Shown in pieces: positions 1-64,000 of a stretch of 64,000 nucleotides of DNA. A program made the position numbers and the translations under genes. The stretch is from Gemmobacter caeruleus (GTDB lineage Bacteria; Pseudomonadota; Alphaproteobacteria; Rhodobacterales; Rhodobacteraceae), in assembly GCF_008271655.1 (NCBI RefSeq), contig NZ_VKKX01000052.1, positions 124,001-188,000 on the forward strand. Reading direction: 5' to 3'. Every line of letters begins with the position of its first letter. Positions within the stretch are counted from its first letter, which is position 1. The notes below the pieces were generated by a model. The model did not search any database. It saw only the letters and a program-made list of their open reading frames with translations, and was not told the origin of the DNA.

Positions 1-500
1 AGCAGGCGGAACTCGGTCGGGCCCAGCTTGAGCATCGCGCCCTGACGGGTGACGCGATGGGTTTCCGGGTCGAGCAGGATATCGCCGAATTCCAGCACCA
101 CCCCGGCGGTCGAGGGGCGCACCCGGCGCAGTTGCGCCCGCGCCCGCGCCATCAGTTCCAGCACGGAATAGGGCTTGATGACGTAATCGTCGGCCCCGGT
201 TTCCAGCCCGCGCACGCGATCCACCTCTTCGGCGCGGGCCGACAACAGGATGATCGGGATCGCGCGGGTTTCGGGGCGCATCTTCAGGCGGCGGCAGACC
301 TCGATCCCCGAAAGGTTGGGCATCATCCAGTCGAGGATGATGATGTCGGGGGCGGTTTCCTCCACCAGCATCATCGCCTCCTCGCCATCGGCGGCCTGGG
401 TGACGGCAAAGCCCTCGGCCTCCAGATTATAGGCCAGAACCTCGCGCTGTGCCGGCTCGTCCTCGACCAGAAGCACCGTGGGCTGTTCGTGTCGCGCCAT
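1..500 (-). CDS. phoB: Phosphate regulon response regulator PhoB (partial, C-terminus off the window)
   Basis: Response regulator of the phosphate regulon, reading leftwards from an ATG at 500. About 166 of the usual ~229 codons are in the window. The receiver domain (residues ~8-122) shows the acidic pair E13/D14, the phospho-acceptor D57 in LDWMMPN, S87 and the conserved lysine K109 in VIKPYS. From about residue 135 the OmpR/PhoB winged-helix domain begins. In this family PhoR phosphorylates PhoB under phosphate starvation and PhoB then binds Pho boxes. The gene lies 4 bases after phoU and is the last visible gene of the pst operon, so it is probably autoregulated through the Pho box before pstS. 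No phoR kinase gene is seen in the window. Confidence 0.95.
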   Translation of the reverse strand, partial: MARHEQPTVLLVEDEPAQREVLAYNLEAEGFAVTQAADGEEAMMLVEETAPDIIILDWMMPNLSGIEVCRRLKMRPETRAIPIILLSARAEEVDRVRGLETGADDYVIKPYSVLELMARARAQLRRVRPSTAGVVLEFGDILLDPETHRVTRQGAMLKLGPTEFRL

Positions 501-504
501 CTGT

Positions 505-1230
505 TCAGGCCCCCGCATCCGGGGCGACCGACAGGGCGGTGACGCCGGTTTCCTTGGGGCGTTCGTCCTCGGGCATGCGGCCCTCGACCAGATAGATCAC
601 CTGTTCGGCGATGCCGGTCGCGTGGTCACCCACCCGTTCGATGTTCTTGGCGATGAAATGCAGATGCATGCAGGGGGTGATGGTGCGGGTATCCTCAAGC
701 ATATGCGTGAGGAATTCGCGGAACAGCCCGTTATACATCTGGTCGATCTCGCGGTCGCGCTGGCGCACATCGGCGGCCATGCGGGTATCGCGGGCGATAT
801 AGGCATCCAGCGCATCCTTGAGCTGCATCACCACCGCGCGGCTCATCCGGCGGATCGACCCGGTGGCGCCGTCGATCGGCATCATGCCATTCAGCACGAC
901 CGAGCGTTTGGCCAGGTTCTTGGCGTAATCGCCGCAGCGTTCCAGATTGGCCGCGATGCGCATCACCGTCAGCACGGTGCGCAGGTCGCTGGCCGTGGGG
1001 CCGCGCAGTGCGATCAGGCGGGCGCATTCGGTATGGACCTGTTCCTCCAGCGCGTCGATCACCTTGTCATCGGCGCGCACCCGGGCGGCCAGTTCCTCGT
1101 CGCGGGTATCAAGGGCCTGGGCGGCATCCAGAAGCGCGGTTTCCACCAGCCCGCCCATCTTCATCACCATGGCCTGCACGCCCTCCAGATCGCGGTCGAA
1201 GGACGAAACGATGTGCTTTTCGCTGTGCAT
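505..1230 (-). CDS. phoU: Phosphate signalling protein PhoU
   Basis: A 241-residue all-helical protein with two PhoU repeats, which matches the family length. In known systems PhoU links the Pst transporter to the PhoR-PhoB pair and holds PhoB off when phosphate is plentiful. The ATG at 1230 (MHSEKHIV...) is chosen because the reading frame further upstream runs into the end of pstB and does not look like PhoU. It follows pstB by 13 bases and precedes phoB by 4, so the three are almost certainly cotranscribed. The acidic metal-binding signatures of PhoU helices recur, for example RCGDYAKN and RVGDHATG near the middles of the two repeats. Confidence 0.96.
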   Translation of the reverse strand: MHSEKHIVSSFDRDLEGVQAMVMKMGGLVETALLDAAQALDTRDEELAARVRADDKVIDALEEQVHTECARLIALRGPTASDLRTVLTVMRIAANLERCGDYAKNLAKRSVVLNGMMPIDGATGSIRRMSRAVVMQLKDALDAYIARDTRMAADVRQRDREIDQMYNGLFREFLTHMLEDTRTITPCMHLHFIAKNIERVGDHATGIAEQVIYLVEGRMPEDERPKETGVTALSVAPDAGA

Positions 1231-1243
1231 GAACTGCCCCCGC

Positions 1244-2041
1244 TCAGCCGATACGGCCGGTAATGTAGGATTCGGTGCGCGGATCGCGCGGATTGGTGAA
1301 GATCTGGCCGGTCTCGCCGAATTCGACCAGATTGCCGAGATGGAAGAACGCCGTGCGCTGGCTGACGCGGGCGGCCTGCTGCATCGAATGGGTGACAATC
1401 ACGACCGAGAACTGGCTGCGCAATTCGTCGATCAGCTCCTCCACCTGCGCGGTGGCGATCGGGTCGAGCGCGGAACAGGGTTCGTCCATCAGCAGCACCT
1501 CGGGCGAGGTGGCGATGGCGCGGGCGATGCAGAGGCGCTGTTGCTGGCCCCCCGACAGGCCGGTGCCGGGCGCCGACAGGCGGTCCTTCACCTCGTTCCA
1601 GAGGGCGGCCTTTTTCAGCGCGGTCTCCACCACCTCGTCCAGATCGGCTTTTGACCGGGTCAGCCCGTGGATCTTGGGGCCGTAGGCCACATTGTCATAA
1701 ATCGACTTGGGAAAGGGGTTGGGCTTCTGGAACACCATCCCCACCCGGGCGCGCAGCGTCACCGGGTCCACCCGCTTGTCGTAGATATCCTCGCCCTCCA
1801 GCAGGATCTGGCCCAGAACGCGGGCCGAGGCGACGGTGTCGTTCATCCGGTTCAGGCAGCGCAGGAAGGTGGATTTGCCGCAGCCCGACGGGCCGATGAA
1901 AGCGGTGACGGTATTTTGCAGGATGTCGATATCCACATCCTTGAGCGCGTGGTTGTCGCCGTAATAGACCTGCACGCCCCGCGCGGTCATCTTGGCGGTC
2001 TGGGTCTCCACGTCCCGTTCCAGGATACGCATGTCGTTCAT
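1244..2041 (-). CDS. pstB: Phosphate ABC transporter ATP-binding protein PstB
   Basis: ATPase of the high-affinity phosphate importer PstSCAB, 265 residues. Walker [10 protein letters not shown] is at residues ~50-58, the Q-loop glutamine is near 105 (FQKPNPFP, typical of PstB), the signature LSGGQQQR is at ~162-169, and Walker B LLMDEP is at ~183-188 with the switch histidine in VTHSMQQ. It binds the cytoplasmic side of PstC/PstA and couples ATP hydrolysis to phosphate entry. It sits 12 bases after pstA and 13 before phoU in the leftward operon, so expression should follow the Pho box in front of pstS. Confidence 0.97.
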
Positions 2042-2053
2042 ATCGGTGCCCCC

Positions 2054-3394
2054 TTACCAGCGGCGTTCAAAGCGGCGGCGCAGTATGATTGCGACCGCGT
2101 TCATGATCAGAAGAAAGACCATCAGCACGATGATGGCCCCGGAGGCGCGTTCCACAAAGGCCGGATCGGAACGCTGCGTCCATTGATAGACCTGCACGGG
2201 CAGGGCGGTGGCGGGCTGCATCAGCCCTTCGGGCGGCGCCGAGGGGAAATCCTTGACGAAGGCCACCATGCCGATCAGCAGGAGCGGCGCGCTTTCGCCA
2301 AGCGCCCGCGCAAGGCCCAGGATGGTGCCGGTCAGGATGCCCGGCATCGCCAGCGGCAGCACATGGTGAAAGATCGCCTGATTGCGCGAGGCGCCGACGC
2401 CAAGTGCCGCGTCACGGATCGAGGGCGGCACGGCCTTCAGCGCGGCGCGCGTCGCGATGATGATCGTGGGCAGCGTCATCAGCGTCAGCACCAGGCCGCC
2501 GACGATGGGGGCCGATTGCGGCAAGCCCATGAAGTTGATGAACAGCGCCAGCGCGAGGATGCCGTAAACGATCGAGGGCACCGCCGCGAGATTGGCGATA
2601 TTCACCTCGATCAGGTCGGTCCACCGGTTCTTGGGCGCCATTTCCTCCAGATAGATCGAGGTGGCCACCCCGATGGGCAGCGACAGGACCAGCACGATCA
2701 GCATCATATAGGCCGATCCCAGGATCGCGACGCCCAGACCCGCGGCCTCGGGGCGCAGTTCGGAGGCGTCCGCGCCGGTCAGGAAGGCCATGTTGAAGCC
2801 CAGCCCGATCAGCCCGGCCTCGCGCATCTTCTGCGCCAGTTCCAGTTGCGCGGGCGAAATGTTGCTGTCGCGCGCCGCACTTTCCAGCGTGACGCGGCCC
2901 TTGAAGAACCCGTCCACCCGGCCATTGGCCAGAAGCTTTACCTCGACCGTCTGCCCGACCAGCGTCGGGTCGGCCAGCACCTGATTGCGCAGGGTCGCCG
3001 CGGCCTCTTGCGACAGAAGGCCCGACAGTTCCTTCTTGCTCAGCCCTTCGGTGGACAGGCCCTTGGCGGCCAGTGCCTCGGTCAGCGCGGTGTCGATCAG
3101 CTTGCTGTAGCCGATGGTGGTGACCTTCTTCATCACCTCGGGGTCGCGGGTGCCGGATTTGTCGAGCGTCTTTTCCGTCAGCGTGATCGGCAGGGTGACA
3201 AAGGTCTGGCGAAAGGCGCCCAGACCATTGCCCAGAACCGAGGTCAGCAGCACCACAAGCGCCAGGATCGAGATCGCGATGGCAGCGGCGCCATAGAGGC
3301 GAAAGCGCGTCTCGGCGGCCTTGCGCGCCTTGGTGCGGGGATCCAGCACCAGAAGCGAGCCTCGGGCCGCGATAGGATGGGTCGCGTCGGTCAT
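2054..3394 (-). CDS. pstA: Phosphate ABC transporter permease PstA, long form
   Basis: Inner-membrane permease subunit of the phosphate importer. At 446 residues it is about 150 longer than E. coli PstA. The N-terminal part has one membrane segment (about residues 35-60) followed by a soluble, probably periplasmic stretch to about residue 215. This resembles the DUF3333-type extension known in alphaproteobacterial PstA. The C-terminal half is the normal binding-protein-dependent permease domain with about five to six membrane segments and the EAA-like loop (ALGVGASRNQ). Its start overlaps the end of pstC by 4 bases (3391-3394), which suggests translational coupling. The job of the extension is not known from sequence. 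Confidence 0.95.
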   Translation of the reverse strand: MTDATHPIAARGSLLVLDPRTKARKAAETRFRLYGAAAIAISILALVVLLTSVLGNGLGAFRQTFVTLPITLTEKTLDKSGTRDPEVMKKVTTIGYSKLIDTALTEALAAKGLSTEGLSKKELSGLLSQEAAATLRNQVLADPTLVGQTVEVKLLANGRVDGFFKGRVTLESAARDSNISPAQLELAQKMREAGLIGLGFNMAFLTGADASELRPEAAGLGVAILGSAYMMLIVLVLSLPIGVATSIYLEEMAPKNRWTDLIEVNIANLAAVPSIVYGILALALFINFMGLPQSAPIVGGLVLTLMTLPTIIIATRAALKAVPPSIRDAALGVGASRNQAIFHHVLPLAMPGILTGTILGLARALGESAPLLLIGMVAFVKDFPSAPPEGLMQPATALPVQVYQWTQRSDPAFVERASGAIIVLMVFLLIMNAVAIILRRRFERRW

Positions 3395-4836
3395 TCGTAT
3401 TGTTCCCGGTATTTGCGCACGATCACCAGCGCCAGCACATTGAGCGCGAGCGTGAAGCAGAACAAGGTCAGGCCAAGGGCAAAGGCCACCAGCGTCTCGG
3501 GGCTGGCGAATTCGGTATCGCCGGTCAGCTGGCTCACGATCTTCACCGTCACGGTGGTCATCGCCTCAAAGGGGTTGAGGCTCATCTTCGCGGCGGCGCC
3601 GGCGCCCATCACCACGATCATCGTCTCGCCGATGGCGCGGCTGGCGGCCAGCAGCACCGCGCCGACGATGCCGGGCAGGGCGGCGGGCAGCACCACCTGT
3701 TTCACGGTCTCCGATTGCGTGGCACCCAGGCCATAAGACCCGTCGCGCATCGCCTGCGGCACCGCGTTGATGATGTCATCCGACAGCGAGGAGACAAAGG
3801 GAATGAGCATGATGCCCATCACCAGCCCCGCCGTCATCACCGACGAGGACGAGGCGCCAAGGCCCAGCGGTTGCGCGAACCAGTCGCGCAGGAAGGGGCC
3901 GACGGTGATCAGCGCAAAGAGGCCATAGACGATGGTCGGGATGCCCGCCAGGATCTCGATCGCGGGCTTGGCAAAGCTGCGCACCTTGCGGCCGGCATAT
4001 TCCGACAGATAGATCGCCGCCATCAGCCCGATCGGCACCGAAACCACCAGCGCGATCACCGAAACGTAAAGCGTGCCCCAGACCAGCGGCCACAGGCCCA
4101 GATCGGAGCCGCCACCGAATTTCGGGTTCCAGGTGGTCGAGAAGAAGAATTTGCCGAAATCGTAGATGCGGAAGAAATGCACGCTTTCAAAGACCAGCGA
4201 GGCGACGATGCCAAAGGTCGTGGCGACCGCAATCAGCGAACAGCCGATCAGCACCAGCGTCGTCAACTGCTCCACCAGGTTGCGGGCGCGCAGGTCGGGG
4301 CGGATGCGCCACAGCGCGATGGCGAAACCCGCCGCCGCGATCAGCGCCACCACCAGCACCATGGCACCCTGTCCGCGGGTGGCGGCGGCGCGATAATCGG
4401 TCGCGGCCTTCAGCACCGCCGGGTCGATCTCAGCGCCCAGGGCGACGCCGGCCGACGCCAGTTGCCCGCGCAGCGCGGCCGGGTCTTGTGTCAGCGCGGC
4501 CAGATCGGCGGCGGGCAGGCTGCCCTCCAGCCGGTCCAGCCCCGAGGCGATGCGGCGCAGGTCGGCCATGGCCAGATCGGTGCTGCCGGCGGCATCGGCG
4601 GGCAGTTGCGCCGCGATCTGCCCTTGCAGCAGCGCCGGCTGCACGAACAGCCAGGCCGCCAGCACCAGCAGCGCCGGTACCGCCGTCGCCAGCGCGACCG
4701 ACCAGCCGTAATAGGCGGGCAGGGAATGCAGCGCGCGCGGGTCGCCCTTGACGGACGAAAGGGCGCGCCCGCGCCCCAGAAGAAAACCGAAGGCCGCGAG
4801 GCCCAGAACGATCAGCGTCAGAAGACCAAGGCTCAT
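3391..4836 (-). CDS. pstC: Phosphate ABC transporter permease PstC, long form
   Basis: Second permease of PstSCAB, 481 residues compared with about 320 in E. coli. The N-terminal ~165 residues contain two membrane segments (about 1-20 and 45-70) around an Ala/Asp-rich soluble loop, followed by a further segment. The standard ABC permease domain follows, with the loop YGLGATQSETVKQVVLPAA matching the PstC EAA motif. Start ATG at 4836. It is separated from pstS by a 60-base gap that holds a strong hairpin, while downstream genes are tightly packed. This layout would let PstS be made in excess over the membrane subunits. Confidence 0.95.
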   Translation of the reverse strand: MSLGLLTLIVLGLAAFGFLLGRGRALSSVKGDPRALHSLPAYYGWSVALATAVPALLVLAAWLFVQPALLQGQIAAQLPADAAGSTDLAMADLRRIASGLDRLEGSLPAADLAALTQDPAALRGQLASAGVALGAEIDPAVLKAATDYRAAATRGQGAMVLVVALIAAAGFAIALWRIRPDLRARNLVEQLTTLVLIGCSLIAVATTFGIVASLVFESVHFFRIYDFGKFFFSTTWNPKFGGGSDLGLWPLVWGTLYVSVIALVVSVPIGLMAAIYLSEYAGRKVRSFAKPAIEILAGIPTIVYGLFALITVGPFLRDWFAQPLGLGASSSSVMTAGLVMGIMLIPFVSSLSDDIINAVPQAMRDGSYGLGATQSETVKQVVLPAALPGIVGAVLLAASRAIGETMIVVMGAGAAAKMSLNPFEAMTTVTVKIVSQLTGDTEFASPETLVAFALGLTLFCFTLALNVLALVIVRKYREQYE

Positions 4837-4861
4837 CTGTCTTGCGTCCGTGAAAAGGGAT

Positions 4862-4885
4862 CGGGGGGCGACGGTTCGCCCCCCG
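4862..4885 (-). terminator. Intercistronic hairpin between pstS and pstC
   Basis: A perfect 10-bp stem (4862-4871 pairing with 4876-4885) closes on a CGGT tetraloop. It lies 11 bases after the pstS stop codon and is followed on the minus strand by a short pyrimidine run (CCCTTTTC). It could act as a partial terminator or as a 3' stabiliser of the pstS message, keeping binding protein above permease levels, as known for other binding-protein operons. The role is inferred. Confidence 0.7.
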
Positions 4886-4896
4886 CAATCGTCAGC

Positions 4897-5952
4897 TTAT
4901 TGCAGCGGGCCCATCGGGGTTTCCGCGGCAACCATTTCCTGCGTCGCGGCCAGGTCCGGGTCCGACACCAGGCCATAGGCGGCCAGCGGGCCTTCCGGGC
5001 CGGCCATGTCATCCGACACGAAGAATTCGAGATATTCCTTCAGGCCGGGGATCACGCCCAGATGCGCCTTCTTGACGTAGAAGTAGAGCGGGCGCGACAC
5101 CGGATATTCGCCCTTGGAGATCGTCTCGACCGAGGGGACGATCCCGTCGATGGTGGCGACCTTCAGCTTGTCGGTGTTGTTCTGGTAGAAGGACAGGCCG
5201 AACACGCCCACGGCGGCCTTGTTGGCGGCGATGCGGGCCAGCGTCTCGGTATAGTCGCCGTCGATATCGACCGAAGCGCCGTCGGTGCGCACTTCCAGGC
5301 ACTTTTCGCCGGCTTCTTTCTTCTTGGCGTCGTCATCGGCGCCGGTCGAGGCGGCGAGGAACAGGTCATAGGCGCCGGTGGTCTTGCAGCCTTCCTCCAG
5401 CAGCTTCACGTCGAACACCTCGCGGGTGCCGTGCTTGGTGCCGGGGATGAAGGCCAGAATGTCCTGGGCGGGCAGGGCGGCGTTCACATCGGCCCATTGC
5501 TTCGCGCCATTGGCGGCCAGCGCGCCGTCCTTGGCCACATTGGCGGCCAGGGCGCCGTAGACATCGGCGGGGGTCAGCGCGAAATCGGCGCCGCCGATAT
5601 CCGAGGCGAAGACGATCCCGTCATAGCCTATGCGCACTTCCATGATTTCGTTCACGCCGTTCTGGGCGCAAAGGTCGATATCGGACTGCTTGATGCGGCT
5701 GGAGGAGTTGGCGATGTCGATGGTGTTTTCGCCCACGCCTTCGCACAGCTTCTTGCGGCCCGCGCCCGAACCGCCACCCTCGACCACCGGGGTCGGGAAG
5801 TCGAAATTCTCGCCAAAGGCTTCGGCGACGATGGTCGCATAGGGCAGCACCGTCGAGGAGCCGGCGATCTGGATATTGTCGCGGGCCAGGGCGCCGGTGG
5901 CCGAGGCGGCCACCATGGCAATGGCAGAGACGGTGAGTTTCATGGCAGACAT
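4897..5952 (-). CDS. pstS: Periplasmic phosphate-binding protein PstS
   Basis: Substrate-binding protein of the Pst importer, 351 residues. The first ~23 residues form a signal peptide ending near ALARD. The mature protein contains the phosphate-binding signature GSSTVLP and the GGGSGAG loop, then the IDIANSSSRI stretch typical of this family. The ATG at 5952 is preferred because a GGAG Shine-Dalgarno stands 6 bases upstream. ATGs at 5982 and 5964 give improbable extensions before the signal peptide, and one at 5943 is internal. It is the first gene of the pst-pho operon and has a Pho box about 63 bases before its start. Confidence 0.96.
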   Translation of the reverse strand: MSAMKLTVSAIAMVAASATGALARDNIQIAGSSTVLPYATIVAEAFGENFDFPTPVVEGGGSGAGRKKLCEGVGENTIDIANSSSRIKQSDIDLCAQNGVNEIMEVRIGYDGIVFASDIGGADFALTPADVYGALAANVAKDGALAANGAKQWADVNAALPAQDILAFIPGTKHGTREVFDVKLLEEGCKTTGAYDLFLAASTGADDDAKKKEAGEKCLEVRTDGASVDIDGDYTETLARIAANKAAVGVFGLSFYQNNTDKLKVATIDGIVPSVETISKGEYPVSRPLYFYVKKAHLGVIPGLKEYLEFFVSDDMAGPEGPLAAYGLVSDPDLAATQEMVAAETPMGPLQ

Positions 5953-6014
5953 CGGGTTCTCCATCTGTGTCCGGTCGGGCACTTGCCCTTGAGCCGAGGG
6001 GGTAGCCGCCGGAT

Positions 6015-6043
6015 GTGACGGTCATGCAAGATTTCTGTGACAG
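6015..6043 (-). promoter_or_regulatory. Pho box (PhoB binding site) upstream of pstS
   Basis: Read on the minus strand the site is CTGTCAC-AGAA-ATCTTGC-ATGA-CCGTCAC. This is three 7-base units at an 11-base period, with short A/T-biased spacers between them. Two of the units match the CTGTCAY consensus for PhoB direct repeats closely and the middle one is weaker. It lies about 63 bases upstream of the pstS start, in the intergenic region shared with the divergent aldehyde dehydrogenase gene. Confidence 0.82.
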
Positions 6044-6126
6044 TTTTGTAAAACCCGCCGGGGCCGGTGCCGGGGTGACGCCACGTTTGCGATGCGCGGC
6101 GGCGCTCCGGTGATAGTCTGCGCGCC

Positions 6127-7536
6127 ATGGCGGAGGAAAATACGGTGCTGGAACAAGTGTTTGAGGCGCAGGGCGCTGCCGGGGCGGCACGGCGGCGCGA
6201 TTTTGGTCTGGCGGCGCGGCGGGCGGCTCTGGGGCGGCTGGCACAGGCCGTGCAGCGCGCCGAATCCGCGATTTGTGACGCGCTGGCCGCCGATCTGGGG
6301 CGTGCCCCGGCAGAATCGCTGCTGGTGGAGGTCACGCCGCTGTTGCAAGACCTCGCCGAGGCGCGCCGCCACCTGCCGCGATGGATGCGCCCGCGCCGGG
6401 TGCGCGGTGGGCTGGCCGGGCTGGGCACCGTGGCGCGGCTGGTGCCCGAACCGCGCGGCCGGGCGCTGATCATCGCGCCCTGGAACTATCCGGTCTCGCT
6501 CGCGCTCGGACCGCTGGTTTCGGCGCTGGCGGCGGGGTGCAGCGCCATCATCAAGCCCTCGGAACTGGCGCCCGCCACATCGGCCCTGATCGCGCGGCTG
6601 GTGGCCGATTGCTTTCCGCCCGATCTGGTCGCGGTGGTCGAAGGCGACATGGACGTGGCAACGCGGCTGCTGGCGCTGCCCTTCGACCACATCTTCTTTA
6701 CCGGCTCGCCCGCCGTGGGGCGGGTCGTCATGGCCGCCGCCGCCCGGCATCTGACTTCGGTCACGCTGGAGCTGGGCGGCAAGTCGCCCTGCATCATCGG
6801 CCCCGGCGCCGATCTGGCGCGCGCGGCCCGCTGGGTGGCCTTTGGCAAATTCGCCAATGCCGGGCAGACCTGCATCGCGCCCGATCATCTGTTCGTGCAT
6901 GACAGCATCGCCGCGCCCTTCAAGGCCGCCCTGCTGGCCGAGATCGCGCGCATATACCCCGCAGGGCGCGATCTGGCCGCCATTGTCAGCGACCGCCACG
7001 CGACGCGGCTGCGTGACATGCTGGCCGAGGCGCTGAACCGCGGCGCGCGGCTGCTGACCGGCGGGCCGGGGCAGGGGCGGCAGATGCCGCCCTCGGTGCT
7101 GGAGGCGCTGGCCCCCGACACGCCGCTCGCCTGCGAGGAAATCTTTGGCCCGATCCTGCCGATCTTGCCTTTTTCAGACATCGAGACGGTGATTTCCCGC
7201 ATCAATGCCGGGGACAAGCCGCTGGCGCTTTATATATTCGATCATGACCGGGCCATGATCGACCGGGTGATCGCCGGCACGTCCTCAGGCGCGGTCGGGG
7301 TCAATCTGACGATGATCCACTTCTCGCATCCCGGCCTGCCCTTTGGCGGGGTGGGGGTGTCGGGGCAGGGGCAGGCGCATGGCCGCTGGGGGTTTCTGGC
7401 CTTCAGCCACGAAAAGCCGGTGCTGGAAAACCGCTTCAGCCCGGCGCCGCTGCTGTTCCCGCCCTATGGCGCCCGCAGCCGCCGGATGATCGGCTGGGTC
7501 AAGCGGCTGACCGCGTGGTCGCTGCCGCGCCGCTAG
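6127..7536 (+). CDS. Aldehyde dehydrogenase, ALDH3 / coniferyl-aldehyde-dehydrogenase-like
   Basis: NAD(P)+-dependent aldehyde dehydrogenase of about 469 residues, oxidising an aldehyde to its acid. The catalytic glutamate is E215 in LELGGKSP and the catalytic cysteine is C249 in NAGQTCIAPD. The APWNYP stretch near residue 120 and the FTGSPAVG loop near 193 line the cofactor site. The QTCIAPD form and the absence of a long N-terminal oligomerisation region fit the ALDH3/coniferyl aldehyde group. The real substrate cannot be read from sequence. The first ATG (6127) has no Shine-Dalgarno, whereas a GTG at 6145 follows GGAGG by 8 bases and may be the true start. It diverges from pstS. Confidence 0.9.
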   Translation: MAEENTVLEQVFEAQGAAGAARRRDFGLAARRAALGRLAQAVQRAESAICDALAADLGRAPAESLLVEVTPLLQDLAEARRHLPRWMRPRRVRGGLAGLGTVARLVPEPRGRALIIAPWNYPVSLALGPLVSALAAGCSAIIKPSELAPATSALIARLVADCFPPDLVAVVEGDMDVATRLLALPFDHIFFTGSPAVGRVVMAAAARHLTSVTLELGGKSPCIIGPGADLARAARWVAFGKFANAGQTCIAPDHLFVHDSIAAPFKAALLAEIARIYPAGRDLAAIVSDRHATRLRDMLAEALNRGARLLTGGPGQGRQMPPSVLEALAPDTPLACEEIFGPILPILPFSDIETVISRINAGDKPLALYIFDHDRAMIDRVIAGTSSGAVGVNLTMIHFSHPGLPFGGVGVSGQGQAHGRWGFLAFSHEKPVLENRFSPAPLLFPPYGARSRRMIGWVKRLTAWSLPRR

Positions 7537-7625
7537 GGCCCCCGCTGCCCTGATTGTGATGGCGCCGGGGCTTTCCCCGCCCGCGCGGCCGGGCTAGACT
7601 GCGGCACAGCCAAAGGAAACCATCC

Positions 7626-8003
7626 ATGCTTCGCCCCCTTGCCGCCGCCCTTGCCCTCAGCCTTGCCGCCAGCCCGCTGCTGGCCTGGACCCATCGCGAT
7701 GGCGCCCGGATCGAGCCGCGCGGCGCAGGCGGGTTCGAGGTGCTGGCCCGCCCCGGCCTTTCCGCCTCCGAGGCATGGTGCGCGGCGGGCGATTATGCCG
7801 GGCAGGCGCTGAACCTTGGCCCGCAGGCCCGGATCTGGCGCGCCTCGCCGGCGCCGCGCCGGGTGGGGCAGGGCATCGCCTTTACCCTCTCGCCCGAAGG
7901 CAGCGCCGGCAAGACCGGGCTTTTCCTGTTCGGCCCCGATGACGGGTCGATCAGCGTGGCCTTTGCCCGGCAATTGTGCTGGGGCCAGCACGGGCGCGGC
8001 TGA
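7626..8003 (+). CDS. Small secreted protein of unknown function
   Basis: A 125-residue protein with a clear signal peptide: basic MLRP, a hydrophobic Ala/Leu core, and probable cleavage after SPLLA near residue 19. The mature ~105 residues contain two cysteines (in AWCAAGDY and QLCWGQ) that could form a disulfide in the periplasm. I recognise no domain. An AAAGGAAA Shine-Dalgarno precedes the ATG. It stands alone between the aldehyde dehydrogenase and nrdR, with a terminator-like inverted repeat 46 bases downstream. Confidence 0.8.
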   Translation: MLRPLAAALALSLAASPLLAWTHRDGARIEPRGAGGFEVLARPGLSASEAWCAAGDYAGQALNLGPQARIWRASPAPRRVGQGIAFTLSPEGSAGKTGLFLFGPDDGSISVAFARQLCWGQHGRG

Positions 8004-8049
8004 CCAAACCCCCGGCGCCTGACGCCCCCCTGAGTCCTGCGCGCCACAG

Positions 8050-8079
8050 TTGCACCCCCAGATGATGCGGTGCAATTTT
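8050..8079 (+). terminator. Terminator-like inverted repeat after the small secreted protein gene
   Basis: TTGCACC (8050-8056) pairs with GGTGCAA (8069-8075) across a 12-base loop and is followed by a TTTT run. The 7-bp stem is modest, so this is a tentative rho-independent terminator for the gene ending at 8003. Confidence 0.45.
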
Positions 8080-8115
8080 CCGTCTGGCCGAAACCTGTGC
8101 CCTTGCGCTAGCCTC

Positions 8116-8124
8116 TGTGGATAA
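8116..8124 (-). promoter_or_regulatory. Perfect DnaA box upstream of nrdR
   Basis: The plus strand reads TGTGGATAA, the reverse complement of TTATCCACA, which is an exact match to the strong DnaA-box consensus. It lies 65 bases before the nrdR start codon. A single 9-mer can occur by chance, but in GC-rich DNA this one is not expected often. DnaA control of nucleotide-supply genes is known in other bacteria. Confidence 0.55.
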
Positions 8125-8188
8125 CTGGGGTCCGCCTTCAAGGAACCCCGGACGAGGCAGGACAGACAGAAACAAAGGGGGACGGCCG

Positions 8189-8659
8189 ATGCGCTGCCCA
8201 TTCTGCGGCAATATCGACACCCAGGTGAAAGACTCGCGCCCGGCCGAGGATCACGTCTCGATCCGCCGCCGGCGCTTTTGCCCCGCATGCGGCGGGCGCT
8301 TCACCACCTATGAGCGCGTGCAGTTGCGCGATCTGGTGGTGATCAAATCCAGCGGCAAACGCGAGGATTTCGACCGCGACAAGCTGGAACGGTCCATCCG
8401 TATCGCGATGCAGAAACGCCCGATCGACCCCGAGCGCATCGACCAGATGATCTCTGGCATCGTGCGGCGTCTGGAAAGCCTGGGCGAGACCGATATCCCC
8501 AGCCGGTCGATCGGCGAGATCGTGATGGAAAGCCTCGCACGGATCGACACCGTGGCCTATGTGCGCTTTGCCAGCGTTTACAAGAACTTCCAGGCAGCGG
8601 ACGATTTCGACAAATTCGTCTCCGAACTGCGCCCCGCCCCCGGCGTGACCGAGGAGTGA
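8189..8659 (+). CDS. nrdR: Ribonucleotide reductase transcriptional repressor NrdR
   Basis: A 156-residue repressor of ribonucleotide reductase genes. The N-terminal zinc ribbon has C3-x2-C6 (MRCPFCG) and C31-x2-C34 ([12 protein letters not shown]). The ATP-cone domain follows from ~46 to ~136 and senses ATP/dATP in this family. The ATG at 8189 starts exactly at the canonical NrdR N-terminus and has a GGGG-type Shine-Dalgarno, so the longer upstream reading frame is not used. It overlaps ribD by 4 bases (GTGA), a pairing common in proteobacteria. A perfect DnaA box lies upstream. Confidence 0.97.
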
Positions 8660-9753
8660 GCGACGCCGCCCATATGCGGACGGCCCTTGCGCTGGCGGCG
8701 CGGGGGCTGGGAAATACATGGCCCAACCCGGCGGTTGGGTGCGTGATCGTGACCAGCGGACCCGGTGGGGGCCGCGTAGTGGGGCGCGGCTGGACCCAAC
8801 CGGGCGGCCGCCCCCACGCCGAACGCCGGGCGCTGGCACAGTCGGGCGAGGCTGCCCGCGGCGCCACCGCCTATGTGACGCTTGAACCCTGCGCCCATCA
8901 CGGCCAGACCCCGCCCTGTGCCGAGGCACTGATCGACGCCGGGCTGGCGCGGGTGGTGACCGCGCTCACCGACCCCGATCCGCGCGTCGCCGGGCGGGGC
9001 CATGCCATGCTGCGCGCCGCCGGCATTGCCGTCACCGAAGGGGTGGGGGCCGAGGCCGCCCGCGCGCTCAATGCCGGGTTTCTCAAGCGGGTGACGCAGG
9101 GCCTGCCTTTTGTCACGCTGAAACTGGCTACCACGCTGGATGGCCGCATCGCCACTGCCAGCGGCGAAAGTCGCTGGATCACCGGGCCTGCGGCGCGGCG
9201 CGCGGTGCATGCCATGCGGCTGAGCCATGACGCGGTGCTGGTCGGATCGGGCACCGCCCTGGCCGATGACCCGGATCTGAGCGTGCGCGATATCGGCGCC
9301 CGGCATCAACCGCTGCGCATCGTGATCGACAGCCGCTTGCGCCACAGCCCCGACAGCCGGCTGGGTCGCAGCGCCGGAGCGATCCCGGTCTGGCTGGTGC
9401 ATACCGCCGCCGCCCCCGCCGCCGCCCGCGCCGCCTGGGCCGCGACCGGGGCCGAGCTGATCGAGGTGCCGGCTGCGGGGGACCATGCCGATCTGCGCGC
9501 CGCGATGCAGGCTTTGGCCGCGCGCGGCCTGACGCGCATCTTTTGCGAAGGCGGCGCCGATCTCGCCGCCGCGTTGATCCGCGCCGGGCTGGTCGATGAG
9601 CTGGCGCAATTCACCGCCGGCGCGCTGATCGGGGCGGAGGGGCGGCCCGCGCTTGGCCCGCTGGGGCTGGCGGCACTGGCCGAGGCGCCGCGCCTGACCC
9701 GGCTGTCGGTCGAACCCATCGGCGCCGATACGCTGACGCGCTGGCGCTTCTGA
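8656..9753 (+). CDS. ribD: Bifunctional riboflavin deaminase/reductase RibD
   Basis: Second and third steps of riboflavin synthesis: deamination of the GTP-derived pyrimidine, then NADPH reduction of the ribose side chain. The N-terminal cytidine-deaminase-like domain has the zinc ligands H54 and C79/C88 and the catalytic E56 (PHAERRAL ... [12 protein letters not shown]). The C-terminal reductase domain (from ~145) begins [23 protein letters not shown] and ends with the [13 protein letters not shown] stretch. The GTG at 8656 overlaps the nrdR stop. An ATG at 8674 is an alternative start. It runs to within one base of the convergent AsmA-like gene. Confidence 0.95.
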
Positions 9754-11715
9754 TCAGTTGCCCTTCAGGATGCGGTCCAGAATGCGGCCGGTTTCGGCCT
9801 CCACCGCCTCGCGCGCGCGGCGTTTCGCGGCGTCTTCCAGGCTTTCCGTGCCCTGCGTGGCGACGCCCAGCTTGTCTTGCGCCAGTTCCTCCAGCCGCTG
9901 CTTGGCCAGCGCCTCGGCCCGCGCGGCCTCGGCCTTGGCCCGCTCGCGCGCCAGCCATTCCAGATCGAGCCGCACCTTGGGCGCGGCCCAGGGCCCCTTG
10001 ATCAGCACCGGCACCTCCAGCCCGCCCGAGCCGTCGGCCTTTGGCGCCAGACGCGGCAGCAGGCGGTAATCCACCGTCCGCGCCCCCAGATCGACCGTGC
10101 CACGCCCGCCGGCATGGAACAGGTTGTCGCTGATCGCCAGGTCCTCGCTGCGCAGGATGCCCTTGTCGATCTGGCCGGTCACGCTCAGCCCGTCAAAGAT
10201 GGTCTTGCGCCCCTCGCCGACATAGCCCGGATCCATGGTGCGCAGCATGCCGGCGATGTCGAGGCCCAGCACCTCGCCCTTGCCCAGCACGACGCCCACC
10301 GACCCCTTGAGGCTCTGGATCAGCGCCGCCTGACTGGGGCCAGAGGCCAGCAGCTTCAGCCGCAGATCGCCATCGCCCGCCAGCCGCGCGGTGCCCGCGA
10401 TCTCGGTCAGCAGCGCCTGAAGGTCGATCCCCGACAGCGTCAGATTGGCACTGGCGGACAGACCCTTGCGCGCATTCACCACGATCTGCCCGCGCGCGCT
10501 GCCGCCATGCAGCGCCGCCTCGGTCAGATCGACGACCAGGCGCCCGGCCTCCAGCCCGGCCCGCGCCTTGACCGGGCCAAAGCCCAGATCGCCCAGCGAC
10601 AGCGCCCGGGTGGTCAGTGCGATCTCGGCATCGAGCGCATGCAGCCCCGACAGGTCGATCGGCGCATCGGACCAGCCCGCTGGCGCCGCCCCGCCATCGC
10701 CCCCGTCCGGGGGGCCGGGCAGGCGCAGCGCCTCGGCACCCAGCCGCGCGACCAGCCGGGGCCGGTCGGTGCCCGGTGTCAGGTCGAGATCAAGGCTCAG
10801 CCGCGTCTCGTCGGCCTCCAGCGCGGCCTCGCGCAGATGCAGGCTGCCCTCGGGCGTCAGGGTCAGCGCGCCCTTCAAGGCGATGCCGCCCGCGCCCAGG
10901 CCTTCGGGCAGGGCCGGCAGCGCGTGGCCCGACAGCGCGGCCAGTGCCGGCCGGTCGGTCAGCCGGGTGTCGATCTGCCCCTCAGCCATTGCGGGCGAGA
11001 GGCCGGCCCGCCCGGCAAAGCGCAGGCTGTTGCCTCCGGCGGTCACGACCAGATCCAGATCGCCGCTGCGGCCCGCCAGCAATTCCGGCAAGGTGCCGCT
11101 TTCGGCCTGCACGCTCAGCGGTTGGCCCGCCAGCAGCGCCTTGGCACTGATCCGCGCCGGCGTCTCGCCCCCGGGCAACAGCAAGGCCAGATCAAGCCCG
11201 GTCAGATCGAGCGCGCGTGTCGGGTCGCCATGATCGACAAAGCGCAGCCGCCCGTCGCGGATCTGGATATCGCCCAGCGTCACATCCGGCGCCTCGCCCG
11301 ACGGCTCTGCCGCATCCGCCGGCCCCGGCGCGCGGATCAGCCAGTTGCCGCGCCCATCCGCGCCCCGTTCCAGCAACAGTTCGGGCCGCGCGAGTTCCAC
11401 CCGCCGGATGACGATCCGCCCGTCCAGCAAGGCCAGCGGATCAAGCCCGATGTCGATCCGGTCGGCGACCAGCATGTCCGGCTCCGATCCCCAGCCCGCA
11501 TTGGCCAGCCGCACCGGCCCCGCCGACACGCCCAGCACCGGCCAGATCGCCACCTTGGCGCCGCGCCCGATCTGCAATTGCCGCCCCGTTGCCTCGGTGA
11601 ATTTCCGCGCCGCCAGATCCAGCACGGCGTCCTTGGGCATCAGCACCACCATCAGCCCCAGCAGCAGCACCAGAACCACGAGACTTGCCAAAGCGCGGAT
11701 CAGCCAGCGCATCAT
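9754..11715 (-). CDS. AsmA family protein
   Basis: A 653-residue inner-membrane-anchored protein of the AsmA/YhdP-like family. One N-terminal membrane segment (residues ~5-27) follows MMRWLIR, and the rest is a long periplasmic beta-rich body. The N-terminal AsmA region carries the typical PVLGVSAGPVRLANAGWG stretch, and the C-terminal AsmA_2 part (~420-590) includes the SVTGQIDKGILRSEDLAISDN region. The family is linked to outer-membrane lipid transport and biogenesis. The C-terminus (~595-653) is a charged Ala/Glu/Arg-rich helical tail. A GGAGGAG Shine-Dalgarno precedes the ATG. The gene abuts the end of ribD head-on, with no spacing. Confidence 0.88.
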   Translation of the reverse strand: MMRWLIRALASLVVLVLLLGLMVVLMPKDAVLDLAARKFTEATGRQLQIGRGAKVAIWPVLGVSAGPVRLANAGWGSEPDMLVADRIDIGLDPLALLDGRIVIRRVELARPELLLERGADGRGNWLIRAPGPADAAEPSGEAPDVTLGDIQIRDGRLRFVDHGDPTRALDLTGLDLALLLPGGETPARISAKALLAGQPLSVQAESGTLPELLAGRSGDLDLVVTAGGNSLRFAGRAGLSPAMAEGQIDTRLTDRPALAALSGHALPALPEGLGAGGIALKGALTLTPEGSLHLREAALEADETRLSLDLDLTPGTDRPRLVARLGAEALRLPGPPDGGDGGAAPAGWSDAPIDLSGLHALDAEIALTTRALSLGDLGFGPVKARAGLEAGRLVVDLTEAALHGGSARGQIVVNARKGLSASANLTLSGIDLQALLTEIAGTARLAGDGDLRLKLLASGPSQAALIQSLKGSVGVVLGKGEVLGLDIAGMLRTMDPGYVGEGRKTIFDGLSVTGQIDKGILRSEDLAISDNLFHAGGRGTVDLGARTVDYRLLPRLAPKADGSGGLEVPVLIKGPWAAPKVRLDLEWLARERAKAEAARAEALAKQRLEELAQDKLGVATQGTESLEDAAKRRAREAVEAETGRILDRILKGN

Positions 11716-11793
11716 CGCTCCTCCTGCCTTTTGGCCGAATCATGCCCCGCCGGGCAGACCGGCGCAACCCCGCCCCGGGCGGGCGCGCCTTTC

Positions 11794-11822
11794 CTTCTTC
11801 TGTTCGCAAATATCCCCGGGGG
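11794..11822 (+). repeat. Intergenic repeat element, copy 1 (CTTCWTCTGTT..CAAATATCC family)
   Basis: The core CTTCTTCTGTT, two bases, then CAAATATCC is followed by a G-rich run (CCGGGGG). It matches four other intergenic places in this window (22236, 23259, 25719, 43119). Here it lies in the divergent region between the AsmA-like gene and rimO. Confidence 0.6.
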
Positions 11823-11834
11823 CTGAGACGCTTG

Positions 11835-11865
11835 CGCAAAGGGGGGCAGACAGAAGCCCTTTGCG
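11835..11865 (+). other. Hairpin in the rimO upstream region
   Basis: CGCAAAGGG (11835-11843) and CCCTTTGCG (11857-11865) form a perfect 9-bp inverted repeat with a 13-base loop, about 58 bases before the rimO start. It directly follows repeat copy 1. It could be an operator, an RNA hairpin in the rimO leader, or an extension of the repeat element. Confidence 0.5.
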
Positions 11866-11922
11866 ACGCCCCCGCCAGATGCGCCCTTTGCGGCGGGCGC
11901 GCTTCCCCGCTATATGGGCGGC

Positions 11923-13314
11923 ATGAGCCAGAACCCGCCCGATCTCCGCCCCGATCTTGCCCGCGCCCTTGTCCCTGACGAGCGGCGCGCGGGCCAACCC
12001 ACCATCGGCATGGTCAGCCTCGGCTGCCCCAAGGCGCTGGTGGACAGCGAACGCATCCTGACCCGGCTGCGCGCCGAGGGCTATGCGATCAGCCCCGATT
12101 ACAAGGGCGCCGATGCGGTGATCGTGAACACCTGCGGCTTTCTCGACAGTGCCAAGGCCGAAAGCCTGGAGGCGATCGGCGAGGCCTTGCAGGAAAACGG
12201 GCGCGTCATCGTCACCGGCTGTCTGGGCGCCGAACCCGACTACATCACCGGCGCGCATCCGAAGGTGCTGGCCGTGACCGGGCCGCAGCAATATGAAAGC
12301 GTGCTGGATGCGGTGCATCTGGCCGTGCCGCCCAGCCCCGACCCCTTTATCGACCTGCTGCCGGCCAGCGGGGTGAAGCTGACGCCGCGCCATTACAGTT
12401 ACCTCAAGATTTCAGAGGGTTGTAACCACAAGTGCAAGTTCTGCATCATCCCCGACATGCGCGGGCGTCTGGTCAGCCGCCCGGCAAATGCCGTGCTGCG
12501 CGAGGCCGAAAAGCTGGTCGAGGCCGGGGTGCGCGAATTGCTGGTCATCTCGCAGGATACCTCGGCCTATGGGCTGGACCGCAAGCATGACCTGGCGCCC
12601 TGGAAAGGGGCCGAGGTGCGGGCGCATATCACCGATCTGGCGCGCGAGCTGGGCCGGCTGGGCGCGGGGAACGAGCTGTGGGTGCGGCTGCATTACGTCT
12701 ATCCCTATCCGCATGTGCGTGACCTGATCCCGCTGATGGCCGAGGGGCTGGTGCTGCCCTATCTCGACATTCCGTTCCAGCATGCCCATCCCGACACGCT
12801 CAAACGCATGGCGCGGCCGGCGGCGGCGGCGAAAACGCTGGACGAGATCGCGGCCTGGCGCCGCGACTGCCCCGACATCACCCTGCGCTCCACCTTCATC
12901 GTGGGCTATCCGGGCGAGACCGAGGCCGAATTCCAGACGCTGCTGGATTGGCTGGACGAGGCGCAACTGGATCGCGTCGGCTGCTTCCAGTATGAAAATG
13001 TCGCGGGCGCGCGGTCGAATGACCTGCCCGATCATGTGCCCGCCGAGGTGAAGCAGGACCGCTGGGACCGTTTCATGGCAAAGGCGCAGGCGATTTCCGA
13101 GGCCAAGCTGGCGGCAAAGGTCGGCCAGACCCTGCGCGTGCTGGTCGATGAGGTCGATGACGAGGGCGCGACCTGCCGCACCATGGCCGACGCGCCCGAA
13201 ATCGACGGCAATCTGTTCATCGACGAGGGATTCGAGGGGCTGGCGCCCGGCGATTTCGTCACGGTCGAGGTAGAGGAAGCCGGCGAATACGATCTCTGGG
13301 GCCGCCGCGCGTGA
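11923..13314 (+). CDS. rimO: Ribosomal protein S12 methylthiotransferase RimO
   Basis: Radical SAM enzyme that methylthiolates the conserved aspartate of ribosomal protein S12. Of 463 residues, the N-terminal UPF0004 domain carries the auxiliary-cluster cysteines C35 (SLGCPKAL), C71 (NTCGFLD) and C100 (TGCLG). The radical SAM triad is C167-x3-C171-x2-C174 ([12 protein letters not shown]). The C-terminal ~65 residues form the TRAM domain. The ATG at 11923 is taken because the preceding GGGCGGC lies close to it; an in-frame ATG at 11914 is possible. The MRGRLVSRP stretch favours RimO over the tRNA enzyme MiaB. Confidence 0.95.
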
Positions 13315-13428
13315 CGCCCCGGCCATGCAGGCGGCGCCCCGGCCGGTCGGCTGCGGTGCCCGGCGGTCTTGCGCCGCCGTCCGGCCATGGCGGCTGCGGT
13401 GCCGTGGCCCGGCGCGGGGGGCGGGCCG

Positions 13429-14175
13429 ATGGCTGATCCGCTGGTGTTGGCCACGGTGGTGGCGGGGGCGCTGATCGCCGGTTTCGTCAATGGTTTCGCG
13501 GGCTTTGGCACCGCGCTGATCGCCTCGGGCTTCTGGTTTCTGGTGCTGCCCGCGCCGATGGTGCCGCCGCTTCTGGTCATTGCGGCGGTGGCGGGGCAAC
13601 TGGTCGGGCTGATCCGGCTGCATGGGCATCTGGACTGGCGCAAGGGGCATTGGCTGATTTCCGGGGGCCTGGCCGGGGTGCCGCTGGGCACCTGGTTGCT
13701 GACGCTGGCGCGGCCGGAATCGCTCAAGCTCGTGGTGGGGCTGGTGCTGCTGACCTATGTCGCGGCGCAGGCGACGCGGCTGGGGGCCTTGCGGCTGAAC
13801 CGGCCCGGCGATGGCTGGGCCGATCGGCTGGTCGGCTTCATCGGCGGGGTGCTGGGCGGCTTTGGCGGCGTGTCCGGCCCGCCGCCGCTGGTCTGGTTGC
13901 AGATCCGCGGGCTGAGCGGCGCCGAGGCGCGGGCGCGCTATCAGCCCTTCAACTTTGCGGTTCTGGCGCTGGCCATGGTGACGATGGCGGTCGCGGGCAA
14001 GGTCGATGGCGCGGTGCTGGCCTGGTCGGCGCTGACCGTGCCGCTGAGCGTGATCGGCGCGCTGATCGGGCTGCGCGCCTTTCTGGGCGTCAGCGAAGGC
14101 GCCTTTCGCCGGGCGGTGCTGGTCTTGCTGCTGGCCTCGGGGCTGGCGCTGTCCTGGCAGGGGCTGGCGGGGTAA
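13429..14175 (+). CDS. TauE/SafE family membrane permease
   Basis: A polytopic inner-membrane protein of 248 residues with about eight hydrophobic segments, in the sulfite exporter TauE/SafE family (DUF81). The two half-repeats are visible: FVNGFAGFGTALIASG near residue 20-35 and GFIGGVLGGFGGVSGPP near 140-155. Members export sulfite, sulfoacetate or other organosulfur anions, but the substrate here is unknown. The ATG at 13429 starts directly before the first membrane segment. An ATG at 13369 would add an unlikely Pro/Gly-rich leader. It ends 3 bases before the convergent small gene at 14179. Confidence 0.85.
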   Translation: MADPLVLATVVAGALIAGFVNGFAGFGTALIASGFWFLVLPAPMVPPLLVIAAVAGQLVGLIRLHGHLDWRKGHWLISGGLAGVPLGTWLLTLARPESLKLVVGLVLLTYVAAQATRLGALRLNRPGDGWADRLVGFIGGVLGGFGGVSGPPPLVWLQIRGLSGAEARARYQPFNFAVLALAMVTMAVAGKVDGAVLAWSALTVPLSVIGALIGLRAFLGVSEGAFRRAVLVLLLASGLALSWQGLAG

Positions 14176-14178
14176 GGC

Positions 14179-14418
14179 TCAGCCCTCGCGCCGTTCCAGC
14201 CGGTAGCTGCCTTCGGGCAGGTCGAGCGCCGCCGCCAGATCGCGCAGCTGCACCATGGAGAGGGTGATGATCATCGGCTCTTGCGTGACGGGATGCACCT
14301 GTTCCAGCGTGACGCAATCGTCAAAGGCGGAAATGGTGATGTCTTCCTGCAAGGCCACGGAACCCTCGTCGATGAGGGTGATCACGGTGGCGTCGAATTC
14401 GTGCTCGATGGTGAACAT
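14179..14418 (-). CDS. Small conserved protein of unknown function
   Basis: A 79-residue acidic protein beginning MFTIEHEFDATVITLIDEG. It has no membrane segment, signal peptide or cysteine cluster. The alternating hydrophobic pattern suggests a small beta-sheet fold, followed by a helix (SMVQLRDLAAALDLPEG). It resembles small uncharacterised proteins typical of Rhodobacterales, and no function can be assigned. It converges with the TauE/SafE gene (3-base gap) and diverges from the M48 lipoprotein gene across 146 bases. Confidence 0.75.
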   Translation of the reverse strand: MFTIEHEFDATVITLIDEGSVALQEDITISAFDDCVTLEQVHPVTQEPMIITLSMVQLRDLAAALDLPEGSYRLERREG

Positions 14419-14564
14419 GGCGCCAGCCTAGCAGGTGGCGCCCCGGCTGCAACGGGAAATCGCGACCCGGGGCGCTGACGGCTCTGTGATCGCGCGGGGG
14501 GCTTTCCGTGCCGCGCCGCGGCGCCTAGATTCGCGCGATAACAGGCAGGGGCGGGCAGGGCATC

Positions 14565-15317
14565 ATGGGACGAATCGGGGCGATCATCGCCGTGCTGATG
14601 CTGGCGGCCTGCATTCCGGCGATCGAGGCCCCGCGCCCCGCGCCGCTGCCCGATGCCGCCACGGTGCTGCCGCCGGTGATGACGCCGCAGGGGCTTGTCG
14701 TGCCGCCCCGCGCGGCGGCGGAAACCTTTGTGCAGGTGGTTGCCCGGGTGGAGCCGATGGCGGAATCGGCCTGTCAGGCACTCGCGGCGCGCGGCACCGA
14801 TTGCGCCTTTGACATCCGCGTCGATCCGCGCCCGGATCAGGAGCCGAACGCCTTTCAGACGCTGGATCCGCGCGGCCGGCCGGTGATCGTCTTTACCCTG
14901 TCGCTGATCTCTGCGGCGCGCAATGCCGACGAGCTGGCCTTCGTGCTGGGCCATGAGGCGGCGCATCACATCGCCGGCCATATTCCGCGCCGCATGCAGA
15001 CGGCCGAGCGTGGGGCGCTTCTGGGGGCGGTCTACGGGTCGGTCACCGGGGCCGATGCCGCCACCATGGCGCAATTGCAGCGCATGGGGGCCGAGATCGG
15101 CGCCCGCCGCTATTCCAAGGAATTCGAGCTGGAGGCCGATGCCCTGGGCGCCCAGATCGCCTGGCGCGCGGGCTATGATCCGGTGCGCGGCACGGGGTTC
15201 TTTGAACGTCTGCCCGATCCGGGGGATCAGTTCCTCGGCTCTCACCCGCAGAATGCGCAGCGCAGCGCCCAGGTCGCGGCGGTGGTGGCCGAGCTGGAGC
15301 GCGGCGCGATCCGCTGA
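14565..15317 (+). CDS. M48 family metalloprotease, lipoprotein
   Basis: A 250-residue predicted lipoprotein: signal peptide with lipobox LAAC, so lipidation is expected at about C17. The peptidase domain has the zinc motif HEAAHH at about residues 131-136 in VLGHEAAHHIAGH, and the third ligand is the glutamate in ELEADALG (about 190). This matches the BepA/LoiP-like M48 group, which acts on outer-membrane proteins in the periplasm. A cysteine pair, in SACQALAARGTDCAFD, may form a disulfide. It stands alone, with the Shine-Dalgarno GGGCGGGCAGGG upstream. Confidence 0.9.
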   Translation: MGRIGAIIAVLMLAACIPAIEAPRPAPLPDAATVLPPVMTPQGLVVPPRAAAETFVQVVARVEPMAESACQALAARGTDCAFDIRVDPRPDQEPNAFQTLDPRGRPVIVFTLSLISAARNADELAFVLGHEAAHHIAGHIPRRMQTAERGALLGAVYGSVTGADAATMAQLQRMGAEIGARRYSKEFELEADALGAQIAWRAGYDPVRGTGFFERLPDPGDQFLGSHPQNAQRSAQVAAVVAELERGAIR

Positions 15318-15395
15318 GCCCGCTTGATCCATGTCAAGGCCGGGCGCCGCGCGCGGGCGCAGCATGGCGCCATGCGCGACGACAGGAGGAGTGCG

Positions 15396-15653
15396 ATGCT
15401 GGGATATGTCGAGGCGCCGGAGGCCTGGTGGCGGGTCAATGGCATGGCGCGGTCGCTGGGCGTCAGCCTGCCGCGGGCGGTGACGGACGGCGTGCTGACC
15501 CGCAAGGAACTGGTGGGGCTGGTGCAATGCTGTGAAAGCTGCGGTCAGGCGGGGCCTTGCAATGACTGGCTGGGCGATGCCGATCACGGGGTGGATCTGC
15601 CGGAATTCTGCGCCAACAGCGCGCAGTTGACCGGCCTGCGCGACGAAGGCTGA
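15396..15653 (+). CDS. DUF6455-like cysteine-containing small protein
   Basis: An 85-residue protein with a cluster of cysteines (QCCESCGQAGPC near residues 44-55, then EFCAN near 70), suggesting metal or Fe-S binding. It resembles the DUF6455 family of Rhodobacterales, whose function is not established. The ATG at 15396 follows an AGGAGGA Shine-Dalgarno; the open frame from 15324 upstream is probably not translated. It precedes a YigZ-like gene by 73 bases. Confidence 0.8.
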   Translation: MLGYVEAPEAWWRVNGMARSLGVSLPRAVTDGVLTRKELVGLVQCCESCGQAGPCNDWLGDADHGVDLPEFCANSAQLTGLRDEG

Positions 15654-15726
15654 CGCCGCCCGCCGGGGAAATTGCGCTTGTCCGCGCGCCGCGATCCGGC
15701 CTATGCCGGGCGCGGAGGATCACGGC

Positions 15727-16083
15727 ATGATGCAGATCGAGGATGTGCTGCGCGACCGCGGGTCGCGCTATGCCGTGTCGGGCGGCAAGGTCGCGGGCCG
15801 GGCGGGCTGCGCGGCCTTTGTGGCCGACCTGCGCCGCGTGCGCAAATTCGCCAAGGCCACCCATCACAGTTGGGCCTGCGTGCTGAGCGAGGGCGGCCCG
15901 GTCAAGGATGATGACGGCGAAAGCGGCGCCGGCGCGGTGATCCTGCGCATGCTGGAACGCGAGGGGCTGGTGGACACCATCGTCGTGGTGACGCGCTGGT
16001 ATGGCGGCGTGCATCTGGGTGGCGACCGCTTTGCCCATATCGTCACCTGCGTCCGCGCCTTTCTGGCCGATTGGCGGGGCTGA
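15727..16083 (+). CDS. YigZ/IMPACT N-terminal-domain protein, single domain
   Basis: A 118-residue protein made only of the N-terminal domain of the YigZ/IMPACT family (UPF0029). It has the ATHHSWACVLSEGG stretch, the DDGESGAGAVIL loop (SDDGEPSGTAG in YigZ) and the strongly conserved VVVTRWYGGVHLGGDRF. E. coli YigZ has about 204 residues with a second C-terminal domain that is absent here. Function is uncertain; family members are linked to translation control. The ATG at 15727 is preceded by GGAGGA, and a second ATG follows immediately. Confidence 0.82.
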   Translation: MMQIEDVLRDRGSRYAVSGGKVAGRAGCAAFVADLRRVRKFAKATHHSWACVLSEGGPVKDDDGESGAGAVILRMLEREGLVDTIVVVTRWYGGVHLGGDRFAHIVTCVRAFLADWRG

Positions 16084-16152
16084 TCGCGCGCAACGCCAGT
16101 GGACAGACGCAACCGGCCCGTGCCACGCTCTGCCCCGGGACGGAGGAACGCG

Positions 16153-16515
16153 ATGCGGGCATGGCTGGCGGCCGAAGGGCGGCGGTTTGCAAATACGGTG
16201 ATCTGGTCCTGGCAGGGCTGGCGCGCCAGCTGGGCCAGCGAAAAGACCCTGCGGCAATGGACGCTGGCCAATATCCTGTCGGACGCGCTGGCCTTTGCCC
16301 TGCCGCTGACGGCGGGGGAACGCGCGCTGATCGTGGCGCTTGGGCTGATGGTCCTGGTGGCCGAGCTGCTGAATACCGCGATCGAGGAGACGGTGGATTA
16401 TATCTCCACCGCGCAGGATCCGCGCGCGGGCCGTGCCAAGGATGCCGGATCGGCCGCCGTGGCGGTGGCCGCCATCGCGGGCGGGCTGGCCTGGGTCATC
16501 ATCCTGATCGGCTGA
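16153..16515 (+). CDS. dgkA: Diacylglycerol kinase DgkA
   Basis: A small integral membrane kinase of 120 residues that phosphorylates diacylglycerol to phosphatidic acid, recycling lipid left from membrane-derived sugar transfer. The hallmark motif AELLNTAIEETVD (about residues 72-84) supplies the catalytic glutamates and asparagine. Three membrane segments are visible (about 33-52, 57-75 and 98-120), preceded by an amphipathic N-terminal helix. The GGAGG Shine-Dalgarno before 16153 fixes the start. It lies between the YigZ-like gene and hrpB. Confidence 0.93.
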   Translation: MRAWLAAEGRRFANTVIWSWQGWRASWASEKTLRQWTLANILSDALAFALPLTAGERALIVALGLMVLVAELLNTAIEETVDYISTAQDPRAGRAKDAGSAAVAVAAIAGGLAWVIILIG

Positions 16516-16553
16516 CCCTTGCATCGCGCCCCAAGCTGGCGCAGTCAGGGGCC

Positions 16554-18989
16554 ATGACGCATGCGCCCCTTCCCATCGACGATGCCTTGCCCGAACTGCT
16601 TGCTGCCTTGCGTGCGGGCGGGCAGGCGGTGTTGCAGGCGCCGCCGGGGGCGGGCAAGACCACCCGCGTGCCGCTGGCCTTGCATGCGGCGGGGCTGGTC
16701 GCGGGCCGCATCGTCATGCTGGAGCCGCGCCGCCTGGCCGCCCGCGCCGCCGCCGAACGCATGGCCGAGACCCTGGGCGAGCCGGTGGGCGAAACCGTTG
16801 GCTACCGCATCCGGGGCGAGGCGAAAGTGTCGCGCGCGACCCGGATCGAGGTGGTGACCGAAGGCATCCTGACCCGGATGCTGCAATCCGACCCCGGGCT
16901 TGACGGGATCGGCGCGCTGATCTTTGACGAATTTCACGAACGCAGCCTGAATGCCGATCTGGGCCTTGCCCTGGCGCTGGAGGTGCGGGGCGCGCTGCGC
17001 GAGGATCTGATGCTGGTCGTGATGTCGGCCACGCTGGACGCGGGGCCGGTCGCCGCGCTGATGGGCGACGCGCCCCTCATCACCAGCGAGGGCCGCGCCT
17101 TCCCGGTGGAAACCCGCTGGCTGCCCCGGCCGCTCGACCCCGGCGCCCGCTTTGATCAGGCGCTGGCGCGGCTGGTCGTGCAGGCGGTGGAGGAGTGCCC
17201 CGAGGGCGGCGTTCTGGTCTTTCTGCCCGGCGAGGGCGAGATCCGCCGGGTGGAGGGGCTGCTGAAATCGCTGCCGGGTTGCGACATTCGCCCGCTGTTC
17301 GGCGCGATGGATTTCGCGGCGCAACGCGCGGCGCTGGCCCCGCCCGCGCCGGGGCGGCGGCGGGTGGTGCTGGCGACCTCCATCGCGGAAACCTCGCTCA
17401 CCATCCCGGATGTGCGGGTGGTGGTGGATGGCGGCCGCGCGCGGCGGTCGCGGTTCGACGCGCCTTCGGGCATGGCGCGGCTGGTGACGGAACGGGTGAC
17501 CCGGGCCGAGGCCGAACAGCGCCGGGGCCGGGCGGGCCGGGTGGCGACGGGCGTCTGCTACCGGCTGTGGTCACGGGGCGAGGAGGGCGGTCTGGCCGCC
17601 TTTCCGCCGCCCGAGATCGCGGCGGGCGACCTGACCGCGCTGGCGCTGGAACTCGCGGTCTGGGGATCGGCCGATCTGCCCTTTCTCACCCCGCCGCATC
17701 CCGGCGTTCTGGCCGAGGCGCAGGCGCTCCTGACCGGGCTGGATGCGCTGGATGCGCAGGGCCGCATCACCGCGCATGGCCGCCAGATCGCGGCGCTGCC
17801 GCTGCATCCGCGTCTGGCGCATATGCTGATCCGCGCGGGCGGCGGGGCCGAGGCCGCGACGCTGGCCGCGCTGCTGGCCGAGCGTGACCCGCTGCGCGGG
17901 GCGCCGCCCGATCTGACCGCGCGCATGGGGGCGATCCGCGATCCGGGCCGGTTTGCCACCGCGCATCGCCCCACCATCGAACGCATCCGCGCCGAGGCGC
18001 GGCGGCTGGCCCGCGCGGTGCCCGAGGCGCCGGCGGGGCTGGGCCTTGGGCAGATGGCGGCGCTGGCCTATCCCGACCGCATCGGGCTGCGCCGCAAGGG
18101 CGAGGCGCCGCGCTGGATCCTGTCGGGCGGCAAGGGCGCGCATATGGCGCCGGGCCTGCCGCTGTCGGGCGCGCGGCTGCTGGTCGCGACCGATCTGGAC
18201 GGCGATCTGCGCGAGGCTGCGATCCGTCAGGCGGTGCCGCTGACCGAGGCGGAGTTGCGCGCGGTCGAGGGGGGCCGCATCGTCTGGCGCGAAGGCGTGG
18301 CATGGTCGAAACGCGACGGGCGGGTGCTGGCGCGGCGGCAGGAATGTCTGGGCGCGCTGGTGCTGGAGGACCGGCCCTGGCCCGACGCGCCCGACGAGGC
18401 CGTGGCCCTGGCCGCGCTGGAGGGGCTGCGGCAGTTGGGCCTTGCCTGGTCGCCGGCGGCGCTGCGTCTGGCCCGGCGCGTCGATCTTTGCCGCCGCGAT
18501 GGCGCCGATCTGCCCGATGTCTCGGAACAGGCGCTGCTGGCGGCCGACGCGCTGCTGCCCTGGCTGCGGGGCCGGCGGACCGAAGCCGATCTGCGCGGCC
18601 TCGACCTGCTGGAACCGCTGCGCGCCCTGCTGGGATGGGAGGGGACGCAGTTGCTCGACCGGCTGGCGCCGGCGCATTTCGAAACCCCGCTGGGTCGCCG
18701 CGTGCCGATCGACTATGACGGCGACGTGCCGGCGATCGAGCTGCGCTTGCAGGAACTGTTCGGCGTGACGCGGCATCCGACCGTGGGGCCCAAGGCGCTG
18801 CCGCTGAAGATCACCCTGCTCAGCCCCGGGGGCAAGCCGGTGCAGGTGACCTCGGATCTGCCGGGTTTCTGGGCGCAATCCTATGCCGATGTGCGCCGCG
18901 ACATGCGCGGCCGCTATCCGCGCCACCCCTGGCCCGAAGACCCGCGCGAGGCCGATCCGACCACCCGCGCCAAGCCGCGCGGCACCTAG
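16554..18989 (+). CDS. hrpB: ATP-dependent helicase HrpB
   Basis: A DEAH-type RNA helicase-like protein of 811 residues, the usual HrpB length. Walker A is PPGAGKTT (~30-37), the Walker B variant is DEFH (~125-128) and motif III is SAT (~158-160). The second RecA domain ends with the motif VI form QRRGRAGRVATG. The HrpB C-terminal domain carries the typical closing block GVTRHPTVG ... GFWAQSYADVRRDMRGRYPRHPWPEDP. Its cellular RNA target is unknown. The ATG at 16554 is chosen; the open frame extends upstream through dgkA but is not homologous. Its TAG stop shares the CTAG tetramer with the stop of the convergent Hint gene. Confidence 0.95.
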   Translation: MTHAPLPIDDALPELLAALRAGGQAVLQAPPGAGKTTRVPLALHAAGLVAGRIVMLEPRRLAARAAAERMAETLGEPVGETVGYRIRGEAKVSRATRIEVVTEGILTRMLQSDPGLDGIGALIFDEFHERSLNADLGLALALEVRGALREDLMLVVMSATLDAGPVAALMGDAPLITSEGRAFPVETRWLPRPLDPGARFDQALARLVVQAVEECPEGGVLVFLPGEGEIRRVEGLLKSLPGCDIRPLFGAMDFAAQRAALAPPAPGRRRVVLATSIAETSLTIPDVRVVVDGGRARRSRFDAPSGMARLVTERVTRAEAEQRRGRAGRVATGVCYRLWSRGEEGGLAAFPPPEIAAGDLTALALELAVWGSADLPFLTPPHPGVLAEAQALLTGLDALDAQGRITAHGRQIAALPLHPRLAHMLIRAGGGAEAATLAALLAERDPLRGAPPDLTARMGAIRDPGRFATAHRPTIERIRAEARRLARAVPEAPAGLGLGQMAALAYPDRIGLRRKGEAPRWILSGGKGAHMAPGLPLSGARLLVATDLDGDLREAAIRQAVPLTEAELRAVEGGRIVWREGVAWSKRDGRVLARRQECLGALVLEDRPWPDAPDEAVALAALEGLRQLGLAWSPAALRLARRVDLCRRDGADLPDVSEQALLAADALLPWLRGRRTEADLRGLDLLEPLRALLGWEGTQLLDRLAPAHFETPLGRRVPIDYDGDVPAIELRLQELFGVTRHPTVGPKALPLKITLLSPGGKPVQVTSDLPGFWAQSYADVRRDMRGRYPRHPWPEDPREADPTTRAKPRGT

Positions 18990-20260
18990 ATCAGCCGCGC
19001 CGCTGCCTCTGCCCTGCCGGACCGCGCCGGGGCGGCCCGCTGCGACTGGCACCAGACCCGCGCCTCATGCGCCTTGAGGATGGGCCGCGCGCTTTGCTGG
19101 CGGCCCAGCCGTTCCAGTTCCCAGGGCAGGAACACGGCCTCCAGCGCCGCCCGCGACCGGCGCGGCAGGTCGGCCAGCGCCAACGGCCCGGGATGCAGGC
19201 TTTCGGCCGCCGCCCCCTCGGCCAGCACGATTTCGTGCCGGTCGAACAGCAGATGGTAATAGCCGACCCGCGCCGGCTCGTGATCCTGCGTGATGCCGGG
19301 CAGGCCGAGCAGGTCTTTCGCGGCGGCCAGAACCTCGGCCTCGCCAAAGAGCAGTTCCACCATCGGACCCGACAGCACCAGCCGGTGCAAGGGCGAGACC
19401 CGCAGCGCGCGCCTATTGCCCAGCACGCCGGGCGCGATGCAGATCGGCAGATCCGCCCCCTCGACCGCGACGCCGCCCCCGCCGCGCCAGCGCAGGGGCT
19501 GCGCGCCGTGATCGCGCGTCAGCACCGCATCGCCGGGGCGCAGCGTCTCGACCGCGCGCCAGCCCTCGGGGGTGGCGATCCGCGTGCCCGCCACGAAACA
19601 GACCGGCCGCCCGTTCAGGAACCGCGTGGACCACACCCCGCCCGTCTCGCCCGGGTCCAGCGTCGAACTCGGATAGTTCAGCAAGGCCGAGGACGACCCC
19701 GAGCCCGGCAGGATGTAATCATTGCTGCCGCCATCGGTCATCCCTGCCTGGGCCACGCCGCTATAGCCATTGGTCCACTGGATCTGCTGATAGATGAAGT
19801 CGATCTCGAAATTGCCGTCATGGGTATGTTCCAGCACCACCTGAAAGGTGTTGGTGCCCTGGCTGTTGGGGTTCTGATAGGCCTTGACGCCCAGCCAGGT
19901 GATCGTGACCCGCCCGGTGGTCGGATCGAGATCCCAGTAGATGTTGTTCGTCCCGGTGGCCGAGCCGGAGGTGATGTTCACATCCGACCAGAAGGGCGCG
20001 ATGGCCGGATAGGTCAGGTTCGCCAGCGACGAGGGCGTATAGGCGGTCTGCGGCCCGGTAAAGGTGATCAGCCCGTTGGTGTTGATGTAGATGCCGTTGT
20101 AATTGGTGCCGAAATAGTTGATCCCCTGCGATCCGAAGACCGAGCGGATATCGACATAGATCGACCCGTCATCGTAATTGCCCGCCGTCAGCGTGGAGCC
20201 GCGAAAGCTGCCTTCGCCCACCCCGCGCGGCCCGCCAAGGCCTGTATTGATCGTGGCCAT
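18986..20260 (-). CDS. NIDO domain - Hint domain protein
   Basis: A 424-residue protein with two recognisable parts. Residues ~35-215 look like a NIDO (nidogen-type) domain: beta-rich, Asn/Thr/Gly-rich, with NGLITFTG, YPAIAPFWSDVNI and FQVVLEHTHDGNFEIDFIY. Residues ~220-400 form a Hint_2 domain starting at C221 (PVCFVAGTRIATPEGWRAVETLRPGD), with the block-B-like SPLHR at 289-293. Hint domains can self-cleave at the leading cysteine, so the NIDO half may be released. There is no Sec signal peptide; related rhodobacterial proteins are thought to leave by type I secretion, and none of that machinery is nearby. The start MATINTG at 20260 is the natural domain boundary. It diverges from an MFS gene across 281 bases in which I see no clear site. 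Confidence 0.88.
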   Translation of the reverse strand: MATINTGLGGPRGVGEGSFRGSTLTAGNYDDGSIYVDIRSVFGSQGINYFGTNYNGIYINTNGLITFTGPQTAYTPSSLANLTYPAIAPFWSDVNITSGSATGTNNIYWDLDPTTGRVTITWLGVKAYQNPNSQGTNTFQVVLEHTHDGNFEIDFIYQQIQWTNGYSGVAQAGMTDGGSNDYILPGSGSSSALLNYPSSTLDPGETGGVWSTRFLNGRPVCFVAGTRIATPEGWRAVETLRPGDAVLTRDHGAQPLRWRGGGGVAVEGADLPICIAPGVLGNRRALRVSPLHRLVLSGPMVELLFGEAEVLAAAKDLLGLPGITQDHEPARVGYYHLLFDRHEIVLAEGAAAESLHPGPLALADLPRRSRAALEAVFLPWELERLGRQQSARPILKAHEARVWCQSQRAAPARSGRAEAAARLI

Positions 20261-20541
20261 TCTGGCCCCCGTTCCGGTTGTTGTTTCTGCTCTGGCACCA
20301 GTAGGCCCCGGCGGCATGGCCGTGGCGCGGCGCAGCCAAGGCCCTGTCGGGGCAATTTTGCGGCATCGCGCCCAATTTGGCCGGAAGCGCCGGATTGTCG
20401 CCCGGGCGGCAACATGGCCGCGCGCGACTGTTTCCGCCACAGGCCTTGAAATGCGACGACACCATCTGTGAAGGGCAGGGGGCTGGCCTGTCCGGGCGCG
20501 TCGGGTTACAAGCGCCCAAACCGCTTTGGGTTGGGGGTATC

Positions 20542-21711
20542 ATGCAATCTGTGACGCGCGGCCGCTGGGCCGTGGCCGCGATGTTTCTGGTCAATGGCTT
20601 TGTCATGGGGGCCTGGGCGCCGCAGATCCCGCTTCTGCTGCCGCGCCATGGCATCGGCGAGGCGGTGATGGGGCTGCTGATCCTCGGGCTGGGGATCGGC
20701 GCAGTCGGGGCGATGATGTTCGCGGGGCGTCTGATCCAGCGCTTCGGCTCGGTGCCGGTGGTGCTGGGCTTTGCCTGCGCGCTGGTCACGGTGCTGCCCG
20801 CGATCGTGCTGGCGCCTTCGCTGCCGCTGCTGGCGCTGGCCATGGTGGCCTTCGGTGCGCTTGCCGGCAGCATGGATGTGGCGATGAACGCCAATGCGGT
20901 CGAGGTGGAGCGGGGATTGGGCCGGGCGATCATGTCCTCCTCGCACGGGTTCTGGAGCCTTGGGGGTTTCCTTGGCGGCAGTCTGGGCGGGCTGGCCCTG
21001 GCGGCCTTCGGGCCGGTGGCGCAGGCGTTTGGCGTGGCGGGGGTGATCGCACTGGTGATCGCCGGGGCCGCGCGCTTTCTGTGGCGCGCCGCCCCGCCGC
21101 CCCGGGATACCGAGACGACACCGACAGAGACGGGCACCGCGCCCGGAGCGGCCGGGCGGATCGAGATCTGGATCCTCGGCCTTGTCGCGCTGCTCTGCAT
21201 GGTGCCCGAGGGCGCGATCATGGATTGGTCGGCGCTCTATCTTACCCAGGAACTCAGCCTGCCCGCCGCCGCGTCTGGGCTGGGCTTCGCGCTGTTCTCG
21301 GGCTGCATGGCGGTGATGCGCTTTGCCGGCGACACGATCCGCAACCGGCTGGGCGCGGTGCGCACGCTGCGTGTCTCGGCGCTGGTCGCGGCGGGCGCGC
21401 TGGTGGGGGCGGCACTGGCGCCCGGCATGGGGCTGGCGCTTGCGGCCTTTGCGCTGGCGGGGCTGGGCATCGCCAATACGGTGCCGATCCTGTTTTCGGC
21501 CGCCGGCAACCTGCGCGGCATGTCGCCGGGCGCCGGTCTCGCCACGGTCACCATGATCGGCTATGCCGGCATCCTTGTGGCGCCCTCCTCCATCGGGTTC
21601 ATCGCCGAACATGCGGGCTTTCGCGGCACCTGGGCGGGGCTGGCGCTCTGCCTCGTGCTGGTGGCAAGCCAGGCCGGGCGCGTGCGCGACGCGGACGGGA
21701 TCAGAGCCTGA
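20542..21711 (+). CDS. MFS transporter
   Basis: A major facilitator superfamily membrane protein of 389 residues with about twelve hydrophobic segments in two bundles, separated by a polar loop near residues 180-205 (RAAPPPRDTETTPTETG). The first bundle has FVNGFVMGAWAPQIP and GRLIQRFGSVPVV, the motif-A position between segments 2 and 3. It resembles the YbjJ-like subfamily, whose substrates are mostly unknown. The ATG at 20542 lies just after GGGGG. Its 3' end overlaps the convergent cysteine hydrolase gene by 11 bases. Confidence 0.87.
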   Translation: MQSVTRGRWAVAAMFLVNGFVMGAWAPQIPLLLPRHGIGEAVMGLLILGLGIGAVGAMMFAGRLIQRFGSVPVVLGFACALVTVLPAIVLAPSLPLLALAMVAFGALAGSMDVAMNANAVEVERGLGRAIMSSSHGFWSLGGFLGGSLGGLALAAFGPVAQAFGVAGVIALVIAGAARFLWRAAPPPRDTETTPTETGTAPGAAGRIEIWILGLVALLCMVPEGAIMDWSALYLTQELSLPAAASGLGFALFSGCMAVMRFAGDTIRNRLGAVRTLRVSALVAAGALVGAALAPGMGLALAAFALAGLGIANTVPILFSAAGNLRGMSPGAGLATVTMIGYAGILVAPSSIGFIAEHAGFRGTWAGLALCLVLVASQAGRVRDADGIRA

Positions 21712-22234
21712 GATCCGCCGCCGCGACGATCGCGGCGAAATCGCCGAGGCCGGCCAGCGTGACATCGCGCACCACCCGCGCCGGCAGCGCAGTGCCGTCG
21801 GGGGCCGTCGCGTCGAAACAGAAACAGGCATCCGCCACCAGACGGGCGCGCAACCCCAGATCGGCCGCCGACCGCAGGGTAGAGCTGACGCAATAGTTCA
21901 GCGCGGCCCCGATCACCACCAGATCGCGATCCCCCGCCAGCGCCGGCAGCAAGCCCGGCGCCGCAAAGGCCGAGGAGGTGGTCTTGACCACGACCGCCTC
22001 GCCCGGCAGGGGCGCGGTGGCGGCGATCGGCGCGCCGGTGGGCTTGTCGCGCCGGAAGCCGCTTTCGGGGCGGGGGTCGTCATGATGCACATGCACGACC
22101 GCAATCCCGGCCTTGCGCGCCTGCGCCAGCACGGCCGCCGCCTGCGCCAGCGCGCCCGGATCGCTGCAATCGCGCCCGGCCGCGATACGGCGGGAAAATT
22201 CCTGTTGCAGGTCGATCACCAGTAGCGTCGTCAT
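21701..22234 (-). CDS. Isochorismatase-family cysteine hydrolase
   Basis: A 177-residue alpha/beta hydrolase of the isochorismatase-like family. The catalytic triad fits the family: D8 in LLVIDLQQEF, the lysine in VVKTTSSAF (about residue 84), and the nucleophilic cysteine in ALNYCVSST (about residue 114). Family members hydrolyse isochorismate, nicotinamide or other amides, and the substrate cannot be deduced. It is read leftwards, ending inside the last 11 bases of the MFS gene. A repeat element stands right before its start codon. Confidence 0.87.
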   Translation of the reverse strand: MTTLLVIDLQQEFSRRIAAGRDCSDPGALAQAAAVLAQARKAGIAVVHVHHDDPRPESGFRRDKPTGAPIAATAPLPGEAVVVKTTSSAFAAPGLLPALAGDRDLVVIGAALNYCVSSTLRSAADLGLRARLVADACFCFDATAPDGTALPARVVRDVTLAGLGDFAAIVAAADLRL

Positions 22235-22235
22235 G

Positions 22236-22281
22236 CGTTTCTTCTTTTCCCAGTTATTCCTGGGGGGCAGACGCCCCCCGG
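22236..22281 (+). repeat. Intergenic repeat element, copy 2
   Basis: A diverged copy of the element: CTTCTTTTCCCAGTTATTCC followed by a strong hairpin, GGGGGGC (22262-22268) pairing with GCCCCCC (22273-22279) on an AGAC loop. It fills the gap between the cysteine hydrolase start (22234) and the argF stop (22307). Confidence 0.6.
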
Positions 22282-22306
22282 CGAGGCTTGTCGCCCCGCG
22301 CCGGTC

Positions 22307-23233
22307 TCAGACCCCCAGACACCAGCGCATGATCGCCTTTTGCGCATGCAGCCGGTTCTCGGCCTCGTCGAAGATCACCGAATGCGGGCCATCCATCACC
22401 GCGCTCGTCGCCTCGTCATTGCGATGCGCGGGCAGGCAATGCATGAACAGCGCATCGGGCTGGGCCAGGGCCATCAGCGCCTCGTTCACCTGATAGGCGC
22501 GCAACTGGTTGTGGCGCCGTTCTTTCGCGCTTTCGGGGTCATGCATGCTGACCCAGGTATCGGTCACCACCAGATCGGCCCCCGCCACCGCCTTGTGCGG
22601 GTCGCGCTGGATGGTCACCGGATGCCCCTTCGACGCGGCGAAATCCAGCCAGACCCGTTCGGGGTCCAGCGTTTCGGGGCCGGTAAAGGACAGATCGAAC
22701 CCGAATTGCCCGGCGGCATGGGCGAAGCTTGCAAAGACATTGTTGCCATCGCCGCACCACACGACCTTCTTGCCGGCGATCGGGCCGCGATGTTCCTCAT
22801 AGGTCATCACATCGGCCATGATCTGACAGGGATGGGTGCGGTTGGTCAGCCCGTTGATCACCGGCACATCGGCATGTTCCGCCATCTCGTGCAGGGTGGC
22901 CTCCTCGAAGGTGCGGATCATGATCAGATCGACATAGCGCGACAGCACCCGCGCGGTATCGGCGATGGTCTCGCCATGGCCGAGCTGCATTTCCTTGCCC
23001 GACAGCACCATCGTCTCGCCGCCCATCTGGCGCACGCCCACGTCAAAGCTGACCCGGGTGCGGGTCGAGGGTTTTTCAAAGATCAGCGCGACCATGCGCC
23101 CCTTCAGCGGCTGCTCGTCATCCGGCGTGCCCTTGGGCCGGCCGTTGCGCGCAGATTTCATCGCGCGGGCGCTGTCGATCATCTGCCGCAGGTCGGCGGC
23201 GGCGGTGGTATGGATATCAAGGAAATGCGTCAT
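22307..23233 (-). CDS. argF: Ornithine carbamoyltransferase
   Basis: Anabolic ornithine carbamoyltransferase, 308 residues, converting ornithine and carbamoyl phosphate to citrulline in arginine synthesis. The carbamoyl-phosphate loop STRTR is at residues ~56-60, the HPCQ motif in [10 protein letters not shown] near 133-136, and the ornithine-side FMHCLPAHR with C266 near the C-terminus. It is the second gene of a leftward argD-argF pair, separated by 78 bases that hold a repeat-element hairpin. Confidence 0.96.
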
Positions 23234-23258
23234 GTCAGCGTCTTTCTGGCGGCTGGCG

Positions 23259-23311
23259 CCGGGGGCTTCACGCCCCCGGACCCCCGTGGGATATTTGGAA
23301 ACAGATGAAGA
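23259..23311 (-). repeat. Intergenic repeat element, copy 3 (between argD and argF)
   Basis: On the minus strand this reads CTTCATCTGTT, two bases, CAAATATCC, then a G-run and an 8-bp hairpin, CCGGGGGC (23259-23266) with GCCCCCGG (23272-23279) on a 5-base loop. It starts right after the argD stop in the same orientation, so it may attenuate or stabilise the argD-argF message. Confidence 0.65.
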
Positions 23312-24484
23312 TCACGCGGTTTCGAGGCGCGTGGCCGTGGCGTCGAGACGGCGCAGCGCCTCGGCGAGATCGGCGTCGGAAATGGTCAGCGCGGGCAAGA
23401 GCCGCAGCACATTGTCCGAAGCGGCGACCGTCAGGATCTGCTGGTCATAGCCCGCCTTCACCACATCGGCATTGGGCAGCACGCATTCGAGGCCCAGCAT
23501 CAGCCCCTGGCCGCGCACCGCCTTGAAGACGGCGGGATGGGTGGCAACCAGCCCCTCCAGCCCCTGCCGGAACAGGGCGGCCTTGCGGTTCACCTCGGCC
23601 AGAAAGGCATCGTCCGAGACGATGCGCATCACCGTGGCGCCCACGGCGCAGCCCAGCGGGTTGCCGCCATAGGTGGAGCCATGCGTGCCCGCGACCATGC
23701 CCGAGGCGGCCTTTTCGCTGGCCAGCACCGCGCCCAGCGGAAAGCCGCCGCCAATGCCCTTGGCCACCATCATGATGTCGGGGCTGACGCCGGCCCATTC
23801 ATGGGCGAACAGCTTGCCCGTGCGCCCCATGCCGCATTGCACCTCGTCAAAGATCAGGAGCGCCCCCGTTTCGTCGCAGAGGTCGCGCAGCCCCTTGAGA
23901 CAGGCATCCGGCAGGGTGCGGATACCGCCTTCGCCCTGGATCGGTTCGATGATCACCGCGGCGGTCTTGTCGCTGATCGCGGCGCGCAGCGCGTCGTGAT
24001 CGCCGAAGGGCAGCTGCCGGAAGCCCGGCATCAGCGGGCCAAAGCCCTTGACCATCTTTTCCGACCCCGCCGCCGCGATCGCCCCGGTGGAGCGACCATG
24101 AAAGGCGCCCTCGAAGGCGATGATCTCGCTGCGCGGCTCGCCTTTGTCATACCAGTATTTCCGCGCCATCTTGATGGCGAGTTCGGCCGCCTCGGTGCCG
24201 GAATTGGTAAAGAACACCGTATCGGCAAAGGTCTTTTCCACCAGCAGATCGGCCAGCGCCTCCTGTTCGGGAATGCGGTAGACATTCGACACATGCCACA
24301 GCTTCTGCGCCTGCGCGGTGATCGTTTCCACCAGTGCCGGATGGGCATGGCCAAGCGCGTTCACCGCGATGCCCGAGCCGAGATCGAGGTATCGGCCCCC
24401 GTCCTCGGCAATCAGCCAGCTGCCCTCGCCCTTCACGAAGGCAAGGGGGGCGCGGTTATAGGTCGGCAGGACGGAGGTGATCAT
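23312..24484 (-). CDS. argD: Acetylornithine aminotransferase
   Basis: Class III PLP aminotransferase of 390 residues, converting N-acetylglutamate semialdehyde to N-acetylornithine; it may also serve succinyldiaminopimelate in lysine synthesis. Visible signatures are the YLDLGSGIAVNALGHAHP N-terminal block, the cofactor aspartate in LLIFDEVQCGMGRTG, and the PLP lysine in MVAKGIGGGFPLGA. The ATG at 24484 (MITSVLPTYNRAPL) matches the family start. Upstream there are 263 bases with no gene I can support and no clear ARG box. It is followed by argF. Confidence 0.94.
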   Translation of the reverse strand: MITSVLPTYNRAPLAFVKGEGSWLIAEDGGRYLDLGSGIAVNALGHAHPALVETITAQAQKLWHVSNVYRIPEQEALADLLVEKTFADTVFFTNSGTEAAELAIKMARKYWYDKGEPRSEIIAFEGAFHGRSTGAIAAAGSEKMVKGFGPLMPGFRQLPFGDHDALRAAISDKTAAVIIEPIQGEGGIRTLPDACLKGLRDLCDETGALLIFDEVQCGMGRTGKLFAHEWAGVSPDIMMVAKGIGGGFPLGAVLASEKAASGMVAGTHGSTYGGNPLGCAVGATVMRIVSDDAFLAEVNRKAALFRQGLEGLVATHPAVFKAVRGQGLMLGLECVLPNADVVKAGYDQQILTVAASDNVLRLLPALTISDADLAEALRRLDATATRLETA

Positions 24485-24747
24485 ATGGGTATACCCTGAA
24501 TTGGCCGAAGCCCAGACGTGCCAAAGCACCGGGGGGCTGTCAACGTGCGAAGCGGGATTTGTGGGGGCGCGGGAGGCGCCGGATGATCGCGCATGAAGGC
24601 GCGGCGCTGTTCAGAAGCGTCGGCGTCGGGGCAGGGAAAGGAAGGTGCCATTTGCGATCATGCCGCACGGGTAGCCGGAAACCGCCCGCCACGCAAGACC
24701 GAATGTGCCGCATTGACCGCGGGGGCGCCGCGCATCACGGTGCTGCA

Positions 24748-25200
24748 ATGACGCGCGTGACCGACCTTCCCGCAGACCTTCAGGCCCGCATCGGCGGTGC
24801 CGACCTCGTGGTCTTCGACGGGGTTTGCGTGCTGTGTTCGGGGTTCTTCCGCTTCATGCTGCGGCAAGACCGGCACGGGCGCTTCCGTTTCGCTACCGCC
24901 CAAAGCGAGATCGGCCAGGCGCTCTATGCCGCGCTGGACCTGCCGCGGGAGGATTTCGAGACCAATCTGGTGATCGTCGAGGAGCGCATCCATCAACGGC
25001 TCGATGCCTTTGCCGCCGCGATGCGCGCGCTTGGCGGGCTGGTCGGCCCGCTGTCCTGGCTTGCCCTTCTGCCCGTCGGCGTGAAGGACGGGGCCTATCA
25101 CGCCATTGCGCGCAACCGCTACCGGCTGTTCGGGCGGCGCGCGACCTGCCTCTTGCCCGAGGCGGCCTTGCGCGGGCGTTTCCTGCCGGGGGGATGGTGA
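24748..25200 (+). CDS. DCC family thiol-disulfide oxidoreductase-like protein (DUF393)
   Basis: A 150-residue protein of the DCC family (DUF393), named after its DxxCxxC start, seen here as FDGVCVLCSGFFRFML near residues 29-44. The fold is predicted thioredoxin-like, though the biochemical role is not established. A hydrophobic stretch near 105-118 (LVGPLSWLALLPV) is part of the domain. The ATG at 24748 gives the normal family length, while the frame open from 24559 would add a Cys/Arg-rich leader without homology. It overlaps the DUF4166 gene by 7 bases, indicating a two-gene unit. Confidence 0.85.
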   Translation: MTRVTDLPADLQARIGGADLVVFDGVCVLCSGFFRFMLRQDRHGRFRFATAQSEIGQALYAALDLPREDFETNLVIVEERIHQRLDAFAAAMRALGGLVGPLSWLALLPVGVKDGAYHAIARNRYRLFGRRATCLLPEAALRGRFLPGGW

Positions 25201-25712
25201 GCGATCCTTTCCTGACCCTGTTGCCCGGCCTGCCACCGCCGCTTGACCGGCTGCATGACGGCCAGGCGCAGGTCTGGCGGGGCGAGGGGCGGATCGAGCC
25301 GGGCCGGTCGCCCGCGGCGCGGCTGGCGCTCTGGCTCGGCGGCTATCCCCGGCACGAGAGGGCCGGGCCCCTGCGGCTGGTCATCACGCCCGTCGGGCCG
25401 GACGGCGCCGTTCACTGGCAGCGCCATTTCGGCCCCCATGTCACCCGGTCGCGGCTGACGCGCGCCGGCGCTCGCGTGATGGAGCGTTTCGGCCCGGTGA
25501 CACTTGTGCTGCACCCGGTCGCGACCGGGGCGGGATTTGCCCTGACGGTAGCGGGCGCGCGCATCTTCGGACTGCCCTTGCCGCGCGTTTTCTGGCCAAA
25601 GGCAGAGGCGCGGGAATGGGCCGAGGCCGGCGCGGTTGCCTTCGACATCGCGGCCCGCCTGCCCTGGGGCGCGTCGCTGATCCGCTATACCGGGCGCCTG
25701 AGACCCGCCTGA
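25194..25712 (+). CDS. DUF4166 domain protein
   Basis: A 172-residue protein resembling the DUF4166 family, often found beside DCC-type genes. Residues ~12-165 form the domain: a TLLPGLPPPLDRLHDG start, WQRHFGPHV near 85-95, and a closing GASLIRYTGRL. There is no signal peptide or membrane segment. The function is unknown. The start ATG (25194) lies inside the last codons of the DCC gene after a GGGGGG stretch; the adjacent GTG at 25197 is an alternative. The gene ends just before repeat copy 4, which probably terminates it. Confidence 0.8.
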   Translation: MVSDPFLTLLPGLPPPLDRLHDGQAQVWRGEGRIEPGRSPAARLALWLGGYPRHERAGPLRLVITPVGPDGAVHWQRHFGPHVTRSRLTRAGARVMERFGPVTLVLHPVATGAGFALTVAGARIFGLPLPRVFWPKAEAREWAEAGAVAFDIAARLPWGASLIRYTGRLRPA

Positions 25713-25718
25713 CCGCCC

Positions 25719-25776
25719 CTTCATCTGTTCACAAATATCCTGCGGGGAGGTCCGGAGGGGTGCAAAACCCCTCCGG
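25719..25776 (+). repeat. Intergenic repeat element, copy 4, with terminator-like hairpin
   Basis: The core CTTCATCTGTT, two bases, CAAATATCC is followed by a 9-bp hairpin, CCGGAGGGG (25752-25760) with CCCCTCCGG (25768-25776) on a TGCAAAA loop. It lies between two convergent genes, 7 bases after the DUF4166 stop. A bidirectional terminator role is plausible although there is no T-run. Confidence 0.65.
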
Positions 25777-25805
25777 CGCTGGCCACAGGGCGCGCGGCCC
25801 GGGGG

Positions 25806-27200
25806 TCAGACCGTGTGCAGATACAGATCGAAATCGACCTCCGACACGGTGCGCGCCACGCGCGCATATTCGGCGGCCTTGATCGCGGTGAAGGTGCGGT
25901 GCATCTCCGGGCCGAGGGCCTCTTGCAGGAAGGCCGACCCTTTCGCCGCCTCGATCGCCGATCGCCAGTCCACCGGGATCGGCGGCGCGTCCTGACCGCC
26001 CTCATAGCCGTTGCCGGTGGTTTCAGGGCCGGGGTCGATCTTTTCGGCCAGCCCCTTGCGGATGCCGGCCAGCACCGTGGCCGCGACCAGATAGGGATTG
26101 GCATCCACCCCGGCGGGGCGGTGTTCGATCCGCCGCGCCCGGATGTCGCCCGCCGGAATGCGCAGTGCGACCGAGCGGTTGTTCACCCCCCAGGTCGGGC
26201 TGACCGGCGCGTAGGACTGGCTGGAGAACCGGCGCCAGCTGTTCGCATGGGGCGCGAAGACCAGCATGCTTTCCCCCATCGTGGCCCGCAACCCGCCAAG
26301 CGCATGGCGGATCGTGTCGGACCACTGGCCCGGCACCGACTCCATGAACACGTTCTGCCCCGCGCCATCCTGCAAGGACACATGGAAATGCATCCCCGAC
26401 CCGGCATAATCCTCATTCGGCTTGGCCATGAAACAGGCGGTCACGCCATGTGCCCGGGCCTGTGCCCGCACGATGCGCTTGAGCCGCATCAGATCATCCG
26501 CCGCCTGCATCACATCGGCGCGGTAATGCAGCGTCAGCTCATACTGGCCGGGGGCGTATTCGCTGATCATCGTCTCGGCGGTGATGCCCGATTTGCCGGC
26601 GGCGGCATAGATATCGGAAAACAGCGGCAACATGCCGTGCAGGTGATCGACGGAATAGACCTCGGTCTTGGTCGAGGGGCGGCCATCCAGCACGTCGCGC
26701 GCCGGCACCATCTTGCCGCGCGCGTCGCGCTCGTTGGCCAGCAGGAAGAATTCCAGCTCGAACGCGCCCGCCGGATGCAGGTCCATCGCCGCCAGTGCAT
26801 CGACCTGAGCTTGAAGCGCGTGGCGCGGGTCTGAGCCCATCTTGTGCCCTTCAAGGTCATACATCGACATGAAGACCTCGCCCCGGGGCGGGGTGGTGTT
26901 GTGCAGCGGCTTCAGCGTGCCGGGGATCGGCCAGGCCCGCAGGTCGCCATCGCCCTGATCCCAGATCAGCCCGGTCTCATGCACATCCTCGCCGCAGATG
27001 TCGAGCCCGAGGATCGAAATCGGCAGATGCCGGCCATTGTTGTAAAAAGACAAAAGCTCATGGCGGCGGATGATCTTTCCCCGGCCAATTCCGTTCGCAT
27101 CGTGCAAGACGATATCGAAGGCTTCGATCTCGGGATGGGCGGCGAGAAAGGCTTCGGCCTCGGCGGGAGAGGAGCCAGAGGGGCTGTGCATCTGGGTCAT
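25806..27200 (-). CDS. Glutamine-synthetase-family gamma-glutamyl ligase (PuuA-like)
   Basis: A 464-residue member of the glutamine synthetase superfamily, likely joining glutamate to an amine at ATP cost. Family signatures are AFELEFFLLAN (metal-binding glutamates near residue 145), GSGMHFHVSL near 267-276, and NNRSVALRIPAGD near 339-351. It lacks the classical GlnA N-terminus and resembles gamma-glutamylputrescine synthetase and similar amine-utilisation ligases more than glutamine synthetase proper. The amine substrate is unknown. It follows the aminotransferase gene by 3 bases, so the two are cotranscribed and probably act on the same compound. Confidence 0.85.
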   Translation of the reverse strand: MTQMHSPSGSSPAEAEAFLAAHPEIEAFDIVLHDANGIGRGKIIRRHELLSFYNNGRHLPISILGLDICGEDVHETGLIWDQGDGDLRAWPIPGTLKPLHNTTPPRGEVFMSMYDLEGHKMGSDPRHALQAQVDALAAMDLHPAGAFELEFFLLANERDARGKMVPARDVLDGRPSTKTEVYSVDHLHGMLPLFSDIYAAAGKSGITAETMISEYAPGQYELTLHYRADVMQAADDLMRLKRIVRAQARAHGVTACFMAKPNEDYAGSGMHFHVSLQDGAGQNVFMESVPGQWSDTIRHALGGLRATMGESMLVFAPHANSWRRFSSQSYAPVSPTWGVNNRSVALRIPAGDIRARRIEHRPAGVDANPYLVAATVLAGIRKGLAEKIDPGPETTGNGYEGGQDAPPIPVDWRSAIEAAKGSAFLQEALGPEMHRTFTAIKAAEYARVARTVSEVDFDLYLHTV

Positions 27201-27203
27201 GGA

Positions 27204-28571
27204 TCAGAACAGTTCGTCAAGGATGGAATCGAAGGCGGCGATCAGACGGTCAATCTGTTTCGCCTTGGTGGCGGGGCTGACCAGCATCATGTTGTGGAAG
27301 GGCGCAATGAGACAACCGCGATTGAGCAGCGCCGTATGCAGCGCAGCCTCGACCGCGGGCTGATGGGCCTGCGCGGCGGCGGCACCGTTCTTGAGCGGCC
27401 CCGGCGCGCAAATGAATTCCACCCGCGCGCCCACCCGCACCACATGCCAGGGCGCACGATGTTTCTCGATGCTGCGGCGCAGGCCGGCGGACAGACGCTC
27501 GGCGCCTTTTTCCATGTGGCGATAGGCTTTTGGCGTCATGACTTCAGACAGGTTGGCGCGCAGGCAGGCGAATTGCAGCGGGTTGCCCGACAGGGTGGTG
27601 CCCATGCCGGAATGCCCTGCCGGGCGCCGCGCGTCATAGGCGGCGAAACGCTCGGCCACCTCGGCGCGCATGCCCCAGACCGCCGTCGGCAGCCCGCCCG
27701 CCACGCATTTGCCCACCACGAACATGTCGGGATTGAGCGAATGCACCCGCGTATAGCCGCCATAGCCCGAAGAAATCGTATGCGTTTCGTCGATGATCAG
27801 CAGCGCGCCATACTTGCGGCTGAGCTGGCGCAGCCCGTCATGAAAGCCCGCCTCGGGCAGGACCATGCAGGAATTGGTCATCACCGGCTCGGTCAGGATC
27901 GCCGCGATCTCGCCGGTTTGCAACGCGGCCTCGACGGCGGCCAGATCGTTGAATTCAACCGCCGTGGCCCCTTGCGACAGATCTGAGAATTGTCCGACAA
28001 GACCCTGACGTGATTGCGTTTTTCCGTCGCGCAGTTCCACCATCGTATCGTCCAGCGTGCCGTGATAGCAGCCGTTGAACACCAGAACCTTGCGCCGCCC
28101 CGTCACCGCCCGCGCCACCCGCAGGGCAAAGCGGTTGGCATCGGTCGCGGTGGTGGCGATCTGCCACTGGAAGGCGCCGAAGGTCTGGGTCAGCAGCGCG
28201 GCCGCCTCCAGCGACGCTTCGGTCGGCAGCATGTAGGTCAGGCCGTGCCGGGCCTGCCGGCGGATCGCGCGGGCCACCGCGGCCGGCGAATGGCCGAACA
28301 TCGACCCGGTATCGCCCAGACAGAAATCGTCGATCTCATGCCCGTCCAGATCGGTCAGCCGCGCGCCGCTGGCGGTTTTCACCAGCAGCGGAAAGGGCAT
28401 GGGCCAATCCTTCATCCAATGCATCGGCACGCCGTCCAGAAAGGCGGCGGCCCCCTCGGCCAGCGCGGCCTGCGTGCGGGGGCGGGCCTTGGCATAGGCG
28501 GCCGCCTCGCGCCGGATCAGGCGGTCAAGACGGTCGCGGCGCAGGCCGGCGACAAGATCGGGTTCGGGCAT
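27204..28571 (-). CDS. Class III PLP aminotransferase
   Basis: A 455-residue PLP-dependent aminotransferase related to the glutamate-1-semialdehyde aminomutase branch. The GDTGSMFGHSP loop, the cofactor-binding NGCYHGTLDD, the aspartate in LLIIDETHT and the PLP lysine in FVVGKCVAGGLPTA are all present. The ATG at 28571 is chosen because a GGAGGA Shine-Dalgarno stands 5 bases upstream; the open frame extends to 29006 only by chance. Cotranscribed with the downstream gamma-glutamyl ligase, it probably transaminates the same amine or a derived amino acid. Two palindromes lie in the divergent promoter region. Confidence 0.87.
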   Translation of the reverse strand: MPEPDLVAGLRRDRLDRLIRREAAAYAKARPRTQAALAEGAAAFLDGVPMHWMKDWPMPFPLLVKTASGARLTDLDGHEIDDFCLGDTGSMFGHSPAAVARAIRRQARHGLTYMLPTEASLEAAALLTQTFGAFQWQIATTATDANRFALRVARAVTGRRKVLVFNGCYHGTLDDTMVELRDGKTQSRQGLVGQFSDLSQGATAVEFNDLAAVEAALQTGEIAAILTEPVMTNSCMVLPEAGFHDGLRQLSRKYGALLIIDETHTISSGYGGYTRVHSLNPDMFVVGKCVAGGLPTAVWGMRAEVAERFAAYDARRPAGHSGMGTTLSGNPLQFACLRANLSEVMTPKAYRHMEKGAERLSAGLRRSIEKHRAPWHVVRVGARVEFICAPGPLKNGAAAAQAHQPAVEAALHTALLNRGCLIAPFHNMMLVSPATKAKQIDRLIAAFDSILDELF

Positions 28572-28604
28572 GGCATCCTCCGCAGTTGACTGCTTATCTC
28601 GCCT

Positions 28605-28618
28605 AATTTGATCAAATT
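28605..28618. promoter_or_regulatory. 14-bp perfect palindrome, candidate operator
   Basis: AATTTGATCAAATT is perfectly self-complementary and unusually AT-rich for this genome. It lies 34 bases upstream of the aminotransferase start in the region shared with the divergent CoA-transferase. It is a likely site for a dimeric regulator, and no regulator gene is adjacent. Confidence 0.6.
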
Positions 28619-28660
28619 CAAGCGCGACTTTTGGCCGGGCACTGCGTTTCATGGGCATGT

Positions 28661-28677
28661 CATGCAAAAATTGCATG
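28661..28677. promoter_or_regulatory. CATGCAA-AAA-TTGCATG inverted repeat, candidate operator
   Basis: Two perfect 7-base arms are separated by AAA, 43 bases from the neighbouring palindrome and about 84 bases before the CoA-transferase start. It may be a second operator in the divergent promoter region. Confidence 0.55.
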
Positions 28678-28760
28678 TCTGCTGCCGGCAGAACAGACTT
28701 GCCAGCCCCCCGGCGGCGCGGCACCAAGCGCGGCAGACCGGCCCAGGAAGGAACGCCCCC

Positions 28761-30254
28761 GTGACCCAGCTTGACACCCGCATCCGCAACAGCGCACTGC
28801 GCCAGCGCGTCACCGATGCCGATGCGGCGGCGGCGCTGATCCAGGATGGCATGGTGGTGGGCATGTCGGGCTTCACCCGCTCGGGCGAGGCCAAGGCGGT
28901 GCCGATGGCGCTGGCGGCGCGCGCCCGGGCGCATCCGATGAAGATCACGCTGATGACCGGCGCCAGCCTCGGGCATGATCTGGACCGCACCCTGGCCGAG
29001 GCGCATGCCCTGTCACGCCGCATCCCCTTCATGTCCGATCCCGGCCTGCGCGCCGCGATCAACCGGGGCGAGGTGATGTATGTCGATCAGCACCTGTCGG
29101 AAACGGTGGAGATGCTGCGCACCCGCCAGATGCCCGGCGTCGATGTCGCGGTGATCGAGGCGGTGGCCATCACCGAAAACGGCGGCATCGTGCCCACGAC
29201 CTCGGTCGGCAATTCCGCCAGTTTCGCGATTCTCGCCGAAAAGGTGATCGTGGAGATCAATCTCAACCAGCCCGTCACGCTGGAGGGGCTGCACGATATC
29301 TATATCCCCACCTGGCGCCCGAACCGGCAGCCGATTCCGGTCATGCACCCCGAAACCCGCGCGGGCCTGCCCTATATCCCGGTGCCGCCGGAAAAGATCG
29401 CGGCCATCGTGGTGACGGAAAAGACCGACAGCTACGCCACCATTCAGGGCCCCGATGACGAAACCCGCGCCATTGCGGGGCATCTGACGGAATTTCTGCT
29501 GAACGAGGTGCGGCAGGGGCGGCTGGATACCACTCTGGCGCCGCTTCAGGCCGGGATCGGCACCATCGCCAATGCGGTGTTGCACGGCTTCATCGACACG
29601 CCGTTTCACGACCTGACCATGTATTCCGAGGTCTTGCAGGATTCGACCTTCGATCTGATGGATGCGGGCAAGCTGGTCTTTGCCTCGGGGTCGGCCATCA
29701 CCTTGTCGGAACAGCGGTTCCGCCAGATCCTGCCCCGGCTGGAGGACTACAAGCCGAAACTGCTGCTGCGCCCGCAAGAGATCTCGAACCACCCCGAGGT
29801 GGTGCGGCGGCTGGGGCTGATCTGCATCAACACGGCGCTGGAATTCGATCTTTATGGCAATGTGAATTCGACCCATGTCGCGGGCACGCAGATGATGAAC
29901 GGCATCGGCGGGTCAGGCGATTTCGCGCGCAACGCCTATCTGTCGATCTTTGTCAGCAAATCCACCGCCAAGGGCGGGGCGATTTCCTCGGTCGTGCCGA
30001 TGGTCAGCCATGTCGATCATACCGAACATGACGTGGATATTCTGGTCACCGAACATGGGCTGGCCGATCTGCGCGGGCTGGCCCCGCGCGAAAGGGCGCG
30101 GGTGATCCTGGCCCATTGCCCGCATCCCGACTGGCGCCCCGCGCTGGAGGATTACCACGCCCGCGCCCTGGCCAGAGGCGGCCATACCCCGCATCTGCTG
30201 GAGGAGGCGCTGAGCTGGCATGTCCGCCTGCGCGATACCGGCCGGATGCGTTGA
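28761..30254 (+). CDS. Acetyl-CoA hydrolase/transferase family protein (succinyl-CoA:acetate CoA-transferase-like)
   Basis: A 497-residue class I CoA-transferase. It is closest by eye to the acetyl-CoA hydrolase / succinyl-CoA:acetate CoA-transferase group, which moves CoA between short-chain acids. The catalytic glutamate is E290 in TMYSEVLQD (E294 in the AarC-type enzyme), and the oxyanion loop is NGIGGSGDF near residue 381. The GTG at 28761 is chosen because AGGAAGGA stands upstream and the protein then starts at the normal TQLDTRIRN. The frame is open back to 28608. It diverges from the aminotransferase-ligase pair and may feed the resulting acid into central metabolism. Confidence 0.88.
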   Translation: MTQLDTRIRNSALRQRVTDADAAAALIQDGMVVGMSGFTRSGEAKAVPMALAARARAHPMKITLMTGASLGHDLDRTLAEAHALSRRIPFMSDPGLRAAINRGEVMYVDQHLSETVEMLRTRQMPGVDVAVIEAVAITENGGIVPTTSVGNSASFAILAEKVIVEINLNQPVTLEGLHDIYIPTWRPNRQPIPVMHPETRAGLPYIPVPPEKIAAIVVTEKTDSYATIQGPDDETRAIAGHLTEFLLNEVRQGRLDTTLAPLQAGIGTIANAVLHGFIDTPFHDLTMYSEVLQDSTFDLMDAGKLVFASGSAITLSEQRFRQILPRLEDYKPKLLLRPQEISNHPEVVRRLGLICINTALEFDLYGNVNSTHVAGTQMMNGIGGSGDFARNAYLSIFVSKSTAKGGAISSVVPMVSHVDHTEHDVDILVTEHGLADLRGLAPRERARVILAHCPHPDWRPALEDYHARALARGGHTPHLLEEALSWHVRLRDTGRMR

Positions 30255-30263
30255 GGGCGCGGT

Positions 30264-31838
30264 TCAGCCCGCGCGGATCTCGATCAGGCGCGGGCCGGTG
30301 GCCGGGGCGGCCAGCGCCGCGCGCAGGGCATCGGGCCGCGATTCGACGCTGGTAAAGGGCAGGTCGCAGGCGGCGGCAAACGCCTCCAGCCGCAGGGGCG
30401 AGGGGGTGCAGCCGGTGACCGGCACCGCCGCCGCCGTCATCGCCTCGGCGATTTCGCGGTACCCGGCATTGTTCCAGACCACAAAGGTCACGGGCAGGTT
30501 TTCATCCCGCGCGACGCGCAATTCGGCGGCGGAAAATTGCAGCCCGCCATCGCCGATCAGGCAGATCACCGGCAGGCCGGGGGCGGCGATGCTGGCCCCG
30601 ATGGCGGCGCCCGGGCCATAGCCAAGCGCACCAAAGCCGGTCGCGGCATTGAACCAGCCGCCGGGCCGGTCGTGATCGTAGAACAGGTTGCCGGCATAGA
30701 CCGGCTGGGTGCTGTCGCCCACGATCAGCGCGCCGGGCAGGGCGTCGCGCATGGCCTCGACCATGGCAAGCTGATGCGGCATGGCGGGATGCAGCCCCGC
30801 CAGTTCGGCCCGCGCCGCGGCGCGGGCGGTGGCGGCGTGATCGGCGCCGGCGGCCTGGCGCGGGCGCAGGCGCGGCAGCAGCGCCAGCAGGGCGGCGGTG
30901 CTGTCGGCCTCGACCCGGCAGGCCGCCGCGTGCCGGGCCAGTTGCAGCGGGCAGAGATCGACCCGCACCATCCCGGACAGGTCGGGGAAGTTGCCACGCA
31001 CATACATGTCGTAATCGGTTTGCCCCAGTTCGGTGCCCAGGGCCAGCACGCGATCCGCCGCCGCGATCAGCGCGCGCGTGGCGTCCAGACTGGGTGAGGC
31101 CGGCACGCACAGCGGGTGCCCGTGCAGCAGCCCGCGCGCATTGGTGGTCAGCACCACGGGCGCATCCAGCCGTTCCGCCACCTGCCGCAGCGCGGTCTCG
31201 GCCCGGCGGGCGCCGCCGCCGGCCAGGATGACCACGCGCCCGGCGGTGTTGAGCAGCGCCGCCGCCTCGGCCACCGCGCCGGGATCGGGCGCCTTGGGCG
31301 CGGCGGGGGAAGGCAGGCGGGGCGGGGCGGCGGGCAGGGGCATCACATCGGTCGGCACCTCCAGATGCACCGGGCCGGGGCGGCCGCTGTCCAGCGCGGC
31401 AAAGACCTGCGCCAGAACCGGCTCCAGCATCTCGGGCGCGGTGATCTGGAAGCTGGGGCAGAGCGCCCTGACCATCGCCGCCTGATCGGGCAGCTCGTGC
31501 AGAAGACCAAGGCCCTGGCCCAGGCTGGCGCGGCGATTGACGCCCGAGATGACCAGCATCGGCACGCTGTCGGCCCGGGCCTGCGCCATCGCGGTCAGCG
31601 CATTGGTCAGCCCCGGCCCGGTGATGACAAACGCCACCCCCGGCTTGCCGCTGACCCGCGCATAGCCATCTGCCATGAAGGCCGCGCCCTGTTCGTGGCG
31701 CGGCGTCACATGGCGCAGGCCCGACCCCGGCAGGCCGCGATACAGTTCGATCGTATGGACCCCGGGGATGCCGAAGACCACCTCGACCCCGCGGGATTTC
31801 AGCCCCGCGACAAGGGCTTGGCCGACAGAGAGGCTCAT
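30264..31838 (-). CDS. aruI: ThDP-dependent decarboxylase, 5-guanidino-2-oxopentanoate decarboxylase-like (AruI)
   Basis: A 524-residue thiamine-diphosphate enzyme of the acetolactate-synthase fold. The catalytic glutamate is E49 in PRHEQGAAFMADGYAR, and the ThDP/Mg motif runs from GDGGLQFSAAEL to VVWNN. The opening FGIPGVHTIELYRGL and the HELPDQ stretch match proteins assigned as 2-ketoarginine decarboxylase (AruI), which turns 5-guanidino-2-oxopentanoate into 4-guanidinobutyraldehyde. An AruH-like aminotransferase directly upstream supports this reading. It ends 10 bases from the convergent CoA-transferase. Another 2-oxo acid decarboxylase or acetolactate-synthase-like role cannot be excluded. 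Confidence 0.82.
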   Translation of the reverse strand: MSLSVGQALVAGLKSRGVEVVFGIPGVHTIELYRGLPGSGLRHVTPRHEQGAAFMADGYARVSGKPGVAFVITGPGLTNALTAMAQARADSVPMLVISGVNRRASLGQGLGLLHELPDQAAMVRALCPSFQITAPEMLEPVLAQVFAALDSGRPGPVHLEVPTDVMPLPAAPPRLPSPAAPKAPDPGAVAEAAALLNTAGRVVILAGGGARRAETALRQVAERLDAPVVLTTNARGLLHGHPLCVPASPSLDATRALIAAADRVLALGTELGQTDYDMYVRGNFPDLSGMVRVDLCPLQLARHAAACRVEADSTAALLALLPRLRPRQAAGADHAATARAAARAELAGLHPAMPHQLAMVEAMRDALPGALIVGDSTQPVYAGNLFYDHDRPGGWFNAATGFGALGYGPGAAIGASIAAPGLPVICLIGDGGLQFSAAELRVARDENLPVTFVVWNNAGYREIAEAMTAAAVPVTGCTPSPLRLEAFAAACDLPFTSVESRPDALRAALAAPATGPRLIEIRAG

Positions 31839-31865
31839 GGCGGATGTCCTTTCAGGAAGGGGCGT

Positions 31866-33053
31866 TCAGGCGGCGCGGGCGCGCAGTTGCGCGGCATGGC
31901 GCAGGATGCGGGTGCAGCCCTCGGCGGTCTGGGCATCGGGCTGGGTCAGCGCCAGCCGCAGCCAGCCCGTCAGCGCGGGGCCGAAACTTTCGCCCGGCAT
32001 CACCGCCACATGTTCGGCCTCCAGCAACGACAGCGCAAAGGCCTCGCCGCTCAGGCCGGTGGCGCGGATATCGACCAGCGCGAACATCCCCGCCTGCGGC
32101 ACATGCACCCGCAGCCCGTGCTGACCATCCAGCCGGTCCCGAAGCATGGCGGCGCGGGCGGCAAAGCGCGCGGTCATCCCCGGCGCCACCTCGGACGGCG
32201 CGTTGACCGCCTGCGCGGTCATGTCGGCGATGAAGGGCTGGTTGCCGAACAGCATCGTTTCCGACAGCGGCAGCAGGCGGGCGCAGAATTCGGCCGGGCC
32301 CACGCACCAGCCCGACCGAAAGCCGGGCGCCGCGTGGGATTTGGAGATCGAGGCGCAGGCGATGCTGCGATCCGCCAGTTCCGGCAGATCGAGCGGCGAG
32401 GCGAAACTGACCCCCGGAAAGACCAGATCCTCATAGACCTCGTCCGACACGATCCACAGGTCATGCGCCGCGGCGACCGCGCCGATGGCGACCAGATCGT
32501 CGCGCGTCAGCACCGCGCCCGTGGGATTGTGCGGGGTATTGAGCAGGATGGCGCGCGTGCGCGGTGTCACCGCCGCCGCCAGATCGGCGGGGTCAAGGCG
32601 AAAGCCGCGCTCGGCCCGCAGCGACACCGGCACCGGCACCGCGCCGGTCGCGCGGATCAGCCCTTCATAGGTGGCATACATCGGGTCGCCCACCAGCACC
32701 TCGTCGCCGGTTTCGGCCAGCGCCATCAGCACGGCGTAAAGCGTGGTCTGGGTGCCGGGAAAGCACATGACGTTTTCCGGCCCGAAATGCCGCCCGCGCC
32801 GGGCGGAATAGCGCGCGGCCAGCGCCCGGGTCAGCCCCGGCTCGCCCTGACCGTTGGAATAGCCGGTGCGCCCCGCGAACATCGCCCGCGACGCGGTTTC
32901 CATCAGCGCCTCGGGGCAGGGCACATCGGGTTCGCCAATGGTGAATTCCAGAATGCCATGCCCCTCGGCCTTCATCTGGCGCGCCTTCAGATGCACGGCC
33001 CATTTGGCCCCGCCAAGGCCCGACAGACGGTCAAGGATGGTCGCGTAGCGCAT
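31866..33053 (-). CDS. aruH: Class I/II aminotransferase, arginine:pyruvate transaminase-like (AruH)
   Basis: A 395-residue fold-type I aminotransferase. Active-site residues: N176 in PHNPTG, D204 and Y207 in SDEVYED, the PLP lysine K238 in SISKSHAAPG, and a late arginine in WLRLALT. The overall pattern, including MYATYEGLIRATG and GMFALVDIRATGLSG, resembles AruH, which transfers the alpha-amino group of arginine to pyruvate. Its product, 2-ketoarginine, is the substrate of the next gene (AruI-like). The start overlaps the stop of the TetR gene by one base, so the three genes are translationally linked. Confidence 0.82.
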   Translation of the reverse strand: MRYATILDRLSGLGGAKWAVHLKARQMKAEGHGILEFTIGEPDVPCPEALMETASRAMFAGRTGYSNGQGEPGLTRALAARYSARRGRHFGPENVMCFPGTQTTLYAVLMALAETGDEVLVGDPMYATYEGLIRATGAVPVPVSLRAERGFRLDPADLAAAVTPRTRAILLNTPHNPTGAVLTRDDLVAIGAVAAAHDLWIVSDEVYEDLVFPGVSFASPLDLPELADRSIACASISKSHAAPGFRSGWCVGPAEFCARLLPLSETMLFGNQPFIADMTAQAVNAPSEVAPGMTARFAARAAMLRDRLDGQHGLRVHVPQAGMFALVDIRATGLSGEAFALSLLEAEHVAVMPGESFGPALTGWLRLALTQPDAQTAEGCTRILRHAAQLRARAA

Positions 33054-33694
33054 CAGTCACTCTCCAGTTCCGGCAGATGGGCCAGCAGGTCGCGCCCCAG
33101 AATGGCGCCGACCGATTGCAGGCCGATGGTTTCCAGCTCGCGCGGGGCAAAGGCGTCGGGCAGGGCGCAGCCTTCCAGCCACAGCCCGTCGATCACCCCG
33201 TTACAGGCAATCGCCAGTGCCCGCAGCCGCGCGGGATCGTTGGGGCCAAGCGCCGCGATCAGCGATTCCAGCAGGTCGCGATAGCCCAGATAGGTTTCGG
33301 CATGGACCGCCGCCATGTCAGGATCGCCGCGCACCTGATGGATGAACCCGGCCCACAGCCCCATGCGATGCGGATCCATCACCGGCGGACGCAGGGCGGC
33401 CGCGACAAAGGCCGCCAGCCGCGCCTCGGCCGAGGGGTGGGGGGCTTGCAGCACGGCGGCGTTGTCGTCGCTCATGGCTGTCATCATGGCGCGATAGGCC
33501 TCGCGCACCAGATCTTCCTTGCTGCGGAAGTAATGGCGGATCAGGCCCGGCGTCACGCCCGCGCGGTCGGCGATGGCGCGCACGGTGGCGGCTTGCGGTC
33601 CGCCCGCGGCGATCAGGTCAAGCGCGGCCGCAATCAGCGCCTCGCGCCGCCGCTCCTCGCCCTCGCGGGTGAATTTCTTGCGTTCGCCCGTCAT
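33053..33694 (-). CDS. TetR family transcriptional regulator (BetI-like)
   Basis: A 213-residue regulator. The N-terminal TetR helix-turn-helix is in ATVRAIADRAGVTPGLIRHYFRSKEDLV (helices ~33-60, quoted to show the recognition-helix residues), and the C-terminal ligand-binding part is BetI-like. The ATG at 33694 (MTGERKKF) sits after a GGTGGGG stretch; an ATG at 33706 is possible. It heads the aruH-aruI unit and diverges from the amino-acid ABC importer. A near-perfect 26-bp inverted repeat in that 108-base gap overlaps -10-like hexamers, so it probably represses both directions until arginine or a derivative binds. Confidence 0.86.
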   Translation of the reverse strand: MTGERKKFTREGEERRREALIAAALDLIAAGGPQAATVRAIADRAGVTPGLIRHYFRSKEDLVREAYRAMMTAMSDDNAAVLQAPHPSAEARLAAFVAAALRPPVMDPHRMGLWAGFIHQVRGDPDMAAVHAETYLGYRDLLESLIAALGPNDPARLRALAIACNGVIDGLWLEGCALPDAFAPRELETIGLQSVGAILGRDLLAHLPELESD

Positions 33695-33735
33695 GAACCC
33701 CACCATGCCGCCCGTCCGGCAGATTGATCGACCCC

Positions 33736-33761
33736 TGCAATTATACACTTGCATAATTACA
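33736..33761. promoter_or_regulatory. Candidate operator of the TetR regulator
   Basis: TGCAATTAT (33736-33744) and ATAATTACA (33753-33761) form an inverted repeat with 8 of 9 matches and an 8-base spacer. On the minus strand it includes a consensus TATAAT (33745-33740), and on the plus strand CATAAT (33752-33757), so binding should block promoters for both the regulator operon and the importer operon. Confidence 0.6.
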
Positions 33762-33802
33762 GAAGCGGGGTCTTACTGCAATCAGCAAGTGACGGAGTCC
33801 CG

Positions 33803-34600
33803 ATGCCAGTGACCGCCGACAATGCCATGACAGCCGCCGCCGACGCGCGACCCGAGGCGATCCGGGTCGAGGGGTTGCGCAAATCCTTCGGCACGCTGGA
33901 GGTGCTGAAAGGCGTCTCGCTGACCGCGCGCGAGGGCGATGTGGTGGCGATCATCGGCGGCTCGGGCTCGGGCAAATCGACCATGTTGCGCTGCATCAAC
34001 TTTCTGGAAACCCCAAGCGCCGGGCGGATCGTGATCGGCGGCGAGGCGGTGGCGATGCGCCCCGATGGCAGCCCCGCCGACCGGCGCCAGATCGAACGGC
34101 TGCGCCAAAGCCTTGGCATGGTGTTTCAGCAGTTCAACCTGTGGAGCCACCGCACCATCCTGGAAAACCTGATCGAGGTGCCGGTGCATGTGCTGGGCGT
34201 GCCGAAGGCCGAGGCTGTGGCCCGCGCGCAGACCCTGCTTGACCGGGTGGGGCTGGCGGCCAAGGCCGATGCCTGGCCCGCCTTCCTGTCGGGCGGCCAG
34301 CAACAGCGCGCGGCCATCGCCCGCGCTTTGTGCATGCAGCCGCGCGCGATGTTGTTCGACGAACCGACCAGCGCGCTGGACCCCGAACTGGTGGGCGAGG
34401 TGCTGGCCGTGATCCGCGATCTGGCCGCCGAAGGGCGCACCATGATCCTGGTCACGCATGAGATGAAATTCGCCCGCGAGGTCGCGGATCATGTGATCTA
34501 TCTGCATAACGGCGTGATCGAGGAGGAGGGCCCGCCCGAGGCCCTGTTCGGCGCGCCCCGCTCCGACCGGCTCAAGCAATTCCTGAGAAGTGTGGGATAA
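33803..34600 (+). CDS. Polar amino-acid ABC transporter ATP-binding protein
   Basis: A 265-residue ATPase of the HisP/GlnQ (PAAT) type. Walker [10 protein letters not shown] is at ~52-60, the Q-loop is in [11 protein letters not shown], the signature LSGGQQQR is near 165-172, Walker B is [12 protein letters not shown], and the switch histidine is in VTHEMKFA. The ATG at 33803 has GGAG 6 bases upstream; the frame is open from 33749 but that part overlaps the operator. It is the first gene of a four-gene importer operon. The neighbours suggest arginine or another basic amino acid as substrate. Confidence 0.93.
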
Positions 34601-34631
34601 CCCACCGTTACCAACAGAGAGGTATGCCCTG

Positions 34632-35402
34632 ATGAAGAAACTTGCCCTGACCGCGCTGGCCGCCCTGATGCTTTCGGGTGCCGCCATGGCCGAGACCGTG
34701 AAGGTGGGCATCGCCGCCGAGCCCTATCCGCCCTTCGCCTCGCCCGATGCCAGCGGCAAATGGACCGGCTGGGAGGTGGACCTGATCGGCGCCGTCTGCA
34801 AGGCCGCCGAGATGGAGTGCGAAATCGTGCCGGTGGCCTGGGATGGCATCATCCCCGCGCTGACCGCCGGTCAGATCGACGCGATCATGGCCTCGATGTC
34901 GATCACCGAGGAACGGCTGAAGACCATCGACTTTTCCAACAAGTATTACAACACCCCGACCGTGATCGTGGCCGCCAAGGGCGGCGACATCGCCGCCACG
35001 CCCGAGGGGCTGGCCGGCAAGATCCTCGGCGTGCAGGTTTCGACCATCCATGAGGCCTATGCGCAAAAGCACTTTGCCGGCAGCGTGGCCGAGATCAAGG
35101 TCTATCAGACCCAGGACGAGGCCAATCAGGATCTGGTCGCCGGCCGGATCGACGCGACCCAGGCCGACAGCATCGCGCTGGATGCCTTCCTCGCCTCGGC
35201 CGAAGGGGCGGCCTGCTGCGAGGTGAAGGGCGCGGTGGCGGATGACCCGGATGTGCTGGGTCTGGGCGTCGGCGTCGGCCTGCGCAAGGGCGAGGATGCG
35301 CTGAAGGAAAAATTCAACGCGGGCATCGCCAAGGTGCTGGAGGATGGCACTTATGAAGCGATCTCCAAGCGCTATTTCGCCTCGTCGATCTATGGCGGCT
35401 GA
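34632..35402 (+). CDS. Periplasmic amino-acid-binding protein (family 3)
   Basis: A 256-residue solute-binding protein of the ArgT/HisJ family. The signal peptide is MKKLALTALAALMLSGAAMA, with cleavage before ETVKVG. The mature protein has the ligand-site pattern EPYPPF, then WTGWEVDLI, AWDGIIPAL, and MASMSITEERLKTIDFSNKYY, typical of lysine/arginine/ornithine- and histidine-binding proteins. A vicinal CC pair occurs near residue 197. It lies between the ATPase and permease genes. A basic amino acid is likely given the AruH/AruI genes next door, but the specificity needs binding data. Confidence 0.91.
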   Translation: MKKLALTALAALMLSGAAMAETVKVGIAAEPYPPFASPDASGKWTGWEVDLIGAVCKAAEMECEIVPVAWDGIIPALTAGQIDAIMASMSITEERLKTIDFSNKYYNTPTVIVAAKGGDIAATPEGLAGKILGVQVSTIHEAYAQKHFAGSVAEIKVYQTQDEANQDLVAGRIDATQADSIALDAFLASAEGAACCEVKGAVADDPDVLGLGVGVGLRKGEDALKEKFNAGIAKVLEDGTYEAISKRYFASSIYGG

Positions 35403-35407
35403 GCGCC

Positions 35408-36142
35408 GTGTCGGGGCTGGTTGCGGCCACCGCGACGCTTGAGCTGCTGCAACTGGAGCCCCCCGGCTGGGGGGCGCCCTTGCTGCGCGGGCTGGCCAGT
35501 TCGATGATGATCGCCTTTGGCGCCTATGGGCTGGGCCTGCTGCTGGGCCTGTGCGGCGCCTTTGGCAAGCTTTATGGCGGGCCGGTGCTGCGTGACCTGA
35601 TGGCGGTCTATACGACCGTGGTGCGGGCGGTGCCGGAACTCGTGCTGATCCTGATCCTGTTCTATGCCGGCACCGATGCGGTGAACCAGATCCTGCTGGG
35701 GCTGGGCTATGACCGCATCCAGATTTCCGGTGTGGCGGCGGGGATCGGGGTTCTGGGCGTGGTGCAGGGCGCCTATGCGACCGAGGTGCTGCGCGGCGCC
35801 ATTCAGGCGGTGCCGGCGGGCCAGATCGAGGCCGCGCGCGCCATGGGCATGGCGCCCGCCATGATCGCGCGACGGGTGACGCTGCCCCTGATGCTGCCCA
35901 ATGCCCTGCCGGGCCTGGGCAATCTGTGGCTCAATGCCACCAAGGATACCGCGCTGCTGGCGGTGGTGGGCTTTGCCGAACTGACCCAGACCACGCGACA
36001 GGCCGCCGGCGCGACCAAGGCCTATTTCACCTTCTTCATGGCGGCGGGGGTGCTTTATCTGACCATCTCGTTGATTTCGGGCTGGATTTTCGCCCGGATG
36101 GAACGCCGCGCCCGTCGTGGCATGCCGGAGATGCGCGCATGA
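35408..36142 (+). CDS. Amino-acid ABC transporter permease (HisQ-like)
   Basis: A 244-residue inner-membrane permease with about five hydrophobic segments, the first near residues 33-55. It carries the PAAT permease signature RAVPELVLILILFY and the EAA loop EAARAMGMAPAMIARRVTLP, which contacts the ATPase. GTG start at 35408, 5 bases after the binding-protein stop. Its end overlaps the second permease by 4 bases (ATGA). It forms a heterodimer with the next gene product in this transporter type. Confidence 0.92.
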   Translation: MSGLVAATATLELLQLEPPGWGAPLLRGLASSMMIAFGAYGLGLLLGLCGAFGKLYGGPVLRDLMAVYTTVVRAVPELVLILILFYAGTDAVNQILLGLGYDRIQISGVAAGIGVLGVVQGAYATEVLRGAIQAVPAGQIEAARAMGMAPAMIARRVTLPLMLPNALPGLGNLWLNATKDTALLAVVGFAELTQTTRQAAGATKAYFTFFMAAGVLYLTISLISGWIFARMERRARRGMPEMRA

Positions 36143-36918
36143 TCCTGACCCGCGCCTTCTGGCAACCGCATCGCATTGTGCTGGCCGCGATCGCCATCGC
36201 CATCGTGGTGTTTTGCGCGGTGACGCTGCGATGGGACTGGGTGCCGAAATATCTGCCGCTGGCGGCACAGGGCCTGTGGCGCACGATCTGGATCCTGCTC
36301 ACCTCGGTCGTGCTGGGCCTGATGCTGGCGATTCCGCTAGGGCTGGCGCAGGCCGTGGGGCCGTGGTTCCTGGCCTGGCCGGCGCGTGCCTTCTGCACGG
36401 TGATCCGGGGCACGCCGCTGCTGCTGCAACTCTGGCTGCTCTATTACGGGCTGGGCTCGCTGTTCCCGCAAATCCCCTGGATCCGGCAAAGCGATCTCTG
36501 GCCCATCCTGAGGCAGGCCTGGCCCTATGGGCTGCTGGCGTTGACGCTCAGTTTCGCGGGCTATGAGGGCGAGGTGATGCGCGGCGCCTTCAAGGGCGTG
36601 CCCAAGGGGCAACTGGAGGCCGCCAAGGCCATGGGCATGCCGCGCTTCACCACCCTGCGCCGTATCTGGCTGCCGCAGGCGCTGCACCGGGTGCTGCCCA
36701 CGCTGGGGGGCGAGACCGTGCTGCAACTGAAGGCAACCCCGCTGGTCGCCACCATCACCGTGGTCGATATCTACGCCGTGGCGAGCCGTGTGCGGCAGGA
36801 CACTTTCCTGACCTATGAGCCGCTTTTGCTGCTGGCGCTGGTCTATATGGCGGTGACGGCGGTGATCGTCGTGATCTTCCGCTGGTTCGAACGCCGGGTG
36901 CCGACCCGCGTCGCCTGA
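36139..36918 (+). CDS. Amino-acid ABC transporter permease (HisM-like)
   Basis: A 259-residue permease, partner of the preceding gene. Segments begin near residues 12-30 and 45-70. The signature RGTPLLLQLWLLYYG and the EAA loop EAAKAMGMPRFTTLRRIWLPQA are present. The start ATG at 36139 overlaps the upstream permease by 4 bases, so the two are translationally coupled. A longer open frame reaching back to 35926 is only a shadow of the upstream gene. A strong terminator follows 12 bases downstream and closes the operon. Confidence 0.92.
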   Translation: MILTRAFWQPHRIVLAAIAIAIVVFCAVTLRWDWVPKYLPLAAQGLWRTIWILLTSVVLGLMLAIPLGLAQAVGPWFLAWPARAFCTVIRGTPLLLQLWLLYYGLGSLFPQIPWIRQSDLWPILRQAWPYGLLALTLSFAGYEGEVMRGAFKGVPKGQLEAAKAMGMPRFTTLRRIWLPQALHRVLPTLGGETVLQLKATPLVATITVVDIYAVASRVRQDTFLTYEPLLLLALVYMAVTAVIVVIFRWFERRVPTRVA

Positions 36919-36930
36919 CCTGCCAAAGGA

Positions 36931-36958
36931 AAACCCCCGCCGGCAAGGGCGGGGGTTT
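36931..36958. terminator. Bidirectional intrinsic terminator
   Basis: AAACCCCCGCC (36931-36941) pairs with GGCGGGGGTTT (36948-36958), an 11-bp stem on a GGCAAG loop with A/T flanks on both sides. It lies between the convergent importer operon and the pepF gene and can serve both. Confidence 0.85.
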
Positions 36959-36963
36959 CGGGG

Positions 36964-38790
36964 TCAGTCTTCCATCGCCTCCAGTTCGTCGATGAAGCCC
37001 GCGATCATCGACAGGCCCTTGTCCCAGAATTTCGGATCGCTCGCATCCAGACCAAAGGGCGCCAGCAATTCCTTGTGGTGTTTGGAACCGCCCGCGCTCA
37101 GCAGGTCGAAATACTTGTCCTCGAACCCCGGCAGGCCATCGGCATAGGCGGCATAAAGCGCATTCACCAGCCCGTCACCAAACGCATAGGCATAGACGTA
37201 GAACGGCGAATGCACGAAATGCGGGATATAGGCCCAGAAGGTTTCATACCCATCCATGAAATCGAAGGCCGGGCCAAGGCTTTCGGCCTGCACGCTCATC
37301 CACAGGGCGTTGATGTCGTCGGGGGTCAGCTCGCCCTCGGCCCGGGCCGCATGCAGCTTGCATTCGAAATCGTAGAACGCGATCTGGCGCACCACGGTAT
37401 TGATCATGTCCTCGACCTTGCCGGCCAGCAGGGTCTTGCGTTCGGCCTTGGTTTTCGCGCCATCCAGCAACTTGCGGAAGGTCAGCATCTCGCCAAAGAC
37501 GCTGGCGGTTTCGGCCAGTGTCAGCGGGGTGGAGGACAGCAATTCGCCCTGCGCCGCCGCCAACCGCTGATGCACGCCATGCCCCAGCTCATGCGCCAGC
37601 GTCATCACGTCGCGCGGCTTGCCCAGATAGTTCAGCATCACATAGGGATGCACCGTGGTCACGGTCGGGTGGGCAAAGGCGCCCGGGGCCTTGCCGGGTT
37701 TCACGCCGGCGTCGATCCAGCCCTTTGTGAAGAAAGGCTCCGCCAGTTCCGCCAGCCGGGGCGAGAAGGCGGCATAGGCATCCGACACCGTCTTGCGGGC
37801 GTCGTCCCAGCCGATGACCTTGGGCTGTTCGATCGGCAGGGGGGCGTTGCGATCCCAGACCTGCAACCGCTCCAGCCCCAGCCATTTCGCCTTGAGCGCG
37901 TAATAGCGGTGGCTCAGCTTGGGATAGGCCGCGACCACGGCATCGCGCAGCGCCTGCACCACCTCGGGTTCCACATGGTTCGACAGGTGGCGGCCATGCT
38001 GCGGGCTGGGCATCTTGCGCCAGCGGTCATGGATTTCCTTTTCCTTGGCCAGCGTGTTGTGGACACGGGCAAAGAGCTTGATATGGCGGTCGAAAACCCC
38101 GGCCAATGCCCGCGCCGCCGCCTCGCGTTTGGTGCGGTCGGTATCGGTCAGCAGGTTCAGAGTCGCCTCCAGGTTCAGCTCCTCCGCCTCGCCCGCGACC
38201 GAGAACATCAGCCCCGCCATCGTCTCGTCGAACAGCTTGTTCCAGGCGCTTGCCCCCACCACGCTTTCGTCATGCAAAAAGCGTTCGAGTTCGTCCGACA
38301 ACTGATGCGGGCGCATGGCGCGCATGCGGTCAAAGACCGGCCTGTAGCGCGCCAGATCGGCATTGGCCGCCAGCAGCCCAGCCAGATGCGCATCATCCAG
38401 CCGGTTGAATTCCAGGCTGAAGAACACCAGCGGCGTGGTATAGGCGGTGACGCGATCCTGCGCATCGGCCATGAACTTGGCGCGTTCGCTGTCCATGGTG
38501 TTCTGGTAATAGCGCAGGCCCGCATAGGACATCAGGCGGCCGGCGATGATGTCGATCGCCTCGTAATCGCGCACGCAGGCCAGCAGACCGGCCGCGTCGA
38601 GGCTGGCAAGCCGGCCCTCATATCGCGTCGCGAAATCGGCGCAGGCAGTTTCCAGCCAAGCCATGTCGCGGGTCAGTTCCGGCGCGTCGGGGGCGGGGTA
38701 GAGATCGCGCAGATCCCAATCGGGCAGGTCGCCAAGGCCCCCCCCGGCGGCATGGGCGTCGAAAACCGGATGGGGCAGCGGCAAAGTCAT
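36964..38790 (-). CDS. pepF: Oligoendopeptidase F, M3 family
   Basis: A 608-residue cytoplasmic zinc peptidase of the M3B/PepF group, cleaving peptides of medium length. The zinc motif HELGH is near residues 397-401 in MTLAHELGHGVHQ, and the third ligand glutamate is in LTLAETASVFGEM about 25 residues later. The N-terminal helical domain (to ~200) includes RLMSYAGLRYYQNTMDSERAKF. There is no signal peptide. Length and motifs are normal for the family. It is a single-gene unit ending at the bidirectional terminator, with its start facing the Anbu operon across 324 bases. Confidence 0.94.
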   Translation of the reverse strand: MTLPLPHPVFDAHAAGGGLGDLPDWDLRDLYPAPDAPELTRDMAWLETACADFATRYEGRLASLDAAGLLACVRDYEAIDIIAGRLMSYAGLRYYQNTMDSERAKFMADAQDRVTAYTTPLVFFSLEFNRLDDAHLAGLLAANADLARYRPVFDRMRAMRPHQLSDELERFLHDESVVGASAWNKLFDETMAGLMFSVAGEAEELNLEATLNLLTDTDRTKREAAARALAGVFDRHIKLFARVHNTLAKEKEIHDRWRKMPSPQHGRHLSNHVEPEVVQALRDAVVAAYPKLSHRYYALKAKWLGLERLQVWDRNAPLPIEQPKVIGWDDARKTVSDAYAAFSPRLAELAEPFFTKGWIDAGVKPGKAPGAFAHPTVTTVHPYVMLNYLGKPRDVMTLAHELGHGVHQRLAAAQGELLSSTPLTLAETASVFGEMLTFRKLLDGAKTKAERKTLLAGKVEDMINTVVRQIAFYDFECKLHAARAEGELTPDDINALWMSVQAESLGPAFDFMDGYETFWAYIPHFVHSPFYVYAYAFGDGLVNALYAAYADGLPGFEDKYFDLLSAGGSKHHKELLAPFGLDASDPKFWDKGLSMIAGFIDELEAMED

Positions 38791-39114
38791 GGGATACCTC
38801 GGATTGCTTTGCCCTCATCTAGGGGCGCGGGTCGGCCAAGCGCAAGAGCGGGCCCCGCATTTGCGCCGGCCCGCCGCCGCCCGCACCTTGCCCGGCACCG
38901 CATCGGCCGGCGCCGAAAGCGCAAGGATTCGACATTGCGGCCCGGATTTCTGCTGTTTCACCCCGCATCTGCACAAAAAACAGGCATTGCGCCGCGATCT
39001 TATCGGCGGTTCCGGCCCGCTGGTGCCTAAAATGCGACCGGCGCTTTTCTCTCCCCAAAGCGGTTGCTTAACTGGAACCAGAACAGATCAGGCCGCGACC
39101 GGGGGGTGGTTCAG
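38791..39114. other. Divergent intergenic region, pepF and the Anbu operon
   Basis: This 324-base stretch holds no gene I can support. It is GC-rich next to pepF and more AT-rich in the half next to the ATP-grasp gene. A TAAAAT hexamer (39028-39033) could be a -10 for the rightward operon but has no good -35. A G-run (39101-39106) probably serves as the Shine-Dalgarno for the GTG at 39115. Confidence 0.4.
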
Positions 39115-40527
39115 GTGACCGACTATTTCAACGAGATGTATCAGAACGGCGCGGTGCGTCCCCCCTATGCCCGGCTGGAAGACTGGATGAAGCTGATGCC
39201 GGCCGAGTTGCGGCAGATGAAGCAGGCCGAGGCCGAAAGCCTGTTCCGCCGCATCGGCATCACCTTTGCCGTCTATGGCGAGGGCGGCGATCCCGACCGG
39301 CTGATCCCCTTTGACATGTTTCCCCGCGTTTTCACCGGGCAGGAATGGTCACGCCTGGAACGCGGCATCAAGCAGCGCGCCCGCGCGCTCAATGCCTTTC
39401 TGGTCGATGTCTATGGACGGGGCGAGATCGTGAAGGCCGGCCGCATCCCCGCGCGGCTGGTCTATCAGAACGAGGCCTATGAAAAGGCGGTGGTCGGTTT
39501 CGTGCCGCCCAAGGGGGTCTATTCCCACATCGTCGGCATTGATCTGGTGCGCACCGGCCCCGACGAATTCTTCGTGCTGGAGGACAATTGCCGCACGCCC
39601 TCGGGCGTCAGCTACATGCTGGAAAACCGCGAGATCATGATGCGGATGTTCCCCGACCTGTTCCGGGAAAACCGCATCCAGCCGGTTGATAGCTACAGCG
39701 AACGCCTGCGCCGGACGCTTGCCAGCGTGGCACCGGCCAAATGCAAGGGCGATCCCTGCATCGTCATCCTGACGCCGGGGCATTTCAACAGCGCGTATTA
39801 CGAACACAGCTTTCTGGCCGACCTGATGGGGGTCGAACTGGTCGAGGGGCAGGATCTGTTCGTGGAGGGCGAATATGTCTACATGCGCACCACCGAAGGC
39901 CCGCGCCGGGTGGATGTGATCTATCGCCGGATCGACGACGCCTTCATCGACCCGCTCTGTTTCCGCCCCGACAGCATGCTGGGCGTGCCGGGGCTGATGG
40001 ATGTCTACCGCTCGGGCGGGGTCAGCATCTGTTCTGCGCCGGGCGCGGGGGTGGCCGATGACAAGGCCGTCTACACTTTCGTGCCGGAAATGGTGCGCTT
40101 TTACCTGGGCGAGGAGCCGATCCTGAACAATGTCCCGACCTGGCAATGCGCCAAGGCGGATGACCTGAAATATGTGCTGGAACACCTGCCCGAACTGGTG
40201 GTCAAGGAGGTGCATGGCTCGGGCGGTTACGGGATGCTGGTGGGACCGAAGGCCACGAAGGACCAGGTGGAAACCTTCCGCAAGAAGATCGAGGACGACC
40301 CCGACAATTACATCGCCCAGCCGACGCTCGCGCTTTCGACCACGCCGACCTTCGTGGCCGAAGGCATCGCGCCGCGCCATGTGGATCTGCGGCCCTATTG
40401 TCTGGTCGGCGAACAGATCGACCTCGTGCCCGGCGGGTTGACCCGCGTCGCGCTGACCGAGGGCAGTCTTGTGGTGAACTCGTCGCAGGGTGGCGGGGTC
40501 AAGGATACCTGGGTGCTGGCGGAGTAA
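39115..40527 (+). CDS. Circularly permuted ATP-grasp protein (DUF404/DUF407), Anbu operon
   Basis: A 470-residue protein of the circularly permuted ATP-grasp type 2 family. Recognisable blocks are YFNEMYQNGAVRPPYARL at the start, FVLEDNCRTPSGVSYMLENR near 158-177, and VVKEVHGSGGYGMLVGPKA near 362-380. These enzymes are predicted to ligate carboxylates to amines at ATP cost, but the substrate here is not known. It opens the four-gene set ATP-grasp, alpha-E, transglutaminase, Anbu. The start is uncertain: GTG at 39115 follows GGGGGG by 8 bases, GTG at 39106 and TTG at 39064 are alternatives, and no ATG is available. Confidence 0.9.
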   Translation: MTDYFNEMYQNGAVRPPYARLEDWMKLMPAELRQMKQAEAESLFRRIGITFAVYGEGGDPDRLIPFDMFPRVFTGQEWSRLERGIKQRARALNAFLVDVYGRGEIVKAGRIPARLVYQNEAYEKAVVGFVPPKGVYSHIVGIDLVRTGPDEFFVLEDNCRTPSGVSYMLENREIMMRMFPDLFRENRIQPVDSYSERLRRTLASVAPAKCKGDPCIVILTPGHFNSAYYEHSFLADLMGVELVEGQDLFVEGEYVYMRTTEGPRRVDVIYRRIDDAFIDPLCFRPDSMLGVPGLMDVYRSGGVSICSAPGAGVADDKAVYTFVPEMVRFYLGEEPILNNVPTWQCAKADDLKYVLEHLPELVVKEVHGSGGYGMLVGPKATKDQVETFRKKIEDDPDNYIAQPTLALSTTPTFVAEGIAPRHVDLRPYCLVGEQIDLVPGGLTRVALTEGSLVVNSSQGGGVKDTWVLAE

Positions 40528-40531
40528 GACC

Positions 40532-41482
40532 ATGCTGAGCAGAACCGCAGACAACCTCTACTGGATCGCCCGCTACATGGAGCGCGCCGATATCGCGGCG
40601 CGGCTGCTGGAGGTGGGGGCGCGCATCTCGCTGCTACCGTCCGCGCATGGCTATCGCAGCGAATGGGACAGCCTGTTGCAATCCTCGGGCACCGCCGACG
40701 GCTTTGCGAAGAAATATGGCGACCCGGTGCAACGCAATCTGGAAAGCTGGCTGTTCTTTGACCGCGACAACCCGTCTTCGGTCGCCAGTTGCATCACGGC
40801 GGCGCGCGAAAACGGCCGCATCGTGCGCACCGCGCTGACCAGCCAGGTCTGGGATGCGCTGAACACCGCCTTTCAGGAATTGCGCCAGATGGAGCGCAAG
40901 CCCCGGTCGGAGCTGGAGCTGAGCCTGCTGACCGAATGGGTGATGCGCCACGCCGCCATGGTGCGCGGCGCCATCGACGCCACGCTCTTGCGCAATGACG
41001 GCTACAACTTTCTCAATCTCGGCTATTATCTGGAACGCGGCGACAACACCGCCCGGATGATGGATGTGAAATATTACGTCCTGCTGCCCCGGATCGAATT
41101 CGTGGGCTCGGGGCTGGACAATTACCAGTGGACCACGCTTCTGCGGGCCATGGGCGCGCATCGGGCCTTTCACTGGGCCTATGGCGGCGAGGTGACGGCG
41201 GCCAAGATCGCCGATTTCCTGATCCTCAACCCGCAAAGCCCGCGCTCGCTCATCACCTGCGTCGCGGGGATGAACAACCATCTGGGGCGGCTGGCCAAGG
41301 CCTATGGCCGCGTGACGCGCGCGCAGGGCAAGGGGGCGGCGATGCTGGCGGAACTGGAAACGACGACGGTGGAAAAGGTCTTTGACGAGGGGCTGCACGA
41401 ATTCCTCAGCCGCTTCATCGGTGAAAGCGCCGAACTGGGCGGGCTGATCCATGAGGGCTATCTGAGCGGGGATGTGCGCTGA
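40532..41482 (+). CDS. Alpha-E domain protein (DUF403), Anbu operon
   Basis: A 316-residue mostly helical protein of the alpha-E (DUF403) family. It starts MLSRTADNLYWIARYMERAD, with the ERAD/ERGDNTARMMD glutamate-rich helix motifs that name the family, the second near residue 170. The function is unknown, but it always travels with the circularly permuted ATP-grasp and a transglutaminase-like protein and probably works with them in making a peptide-like or amide product. Start ATG at 40532 with GGAG 8 bases upstream. It overlaps the next gene by one base (TGATG). Confidence 0.9.
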   Translation: MLSRTADNLYWIARYMERADIAARLLEVGARISLLPSAHGYRSEWDSLLQSSGTADGFAKKYGDPVQRNLESWLFFDRDNPSSVASCITAARENGRIVRTALTSQVWDALNTAFQELRQMERKPRSELELSLLTEWVMRHAAMVRGAIDATLLRNDGYNFLNLGYYLERGDNTARMMDVKYYVLLPRIEFVGSGLDNYQWTTLLRAMGAHRAFHWAYGGEVTAAKIADFLILNPQSPRSLITCVAGMNNHLGRLAKAYGRVTRAQGKGAAMLAELETTTVEKVFDEGLHEFLSRFIGESAELGGLIHEGYLSGDVR

Positions 41483-42315
41483 TGCGTCTGACTGTCGATC
41501 ATGTGACCCGCTACAGCTATGACCAGCCGGTGCGCGGCGTGGTGCAGAGCCACCGCCTGACGCCCACGGCATTCGAGGGGCAGACCGTGCTGGACTGGAC
41601 GGTCGAGGTGACCGACGGCCTGGCCGGCGGCGCCTTCCGCGATGGTGCGGGCGACCGGATCCAGAGCTGGTCGGTGCAGGGGCCGGTGTCGGAAATCGTG
41701 GTGCGGGTGCGCGGCACGGTGGAAACCGTCGATCTGGCCGGCATGTTGAAGGGCCATCGCGAAACCGTGCGCCCCGAGGTCTATCTGCGCGAAACTCATG
41801 CCACCTGGGCCGATGCCGCGCTGGTGGCGCTGTCTGCCGCCGCCGAGGGGGCGGAGGGGCCGCTGGACGCCGCGCATCGCCTGTCCGAGGCGGTGGCCGA
41901 GGCGATCGCCTATGAACCCGGCGCGACCGAGGCCCATACCACCGCCGCCGAGGCGCTGGCCAAGGGCGCCGGTGTCTGCCAGGACCACGCCCATGCCCTG
42001 ATCGCGGTGGCGCGGGCGCGCGAGATCCCGGCACGCTATGTCTCGGGCTATCTCTGCGCCGATGCGGAGGGCGCGCCGCATGAGGCCGCCCATGCCTGGG
42101 CAGAGCTGTTCATCGCCGGGCTGGGCTGGATCGGCTTTGACCCGGCGAATCGATGCTGCCCGGATGCGCGCTATATCCGGCTGGGATCGGGTCTTGACGC
42201 GCAGGATGCCGCGCCCATCCGTGGTGTGGCGCGCGGGCCCGGCTCCGAGACGATGGATGTGCGCGTCTCTGTCGCGCCCGGCGGCGGACAAAGCCAGTCG
42301 CAGGGCCAGCAATGA
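41482..42315 (+). CDS. Transglutaminase-like cysteine protease family protein, Anbu operon
   Basis: A 277-residue protein with the bacterial transglutaminase N-terminal region (MRLTVDHVTRYSYDQPVRGVVQSHRLTP) and the catalytic core. The triad is C166 in GAGVCQDHAH, H204 in AAHAWAEL and D220 in GFDPANR. Bacterial members are more often peptidases or amidases than crosslinkers. There is no signal peptide, so it should act in the cytoplasm with its operon partners. The C-terminus is a short Ser/Gln/Gly tail. It is coupled to the alpha-E gene by a 1-base overlap and is followed by Anbu after 69 bases. Confidence 0.91.
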   Translation: MRLTVDHVTRYSYDQPVRGVVQSHRLTPTAFEGQTVLDWTVEVTDGLAGGAFRDGAGDRIQSWSVQGPVSEIVVRVRGTVETVDLAGMLKGHRETVRPEVYLRETHATWADAALVALSAAAEGAEGPLDAAHRLSEAVAEAIAYEPGATEAHTTAAEALAKGAGVCQDHAHALIAVARAREIPARYVSGYLCADAEGAPHEAAHAWAELFIAGLGWIGFDPANRCCPDARYIRLGSGLDAQDAAPIRGVARGPGSETMDVRVSVAPGGGQSQSQGQQ

Positions 42316-42384
42316 TCCGGCACCCGGTTGCGCCCGCGCGGGCGCGGCCCTAGTCTTGCCCGCAATCAGACTACGGAACCGATC

Positions 42385-43110
42385 ATGACCTATTGCGTGG
42401 GCCTTCTCCTGAATGAAGGCATGGTGCTTCTGTCCGATACGCGGACCAATGCGGGGCTCGACAATATCTCGACCTATCGCAAGATGTTCACCTTTGAAGA
42501 TCCGGGCGAAAGGGTGATCGCCATCATGACGGCGGGCAGCCTGAGCGTGACCCAGACCACCATCGCGCGGCTGCGCGAGGCGATGGAGGATGACGACGCC
42601 ACCGGCGAGACCTCGATCATGCAGGCCCCCACCATGCTCAAGGTCGCGGAGATCGTGGGCAACATGCTGTCGCAGGTGCGCGCCGAGATCGGCGAGAAGA
42701 TGGCCACCATGAAGCAGAGCGCAAGCGCCAGCATGATCGTGGCGGGGCAGCGCAAGGGCGGCGCGATGCGGCTGTTCCTGATCTATCCCGAGGGGAATTT
42801 CATCGAGGCGACCGAGGACACGCCCTTTCTGCAAATCGGCGAGCATAAATATGGCAAGCCGATCCTTGACCGCGTGGTGCGGCCGGAAACCAGCCTGGCC
42901 GACGCGCAGAAGGCGGTTCTGCTGAGCATGGATTCGACGCTGCGGTCCAACCTGTCGGTCGGCATGCCGCTGGATTTGGCGGTGATCGCGGCCGAGGAAT
43001 GCCGGATCAGCCAACGCCGCCGGATCGAGGCCGGCGATCCGCAATTCCGTGCCATGTCAGAGGCCTGGTCGGCGGCGCTGCGCGACGGCTTTACACAGAT
43101 CGTGATCTGA
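42385..43110 (+). CDS. Proteasome-like protein Anbu (bacterial proteasome homologue)
   Basis: A 241-residue member of the Anbu family, relatives of proteasome beta subunits and HslV. Starting at the ATG at 42385, the threonine at position 2 (MTYCVG) becomes N-terminal after methionine removal, with the aspartate in LLSDTRTN and the lysine in STYRKMF at the places expected for the proteasome Thr1-Asp17-Lys33 set. Anbu forms open-ring or helical oligomers in studied species, and its peptidase activity is debated. No ATPase partner is adjacent. The upstream ATP-grasp, alpha-E and transglutaminase genes are the known Anbu neighbours, supporting the call. Confidence 0.93.
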   Translation: MTYCVGLLLNEGMVLLSDTRTNAGLDNISTYRKMFTFEDPGERVIAIMTAGSLSVTQTTIARLREAMEDDDATGETSIMQAPTMLKVAEIVGNMLSQVRAEIGEKMATMKQSASASMIVAGQRKGGAMRLFLIYPEGNFIEATEDTPFLQIGEHKYGKPILDRVVRPETSLADAQKAVLLSMDSTLRSNLSVGMPLDLAVIAAEECRISQRRRIEAGDPQFRAMSEAWSAALRDGFTQIVI

Positions 43111-43118
43111 ACCGGCCC

Positions 43119-43165
43119 GCCGCCGCAGGGCTGCCCCCGCGGGGTGATCGGCAAAAGAAGAAGGG
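43119..43165 (-). repeat. Intergenic repeat element, copy 5 (diverged)
   Basis: Read on the minus strand, CTTCTTCTTTTGCC starts 10 bases after the hydrolase stop and is followed by CACCCCGCGGGGGCAG, a GC-rich palindrome-bearing segment. It is the least conserved copy. It lies between two convergent genes and may help to terminate them. Confidence 0.45.
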
Positions 43166-43174
43166 GCGGGGGCG

Positions 43175-44116
43175 TCAGCCGGTCCTGTCGAACAGCCGCA
43201 ACATGGCGTCGTGAAAGCGGTCGCGATGCAGCGGGCGCTCCATCAGCAATTCGTGTTCGGCCTTGCGATACAGGTCGAGATGCCCGCCCGGCCAGGCCGC
43301 CATGCGCTGTCGCACCGGCGGCACGGCGATGATGCGTTCGGAACTGCCCAGGGCCACATAGGCGGGGCAGGCGGGGCTGGCCATGCGCGCCAGCGCCTGC
43401 ATCTCGCGAAAGGCGGCGTCGAGCCAGGTGATCGAGGGGCCGCCCAGGGCCAGATCGGGGTGATGGGTCACATGCTGGCGCATCCACTGCCACATCGCGG
43501 GATCGCGGGTCAGCATGTTCCAGCGAAAGCGCGCTTGCAGCACATAGGCGGCATGGGTCGTGGTCGGGGTCAGGCGGTGGCCTTGCCCCCGGTCATGCAG
43601 CAGCGCGGCCAGATGCCGCGCCATGGGTTGCGGCACCGGAAAGGCGCGGATGCCCCACATCGGCGCCGAAAAGGCGGCGCTGGCCACCGGCAGCCCGTCG
43701 ATCAGCGCGCGCAGGGCGATGCAGCCGCCCATCGAATGACTGACCACCTGCCAGGGTTCCGGCAGGCCAAGGCGGCGCATCCAGCCGGTCAGCACCCCGA
43801 CATCGGTCTGGTATTCCGCGAAATCCGCGACATGGCCCAGCATCGGGTCCGGGTGGTGGCGGCTGGAAAGCCCTTGACCGCGCCAGTCCAGCGTCACCAC
43901 ATGCCAGCCCGCCCGCGCCAGGAACGCGGCGGTCGGGCCGTATTTCTCGGCATATTCGGAGCGGCCGGTGAAAATCATCACCGTGCCGCGCGCGTGGGCG
44001 GTGGCGGCGGGCCAATGCACCAGCCGCAGCCGCGCGCCATCGGCCGTCTCGGCCCAGACGGCCGCGCCGCCAGCGGGGCCTTGCGCCGCCTGTTCGTAAA
44101 GCGGCGCCGCCCGCAT
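43175..44116 (-). CDS. Alpha/beta hydrolase, lysophospholipase-like (PldB family)
   Basis: A 313-residue serine hydrolase. The nucleophile elbow is SHSMGG with S128, and the oxyanion region is FTGRSEYAEKYGPTAAFLARAGWHVVTLDWRGQG (positions ~49-82, shown for the conserved EYAEKY). The late histidine is in AEHELLME. The family includes lysophospholipase L2 and monoacylglycerol lipases. The real substrate is not clear. There is no signal peptide. It overlaps the SCP2 gene start-to-stop by one base, suggesting a lipid-related two-gene unit. Confidence 0.88.
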   Translation of the reverse strand: MRAAPLYEQAAQGPAGGAAVWAETADGARLRLVHWPAATAHARGTVMIFTGRSEYAEKYGPTAAFLARAGWHVVTLDWRGQGLSSRHHPDPMLGHVADFAEYQTDVGVLTGWMRRLGLPEPWQVVSHSMGGCIALRALIDGLPVASAAFSAPMWGIRAFPVPQPMARHLAALLHDRGQGHRLTPTTTHAAYVLQARFRWNMLTRDPAMWQWMRQHVTHHPDLALGGPSITWLDAAFREMQALARMASPACPAYVALGSSERIIAVPPVRQRMAAWPGGHLDLYRKAEHELLMERPLHRDRFHDAMLRLFDRTG

Positions 44117-44400
44117 CAGCCCAGCACCGCGCCCAGTTGCATCGCCATGCCCATATTGCCATCGACCGACAGCTTGCCGGTCATGAAGGCGGCGGTCGGG
44201 TTCATCTCGCCCTCCAGAATGGCGCGGAACACCTCGGCCTCGGCGGTCAGGGTCACGTCCGCTTCCTCATCCGCGGCGCGCACGCCGTTCTGGTCGATCA
44301 TGATCGCCCCCTCGCCGGGGATCACGAATTTCGCCACGCCGTCAAAGCTGGAAACCTTGGCCGACAGGCCCTCGACCGCCTTGGTGATCACATCGCTCAT
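44116..44400 (-). CDS. SCP2 sterol-binding domain protein
   Basis: A 94-residue protein consisting of one SCP2 domain, a small lipid-binding fold. Key stretches are GVAKFVIPGEGAIMIDQNGV, ADVTLTAEAEVFRAILEG and NPTAAFMTGKLSVDGNMGMAMQL. Such stand-alone bacterial proteins may carry fatty acyl or other hydrophobic ligands. GGAG lies 7 bases before the ATG. It is transcribed with the downstream alpha/beta hydrolase (1-base overlap), so the ligand may be that enzyme's substrate. Confidence 0.9.
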   Translation of the reverse strand: MSDVITKAVEGLSAKVSSFDGVAKFVIPGEGAIMIDQNGVRAADEEADVTLTAEAEVFRAILEGEMNPTAAFMTGKLSVDGNMGMAMQLGAVLG

Positions 44401-44475
44401 GTCTCTCTCCGTCTCTTCCCCTGAAAGTGAGCAGGGGGTTCTGGCTTTTCCGCCCCTCTGCGCTACACTGCAAGC

Positions 44476-45057
44476 ATGAAAGCCAGGTTACCCTTCGACA
44501 AGCGGATCGTTGCGGCATTTGCCGTGCTTGTGATGCTTGCCGTGGCGGCAGGGGACGGGCAGGCCGGGCCGAAGGAAGACGCGGCCAGGCTGGAGGAGCT
44601 GTTCACCGCCCTGAAGACCGCCGATACCGGCGCCGCGCGCGCGATCGAGGCCGATATCTGGCGGCTTTGGTCACGCTCGGGGTCGGCGGCGATGGATCTG
44701 CTGCTGGAACGGGCCGAAAAGGCGCTGCAACAGGGCGATTACGAGGTGGCGCTGGATCATCTGACCGCGCTGACCGACCACGCCCCCGATTTCGCCGAAG
44801 GCTGGAACCAGCGGGCGGTCGCCTATTTCCAGATGGGGCGTTTCGGCCAGTCGGTTGCCGATATCCGGCGCACGCTGGCGCTCAACCCCCGGCATTTCGG
44901 CGCGCTGGCCGGCTTTGGCGCGATTCTCGAGGCGATGGAACGCCCCGATCAGGCGCTGGAGGTCTATCGCGCCGCGCTTGCTATACATCCCCATCTGGAG
45001 GGGGTAGAGGAGGCGGTGAAGCGTCTGGAGGCCAAGGTCGCCGGGCAGGGGATCTGA
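44476..45057 (+). CDS. Periplasmic tetratricopeptide-repeat protein
   Basis: A 193-residue protein with an N-terminal signal peptide (MKARLPFDKRIVAAFAVLVMLAVA..., cleavage probably near GQAGP at ~31). About three TPR units span residues ~80-185: ALQQGDYEVALDHLTALTDHAPD, then AEGWNQRAVAYFQMGRFGQSVADIRRTLALNP, then FGALAGFGAILEAMERPDQALEVYRAALAIHP (given here to mark the phase). It probably serves as a protein-protein adaptor. It ends 7 bases before the Suv3-like helicase, so the two may share a transcript even though they would act in different compartments. Confidence 0.86.
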   Translation: MKARLPFDKRIVAAFAVLVMLAVAAGDGQAGPKEDAARLEELFTALKTADTGAARAIEADIWRLWSRSGSAAMDLLLERAEKALQQGDYEVALDHLTALTDHAPDFAEGWNQRAVAYFQMGRFGQSVADIRRTLALNPRHFGALAGFGAILEAMERPDQALEVYRAALAIHPHLEGVEEAVKRLEAKVAGQGI

Positions 45058-45064
45058 GGCGGCC

Positions 45065-47986
45065 ATGGCTTTTCAATCGCGCGTGACGGCGGTCCTCGGG
45101 CCGACGAACACCGGCAAGACGCATTACGCGATCGAACGGATGCTGGGCCATCGGACCGGGGTGATCGGCCTGCCGCTGCGTCTGCTCGCGCGCGAGGTCT
45201 ATGACCGGATCGTCAAGGCGCGCGGGCCGTCGGTGGTGGCGCTGGTCACGGGCGAGGAACGCATCGTGCCCGACCGCACCCAGTATTGGGTCTGCACGGT
45301 CGAGGCGATGCCCACCGATATCGGCGCCGATTTTCTGGCGGTGGACGAGATCCAGCTATGCGGCGACCCCGAGCGCGGCCATGTCTTCACCGACCGGTTG
45401 CTGCATGCGCGCGGGCTGGTGGAGACGATGTTCCTCGGATCCGATTCCATGCGCCCCGCCATTGCCGCGCTGATCCCGCAGGCGCAGTTCGTGCGGCGGG
45501 AACGGTTCTCGACCCTGAGCTATACCGGCCAGAAAAAGATCAGCCGGATGCCGGCGCGCTCGGCCATCGTGGGGTTTTCGGTCGATGATGTCTATGCCAT
45601 CGCCGAACTGATCCGCCGGCAAAAGGGCGGCTGCGCCGTGGTGATGGGGGCGCTGAGCCCGCGCACCCGCAATGCGCAGGTCGCGCTCTATCAGAATGGC
45701 GAGGTGGATTATCTGGTGGCGACCGATGCCATCGGCATGGGGCTGAACCTGGATATCAAGCATGTGGCCTTTTCGCAGATCCACAAGTTTGACGGGCGGC
45801 GGATGCGGCCGCTGTTCCCGCATGAACTGGGCCAGATCGCCGGGCGGGCCGGCCGCCATACCGAACCCGGCACTTTTGGCGTGACCGGCGAGGCCGGGCC
45901 GCTGGACGAGGATCTGGTCGAGGCGATCGAGGAAAACCGCTTTGCCCCGGTGCGCAAGCTGATGTGGCGCAATCCGGTGCTGGAATTTGGCAGCGTGGAT
46001 CGGCTGATTGCCGCGCTGGAGGCGCCGACCGCGAATGAATGGCTGGTCCGCACCCGCGAGGCGGATGACCTGCAATCGCTCAAGGCGCTGGCGCAGATGG
46101 AGGGCGTGCGCGCCCGCCTGACCAGCCCGCAGGCGGTGCGGCTGATCTGGGATGTCTGCCGCATCCCGGATTTCCGCTCCACCACCGGGGCGGATCATGT
46201 GCAATTGTTGCAACGCCTGTTCGGATTCCTGCAAGACGGGCGGATTCCGTCCGATTGGCTGGCAAAAGCCGTTTCCCGCATCGACCGGAGCGACGGGGAT
46301 ATTGACGCCATCTCGAAACGGCTGGCCTATATCCGCACCTGGACCTATGTTGCGCAACGCAAGGGCTGGGTCGAGGATGAATCCCATTGGCGCGACGAGA
46401 CGCGCGCTGTAGAAGACCGCCTGTCGGACGCGCTGCATGCGCGGCTGACCCAACGATTTGTCGATCGGCGCACATCGGTCCTGATGCGCCGGTTGAAACA
46501 GAAGGAGAGCCTTGTGGCTGAGGTGAATGACAAGGGTGAAGTGATGGTCGAGGGCGAATTCGTCGGCCGTCTGGAAGGGTTCCGCTTCCGTCAGGATGCC
46601 TCCGCCTCGGGCGAGGAGGCGCGGGTGATGCGTCAGGCCGCCGTGCAGGCGCTGCGGCCCGAATTCCACCTGCGGGCGGACAAGTTCTATAACGCCCCCG
46701 ATACCGAGATGGATTTCACCGAACAGGGTGGCCTGATGTGGGGCGGCTCTGCGGTCGGCAAGCTGGTGGCGGGGGCCGATGCGCTCAAGCCCCAGGTCGA
46801 GGCTTTCGTGGATGAGGAAGCCGGGCCGGATGTCATCGAAAAGGTGAAGCGCCGCTTGCAGCATTTCATCGACCGCAAGGTCGCGGCCCTGTTCGAGCCG
46901 CTGCTGGCGCTTGGCCGGGACGAGAATCTGCAAGGTCTGGCCCGTGGCTTCGCCTTCCGTCTGGTCGAGGGGCTGGGCGTCGTTACCCGCGAAAGCGTGG
47001 CCGATGACGTGAAGGCCCTGGATCAGGAGGCGCGCGCCAGCCTGCGCAAGCATGGCGTGCGTTTCGGCCAGTATACGATCTTCCTGCCGCTGCTGCTCAA
47101 GCCCGCGCCGACCCGGCTGCGGCTGGTGCTGTGGTCGCTGGCCAAGGGTTTGCAGGAATTTCCCGAAAGCCCGCCGCCCGGTCTTGTGACGATCCCCAAC
47201 ATCCCCGATGTGCCGAAAGAGCATTACACCCTGGCCGGCTATCGCCCGGCAGGTGCCCGTGCGATCCGCATCGACATGCTGGAACGTCTGGCCGATCTGC
47301 TGCGCGCCAAGGACAGCCGCGCCGGATTCGAGGCGACGGCCGACATGCTGTCGATCACCGGCATGACGCTGGACCAGTTCGCCGATCTGATGGGCGGTCT
47401 GGGCTACAAGGGCGAAAAGGCGGAGCGGGTGAAACAGCGCGCGCCGCAACCGCCCGCTGCGCCCGAGACCAGCACCGCGCCGATCCCCGAAGAAGTGTCG
47501 GTTCTGGCGCCGCCCCCGGCCGAGGAACCCGCGCCGGTTGAAGGCGAGGCCGCCGCCGAGACGCCCGCGCCCGAGATGGAGGCCTATTTCACCTTCACCT
47601 GGGCGCCGCGTCCGCGCAACGACCAGCGCGGCCCGCGCCGCGAAGGCCAGGGGCAGGGCCGTGGCCCGCGTCGCGACGGGGCCGAAGGCCAGCCGCGCGG
47701 CGACCGCCCGGCCCGCGCCCCGCGCCCCGAGGGCGAAGGCGCCAAGCCGCGCGAGGATCGCCCGCGCCGCGAGGCCGGCGAGGGCGGCAAGCGCGACGAT
47801 CACCGCAAGGGTGGCAAGCCTGAGGGCGGCCATGGCAAGGGCCCGCGCCGCGACGACCGCAAGGGCGGCAAGCCCGAGGGCGGCCACAAGCCGCGCAACT
47901 TCGAGGCGCGCCCGCCCCGGGCCGACAAGCCGATCGACCCCGACAACCCCTTCGCGGCGTTGCTGGCTTTGAAAGGCAAGGTCTGA
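45065..47986 (+). CDS. Suv3-like superfamily 2 RNA helicase with basic Arg/Gly-rich tail
   Basis: A 973-residue helicase resembling mitochondrial SUV3. Walker A is LGPTNTGKTHYA (~11-22), the DEAD-box equivalent is DEIQ (94-97), the second RecA domain has YLVATDAIGMGLNLD, and motif VI is QIAGRAGRH. The central and C-terminal helical parts resemble the Suv3 core-associated domains. Residues ~855-955 form a low-complexity Arg/Gly/Pro/Asp-rich basic tail with a 10-residue direct repeat (RKGGKPEGGH), likely RNA-binding. In mitochondria Suv3 works with a ribonuclease in RNA turnover; a similar role here is inferred. The S4 gene follows without a gap. Confidence 0.89.
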   Translation: MAFQSRVTAVLGPTNTGKTHYAIERMLGHRTGVIGLPLRLLAREVYDRIVKARGPSVVALVTGEERIVPDRTQYWVCTVEAMPTDIGADFLAVDEIQLCGDPERGHVFTDRLLHARGLVETMFLGSDSMRPAIAALIPQAQFVRRERFSTLSYTGQKKISRMPARSAIVGFSVDDVYAIAELIRRQKGGCAVVMGALSPRTRNAQVALYQNGEVDYLVATDAIGMGLNLDIKHVAFSQIHKFDGRRMRPLFPHELGQIAGRAGRHTEPGTFGVTGEAGPLDEDLVEAIEENRFAPVRKLMWRNPVLEFGSVDRLIAALEAPTANEWLVRTREADDLQSLKALAQMEGVRARLTSPQAVRLIWDVCRIPDFRSTTGADHVQLLQRLFGFLQDGRIPSDWLAKAVSRIDRSDGDIDAISKRLAYIRTWTYVAQRKGWVEDESHWRDETRAVEDRLSDALHARLTQRFVDRRTSVLMRRLKQKESLVAEVNDKGEVMVEGEFVGRLEGFRFRQDASASGEEARVMRQAAVQALRPEFHLRADKFYNAPDTEMDFTEQGGLMWGGSAVGKLVAGADALKPQVEAFVDEEAGPDVIEKVKRRLQHFIDRKVAALFEPLLALGRDENLQGLARGFAFRLVEGLGVVTRESVADDVKALDQEARASLRKHGVRFGQYTIFLPLLLKPAPTRLRLVLWSLAKGLQEFPESPPPGLVTIPNIPDVPKEHYTLAGYRPAGARAIRIDMLERLADLLRAKDSRAGFEATADMLSITGMTLDQFADLMGGLGYKGEKAERVKQRAPQPPAAPETSTAPIPEEVSVLAPPPAEEPAPVEGEAAAETPAPEMEAYFTFTWAPRPRNDQRGPRREGQGQGRGPRRDGAEGQPRGDRPARAPRPEGEGAKPREDRPRREAGEGGKRDDHRKGGKPEGGHGKGPRRDDRKGGKPEGGHKPRNFEARPPRADKPIDPDNPFAALLALKGKV
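47804..47887 (+). repeat. Direct repeat inside the helicase tail
   Basis: Two 30-base units (47804-47833 and 47858-47887) at a 54-base period encode RKGGKPEGGH twice, differing only at a few third codon positions. This points to a local duplication within the basic tail coding sequence that has been kept at protein level. Confidence 0.75.
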
Positions 47987-48352
47987 TTGGCGAAATATCG
48001 GGCTGAGGACCGGGTCAAGCCCGCGGCGTCCGCGCCGCGCGTGACCATCCGGCTGGACAAATGGCTGTGGCAGGCGCGGTTCTTCCGGTCGCGCCCCATG
48101 GCCTGCGACATGATCGCCGACGGCCATCTGCGGCTGAACGGGCAGCGCTGTCTCAAGCCCGGCCATCAGGTCGGGGCAGGGGATACGCTGACCTTTCCGC
48201 AGGGCGACCGCATCCGCCTGATCCGCGTGCTGGCCCCCGGCACGCGGCGCGGCCCCGCCACCGAGGCGCAGCGCCTCTATGCCGATCTCGACCCGCGCCC
48301 CGATCTCGGCCCCGATGCGGCAGATGGCAGCGACACTTCTGCGCTTGAATGA
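47987..48352 (+). CDS. S4-domain RNA-binding protein, Hsp15-like
   Basis: A 121-residue protein with one S4 domain (~20-75): IRLDKWLWQARFFRSRPMAC, then GHLRLNGQRCLKPGHQVGAGDTL. This is the pattern of heat-shock protein 15, which binds stalled 50S subunits carrying nascent chains. The C-terminal tail is acidic and Ala/Asp-rich. The start is a TTG directly after the helicase TGA, with AAGG upstream; a GTG at 48041 inside the domain region would cut it short. Coupling to the Suv3-like helicase places both in RNA or ribosome quality control. Confidence 0.85.
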   Translation: MAKYRAEDRVKPAASAPRVTIRLDKWLWQARFFRSRPMACDMIADGHLRLNGQRCLKPGHQVGAGDTLTFPQGDRIRLIRVLAPGTRRGPATEAQRLYADLDPRPDLGPDAADGSDTSALE

Positions 48353-48428
48353 CCGCGCCGCTTCGACTAGCTAGACGCCCAGACCGCGCGCTCGCGCAAC
48401 GCCCAGACGACCCAAGCGGGGACCAGCC

Positions 48429-48767
48429 ATGACCTATGTGGTGACCGACAACTGCATCGCCTGCAAATACACCGACTGCGTCGAGGTATGCCCGGTGGAC
48501 TGCTTCTACGAGGGTGAGAACACGCTGGTGATCCATCCCGACGAATGCATTGACTGCGGCGTCTGCGAACCGGAATGCCCCGCCGATGCCATCCGCCCGG
48601 ATACCGAGCCGGACATGGACAAATGGGTGGAATTCAACCGCAAATATGCGGAACAATGGCCTGTCATCACGCAAAAGCGCGACCCGCTGCCCGAGGCGAA
48701 GGAACGCGACGGCGAAAAGGACAAGCTGACCAAGTATTTCTCGCCCAATCCCGGCGAGGGGAGCTGA
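48429..48767 (+). CDS. fdxA: Ferredoxin FdxA (7Fe type)
   Basis: A 112-residue seven-iron ferredoxin. Cysteines C9, C12, C17, C21 and C25 lie in the first half ([19 protein letters not shown]) and C40, C43, C46 and C50 in the second ([13 protein letters not shown]), able to hold one [3Fe-4S] and one [4Fe-4S] cluster. The C-terminal ~60 residues ([17 protein letters not shown]...) are the usual extension of the alphaproteobacterial protein. The electron partner is not known from sequence. GGGGA precedes the ATG. The upstream 76 bases contain CTAGCTAG (48367-48374), a tandem of a rare tetramer. Confidence 0.95.
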
Positions 48768-48789
48768 TCCGGCGCCTGATTTTCAGGCA

Positions 48790-48834
48790 AGCCATGCAGC
48801 ATCTGACGCGGAAACATTCGGTTTCCGCATGGCT
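48790..48834 (+). other. Two-tier hairpin after fdxA
   Basis: An inner stem, GCGGAAAC (48808-48815) with GTTTCCGC (48821-48828) on an ATTCG loop, is enclosed by AGCCAT (48790-48795) pairing with ATGGCT (48829-48834) across an unpaired bulge. It lies 22 bases after the fdxA stop and lacks a T-run. It is probably a transcript 3' end or processing structure. Confidence 0.5.
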
Positions 48835-48861
48835 CCGCGCCGTTTCGCTGCGTTGCCGCAG

Positions 48862-48890
48862 TTGGAATCGCGCTGATTCTGTGTTATATA
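48862..48890 (+). promoter_or_regulatory. Sigma-70-type promoter for carD
   Basis: TTGGAA (48862-48867), a 17-base spacer and TATATA (48885-48890) form a good vegetative promoter in an otherwise GC-rich region. It would give a leader of about 160 bases before the carD start at 49056. Confidence 0.65.
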
Positions 48891-49055
48891 TGCGTCACAA
48901 ACAAAGCATGGACGCCTGACCCCCGCCTCAGGACTGCTCGCCTGGGACGGATTTTCTTGTGACAGATACATCATTCGTTGCCGGAAGCTTGCGCATCCGG
49001 TGGCGGATTTCTGTCGCAATGGGCCAGGGCAAGCCACCAAGAGGAAGCCGCTGGA

Positions 49056-49565
49056 ATGACCAAGACCAAGAAGCCCGATTTCCGTCCTGACGAGTTCGTT
49101 GTCTACCCGGCCCATGGTGTCGGCAAGATCCTCTCCATCGAGGAGCAGGAAATCGCCGGGTTCAGCCTGGAACTGTTCGTGATCCATTTCGAAAAGGACA
49201 AGATGACCCTGCGGGTGCCCACCCACAAGGCCACCGAAATCGGCATGCGTCAGCTTTCGACCCCCGATGTGGTGAGCAAGGCGCTCGACACGCTCAAGGG
49301 CAAGGCGCGGGTCAAGCGTGCGATGTGGTCGCGCCGCGCGCAGGAATACGAGCAAAAGATCAATTCCGGCGACCTGCTCTCGATCGCCGAAGTGGTGCGC
49401 GACCTGCACCGCTCGGACGATCAGCGCGAGCAGAGCTATTCCGAGCGTCAGCTTTACGAAGCCGCGCTGGAGCGTCTGACCCGCGAAGTCGCTGCCGTTT
49501 CGGGCGCCGACGAGGCGCAGGCGCAAAAGACGGTGGATACCGCGCTGACCTCGCGCGCGGCCTGA
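49056..49565 (+). CDS. carD: CarD family transcriptional regulator
   Basis: A 169-residue RNA-polymerase-binding regulator. The N-terminal RNAP-interaction domain (~8-65) begins PDEFVVYPAHGVGKILSIEEQEIAG, and the C-terminal helical domain includes VKRAMWSRRAQEYEQKINSGDLLSIAEVVRDLHR, the tryptophan-containing basic region that contacts the -10 element in CarD structures. In alphaproteobacteria CarD stabilises open complexes at promoters with a weak -10. The ATG at 49056 is preceded by GAGGA; the longer frame from 48978 is not used. A good promoter stands upstream and a strong terminator downstream. Confidence 0.94.
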   Translation: MTKTKKPDFRPDEFVVYPAHGVGKILSIEEQEIAGFSLELFVIHFEKDKMTLRVPTHKATEIGMRQLSTPDVVSKALDTLKGKARVKRAMWSRRAQEYEQKINSGDLLSIAEVVRDLHRSDDQREQSYSERQLYEAALERLTREVAAVSGADEAQAQKTVDTALTSRAA

Positions 49566-49586
49566 TCGCGCCGGTCATGTGATGCG

Positions 49587-49613
49587 AAAGGCCGCCCCCG
49601 GGGCGGCCTTTTT
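49587..49613 (+). terminator. Intrinsic terminator after carD
   Basis: AAAGGCCGCC (49587-49596) pairs with GGCGGCCTTT (49602-49611) and is followed by a run of five T (49609-49613). It lies 21 bases after the carD stop and just before the convergent cobS end. Confidence 0.9.
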
Positions 49614-49620
49614 CATGAAA

Positions 49621-50364
49621 TCACAGCGCCAGCAGCGCCGCGCTCAGCGCGGCGAGTTCCGACAATTGCTGGCTGGCGCCCAGCACATCGCCGGTCTGCC
49701 CGCCGATCCGCGCCTGCGCCAGCCGTGCCAGCGCGAGGCTGGCCAGCCCCGCCGCCAGCAGCATCGCCGCCGTGGCAAAGCCCGTCAGCGCCAGCGCGAT
49801 CAGCGTCGCGACCAGCGTCGCCATCAGTGCCTGACTGCGCGCCGGCTGGCCCACGCTGGCGCTCAGCCCGCTGCCGCGCGCATTGGGCATCAACGCCATG
49901 AGCGCGGCCATCGGCGCCCGGCTCAGCGTGGCGCCGGCGATCAGCGCGGGCCAGTGCCCCGCCGCCAGCAGCGCCGCCATCGCCGCCCAGCGGCCCAGCG
50001 TCACCAGCAAGAGCGCCATCACGCCATAGCTGCCGATATGGCTGTCCTTCATGATCTCCAGCCGCCGCTCGCGCGTCCAGCCGCCCCAGAACCCGTCGGC
50101 GCAATCGGCAAGGCCATCTTCGTGCAGCGCCCCGGTGGCCAGCGTCAGCACCATCAGCGCCGCGACCGCCGCCACCCCGGCCGGAAGCCCGACCCAGACC
50201 GCCCCCTGCGCCAGCGTGGCGGCCAGCCCGCCGACCGCCAGCCCGGCCAGCGGCCAGGCCCAGCAGGCAGGGGGGACGGGAAATTCCAGCGGCGGCGGCA
50301 GCGGCAGCCGCGTCAGCAGGCTGAGCGCCGCGCGCAGATCGCGCACAAGGTCGTTCTGTCGCAT
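49621..50364 (-). CDS. cobS: Adenosylcobinamide-GDP ribazoletransferase CobS (CobV)
   Basis: A 247-residue integral membrane enzyme joining adenosylcobinamide-GDP to alpha-ribazole in the last steps of cobalamin synthesis. The conserved acidic motif [18 protein letters not shown] (about residues 80-97) and [12 protein letters not shown] (about 105-116) mark the active site. Several hydrophobic segments follow. The ATG at 50364 has AAGGG 8 bases upstream; the frame is open to 50424. It diverges from cobT over 79 bases in which I see no cobalamin riboswitch. Confidence 0.94.
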
Positions 50365-50443
50365 CGGGATGCCCTTTCCGGGATGGTCAAGCGCCGGAAT
50401 CCTCGGTAGCCAGTTGGCGATCAAGGTTCAACCGGAGTTCCCC

Positions 50444-51454
50444 ATGTCCGCCCCCTTCGCCTCGATTTCGGCGTTCCGCGCGCTGCTCAACACCCTGCCG
50501 CAGGCCGATGCGACGGCCCGGGCGGCGGCAGAGGCGCGCAATGGCCAGTTGACCAAGCCGCCGGGCGCGCTTGGCCGGCTGGAGGATCTGGCGATCTGGT
50601 ATGCCGGCTGGCGCGGCACCGGTCGGCCTGCGCTGGAACACCCGCAGGTCATTGTCTTTGCCGGCAATCACGGCGTTACCGGGCGTGGCGTCTCGGCCTT
50701 TCCGGCCGAGGTGACGGTGCAGATGGTGGCGAATTTCCGGGCCGGCGGCGCGGCGATCAACCAGCTGAGCCGCGCCTTCGGGGCGGAAATGGCGGTGCAT
50801 GAGCTGGATCTGGATCGCCCGACCGCCGATTTCACCCAAGGCCCGGCGATGACCGAGGCCGAGGTGGTGGCGGCGCTGGCGACCGGCTGGCTGGCGGTCA
50901 ATCCGGCGGCGGATCTGCTGGTGGTGGGCGAGATGGGCATCGGCAATACCACCGCCGCCGCCGCCATCGCCTGCGCGCTGTTCGGCGGCCTGCCGGGGGA
51001 ATGGACGGGCCGGGGCACCGGCGTCGATGACCGGGGCCTTGCGCTCAAGACGCAGGTTGTGACCGAGGGGCTGGCGGCCAACCCGTCGCGCGACCCGCTG
51101 GAGGTGTTGCGCTGTCTGGGCGGGCGCGAGATCGCCGCCATGGCCGGCGCCATCGCGCGTGCCCATGCCGAACGCATTCCGGTCATTCTGGACGGGTTCA
51201 TCTGCACCGCCGCCGCCGCGGTTCTGGCGCAGGCCGCCGCCGGCGCGCTGGATCATTGCGTGGCGGGCCATGCCAGTGCCGAGGCCGCGCATCGCGCGCT
51301 TTTGTCGAAACTGGGTCTGGCGCCGATTCTGGAACTGGGGCTGCGGCTGGGCGAGGGGTCGGGCGCGGCACTGGCGATCGGCGTCCTGAAGGGTGCGGTC
51401 GCCTGTCATTCGGGCATGGCCACCTTTGCCGAGGCCGGCGTCTCGGACGGCTGA
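50444..51454 (+). CDS. cobT: Nicotinate-nucleotide--dimethylbenzimidazole phosphoribosyltransferase CobT (CobU)
   Basis: A 336-residue enzyme making alpha-ribazole 5'-phosphate from nicotinate mononucleotide and dimethylbenzimidazole, the lower-ligand step of cobalamin synthesis. Signatures are [15 protein letters not shown] near 32-46, [17 protein letters not shown] near 72-88, [13 protein letters not shown] near 162-174, and [13 protein letters not shown] near the C-terminus with the catalytic glutamate. Start ATG at 50444 with GGAG 7 bases upstream. It works together with the divergent cobS. It converges with the Kef antiporter gene after a 27-base gap. Confidence 0.95.
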
Positions 51455-51481
51455 CCGGGCGCGGGGCGCCGGGCAGGGCGG

Positions 51482-53332
51482 CTATTCGGCCGCCTTGCGC
51501 TCCGGCAGGTCATCCTGATCGTCCAGCAGCGCGGTGCGCAAATCCTCGTCGAGCTGGCGGGCGCGGGCGATATAGGCCTCGTTCTCATGCACGGGCTTGC
51601 CGGGCTGCCAAAGCGCCGCAAGGTCGCGCATCGCGGCACGATCCACCCGGAAATAGGTCTGGCTCAGCTTGGCGGCCTCATATTCCGTGAGCCCCATGTT
51701 TTCCAGCACATAGCGCCCGGCACGGATCGAGGAATCGAAGCTTTCGCGCACGATGTCATCGGCGCCCGCGCGATAGAGGTCAAAGACATGGATCCGGTCA
51801 TAGGCCCGGGCGACGATATGCAGGTCGGGCCGCTGGCGGCGGGCGAATTCCACGATCCGCGTGGCGTTGACCGGGTCATCCACCGCCACGACCAGCACCT
51901 GTGCCGCGTCCAGCCCCGCCGACATCAGCAGATCGGGGCGCGAGGGGTCGCCGAAATAGCCCTTGACGCCAAAGCGCCGCATCCGGTCGATCGCGGCGGC
52001 ATCGGCATCCAGCACCACCGTCGTCAGCCCGGCTGACCGCGCCATGCGGTTCACCACCTGACCGAAACGCCCGATCCCGGCAATGATCACCGGCCCCTTT
52101 TCATCCACGGCATCGGCCGGCCCTTCCTTGGCGGTAGCCGCCGCCCGTCGCGCCAGATGGCCTTGCAGCAGGAACAGCAGCGGCGTCAGCAGCATGGAGA
52201 GGCTGATCACCAGCAGCGCCCGCTGCGCCAGCGCATCGGGCAGGATGCCCTGCGCGACCGAGAAGCTGACGATCAGAAAGCCGAACTCGCCCCCCTGCGC
52301 CAGTGCCAGGGTGAACAGCATCCGCTCATGCCCGCGCAGGCGGAACACGCTGCCCAGCACGAACAGCACCCCCGCCTTGGCCGCGATCAGCAAAAGCGTC
52401 AGCGCCAGGATGCGCAGCGGCTGATCGGCCAGCAGGCCGGTGTCGATGCTGACGCCGACCGTGATGAAGAACAGCCCCATCAGGATGCCCTTGAAGGGCT
52501 TGAGATCGGCGTCGATCTGATGGCGGAATTCGGAATTGGCCAGCACGACCCCGGCGATAAAGGTGCCAAGCGCGGGCGAAAGCCCCACGACCATCATCAG
52601 AAAGGCGATGCCGATCACGATCAGCAGCGAAATGAAGCTGCCCATTTCCGGCAGCCGCGCGGCATGGACGAACCGAAAGATCGGCCGCGTCAGGAAATGT
52701 CCGACCAGGATGATCGCCGCCACGATGCCCAGCGTCAGCCCCGTCACCGCCCAGCCGGGCAACGATTGCACCAGCGACAGGATCGGCTCTGCCGCGCCCT
52801 CGGCCTCGGGCTTCGGGGCGGCGCGGCTGGCCATCAGCGGGATCAGCGCCAGCATCGGCACCACCGCGATATCCTGCGCCAGCAGCACCGCAAAGGTGCT
52901 GCGCCCGCCCGGGCTGCGCAGCAGGCCCTTTTCGGTCAGCGTCTGCAACACGATCGCGGTCGATGACAGCGCCAGCGTCAGGCCCAGCGTCAGCGCGACC
53001 TGCCAGCGTTCGTTCATTCCCACCAGCAGCATCGCGATCAGCGCGGCGGTCAGGGCGACCTGAAGTCCGCCCAGCCCCAGCAGCTTGTGCCGCATCTCCC
53101 ACAGGCTGCGGGGGTGCAGCTCCAGCCCGATCAGGAACAGCATGACCACCACGCCGAATTCCGCGAAATGCTGAAGATCGTGATCCTGCCCCACCAGCCC
53201 GAGCGCGGGGCCCAGCAGCAGACCAGAGGCGAGATAGCCCAGAACCGAGCCCAGCCCCAGCCTTACCGTGACCGGCACGATCAGCACGGCGGCGCCGAGA
53301 TAATAGCTCGCAAGAAGCAGCGCGTTTTCCAT
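51482..53332 (-). CDS. Kef-type K+/H+ antiporter (CPA2) with RCK N domain
   Basis: A 616-residue membrane protein of the monovalent cation:proton antiporter-2 family. Residues ~5-385 form about twelve to thirteen membrane segments with the hallmark ALSSTAIVLQTL and LAQDIAVVPMLALIP. After a linker the RCK/TrkA N domain starts near residue 410 with GPVIIAGIGRFGQVVNRM, a Rossmann nucleotide site. This matches glutathione-regulated KefB/KefC-type efflux systems, but no KefF/KefG ancillary gene is adjacent. The ATG at 53332 fits the family start (MENALLLASYYLGAAVLIVP); no clear Shine-Dalgarno is seen, and the frame is open to 53464. Confidence 0.9.
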   Translation of the reverse strand: MENALLLASYYLGAAVLIVPVTVRLGLGSVLGYLASGLLLGPALGLVGQDHDLQHFAEFGVVVMLFLIGLELHPRSLWEMRHKLLGLGGLQVALTAALIAMLLVGMNERWQVALTLGLTLALSSTAIVLQTLTEKGLLRSPGGRSTFAVLLAQDIAVVPMLALIPLMASRAAPKPEAEGAAEPILSLVQSLPGWAVTGLTLGIVAAIILVGHFLTRPIFRFVHAARLPEMGSFISLLIVIGIAFLMMVVGLSPALGTFIAGVVLANSEFRHQIDADLKPFKGILMGLFFITVGVSIDTGLLADQPLRILALTLLLIAAKAGVLFVLGSVFRLRGHERMLFTLALAQGGEFGFLIVSFSVAQGILPDALAQRALLVISLSMLLTPLLFLLQGHLARRAAATAKEGPADAVDEKGPVIIAGIGRFGQVVNRMARSAGLTTVVLDADAAAIDRMRRFGVKGYFGDPSRPDLLMSAGLDAAQVLVVAVDDPVNATRIVEFARRQRPDLHIVARAYDRIHVFDLYRAGADDIVRESFDSSIRAGRYVLENMGLTEYEAAKLSQTYFRVDRAAMRDLAALWQPGKPVHENEAYIARARQLDEDLRTALLDDQDDLPERKAAE

Positions 53333-53463
53333 GGGGTTACTATGGGCAAGCGGTGCCTGCGCGCAACCGGGCAAAGGCGGTCGCGCCGTCACGCTTTGCC
53401 GCAGACTGTTACAGTTGCGCGATCCGGGGCAGGAAAGGCGCCCTTCTGCCCGCAAGGCGGGCA

Positions 53464-56400
53464 TCAGCTGCGCGGCATGCTCAGCGCCAGAATCCGGCCG
53501 CCCTTCTTGTAGCGGACCTCGCTGTCGGTGATCGCGGCCACGGTGCCGCCGTCGATCCGGTCGCCGACCTTGACCTTCTTGTATTGCCCCGATCCGGTGC
53601 GGATCAGCGCATAGCGCCGCGAGGGGGTGCCATAGACCCCGATCAGGTTGGTCTTGGACAGGTTGATCGCATTCACAAAGGTCGCGTTCTTGGAGACCGA
53701 GGCCTTGGTCGGCACCTTGGGTGCGGCGGCGGCCGGCGCGATATCCTCGTCCTCGCCGGGTTCGGCGGTGCGCGGCTGGCTGCGCGCGGCGCTGCGTTCG
53801 ACGGGCTTTTCCGGCTCGGGTTCGGCGGCGCGGGGTTGGGTGCGCGGGCTGGCGGCGGCGGCGACGGCGGCCTGCACCCGGGCGTCGAAATTGCGCGGCT
53901 TGACCGGCGGGCGGCGCGAGATCGGCACCGCCAGCGGGCTGACCGGGCCAAGCCGCTGCGGCGCGGCGGCTGCGGCTGCGGCGGCAATCGCCTCGGCGGT
54001 GCTGTCCTCGGCTTGCGTCTCGGCCGCCGAAGCGGTGGCCGAGGCGGAAAGCGAGGCGGCGGCGGCAGCCTGGCGGGCCTCGTCGTCCAGGCGGCGCTGT
54101 TCGACCTGCCGGGCAATGCTGGCGGGGCGCAGGCGCGGGCGCAGGCTGGCCATGCGGCTTTCGGGCGGTATGGCCAGCGCGGCATCATCGGCGGCCGGGG
54201 TCTCCGGGCCTTTCAGGTCGGCGGGGCGCGGGCGGGGGCGAAAGCCCTGAAGCGCGGGGTCGGCATAGGGCTGCGCCGGGGCTGTGACCGGATCTGTCGC
54301 GGGATCTGTCGCCGGATCGGCGGCGGGGGCCGTGGCGGGCGGCGCCAGGGCCGCGATACTGTCGGGGCGCGGCGGCGGCACCCGGGCCGGGCGGCCCGCG
54401 ACCAGGCGATAGCCGTCGGGGGTGACGATCCCGGCCTCGGTCGGGCGGATCAGGCCGTTTCCGTCGAATTCATATTGCGTGCCAAAGGGCGGTGGCGGCA
54501 GCGGCGCGACCGGGCCGGCATCGCCGCCGGTCGAGGGCAGCGGCGCCAGCGCCAACGCATCGCTGGCCGCCGGCGGCGCATCCATGGTGGACAGGATGAT
54601 TTCGTCCTGATCGCCGCCGACCGGGGCGGGGGTGTCCACGGCCGCGGTCAGGCCGGTATCCTGCGGCGCCGCTTCGGGGGCAGCCTCGGGTGCCGCTTCC
54701 GCAGTGGTCTCGGCGGGCGCATCGGCGGGCAGCACCTCGCCATCGGCGGCGGCCTCATCCTCGGCCGAGGGGGCGGCGCCCGCCGGGGCGTCGGCCAGAT
54801 TGGCGTCGGCCAGATCGGGATCGGGGGCGGTGGCCTCAGGGGCCGTGCCATCTTGCGCCAGCGTTACCGGGTCTTCGCCGGTCGCGTCGTTGCGCGACAG
54901 CGAAATAGTGGACCAGGCCCCGATCGCCGCCAGCGCGAGCAGCAGGATCCCGGTCAGGATCAGCCCGAGGAAACGCGGCTTGCCGCGCATAGTCGCCGGC
55001 CGGCCCCGCAGCGGTGCCGACCGCGCCTGGCCCGGCGCGGGCGTGTCTTGCGGTGGCGGGGCGACCAGCGTGTCGGCGGCCTCGGCGCGGCTGGATTTCG
55101 CGGGCTTGCTGCGCCCGGCCAGCCCGGCGATGCCGGGGGCGGTCACCATGCCGGCGCCGGCCTTGGGCGCGGCCTTGGCCGGGGTCTTGCCCGGGCGCGG
55201 CGGTGCGGCACCCAATGCGCCGGGGGCGGCGCCTTCGGTGCGGGCCTTGGCCAGCGCGGCCTGAAGCGCGGGCGCCATGGCGGGCGCCAGATCGGGCTCG
55301 GTCGCGTCGGCCGGATCATAGGCGCGTGCCTCAGGGGCCGAGGCGGCGGTGGCCGGCGGGGTAAGCGGCGCCGCCGGGGCACGGCGATGCGAGGTGACCG
55401 AGGTCACCGACAGGCGGGGTGCGTCGCGCGGCTCCGCGGGCGCTGACGCGGCTTCGGTCGCGCGGTCGCGGCGCGTGCTGAAGGCGGGCGGTTCCTCGAA
55501 ATCATCCTCGATCGGGTCGAGCGGCAGCAGCTCTGCCTCCAGCTCGGCCCCGGCCAGATCATCGAGATCGGGCGCAAACTCCGCCGTGCCCCGCTGCGCT
55601 GACGCAAAGACCGGCGGGCGCTCGATCTCGGGTTCTGGTTCGGGCTGCGCGGCAGGCGATGACCTCGGGGTCACGGGCGGAATGACGACGGGCGGGGCCG
55701 GCGCAGCGTCGGCCAGCGGCGGCGTCAGATCGAACACCGCCTGAAACGGCGGTTCCTCGACCGGCGCCATGGGGGCAGGTTCCGGCGCGGCGGACTCGGC
55801 GATCACCGTTTCGGGCAGATCGGCTGCCGTGGCAAGCTCGGCCGGCGGATCCTCGGGAAGATCGGGCCAGATTTCGACCGGCATTTCCTCGTCCGGCACT
55901 TCCTCGGGCGCCTGCCAGGGGGCCTCGGCGGGAATTTCGACCGGAATTTCGGCGGGGGCTTCGCCGGGAAGCTCCTCGGGCAGTTCCTCGGGCCACTCCT
56001 CCGGCGCGGGGTCGGGCAGGAATTCCGGCTCGGGCTGGATTTCGGGCTGCGGGATGATTTCGGGTTCGGGCTGCGGTTCCGGCTCCGGCTCGGGTTGAAC
56101 CTCCGGCTCCGGCTGCACCTCGGGCGCGGCGGCGGCCGGCTCGGCCCGATGGACGCGCGCGGCCTCGCCCCGGGTGATCGCGCTGACCGGCTCGGCGTCG
56201 CGTTCGACCACCTCGCCGGCGCCCAGCAGGCTGGCCGCCATCTGCGACGGACCAAACCACGGCTCGCCCGTGAACAGCGCCGGATCGGGGCGCGCGACAA
56301 AGGAAACCGGGTTGAAACGGTGATCGGCGGCAAAGGCCTCGGCCTCGTGCAGCGTGTCGCGGGCGACGACGGCGACCTGAACCTCATGCCCGTCGCCGGC

Positions 56401-56715
56401 CCAGTCAAAGACCAGATCGGCCACATCATAGGGCGTCCGCCCCTCCAGCCCGCGGCGGATCTGCGCCTCGCGCGCGGCATCGGTCGGGCCCGGCGCCTCC
56501 AGCGTCAGGTAAAGCACCTGATCCTCGGGCAGGATCAACTTGGTTGCCACGCCATGCGGCGCCAGCCCCAAGGCAGAGCGCCGCAGATAGGACAGCGCCT
56601 CGGCCAGATCGGGGGCCTCGATGCCGGTGCTGCCGATTTCCAGCCAGCCGCGCGCGGTGCGATGCAGCAGGCCGATACTGTCGGACGTGAAGGAAAGGGC
56701 GAAGTTCGGTTTCAT
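53464..56715 (-). CDS. Large Ala/Pro/Glu-rich protein with GspL/PilM-like N-terminus and PilP/GspC-like C-terminus
   Basis: A 1083-residue protein with four visible zones. Residues ~1-165 look like an actin-fold assembly platform domain (GspL/PilM type): LHRTARGWLEIGS, TKLILPEDQVLYLTLEAPG and AQIRRGLEGRTPYDVADLVFDW. Residues ~165-575 are a disordered Pro/Glu/Ala linker with PEPEPE tracts. A single membrane segment follows at ~583-603 (LGLILTGILLLALAAIGAW). After another Ala/Pro/Asp-rich linker, residues ~1005-1083 resemble PilP/GspC modules: NLIGVYGTPSRRYALIRTGSG then VKVGDRIDGGTVAAITDSEV. No pilus or secretion genes are adjacent, so the function is not assigned. It is probably specific to Rhodobacterales. 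Confidence 0.8.
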   Translation of the reverse strand: MKPNFALSFTSDSIGLLHRTARGWLEIGSTGIEAPDLAEALSYLRRSALGLAPHGVATKLILPEDQVLYLTLEAPGPTDAAREAQIRRGLEGRTPYDVADLVFDWAGDGHEVQVAVVARDTLHEAEAFAADHRFNPVSFVARPDPALFTGEPWFGPSQMAASLLGAGEVVERDAEPVSAITRGEAARVHRAEPAAAAPEVQPEPEVQPEPEPEPQPEPEIIPQPEIQPEPEFLPDPAPEEWPEELPEELPGEAPAEIPVEIPAEAPWQAPEEVPDEEMPVEIWPDLPEDPPAELATAADLPETVIAESAAPEPAPMAPVEEPPFQAVFDLTPPLADAAPAPPVVIPPVTPRSSPAAQPEPEPEIERPPVFASAQRGTAEFAPDLDDLAGAELEAELLPLDPIEDDFEEPPAFSTRRDRATEAASAPAEPRDAPRLSVTSVTSHRRAPAAPLTPPATAASAPEARAYDPADATEPDLAPAMAPALQAALAKARTEGAAPGALGAAPPRPGKTPAKAAPKAGAGMVTAPGIAGLAGRSKPAKSSRAEAADTLVAPPPQDTPAPGQARSAPLRGRPATMRGKPRFLGLILTGILLLALAAIGAWSTISLSRNDATGEDPVTLAQDGTAPEATAPDPDLADANLADAPAGAAPSAEDEAAADGEVLPADAPAETTAEAAPEAAPEAAPQDTGLTAAVDTPAPVGGDQDEIILSTMDAPPAASDALALAPLPSTGGDAGPVAPLPPPPFGTQYEFDGNGLIRPTEAGIVTPDGYRLVAGRPARVPPPRPDSIAALAPPATAPAADPATDPATDPVTAPAQPYADPALQGFRPRPRPADLKGPETPAADDAALAIPPESRMASLRPRLRPASIARQVEQRRLDDEARQAAAAASLSASATASAAETQAEDSTAEAIAAAAAAAAPQRLGPVSPLAVPISRRPPVKPRNFDARVQAAVAAAASPRTQPRAAEPEPEKPVERSAARSQPRTAEPGEDEDIAPAAAAPKVPTKASVSKNATFVNAINLSKTNLIGVYGTPSRRYALIRTGSGQYKKVKVGDRIDGGTVAAITDSEVRYKKGGRILALSMPRS

Positions 56716-56890
56716 TTCTTAGGGTCTAGCACAGCTCGGGACAGGGGAGGGAGTCGCATGCGGCCTGTGCGGCGACACCTATAGCAGCTTTCCGCCGAAA
56801 GAAAGAAAAACACCCGTGAACGCGCCAAGGAAACACTTATCTGCTGCGTCAGACGGTGTGATTGTCGCAAAAGGTCAAGGAGGACTGTAA

Positions 56891-57643
56891 ATGCGCAACC
56901 GGATGAAACAAGAGGCGCGCGCGGTGGCGGTGCTGGCCCTGGCGGGTCTGATGGCGCTGCCCATGGTGGCGACCCCGGCCGGCGCCCAGACCGCAACAGA
57001 GGGGCAGATCCGCATGGAACAGGGCCAGATCACGGTGCAGGGCGAGGGCCGGGTGGAAAACGCGCCCGACATGGCGGTGATCACGCTGGGCGTCACCACG
57101 CCCGGCGACAGCGCGGCGGTGGCGCTGGCCGCCAATTCCGCGGCGATCGCGCAGGTTCTGGCCAATCTCAAGGCCGCGGGGGTCGCGGATCGCGACATCC
57201 AGACCACCGGTCTTTCGATCAGCCCCGACTGGCAGAGCGACAGCTTCAAGAGCAGCTCGCGCATCGCGGGCTATATCGCCTCGAACATGGTCACCGTGCG
57301 GGTGCGCGCGCTGGACACGCTGGGCGCCACGCTGGATGCGGCGGTGAAGGATGGGGCCAACACGCTGAACGGGGTGGAATTCGCGCTGCTCGACCCCGCG
57401 CCGGCCCTGGCCGAGGCGCGCCGTCGCGCGGTGGCCGATGCGCTGGCCAAGGCCGGCTTGCTGGCCGAGGCGGCAGGGGTGAAGCTCGGCTCGATCCGCG
57501 CCATTCACGAGGGCGGCGGCGCGCAGCCGCCGATGCCGATGATGCGCATGTCCGCCGATCAGGCCATGGGCGCGGTGCCGGTGGCGGCCGGGGAGCTGAC
57601 CACCTCGGCCATGGTGACGATCGTCTGGGATCTGGCCGGCTGA
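56891..57643 (+). CDS. SIMPL domain (DUF541) periplasmic protein
   Basis: A 250-residue protein with a signal peptide ending near PAGAQT (about residue 34), followed by a SIMPL/DUF541 domain: ITVQGEGRVENAPDMAVITLGV, IQTTGLSISPDW, VTVRVRALDTLGATLDAAVKDGAN and AKAGLLAEAAGVKLG. Family members form periplasmic oligomers in some bacteria, with roles proposed in stress tolerance; the exact function is unknown. The start ATG has an AAGGAGGA Shine-Dalgarno 6 bases upstream, an almost ideal site, so strong translation is expected. It diverges from the 1083-residue gene. Confidence 0.92.
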   Translation: MRNRMKQEARAVAVLALAGLMALPMVATPAGAQTATEGQIRMEQGQITVQGEGRVENAPDMAVITLGVTTPGDSAAVALAANSAAIAQVLANLKAAGVADRDIQTTGLSISPDWQSDSFKSSSRIAGYIASNMVTVRVRALDTLGATLDAAVKDGANTLNGVEFALLDPAPALAEARRRAVADALAKAGLLAEAAGVKLGSIRAIHEGGGAQPPMPMMRMSADQAMGAVPVAAGELTTSAMVTIVWDLAG

Positions 57644-57729
57644 GACCGGGGCCGAACGCGCTTTCCCTTTCGGGCAAAGCGGATTAGCCTCCGCGCCGCA
57701 ATCGGAACGGCGGCGCGGAAGGCGGAACC

Positions 57730-59469
57730 ATGATCGACAGCCAGACAGGAAAACGCCTTGCCATGACCGCGACCGGCGCGGCGGCGGGCCTGTCCTTCTT
57801 TCTGCTGGGGCAGGTGCTGGAGCGCGAGATGCTGGGCGAACGCGCGGCCATGGCGCTCATGGTGCTGGCGGTCGTGTTCTTCACCGCCCTTCTGGGCATG
57901 GCGGGGCCGCTGCGACTGGGTCGGGCGGCGGCGCTGGCGGCGGGGCAGGCGGTGGCGGTCGCTGCGCTGCTGTTCTGGGGCAGCTTCCGCTACGGGGCGC
58001 TGTCGGATTTCTTCAATACGCCGGTGCCGTTTCTGGCGGCTTTCGTGCTGGTCTTCGTGCCCATGCCCTTTCTGGTCGCCGCCGCGACAAGGGGCTGGCG
58101 CGATTACCCGACCCTGTTCAACGAAGCCTGGACCATCGTGATCCGCTATGCCGCGGCCTGGCTCTTTGTCGGGCTGGTCTGGGCGGTGCTGTTCGTGTCG
58201 GACCTGCTGTTGCGCATGGTGGGCGTGCCGGTGATCGCGCATCTGATGGAACAGCCGCTGTTCGGCTTTGTCCTCAGCGGGGCGATGCTGGGCCTTGGCA
58301 TCGCGGTGGTGGACGAGATGGCGGATGTCGTCTCGCCCTATCTGGTGCTGCGGCTGCTGCGGCTGTTGCTGGTGCCGGTGGTGCTGGTGGTGGCGGTCTT
58401 TCTGCTGGTGCTGCCGCTGCGCGGTCTGGACCGGCTGTTTGGCCAGCTTTCGGCGGCGGCCACGCTTTTGAGCATCGCGGCGCTTGGCGCCACGCTGGTC
58501 ACCGCCGCGCTGGACCAGTCGGAGGAGGAGGCGACGCGCTCCGTTCCGGTGCGGGCGGCGGCGCGGCTCATGGCGGCGCTGATCCTGGCGCCGGCGGGGC
58601 TGGGGGCCTGGGCGGTCTGGCTGCGCGTGCAACAATATGGCTGGACGCCCGACCGCGTCTTTGCCGGCTGCGTGGCGGCACTCGGGCTGGGCTATGGCGT
58701 GCTGTATCTGGCGGCGGTGCTGCGCGGGCGCGGCTGGGAGGCGCGGCTGCGGCGCGCCAATATCCATATGGCGCTGGCGTTGCTGGCGCTGGCGGTGCTG
58801 ATCTTCACGCCGCTTCTCAGCCCCGAAGGGATCGCCGCGCGCAGCCAACTCGCGCGCTATGAGGCGGGCCGGGTGACGGCGGCGCGGCTCGATCTGGCGG
58901 GGCTGGAGGATTGGGGCAGGCCGGGTGCCGCTGCGCTGGCGCGGCTGGCCACGCTGGCCGAGGCCCCGGGCCAGGAGGCGTTGCGCGCCCGTCTCGCCGA
59001 TCGCAGCCAGCAGGCCGAGGTCGCCGGCCGCGATGCCGAAAGCCTGCGTGCGGAACTGGCGGCGCTGATGCCGCTGCGCCCCGCGACCGAAACCGCGCTG
59101 CGCGACACCATCCTGGCCAGCCGGCAGGATTACGAATTGCAGGACTGGCTGTCGGCCTGCCGGCGCAGCCTGCCCGGCGGCCAGCCCGCCTGCGTGATGC
59201 TGGTCGCGGATTTCTGGGCCGATCTGCAGGGGTCAGAGGTCGCGGTGCTGACCCTGTCGGAGGATCAATGGCTTGCCGGTGCCGGCTTTGTGCTGCGTGA
59301 TGCCTTGTGGGAATGGCGCGAATTGCGCCCGTCGGGCGAGGCGATGCCGCGCGGCGCGGCGGCCGAGATCCTGTTGCAGGAACTGCTCGCGGCCCCGGCG
59401 CCGCAGTTGGTGCCGCTGCCGGGGCAGATGATCCCGGCGCAGGGCGGCGGGCTGATCCTGATGCGCTGA
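57730..59469 (+). CDS. DUF4153 integral membrane protein
   Basis: A 579-residue protein. Residues ~10-385 hold about eleven hydrophobic segments in the arrangement of DUF4153. The PTLFNEAWTIVIRYAAAWLFVGLVW region near 133-158 and the LRVQQYGWTPDRVFAGCVA stretch near 298-316 are typical of the family. The C-terminal ~190 residues are soluble, rich in Ala/Leu/Arg and partly helical, with two cysteines in SACRRSLPGGQPACVM. The function is unknown. The Shine-Dalgarno GCGGAAGGCGGA precedes the ATG. It lies between the SIMPL gene and the H-NOX-like gene and may be a single-gene unit. Confidence 0.88.
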   Translation: MIDSQTGKRLAMTATGAAAGLSFFLLGQVLEREMLGERAAMALMVLAVVFFTALLGMAGPLRLGRAAALAAGQAVAVAALLFWGSFRYGALSDFFNTPVPFLAAFVLVFVPMPFLVAAATRGWRDYPTLFNEAWTIVIRYAAAWLFVGLVWAVLFVSDLLLRMVGVPVIAHLMEQPLFGFVLSGAMLGLGIAVVDEMADVVSPYLVLRLLRLLLVPVVLVVAVFLLVLPLRGLDRLFGQLSAAATLLSIAALGATLVTAALDQSEEEATRSVPVRAAARLMAALILAPAGLGAWAVWLRVQQYGWTPDRVFAGCVAALGLGYGVLYLAAVLRGRGWEARLRRANIHMALALLALAVLIFTPLLSPEGIAARSQLARYEAGRVTAARLDLAGLEDWGRPGAAALARLATLAEAPGQEALRARLADRSQQAEVAGRDAESLRAELAALMPLRPATETALRDTILASRQDYELQDWLSACRRSLPGGQPACVMLVADFWADLQGSEVAVLTLSEDQWLAGAGFVLRDALWEWRELRPSGEAMPRGAAAEILLQELLAAPAPQLVPLPGQMIPAQGGGLILMR

Positions 59470-59533
59470 GCGCGCGCGATAAGCGATTGTTAAACCTTGG
59501 GGCCTAGGCTCATCGGGAATCAGGGGGTTTCCG

Positions 59534-60136
59534 ATGCACGGACTCATCAACCGTTCGATCCAGTGCTTTCTGCGCGATACCTATGGCGCGGGATGCTGGG
59601 CCGATGTCGCCCGGCAGGCCCGGTTGGGATTCGACAGTTTCGAACCCATGCTGAGCTATGATGACGCGCTGACCGATGCGGTGCTGGATGTGGCCTCGGC
59701 CCGGCTGGGGCGGCCCCGCGATACGGTGCTGGAGGATCTGGGGATCTACCTCGTCTCGCATCCCAATGTGCAAAGGCTGCGCCGGCTCTTGCGGTTCGGC
59801 GGTGTGGGCTATGCCGATTTCCTGCATTCGCTGGAGGATCTGCCCGGTCGCGCCCGGCTGGCACTGCCCGATGTCGATCTGCCGCAACTGGAACTGACCG
59901 ACCATTCCGCAACCGAATTCACGCTGGTCTGCCGCTCGGGCCTGCGTGGGGCGGGGCATGTCGTGGCGGGTATCCTGCGGGCCATGGCCGATGATTACGG
60001 CGCGCTGTCGCTGGTGGAACATCGCGGCGTGGCACCCGGCAGCACCGGGGGCGAGGTGATCGGCATCACGCTGGCCGAAACCGCCTTTACCCCGGGCCGC
60101 CGTTTCGATCTCGCATTGGAAAGCGGGGCATCGTGA
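59534..60136 (+). CDS. H-NOX (heme NO-binding domain)-like protein lacking the proximal histidine
   Basis: A 200-residue protein with the H-NOX fold signature, starting MHGLINRSIQCFLRDTYG. The block FLHSLEDLPGRARLAL (residues 96-111) aligns without gaps to the region that carries the proximal heme histidine in guanylate cyclase beta1 (FLQNLDALHDHL...), but P104 occupies the histidine position. The downstream YxSxR heme-carboxylate motif is also altered: C133-R-S135-G-L137. H98 is the only nearby histidine. So heme binding in the classical manner is doubtful. The gene overlaps an HNOBA-GGDEF gene, its expected partner. GGGGG precedes the ATG. Alignment was done by eye. Confidence 0.87.
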   Translation: MHGLINRSIQCFLRDTYGAGCWADVARQARLGFDSFEPMLSYDDALTDAVLDVASARLGRPRDTVLEDLGIYLVSHPNVQRLRRLLRFGGVGYADFLHSLEDLPGRARLALPDVDLPQLELTDHSATEFTLVCRSGLRGAGHVVAGILRAMADDYGALSLVEHRGVAPGSTGGEVIGITLAETAFTPGRRFDLALESGAS

Positions 60137-61167
60137 TGCTGCATATGACCCCGCCTGCGGGCATGATCGGGGCCTTCGGCCTGCCGCAGGCCGCGCTTGA
60201 TACGCTGATGCCCATGCATCTGGTGCTGGACATGCAGGGAACCGTCCTCGGATGCGGACCCACATTGGCCAAGCTTTTTGACGATGGGGCGGTCACCGGG
60301 CAGCAGTTTTTCGACCTGTTCGAACTGCGCCGCCCCTCGGGGGTGACTGATCTGCCCGGGTTGCTGGCGCGGGCGGGTGCGCGGCTCTACCTCGTGCCGC
60401 GCGGCCAGCCGGGCCGGGTGCTGCGCGGGGTCTCCATGCCGCTGGCGGGCGGGCAGGGGCTGGTGCTGAACCTGTCCTTCGGCATCGGCCTGGTGGAGGC
60501 CGTGCGCGATCACGGTCTGACAGATGCCGATTTCGCCGCCACCGATCTGGCGATCGAGCTGCTTTATGTGGTCGAGGCCAAATCCGCGGTGATGGAGGAA
60601 TTGCGCGGTCTGAACCTGCGGCTGCAAGGCGCGAAATCCGCGGCCGAGGAACAGGCGATGACCGACACGCTGACCGGCCTGCGCAACCGCCGTGCGCTGG
60701 ATCTGATGTTGGGGCAGGTGATGGCGGGGCCGGGCAGTCTGGGGCTGATGCATCTCGATCTCGATTATTTCAAGGCCGTGAACGACACGCTGGGCCATGC
60801 CGCCGGGGATGAGGTGCTGCGCGTCGTCGCCCGGGTGCTGACCGAGGAGACCCGCGCCGGGGATACCGTGGCGCGGGTGGGCGGCGATGAATTCGTGTTG
60901 CTGCTGCCCGGCGTGGGCGATCCCGCCCGGATGCGCCAGATCGCGCAGCGCATCATCGCGCGTCTGACCGAACCGATTCCGTTTGAGGGTACCTTTTGCC
61001 GCATCGCGGCCTCGGCAGGGTTCACCCTGTCGATCACCCATCCGCGCCCGGCGGCCGCGACCTTGCTCAACCATGCCGATCAGGCGCTCTATCGGGCCAA
61101 GCGCGCCGGGCGCGGGCGCGTCATGCAGTTCGAGCCAGGGGCGGACGATCCCGACGGCGTGGCATGA
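60136..61167 (+). CDS. Diguanylate cyclase with N-terminal HNOBA-like domain
   Basis: A 343-residue signalling protein. Residues ~22-150 resemble the H-NOX-associated (HNOBA) PAS-like domain of soluble guanylate cyclase: PMHLVLDMQGTVLGCGPTLAKL, FFDLFELRRPSG, RGVSMPL, and LTDADFAATDLAIELL. A short helical linker (~150-175) leads to a GGDEF domain (~176-335) with the intact active-site motif GGDEF (249-253) and an inhibitory I-site RAGD (240-243). It should make cyclic di-GMP and be feedback-inhibited. The ATG at 60136 overlaps the H-NOX-like stop; a GTG at 60133 is the alternative. Control by the upstream protein is inferred. Confidence 0.9.
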   Translation: MLHMTPPAGMIGAFGLPQAALDTLMPMHLVLDMQGTVLGCGPTLAKLFDDGAVTGQQFFDLFELRRPSGVTDLPGLLARAGARLYLVPRGQPGRVLRGVSMPLAGGQGLVLNLSFGIGLVEAVRDHGLTDADFAATDLAIELLYVVEAKSAVMEELRGLNLRLQGAKSAAEEQAMTDTLTGLRNRRALDLMLGQVMAGPGSLGLMHLDLDYFKAVNDTLGHAAGDEVLRVVARVLTEETRAGDTVARVGGDEFVLLLPGVGDPARMRQIAQRIIARLTEPIPFEGTFCRIAASAGFTLSITHPRPAAATLLNHADQALYRAKRAGRGRVMQFEPGADDPDGVA

Positions 61168-61287
61168 TCATCGGCTTCGACCGCGTGGCGGGCAGCATGA
61201 TATACGGCGTTGCCGGCTTGATGCTCGCCGCGATGACAAAGCTGTTTTCGCTTTACCTGCGGACCGATTCGGGCGCAGGTCGCAGGC

Positions 61288-61635
61288 ATGACCGCATCTG
61301 GACGGCTTCCGGGCCATCATCTCCTGCTGGATTTCGAGGGCGCGCGCAGCCTGGAGGGCGCGGCGGTCGATGCCGCCTTGCGCGCCGCGGCGACGGCGGC
61401 AGGGGCGACGGCACTTCAGCTCATGCTCCACCCCTTTCCCGGTGGCGGGATGACCGGGGTTCTGTTGCTCGCGGAATCGCATATCTCTGTGCATACTTGG
61501 CCCGAACGTGGCTTCGTGGCGCTGGATGTCTTTCTCTGTGGCGGGGCCGATATCGCAGCGGCGCGGGCGGCGTTGGAGGCGGCCTTTCGGCCGACAACTG
61601 TGACCGCGACCCTCGTGACGCGCGGACAGGCCTAG
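61288..61635 (+). CDS. speD: S-adenosylmethionine decarboxylase proenzyme SpeD
   Basis: A 115-residue class 1B AdoMet decarboxylase providing aminopropyl groups for spermidine. Self-cleavage is expected between E63 and S64 in LAESHISVHTWPE, turning S64 into the pyruvoyl cofactor. H69 and C84 (VFLCGG) are the other conserved catalytic residues. The length matches the bacterial short form. ATG at 61288 follows GCAGG. It converges with speE and shares with it a CTAG tetramer in which each strand reads a TAG stop. Confidence 0.94.
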   Translation: MTASGRLPGHHLLLDFEGARSLEGAAVDAALRAAATAAGATALQLMLHPFPGGGMTGVLLLAESHISVHTWPERGFVALDVFLCGGADIAAARAALEAAFRPTTVTATLVTRGQA

Positions 61636-63173
61636 CGGAACCAGCGATCCCAGCCGTCATTGTAATAGCTGACAAGCGCATGGCTGCGCAGGCTGTTCGG
61701 CGCGGCAGCGGTTTCGTTTTCATCCGGGCCAAAGGCCTGCGCGGCGGCCCAGGTGGCGGGGGTGAGGTAGCGCAAGCCCCCGGGCAACACGGGCTGCGCC
61801 CCGTCGAGCGGGGCTTGTGTGACCAGCGCAAATCCCCAATCGCCGAAACTGGGCAGGAAAACGTGATAGGGCAGCACCGCCAACGCGCCGCCCGGCACCT
61901 GCGGATTGCGCGTCAGCCGCAGCGTGCGGATCACCGACCAGTAAGCGTCCCGCGCAAAGAGCGGCGAGCCCGATTGCACGACCATCGCCCCGCGCGGCGC
62001 AAGATGACCCAGGGTCATGGCATAGAATTCGCGCGTATAAAGCTTGGACAGCGCAATGGATTTCGGGTCCGGCAGATCGGCGATGATCACATCCCATGTG
62101 CCGCGGTCCGTTTCGACGAATTTCCACGCATCCATGTTCAGGATCGTCACCCGAGGATCGCGCAGCGCGCCACTGCTGAGCGCGGAAAGTTCTGGCTGAT
62201 TGCGAAACAGGTCGGTCACCATCGGGTCGAGATCGACCAGTGTCACGCTTTCCACCTCCGGGTGGCGCAGCACCTCACGCGTGGCCAGCCCGTCGCCGCC
62301 GCCCAGGATCAGCACCCGGCGCGGCGCCGCGACCAGCCCCATGGCGGGATGGACCAGCGCCTCGTGGTAGCGGTATTCGTCCTGGCTGTCGAACTGGATC
62401 GACCCGTCGAGAAACAGCCGCACCCGGTCGCGGAACCGCGTGACGGTAATGCGCTGCCAGGGGCTTTGCGCGGTCAGGATGATGTCGTCTTCGTAAAGTC
62501 GGGCCTCGGCGGCGCCGACCATGCGTTCGGCCTGCCACAGCGCCCCCAGCGTGCAGGCCAGCGCCAGCGCCCAGACCGGCCAGGCCGCGCGCGGCGCTTC
62601 CCTGCGAAAGATCCAGAGCGACAGGCCCGCCACGGCCAGGTTCATCGCACCGAAGGCAAGGCTTGCCGACATCAGCCCCAGATGCGGCAGGATCAGCAAG
62701 GGAAACAGGATGGAGGCGACCAGTGCGCCGATGTAATCCACGCTCAGCACGTTTTCAAAGCGGAACTCGGCGGCGCCGATCTCTTTCAGGATGCGGGCGA
62801 TCAGCGGGATTTCCATGCCCGACAGCGCGCCGATCAGGATCAACAGGCCGAAAAGCGGGGTCTCGACCACGCCGATCATTGCATACGAAAAATAGAGCAG
62901 CGGCGCCATGAACCCGCCCAGCAGGCCAAGCGCGATCTGCGCCCAGACAAACCCGCTCAGCGCCCGCCCGACAAAGCGCGACAACCAGGCCCCCAGACCC
63001 ATGGCGGCCAGAAACACGCCGATCACCAGCGAGAATTGCCGCACGCTGTCGCCCAGCAGGTAGCTCGACAGGGTGGCCGCGATCAGTTCGTAGATCAGCC
63101 CCGCGACCGCGACCAGAAAGGTCGCCGCCAGAAGCCAGATTTCCCGCATCCGGGCGGGCGCGGCCGGGATCAT
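61632..63173 (-). CDS. speE: Membrane-fused polyamine aminopropyltransferase (spermidine synthase)
   Basis: A 513-residue protein. Residues ~10-205 contain about seven membrane segments (LLAATFLVAVAGLIYELIAATL first). Residues ~225-480 form the spermidine synthase fold with the AdoMet-like nucleotide motif LILGGGDGLATREVLRHP, VTLVDLDPMV and the aspartate in VIIADLPDP. It should transfer the aminopropyl group of decarboxylated AdoMet (made by SpeD) to putrescine or a related amine at the membrane face. The membrane-fused form is known but its purpose is not. It overlaps DUF350 upstream by 4 bases and speD downstream by 4. Confidence 0.9.
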   Translation of the reverse strand: MIPAAPARMREIWLLAATFLVAVAGLIYELIAATLSSYLLGDSVRQFSLVIGVFLAAMGLGAWLSRFVGRALSGFVWAQIALGLLGGFMAPLLYFSYAMIGVVETPLFGLLILIGALSGMEIPLIARILKEIGAAEFRFENVLSVDYIGALVASILFPLLILPHLGLMSASLAFGAMNLAVAGLSLWIFRREAPRAAWPVWALALACTLGALWQAERMVGAAEARLYEDDIILTAQSPWQRITVTRFRDRVRLFLDGSIQFDSQDEYRYHEALVHPAMGLVAAPRRVLILGGGDGLATREVLRHPEVESVTLVDLDPMVTDLFRNQPELSALSSGALRDPRVTILNMDAWKFVETDRGTWDVIIADLPDPKSIALSKLYTREFYAMTLGHLAPRGAMVVQSGSPLFARDAYWSVIRTLRLTRNPQVPGGALAVLPYHVFLPSFGDWGFALVTQAPLDGAQPVLPGGLRYLTPATWAAAQAFGPDENETAAAPNSLRSHALVSYYNDGWDRWFR

Positions 63174-63397
63174 GATGACAGGATCACCGCCGAGATGATG
63201 AGGGCGAGAGCAATGAAGATCGACCCGATCAGGATGGCCAGCGCGGTGTTCTGGTCATGTTCGATTTCCTTGACCACCGAAAAGGGTGCGACCCGGGTGA
63301 TCAGGAACCAGCACAGCCCGAACAGGCCCAGCCCGATCAGCGTATAGATCACGGTGCCGAGGATTTCGGCGAAATGGACGGATGCCATGGCGTTCAT
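63170..63397 (-). CDS. DUF350 small membrane protein
   Basis: A 75-residue protein with two hydrophobic segments (about residues 9-30 and 50-73) separated by a charged loop (TRVAPFSVVKEIEHDQNTA), which matches half of a DUF350 unit. AAGGAG stands 7 bases before the ATG at 63397, so the longer open frame to 63508 is not used. It overlaps speE by 4 bases and so should be translated with it. The function is unknown; the conserved linkage with speE suggests a partner of the membrane part. Confidence 0.85.
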   Translation of the reverse strand: MNAMASVHFAEILGTVIYTLIGLGLFGLCWFLITRVAPFSVVKEIEHDQNTALAILIGSIFIALALIISAVILSS

Positions 63398-63407
63398 GCG
63401 GCGCTCC

Positions 63408-63578
63408 TTACTTGACGCTTGCGTTTCCGATGGAATTTCCCGCGCTGCCGGCGCGGATCGAGGCGATGCCGGCGCGCACGTCGGTATCTTCACCCCAGAC
63501 CCCGGCATAGGCCAGATAGCCCGCCGCCAGAAGGGTGACGGTGCTGCCGGCCAGGATGATGACGCGAAACAGATTCAT
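63408..63578 (-). CDS. Short membrane or exported protein (56 residues) in the speE cluster
   Basis: A 56-residue reading frame starting MNLFRVIILAGSTVTLLAAG, with one hydrophobic segment (about 4-26), followed by a polar part with the near-repeat AGIASIRAGSAGNSIGNAS. The ATG at 63576-63578 follows the stop of the preceding gene directly and has GGAGGA about 6 bases upstream, and TAA is at 63408-63410. It sits exactly between two genes of the cluster with 10 bases to DUF350. I recognise no family. The placement and Shine-Dalgarno support it as real. Confidence 0.7.
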   Translation of the reverse strand: MNLFRVIILAGSTVTLLAAGYLAYAGVWGEDTDVRAGIASIRAGSAGNSIGNASVK

Positions 63579-64000
63579 TCAATCCTCCGACCAGTCGCCC
63601 AGCCGCAGCCGCATCTTGCGGGCGAGGTAGCGGCGCGCGGGGCCGAAGGCTGCCGCCCCGCCAAAGATCAGCGCGGCCCCCAGCAGCCAGAGCCAGTTCG
63701 GCTGGCCCTGGCTGACCGACACCCCGATGGTGGAGGCGACGCTGCCGTAATAGCCCGGCTCCACCTCGCCGCCCTCGCTGGTCAGGGTCAGCCGATAGGT
63801 GCCAGCCATGTCGGGGCGCAGGGTCAGGGTCGCGTTGCGGCTGCCCTCGGACCAGCTCTCGCCGCCTTCGGAGCCGTGGTAATAGCCGACCTCGCGCTCC
63901 ATCTCGAAGACCGGCTCGCCCTCGGGGTCATCCAGTTCGACGCCGATCCCCGCCCAGGCATTGTCCACATCGGCGCTGAGGCTGATGCGCATCAGTCGCC
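63579..64000 (-). CDS. C-terminal part of a membrane protein, probably DUF4178-type (partial)
   Basis: An open frame that runs off the right edge; about 140 C-terminal residues are visible, and the ATG at 63992 is probably internal. The visible part is a beta-rich domain (NAWAGIGVELDDPEG, YYHGSEGGESWSEGSRNATLTLRP, GTYRLTLTSEGG) followed by one membrane segment (NWLWLLGAALIFGGAAAFG) and a basic tail (RRYLARKMRLRLGDW). By context next to DUF350 and speE it resembles the end of DUF4178 proteins of Rhodobacterales. It abuts the 56-residue gene with no gap. Confidence 0.68.
   Translation of the reverse strand, partial: RLMRISLSADVDNAWAGIGVELDDPEGEPVFEMEREVGYYHGSEGGESWSEGSRNATLTLRPDMAGTYRLTLTSEGGEVEPGYYGSVASTIGVSVSQGQPNWLWLLGAALIFGGAAAFGPARRYLARKMRLRLGDWSED

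Follow-up and report, generated by a model that had tools for sequence, protein, structure and literature searches.

The gene at positions 59,534 to 60,136 of the window, i.e. of the whole 64,000-nucleotide stretch of Gemmobacter caeruleus DNA analysed here, probably codes for a group-5 pseudo-H-NOX, in which the H-NOX fold has been kept and canonical histidine- and heme-based NO sensing has been lost, and which would act in trans as a regulatory subunit of the adjacent HNOBA-coiled coil-GGDEF cyclase, restraining it by default. The underlying observation, the loss of the heme-ligating histidine together with the propionate motif in a fold that is predicted to be retained, is sound and confirmed at the level of the sequence, and it concerns a Pro-type class of proteins that has already been described (PMC8738867, PMC5588039). 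The features concerned are the following.

59534..60136, forward strand: pseudo-H-NOX gene with the HNOB fold and P104 at the proximal-histidine site (ORF, Pfam, Alr2278 alignment, AlphaFold2 model)
59810..59863, forward strand: proximal helix, codons 93-110, equivalent of alpha F (secondary structure of the AlphaFold2 model)
59825..59827, forward strand: codon of H98, a proposed substitute ligand that is not supported (residue counts in relatives)
59843..59845, forward strand: codon of P104, replacing the heme-ligating histidine (alignment to H105 of Alr2278; Pro in 137/161 relatives)
59930..59944, forward strand: codons 133-137, reading C-R-S-G-L where Y-x-S-x-R is expected (Alr2278 alignment, operon survey)
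60133..61167, forward strand: partner diguanylate cyclase with HNOBA/PAS-like part, coiled coil and GGDEF domain (Pfam, model, operon survey)

The open reading frame starts with ATG and encodes 200 amino acids, which match the Pfam family HNOB (PF07700) with 69.7 bits in a profile search (cut-off 25.5), the only HNOB match in this genome. With respect to single proteins, the H-NOX of known structure Alr2278 from Nostoc matches residues 1-153 (E = 1.4e-13), and the best match to the beta1 subunit of soluble guanylate cyclase (sGC) covers residues 1-154 (E = 9.7e-7), the latter being judged from the match rows only and the former residue by residue. The alignment with Alr2278 is free of gaps over residues 32-153 and places P104 on H105, as well as C133, S135 and L137 on Y134, S136 and R138, respectively, so that YxSxR reads CxSxL; the claims of the first-pass annotation that proline occupies the proximal-histidine position and that the motif has become C133-R-S135-G-L137 are thus both confirmed. 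Neither the histidine of helix F nor the YxSxR motif of canonical heme-binding H-NOX proteins is present. The retention of the fold, likewise claimed, is borne out as a prediction: the AlphaFold2 model has a mean pLDDT of 94.0, agrees over about 180 residues with the H-NOX domains of Alr2278 and sGC beta1, and shows residues 93-110 as a single helix, which is the proximal one and includes P104. Profile score and predicted fold together place the protein in the HNOB/H-NOX fold family. The model scores slightly better in Z against some sGC chains in the NO state, a difference within or near the tie margin that proves nothing.

The proline is not a chance substitution, as all 11 genomes of the genus have it and so do 137 of the 161 distinct sequences compared, which supports P104 as the mark of a conserved class. 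Of the rest, eight have histidine there and 16 have something else (Q 3, R 3, A 3, N 2, S 2, E 1, T 1, K 1). The 161 sequences combine alignment A1, in which Pro is found in 73/90 and His in 7/90, with 80 loci from named genomes, the best 80 of at least 559 relatives and therefore biased to near kin, with Gemmobacter records as the five nearest; A1 includes L001 as P0001 and omits L047, L048, L049 and L052 (places fetched twice) as well as the interrupted copy L044. In line with this, Lee-Lopez and Yukl (2022) named as group 5 those proteins in which less than 10% have the proximal histidine and most have proline, no cysteine is conserved and the glycine hinges are kept, and posed what they sense as a question (PMC8738867). 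The present 8/161 agrees with the published figure, and the absence of conserved cysteines holds in that none is universal. The complete YxSxR motif is absent from 89/89 group-5 operons, including those that keep the histidine. By its traits, and not by the published similarity network, the window protein belongs to group 5, as it has P104, a GGDEF neighbour and, across 97% of its length, 34% identity with a Paracoccus denitrificans copy.

Among the matches listed, HNOB is found in at least 183 of 246 family genomes, with two matches in at least 21, and group 5 accounts for 80 of 106 distinct places fetched from the family, a set that leans to better-scoring HNOB matches. Four of the 11 genus genomes contain a second high-scoring HNOB protein with histidine, YxSxR and a histidine-kinase motif nearby. 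A class-wide search gave matches in 7/289 genomes; the outgroup proteins L212, L213 and L214 found there have both the histidine and YxSxR and fall outside group 5. Among individual loci, L044 (G249:C24:241161-241622, reverse strand), which was left out of A1 and of the 161 sequences, is a His-type group-5 copy broken by an in-frame TAA. L040 (1495-2037, forward strand) belongs to the canonical clade and has glutamine for the proximal histidine, an intact YxSxR and a histidine-kinase motif nearby, and is a separate loss of the histidine outside group 5. L140 and L141 of Cereibacter johrii are equally similar copies on two contigs of one assembly, whose names suggest a duplicated assembly and not two genes.

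The start of the cyclase gene overlaps the H-NOX stop by four bases (GTGA). Its product matches GGDEF with 140 bits and HNOBA with 24.6 bits, barely above the cut-off of 23.4, and its model (mean pLDDT 93.6) comprises a PAS-like part (residues 19-116), a long helix (139-175) and then the GGDEF domain; the structure comparison was filled by GGDEF matches, leaving the PAS-like part without a structural match to the sGC PAS domain. The operon is conserved: an ORF of GGDEF type with more than 280 amino acids directly follows in 89/90 group-5 loci, the sole miss being a contig end, and although scoring required only GG[DE][DE]F, the motif is GGDEF in every one of the 89. An inhibitory RxxD site is found in 87/89 partners, a start codon exactly at the four-base overlap in 55/89 operons and HNOBA in 74/89 partners (E up to 0.01). 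The order H-NOX, HNOBA/PAS, coiled coil and output domain is therefore that of sGC, spread over two overlapping genes, and the arrangement resembles by analogy a soluble guanylate cyclase that has been split behind the H-NOX domain and has GGDEF in the place of its cyclase; the 15/89 members whose partners lack an HNOBA match weaken the analogy for these. Upstream, a DUF4153 protein is encoded in the window (57730-59469, forward strand), with homologues near 33 of 75 group-5 loci of at least 5 kb, so that it is not an obligate part.

Partners segregate with the type of H-NOX. In a simple motif search over short flanks, canonical-clade loci of the same family show a same-strand histidine-kinase motif in 25/30 cases, a GGDEF motif in 2 and neither in 3, i.e. 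canonical H-NOX proteins mostly stand beside histidine kinases and group-5 proteins next to a GGDEF cyclase that mostly carries HNOBA. As read by eye, the outgroup protein L212 (1501-2001, forward strand; same family), with histidine and YxSxR, lies beside an HNOBA-like GGDEF protein with an apparent EAL start, a pair which likely pictures the ancestral layout, and L213 and L214 adjoin HNOBA-like histidine kinases.

How often the histidine was lost is a separate question. The tree of 89 operons and one outgroup, from which L009 was left out for want of a complete cyclase in its contig (as it was from A3), is poorly resolved, and its best version has seven changes between His and non-His; on this operon tree, however, neither a single loss (AU p = 0.406) nor one clade of His keepers (AU p = 0.353) is rejected, and many losses are therefore not claimed. 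Position 135, the serine of YxSxR, is aromatic or histidine in 15/24 non-Pro in contrast to 14/137 Pro proteins. Among 336 tests, uncorrected for the tree, this link with position 104 came out strongest (Fisher p = 8.6e-8), and by MI-APC it ranks only 62 of 17955; a tree-aware test had five independent pairs, which puts 0.05 out of reach, and four of six non-Pro, non-His proteins from the best 80 of at least 559 relatives have a small residue at 135, for which reasons the covariation is taken as suggestive.

As an alternative ligand the first-pass annotation had proposed H98, which in the model would sit six residues before P104 on the same helix, probably on another face. This proposal fails: H98 occurs in 5/8 His keepers and 114/153 non-His proteins (Fisher p = 0.43), is replaced by Gln in 3/11 genus members and by Glu in the P. 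denitrificans copy, and being thus not tied to the loss of the histidine is not a credible substitute. More generally, none of H2, C11, H98, C133 and H142 is associated with the state of position 104 in the 161 relatives. The redox state, also proposed as an input, finds weak backing in conserved cysteines: C133 is present in 115/161 and C11 in 83/161 relatives and both in 11/11 genus members, but they do not co-occur above expectation in the 161 relatives (Fisher p = 0.39), and no third cysteine reaches 25% there among columns present in the window protein. By these column counts, with two cysteine columns of at least 25%, the protein differs from the zinc-binding redox H-NOX of Vibrio cholerae, whose site comprises three conserved cysteines and a His/Gln. 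Nothing observed here speaks for the state of the membrane, which the first-pass annotation had also suggested as an input. In P. denitrificans strain HAMBI_2443 the copy on the 1.73 Mb replicon, which is presumably that strain's counterpart of Pden_3719 and is followed by a GGDEF gene at the same four-base overlap, has P104 with E98, V11 and A133; the species with the published mutant phenotypes hence lacks all these candidate residues. As judged from these comparisons, H98 and the cysteines can be excluded as general answers.

That the H-NOX regulates the adjacent cyclase is very likely, and it is also likely, if with less assurance, that it carries no stoichiometric heme, a heme-free or heme-poor state being the most probable one. 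Without the tether between histidine and iron, the proximal helix would permanently adopt the His-released, NO-bound-like conformation, in which the H-NOX would bind and restrain its own cyclase by default and without NO, with the input coming from the amount of H-NOX or from a non-heme ligand. That the protein is locked in this state is offered tentatively, by analogy with the heme-free H105C variant of sGC beta. Default restraint of this kind would fit what is known from P. denitrificans, where, according to Kumar and Spiro (2017), hnoX overlaps a GGDEF gene, the H-NOX, like that of Rhodobacter sphaeroides, lacks the histidine, and an hnoX mutant underproduces biofilm, from which they deduced inhibition of DgcA by H-NOX (PMC5588039). 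Speculatively, gas sensing may have been abandoned in a very widespread rhodobacterial H-NOX lineage, whose protein would now serve a diguanylate cyclase of split, sGC-like build as its constitutively His-released regulatory subunit. It would then be nature's equivalent of the H105 mutant of sGC, which is heme-free and activated, and its rebuilt site of positions 104 and 135 would be inert or hold a new ligand.

Several observations count against this explanation. Apolar fold positions are kept in the 137 Pro-type proteins (L73 in 136, L85 in 136, L103 in 134, P117 in 136 and G146 in 137), which leaves room for a heme still bound or for another ligand, and Kumar and Spiro still invoke NO acting through the P. 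denitrificans H-NOX. Heme might accordingly still be bound by another residue, by an exogenous ligand or at a weak site and sense NO or redox state, which is unlikely on balance but the strongest competitor. The conserved apolar positions including P117, the place of the H-NOX in the NO pathway of P. denitrificans and the genome itself would speak for it: strong matches to cytochrome cd1 (nirS type) on contig C23 of the own genome (G000), at about 183796-192007, indicate that the organism probably makes NO. A copper nitrite reductase is not matched in that genome. The same genome has four GGDEF matches in all and two FIST-domain proteins (C54, 31475-32059; C34, 228264-228842), NosP-like candidates and as such possible other NO sensors. 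Against a retained heme stand the loss of YxSxR in all 89 operons, the failure of H2, C11, H98, C133 and H142 to follow the loss of the histidine, and the H105C variant of sGC beta, which is without heme (PMC8196705). Only a little less probable is that the former heme cavity holds some other small apolar ligand toggling the same hinge towards the cyclase. Purifying selection (dN/dS median 0.22, range 0.14-0.305, in 36 pairs from 9 of the 11 genus copies, some pairs with dS above 1), which shows that the gene is maintained, would fit such a ligand, as would the conserved apolar positions, the invariance of G70, G90 and G146, the conservation of glycine hinges in group 5 (PMC8738867) and the covariation of 135 with 104, as if the site had been rebuilt; however, no such ligand is known, the covariation is unsecured on the tree, and simple packing of the core may account for the conserved apolar residues.

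That the protein senses thiol redox state or a metal through C133 and C11 is very improbable. Both cysteines are present throughout the genus, and the H-NOX proteins of V. cholerae and Caulobacter respond to cysteine oxidation (PMC12329717), but neither residue is universal, the two do not co-occur, a third column is missing and P. denitrificans has V and A in their place. Least probable of all, and largely refuted by conservation already, is a decaying gene without function: ten different residues are found at position 104 across the group and L044 is interrupted by a stop codon, but the protein is widespread in the family, where group 5 prevails among the places fetched, dN/dS is low, and the P. 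denitrificans mutant has a phenotype.

Within group 5, NO biochemistry is reported from Dinoroseobacter shibae, whose Dgc1 is reportedly inhibited by the H-NOX once NO is bound (Bedrunka 2018, as cited in PMC7232146 and PMC8846402). This counts against the preferred reading of default restraint without NO, but the D. shibae protein keeps the histidine. Genome G040 is that of D. shibae, as 4,001 bases of its contig 2 agree with NC_009955.1 of D. shibae DFL 12 at 100% identity and identical coordinates, two other D. shibae records being equal. Its locus L046 encodes (3404-3985, reverse strand) a protein in which position 104 is His and YxSxR has become C-W-R; it is the only HNOB match in the D. 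shibae genome among the matches listed. If it is the protein studied, the reported NO biochemistry belongs to a rare His keeper, and the result should not be extended to Pro-type proteins. In the open papers no earlier mention of this caveat was found, nor, in the literature reached, a heme measurement on a Pro-type protein. Group 5 is large and its members can be annotated as heme NO-binding; the question of its signal is narrowed by the exclusion of H98 and the cysteines and by the D. shibae caveat, which are added here together with the segregation of partners and the split-sGC layout. As natural His- and Pro-type members exist in one operon family, the question is directly testable.

Compared with known systems, the H-NOX domains of Nostoc Alr2278 and sGC beta1 share the predicted fold, with the proximal histidine and YxSxR being theirs only. 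The beta H105C variant, which lacks heme, is similar to activated sGC both structurally and in its activity (PMC8196705). The alpha subunit of sGC contains a heme-free pseudo-H-NOX, in which the histidine (human) or YxSxR (moth) is missing (PMC8196705), and is alike in having an H-NOX fold without heme, a state that the Gemmobacter-type protein would share; its H-NOX, however, is a fused domain that an N-terminal extension occludes, whereas the Gemmobacter-type protein is separate and starts at the first residue of the fold. D. shibae H-NOX/Dgc1 belongs to the same group and has the same operon with a GGDEF cyclase, YxSxR being lost in both, and differs by keeping His 104. Closest is HnoX/DgcA of P. 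denitrificans, which shares the HNOB fold, proline for histidine and the overlapping GGDEF gene; H98, C11 and C133 are found in the Gemmobacter type only, and there is no difference in kind.
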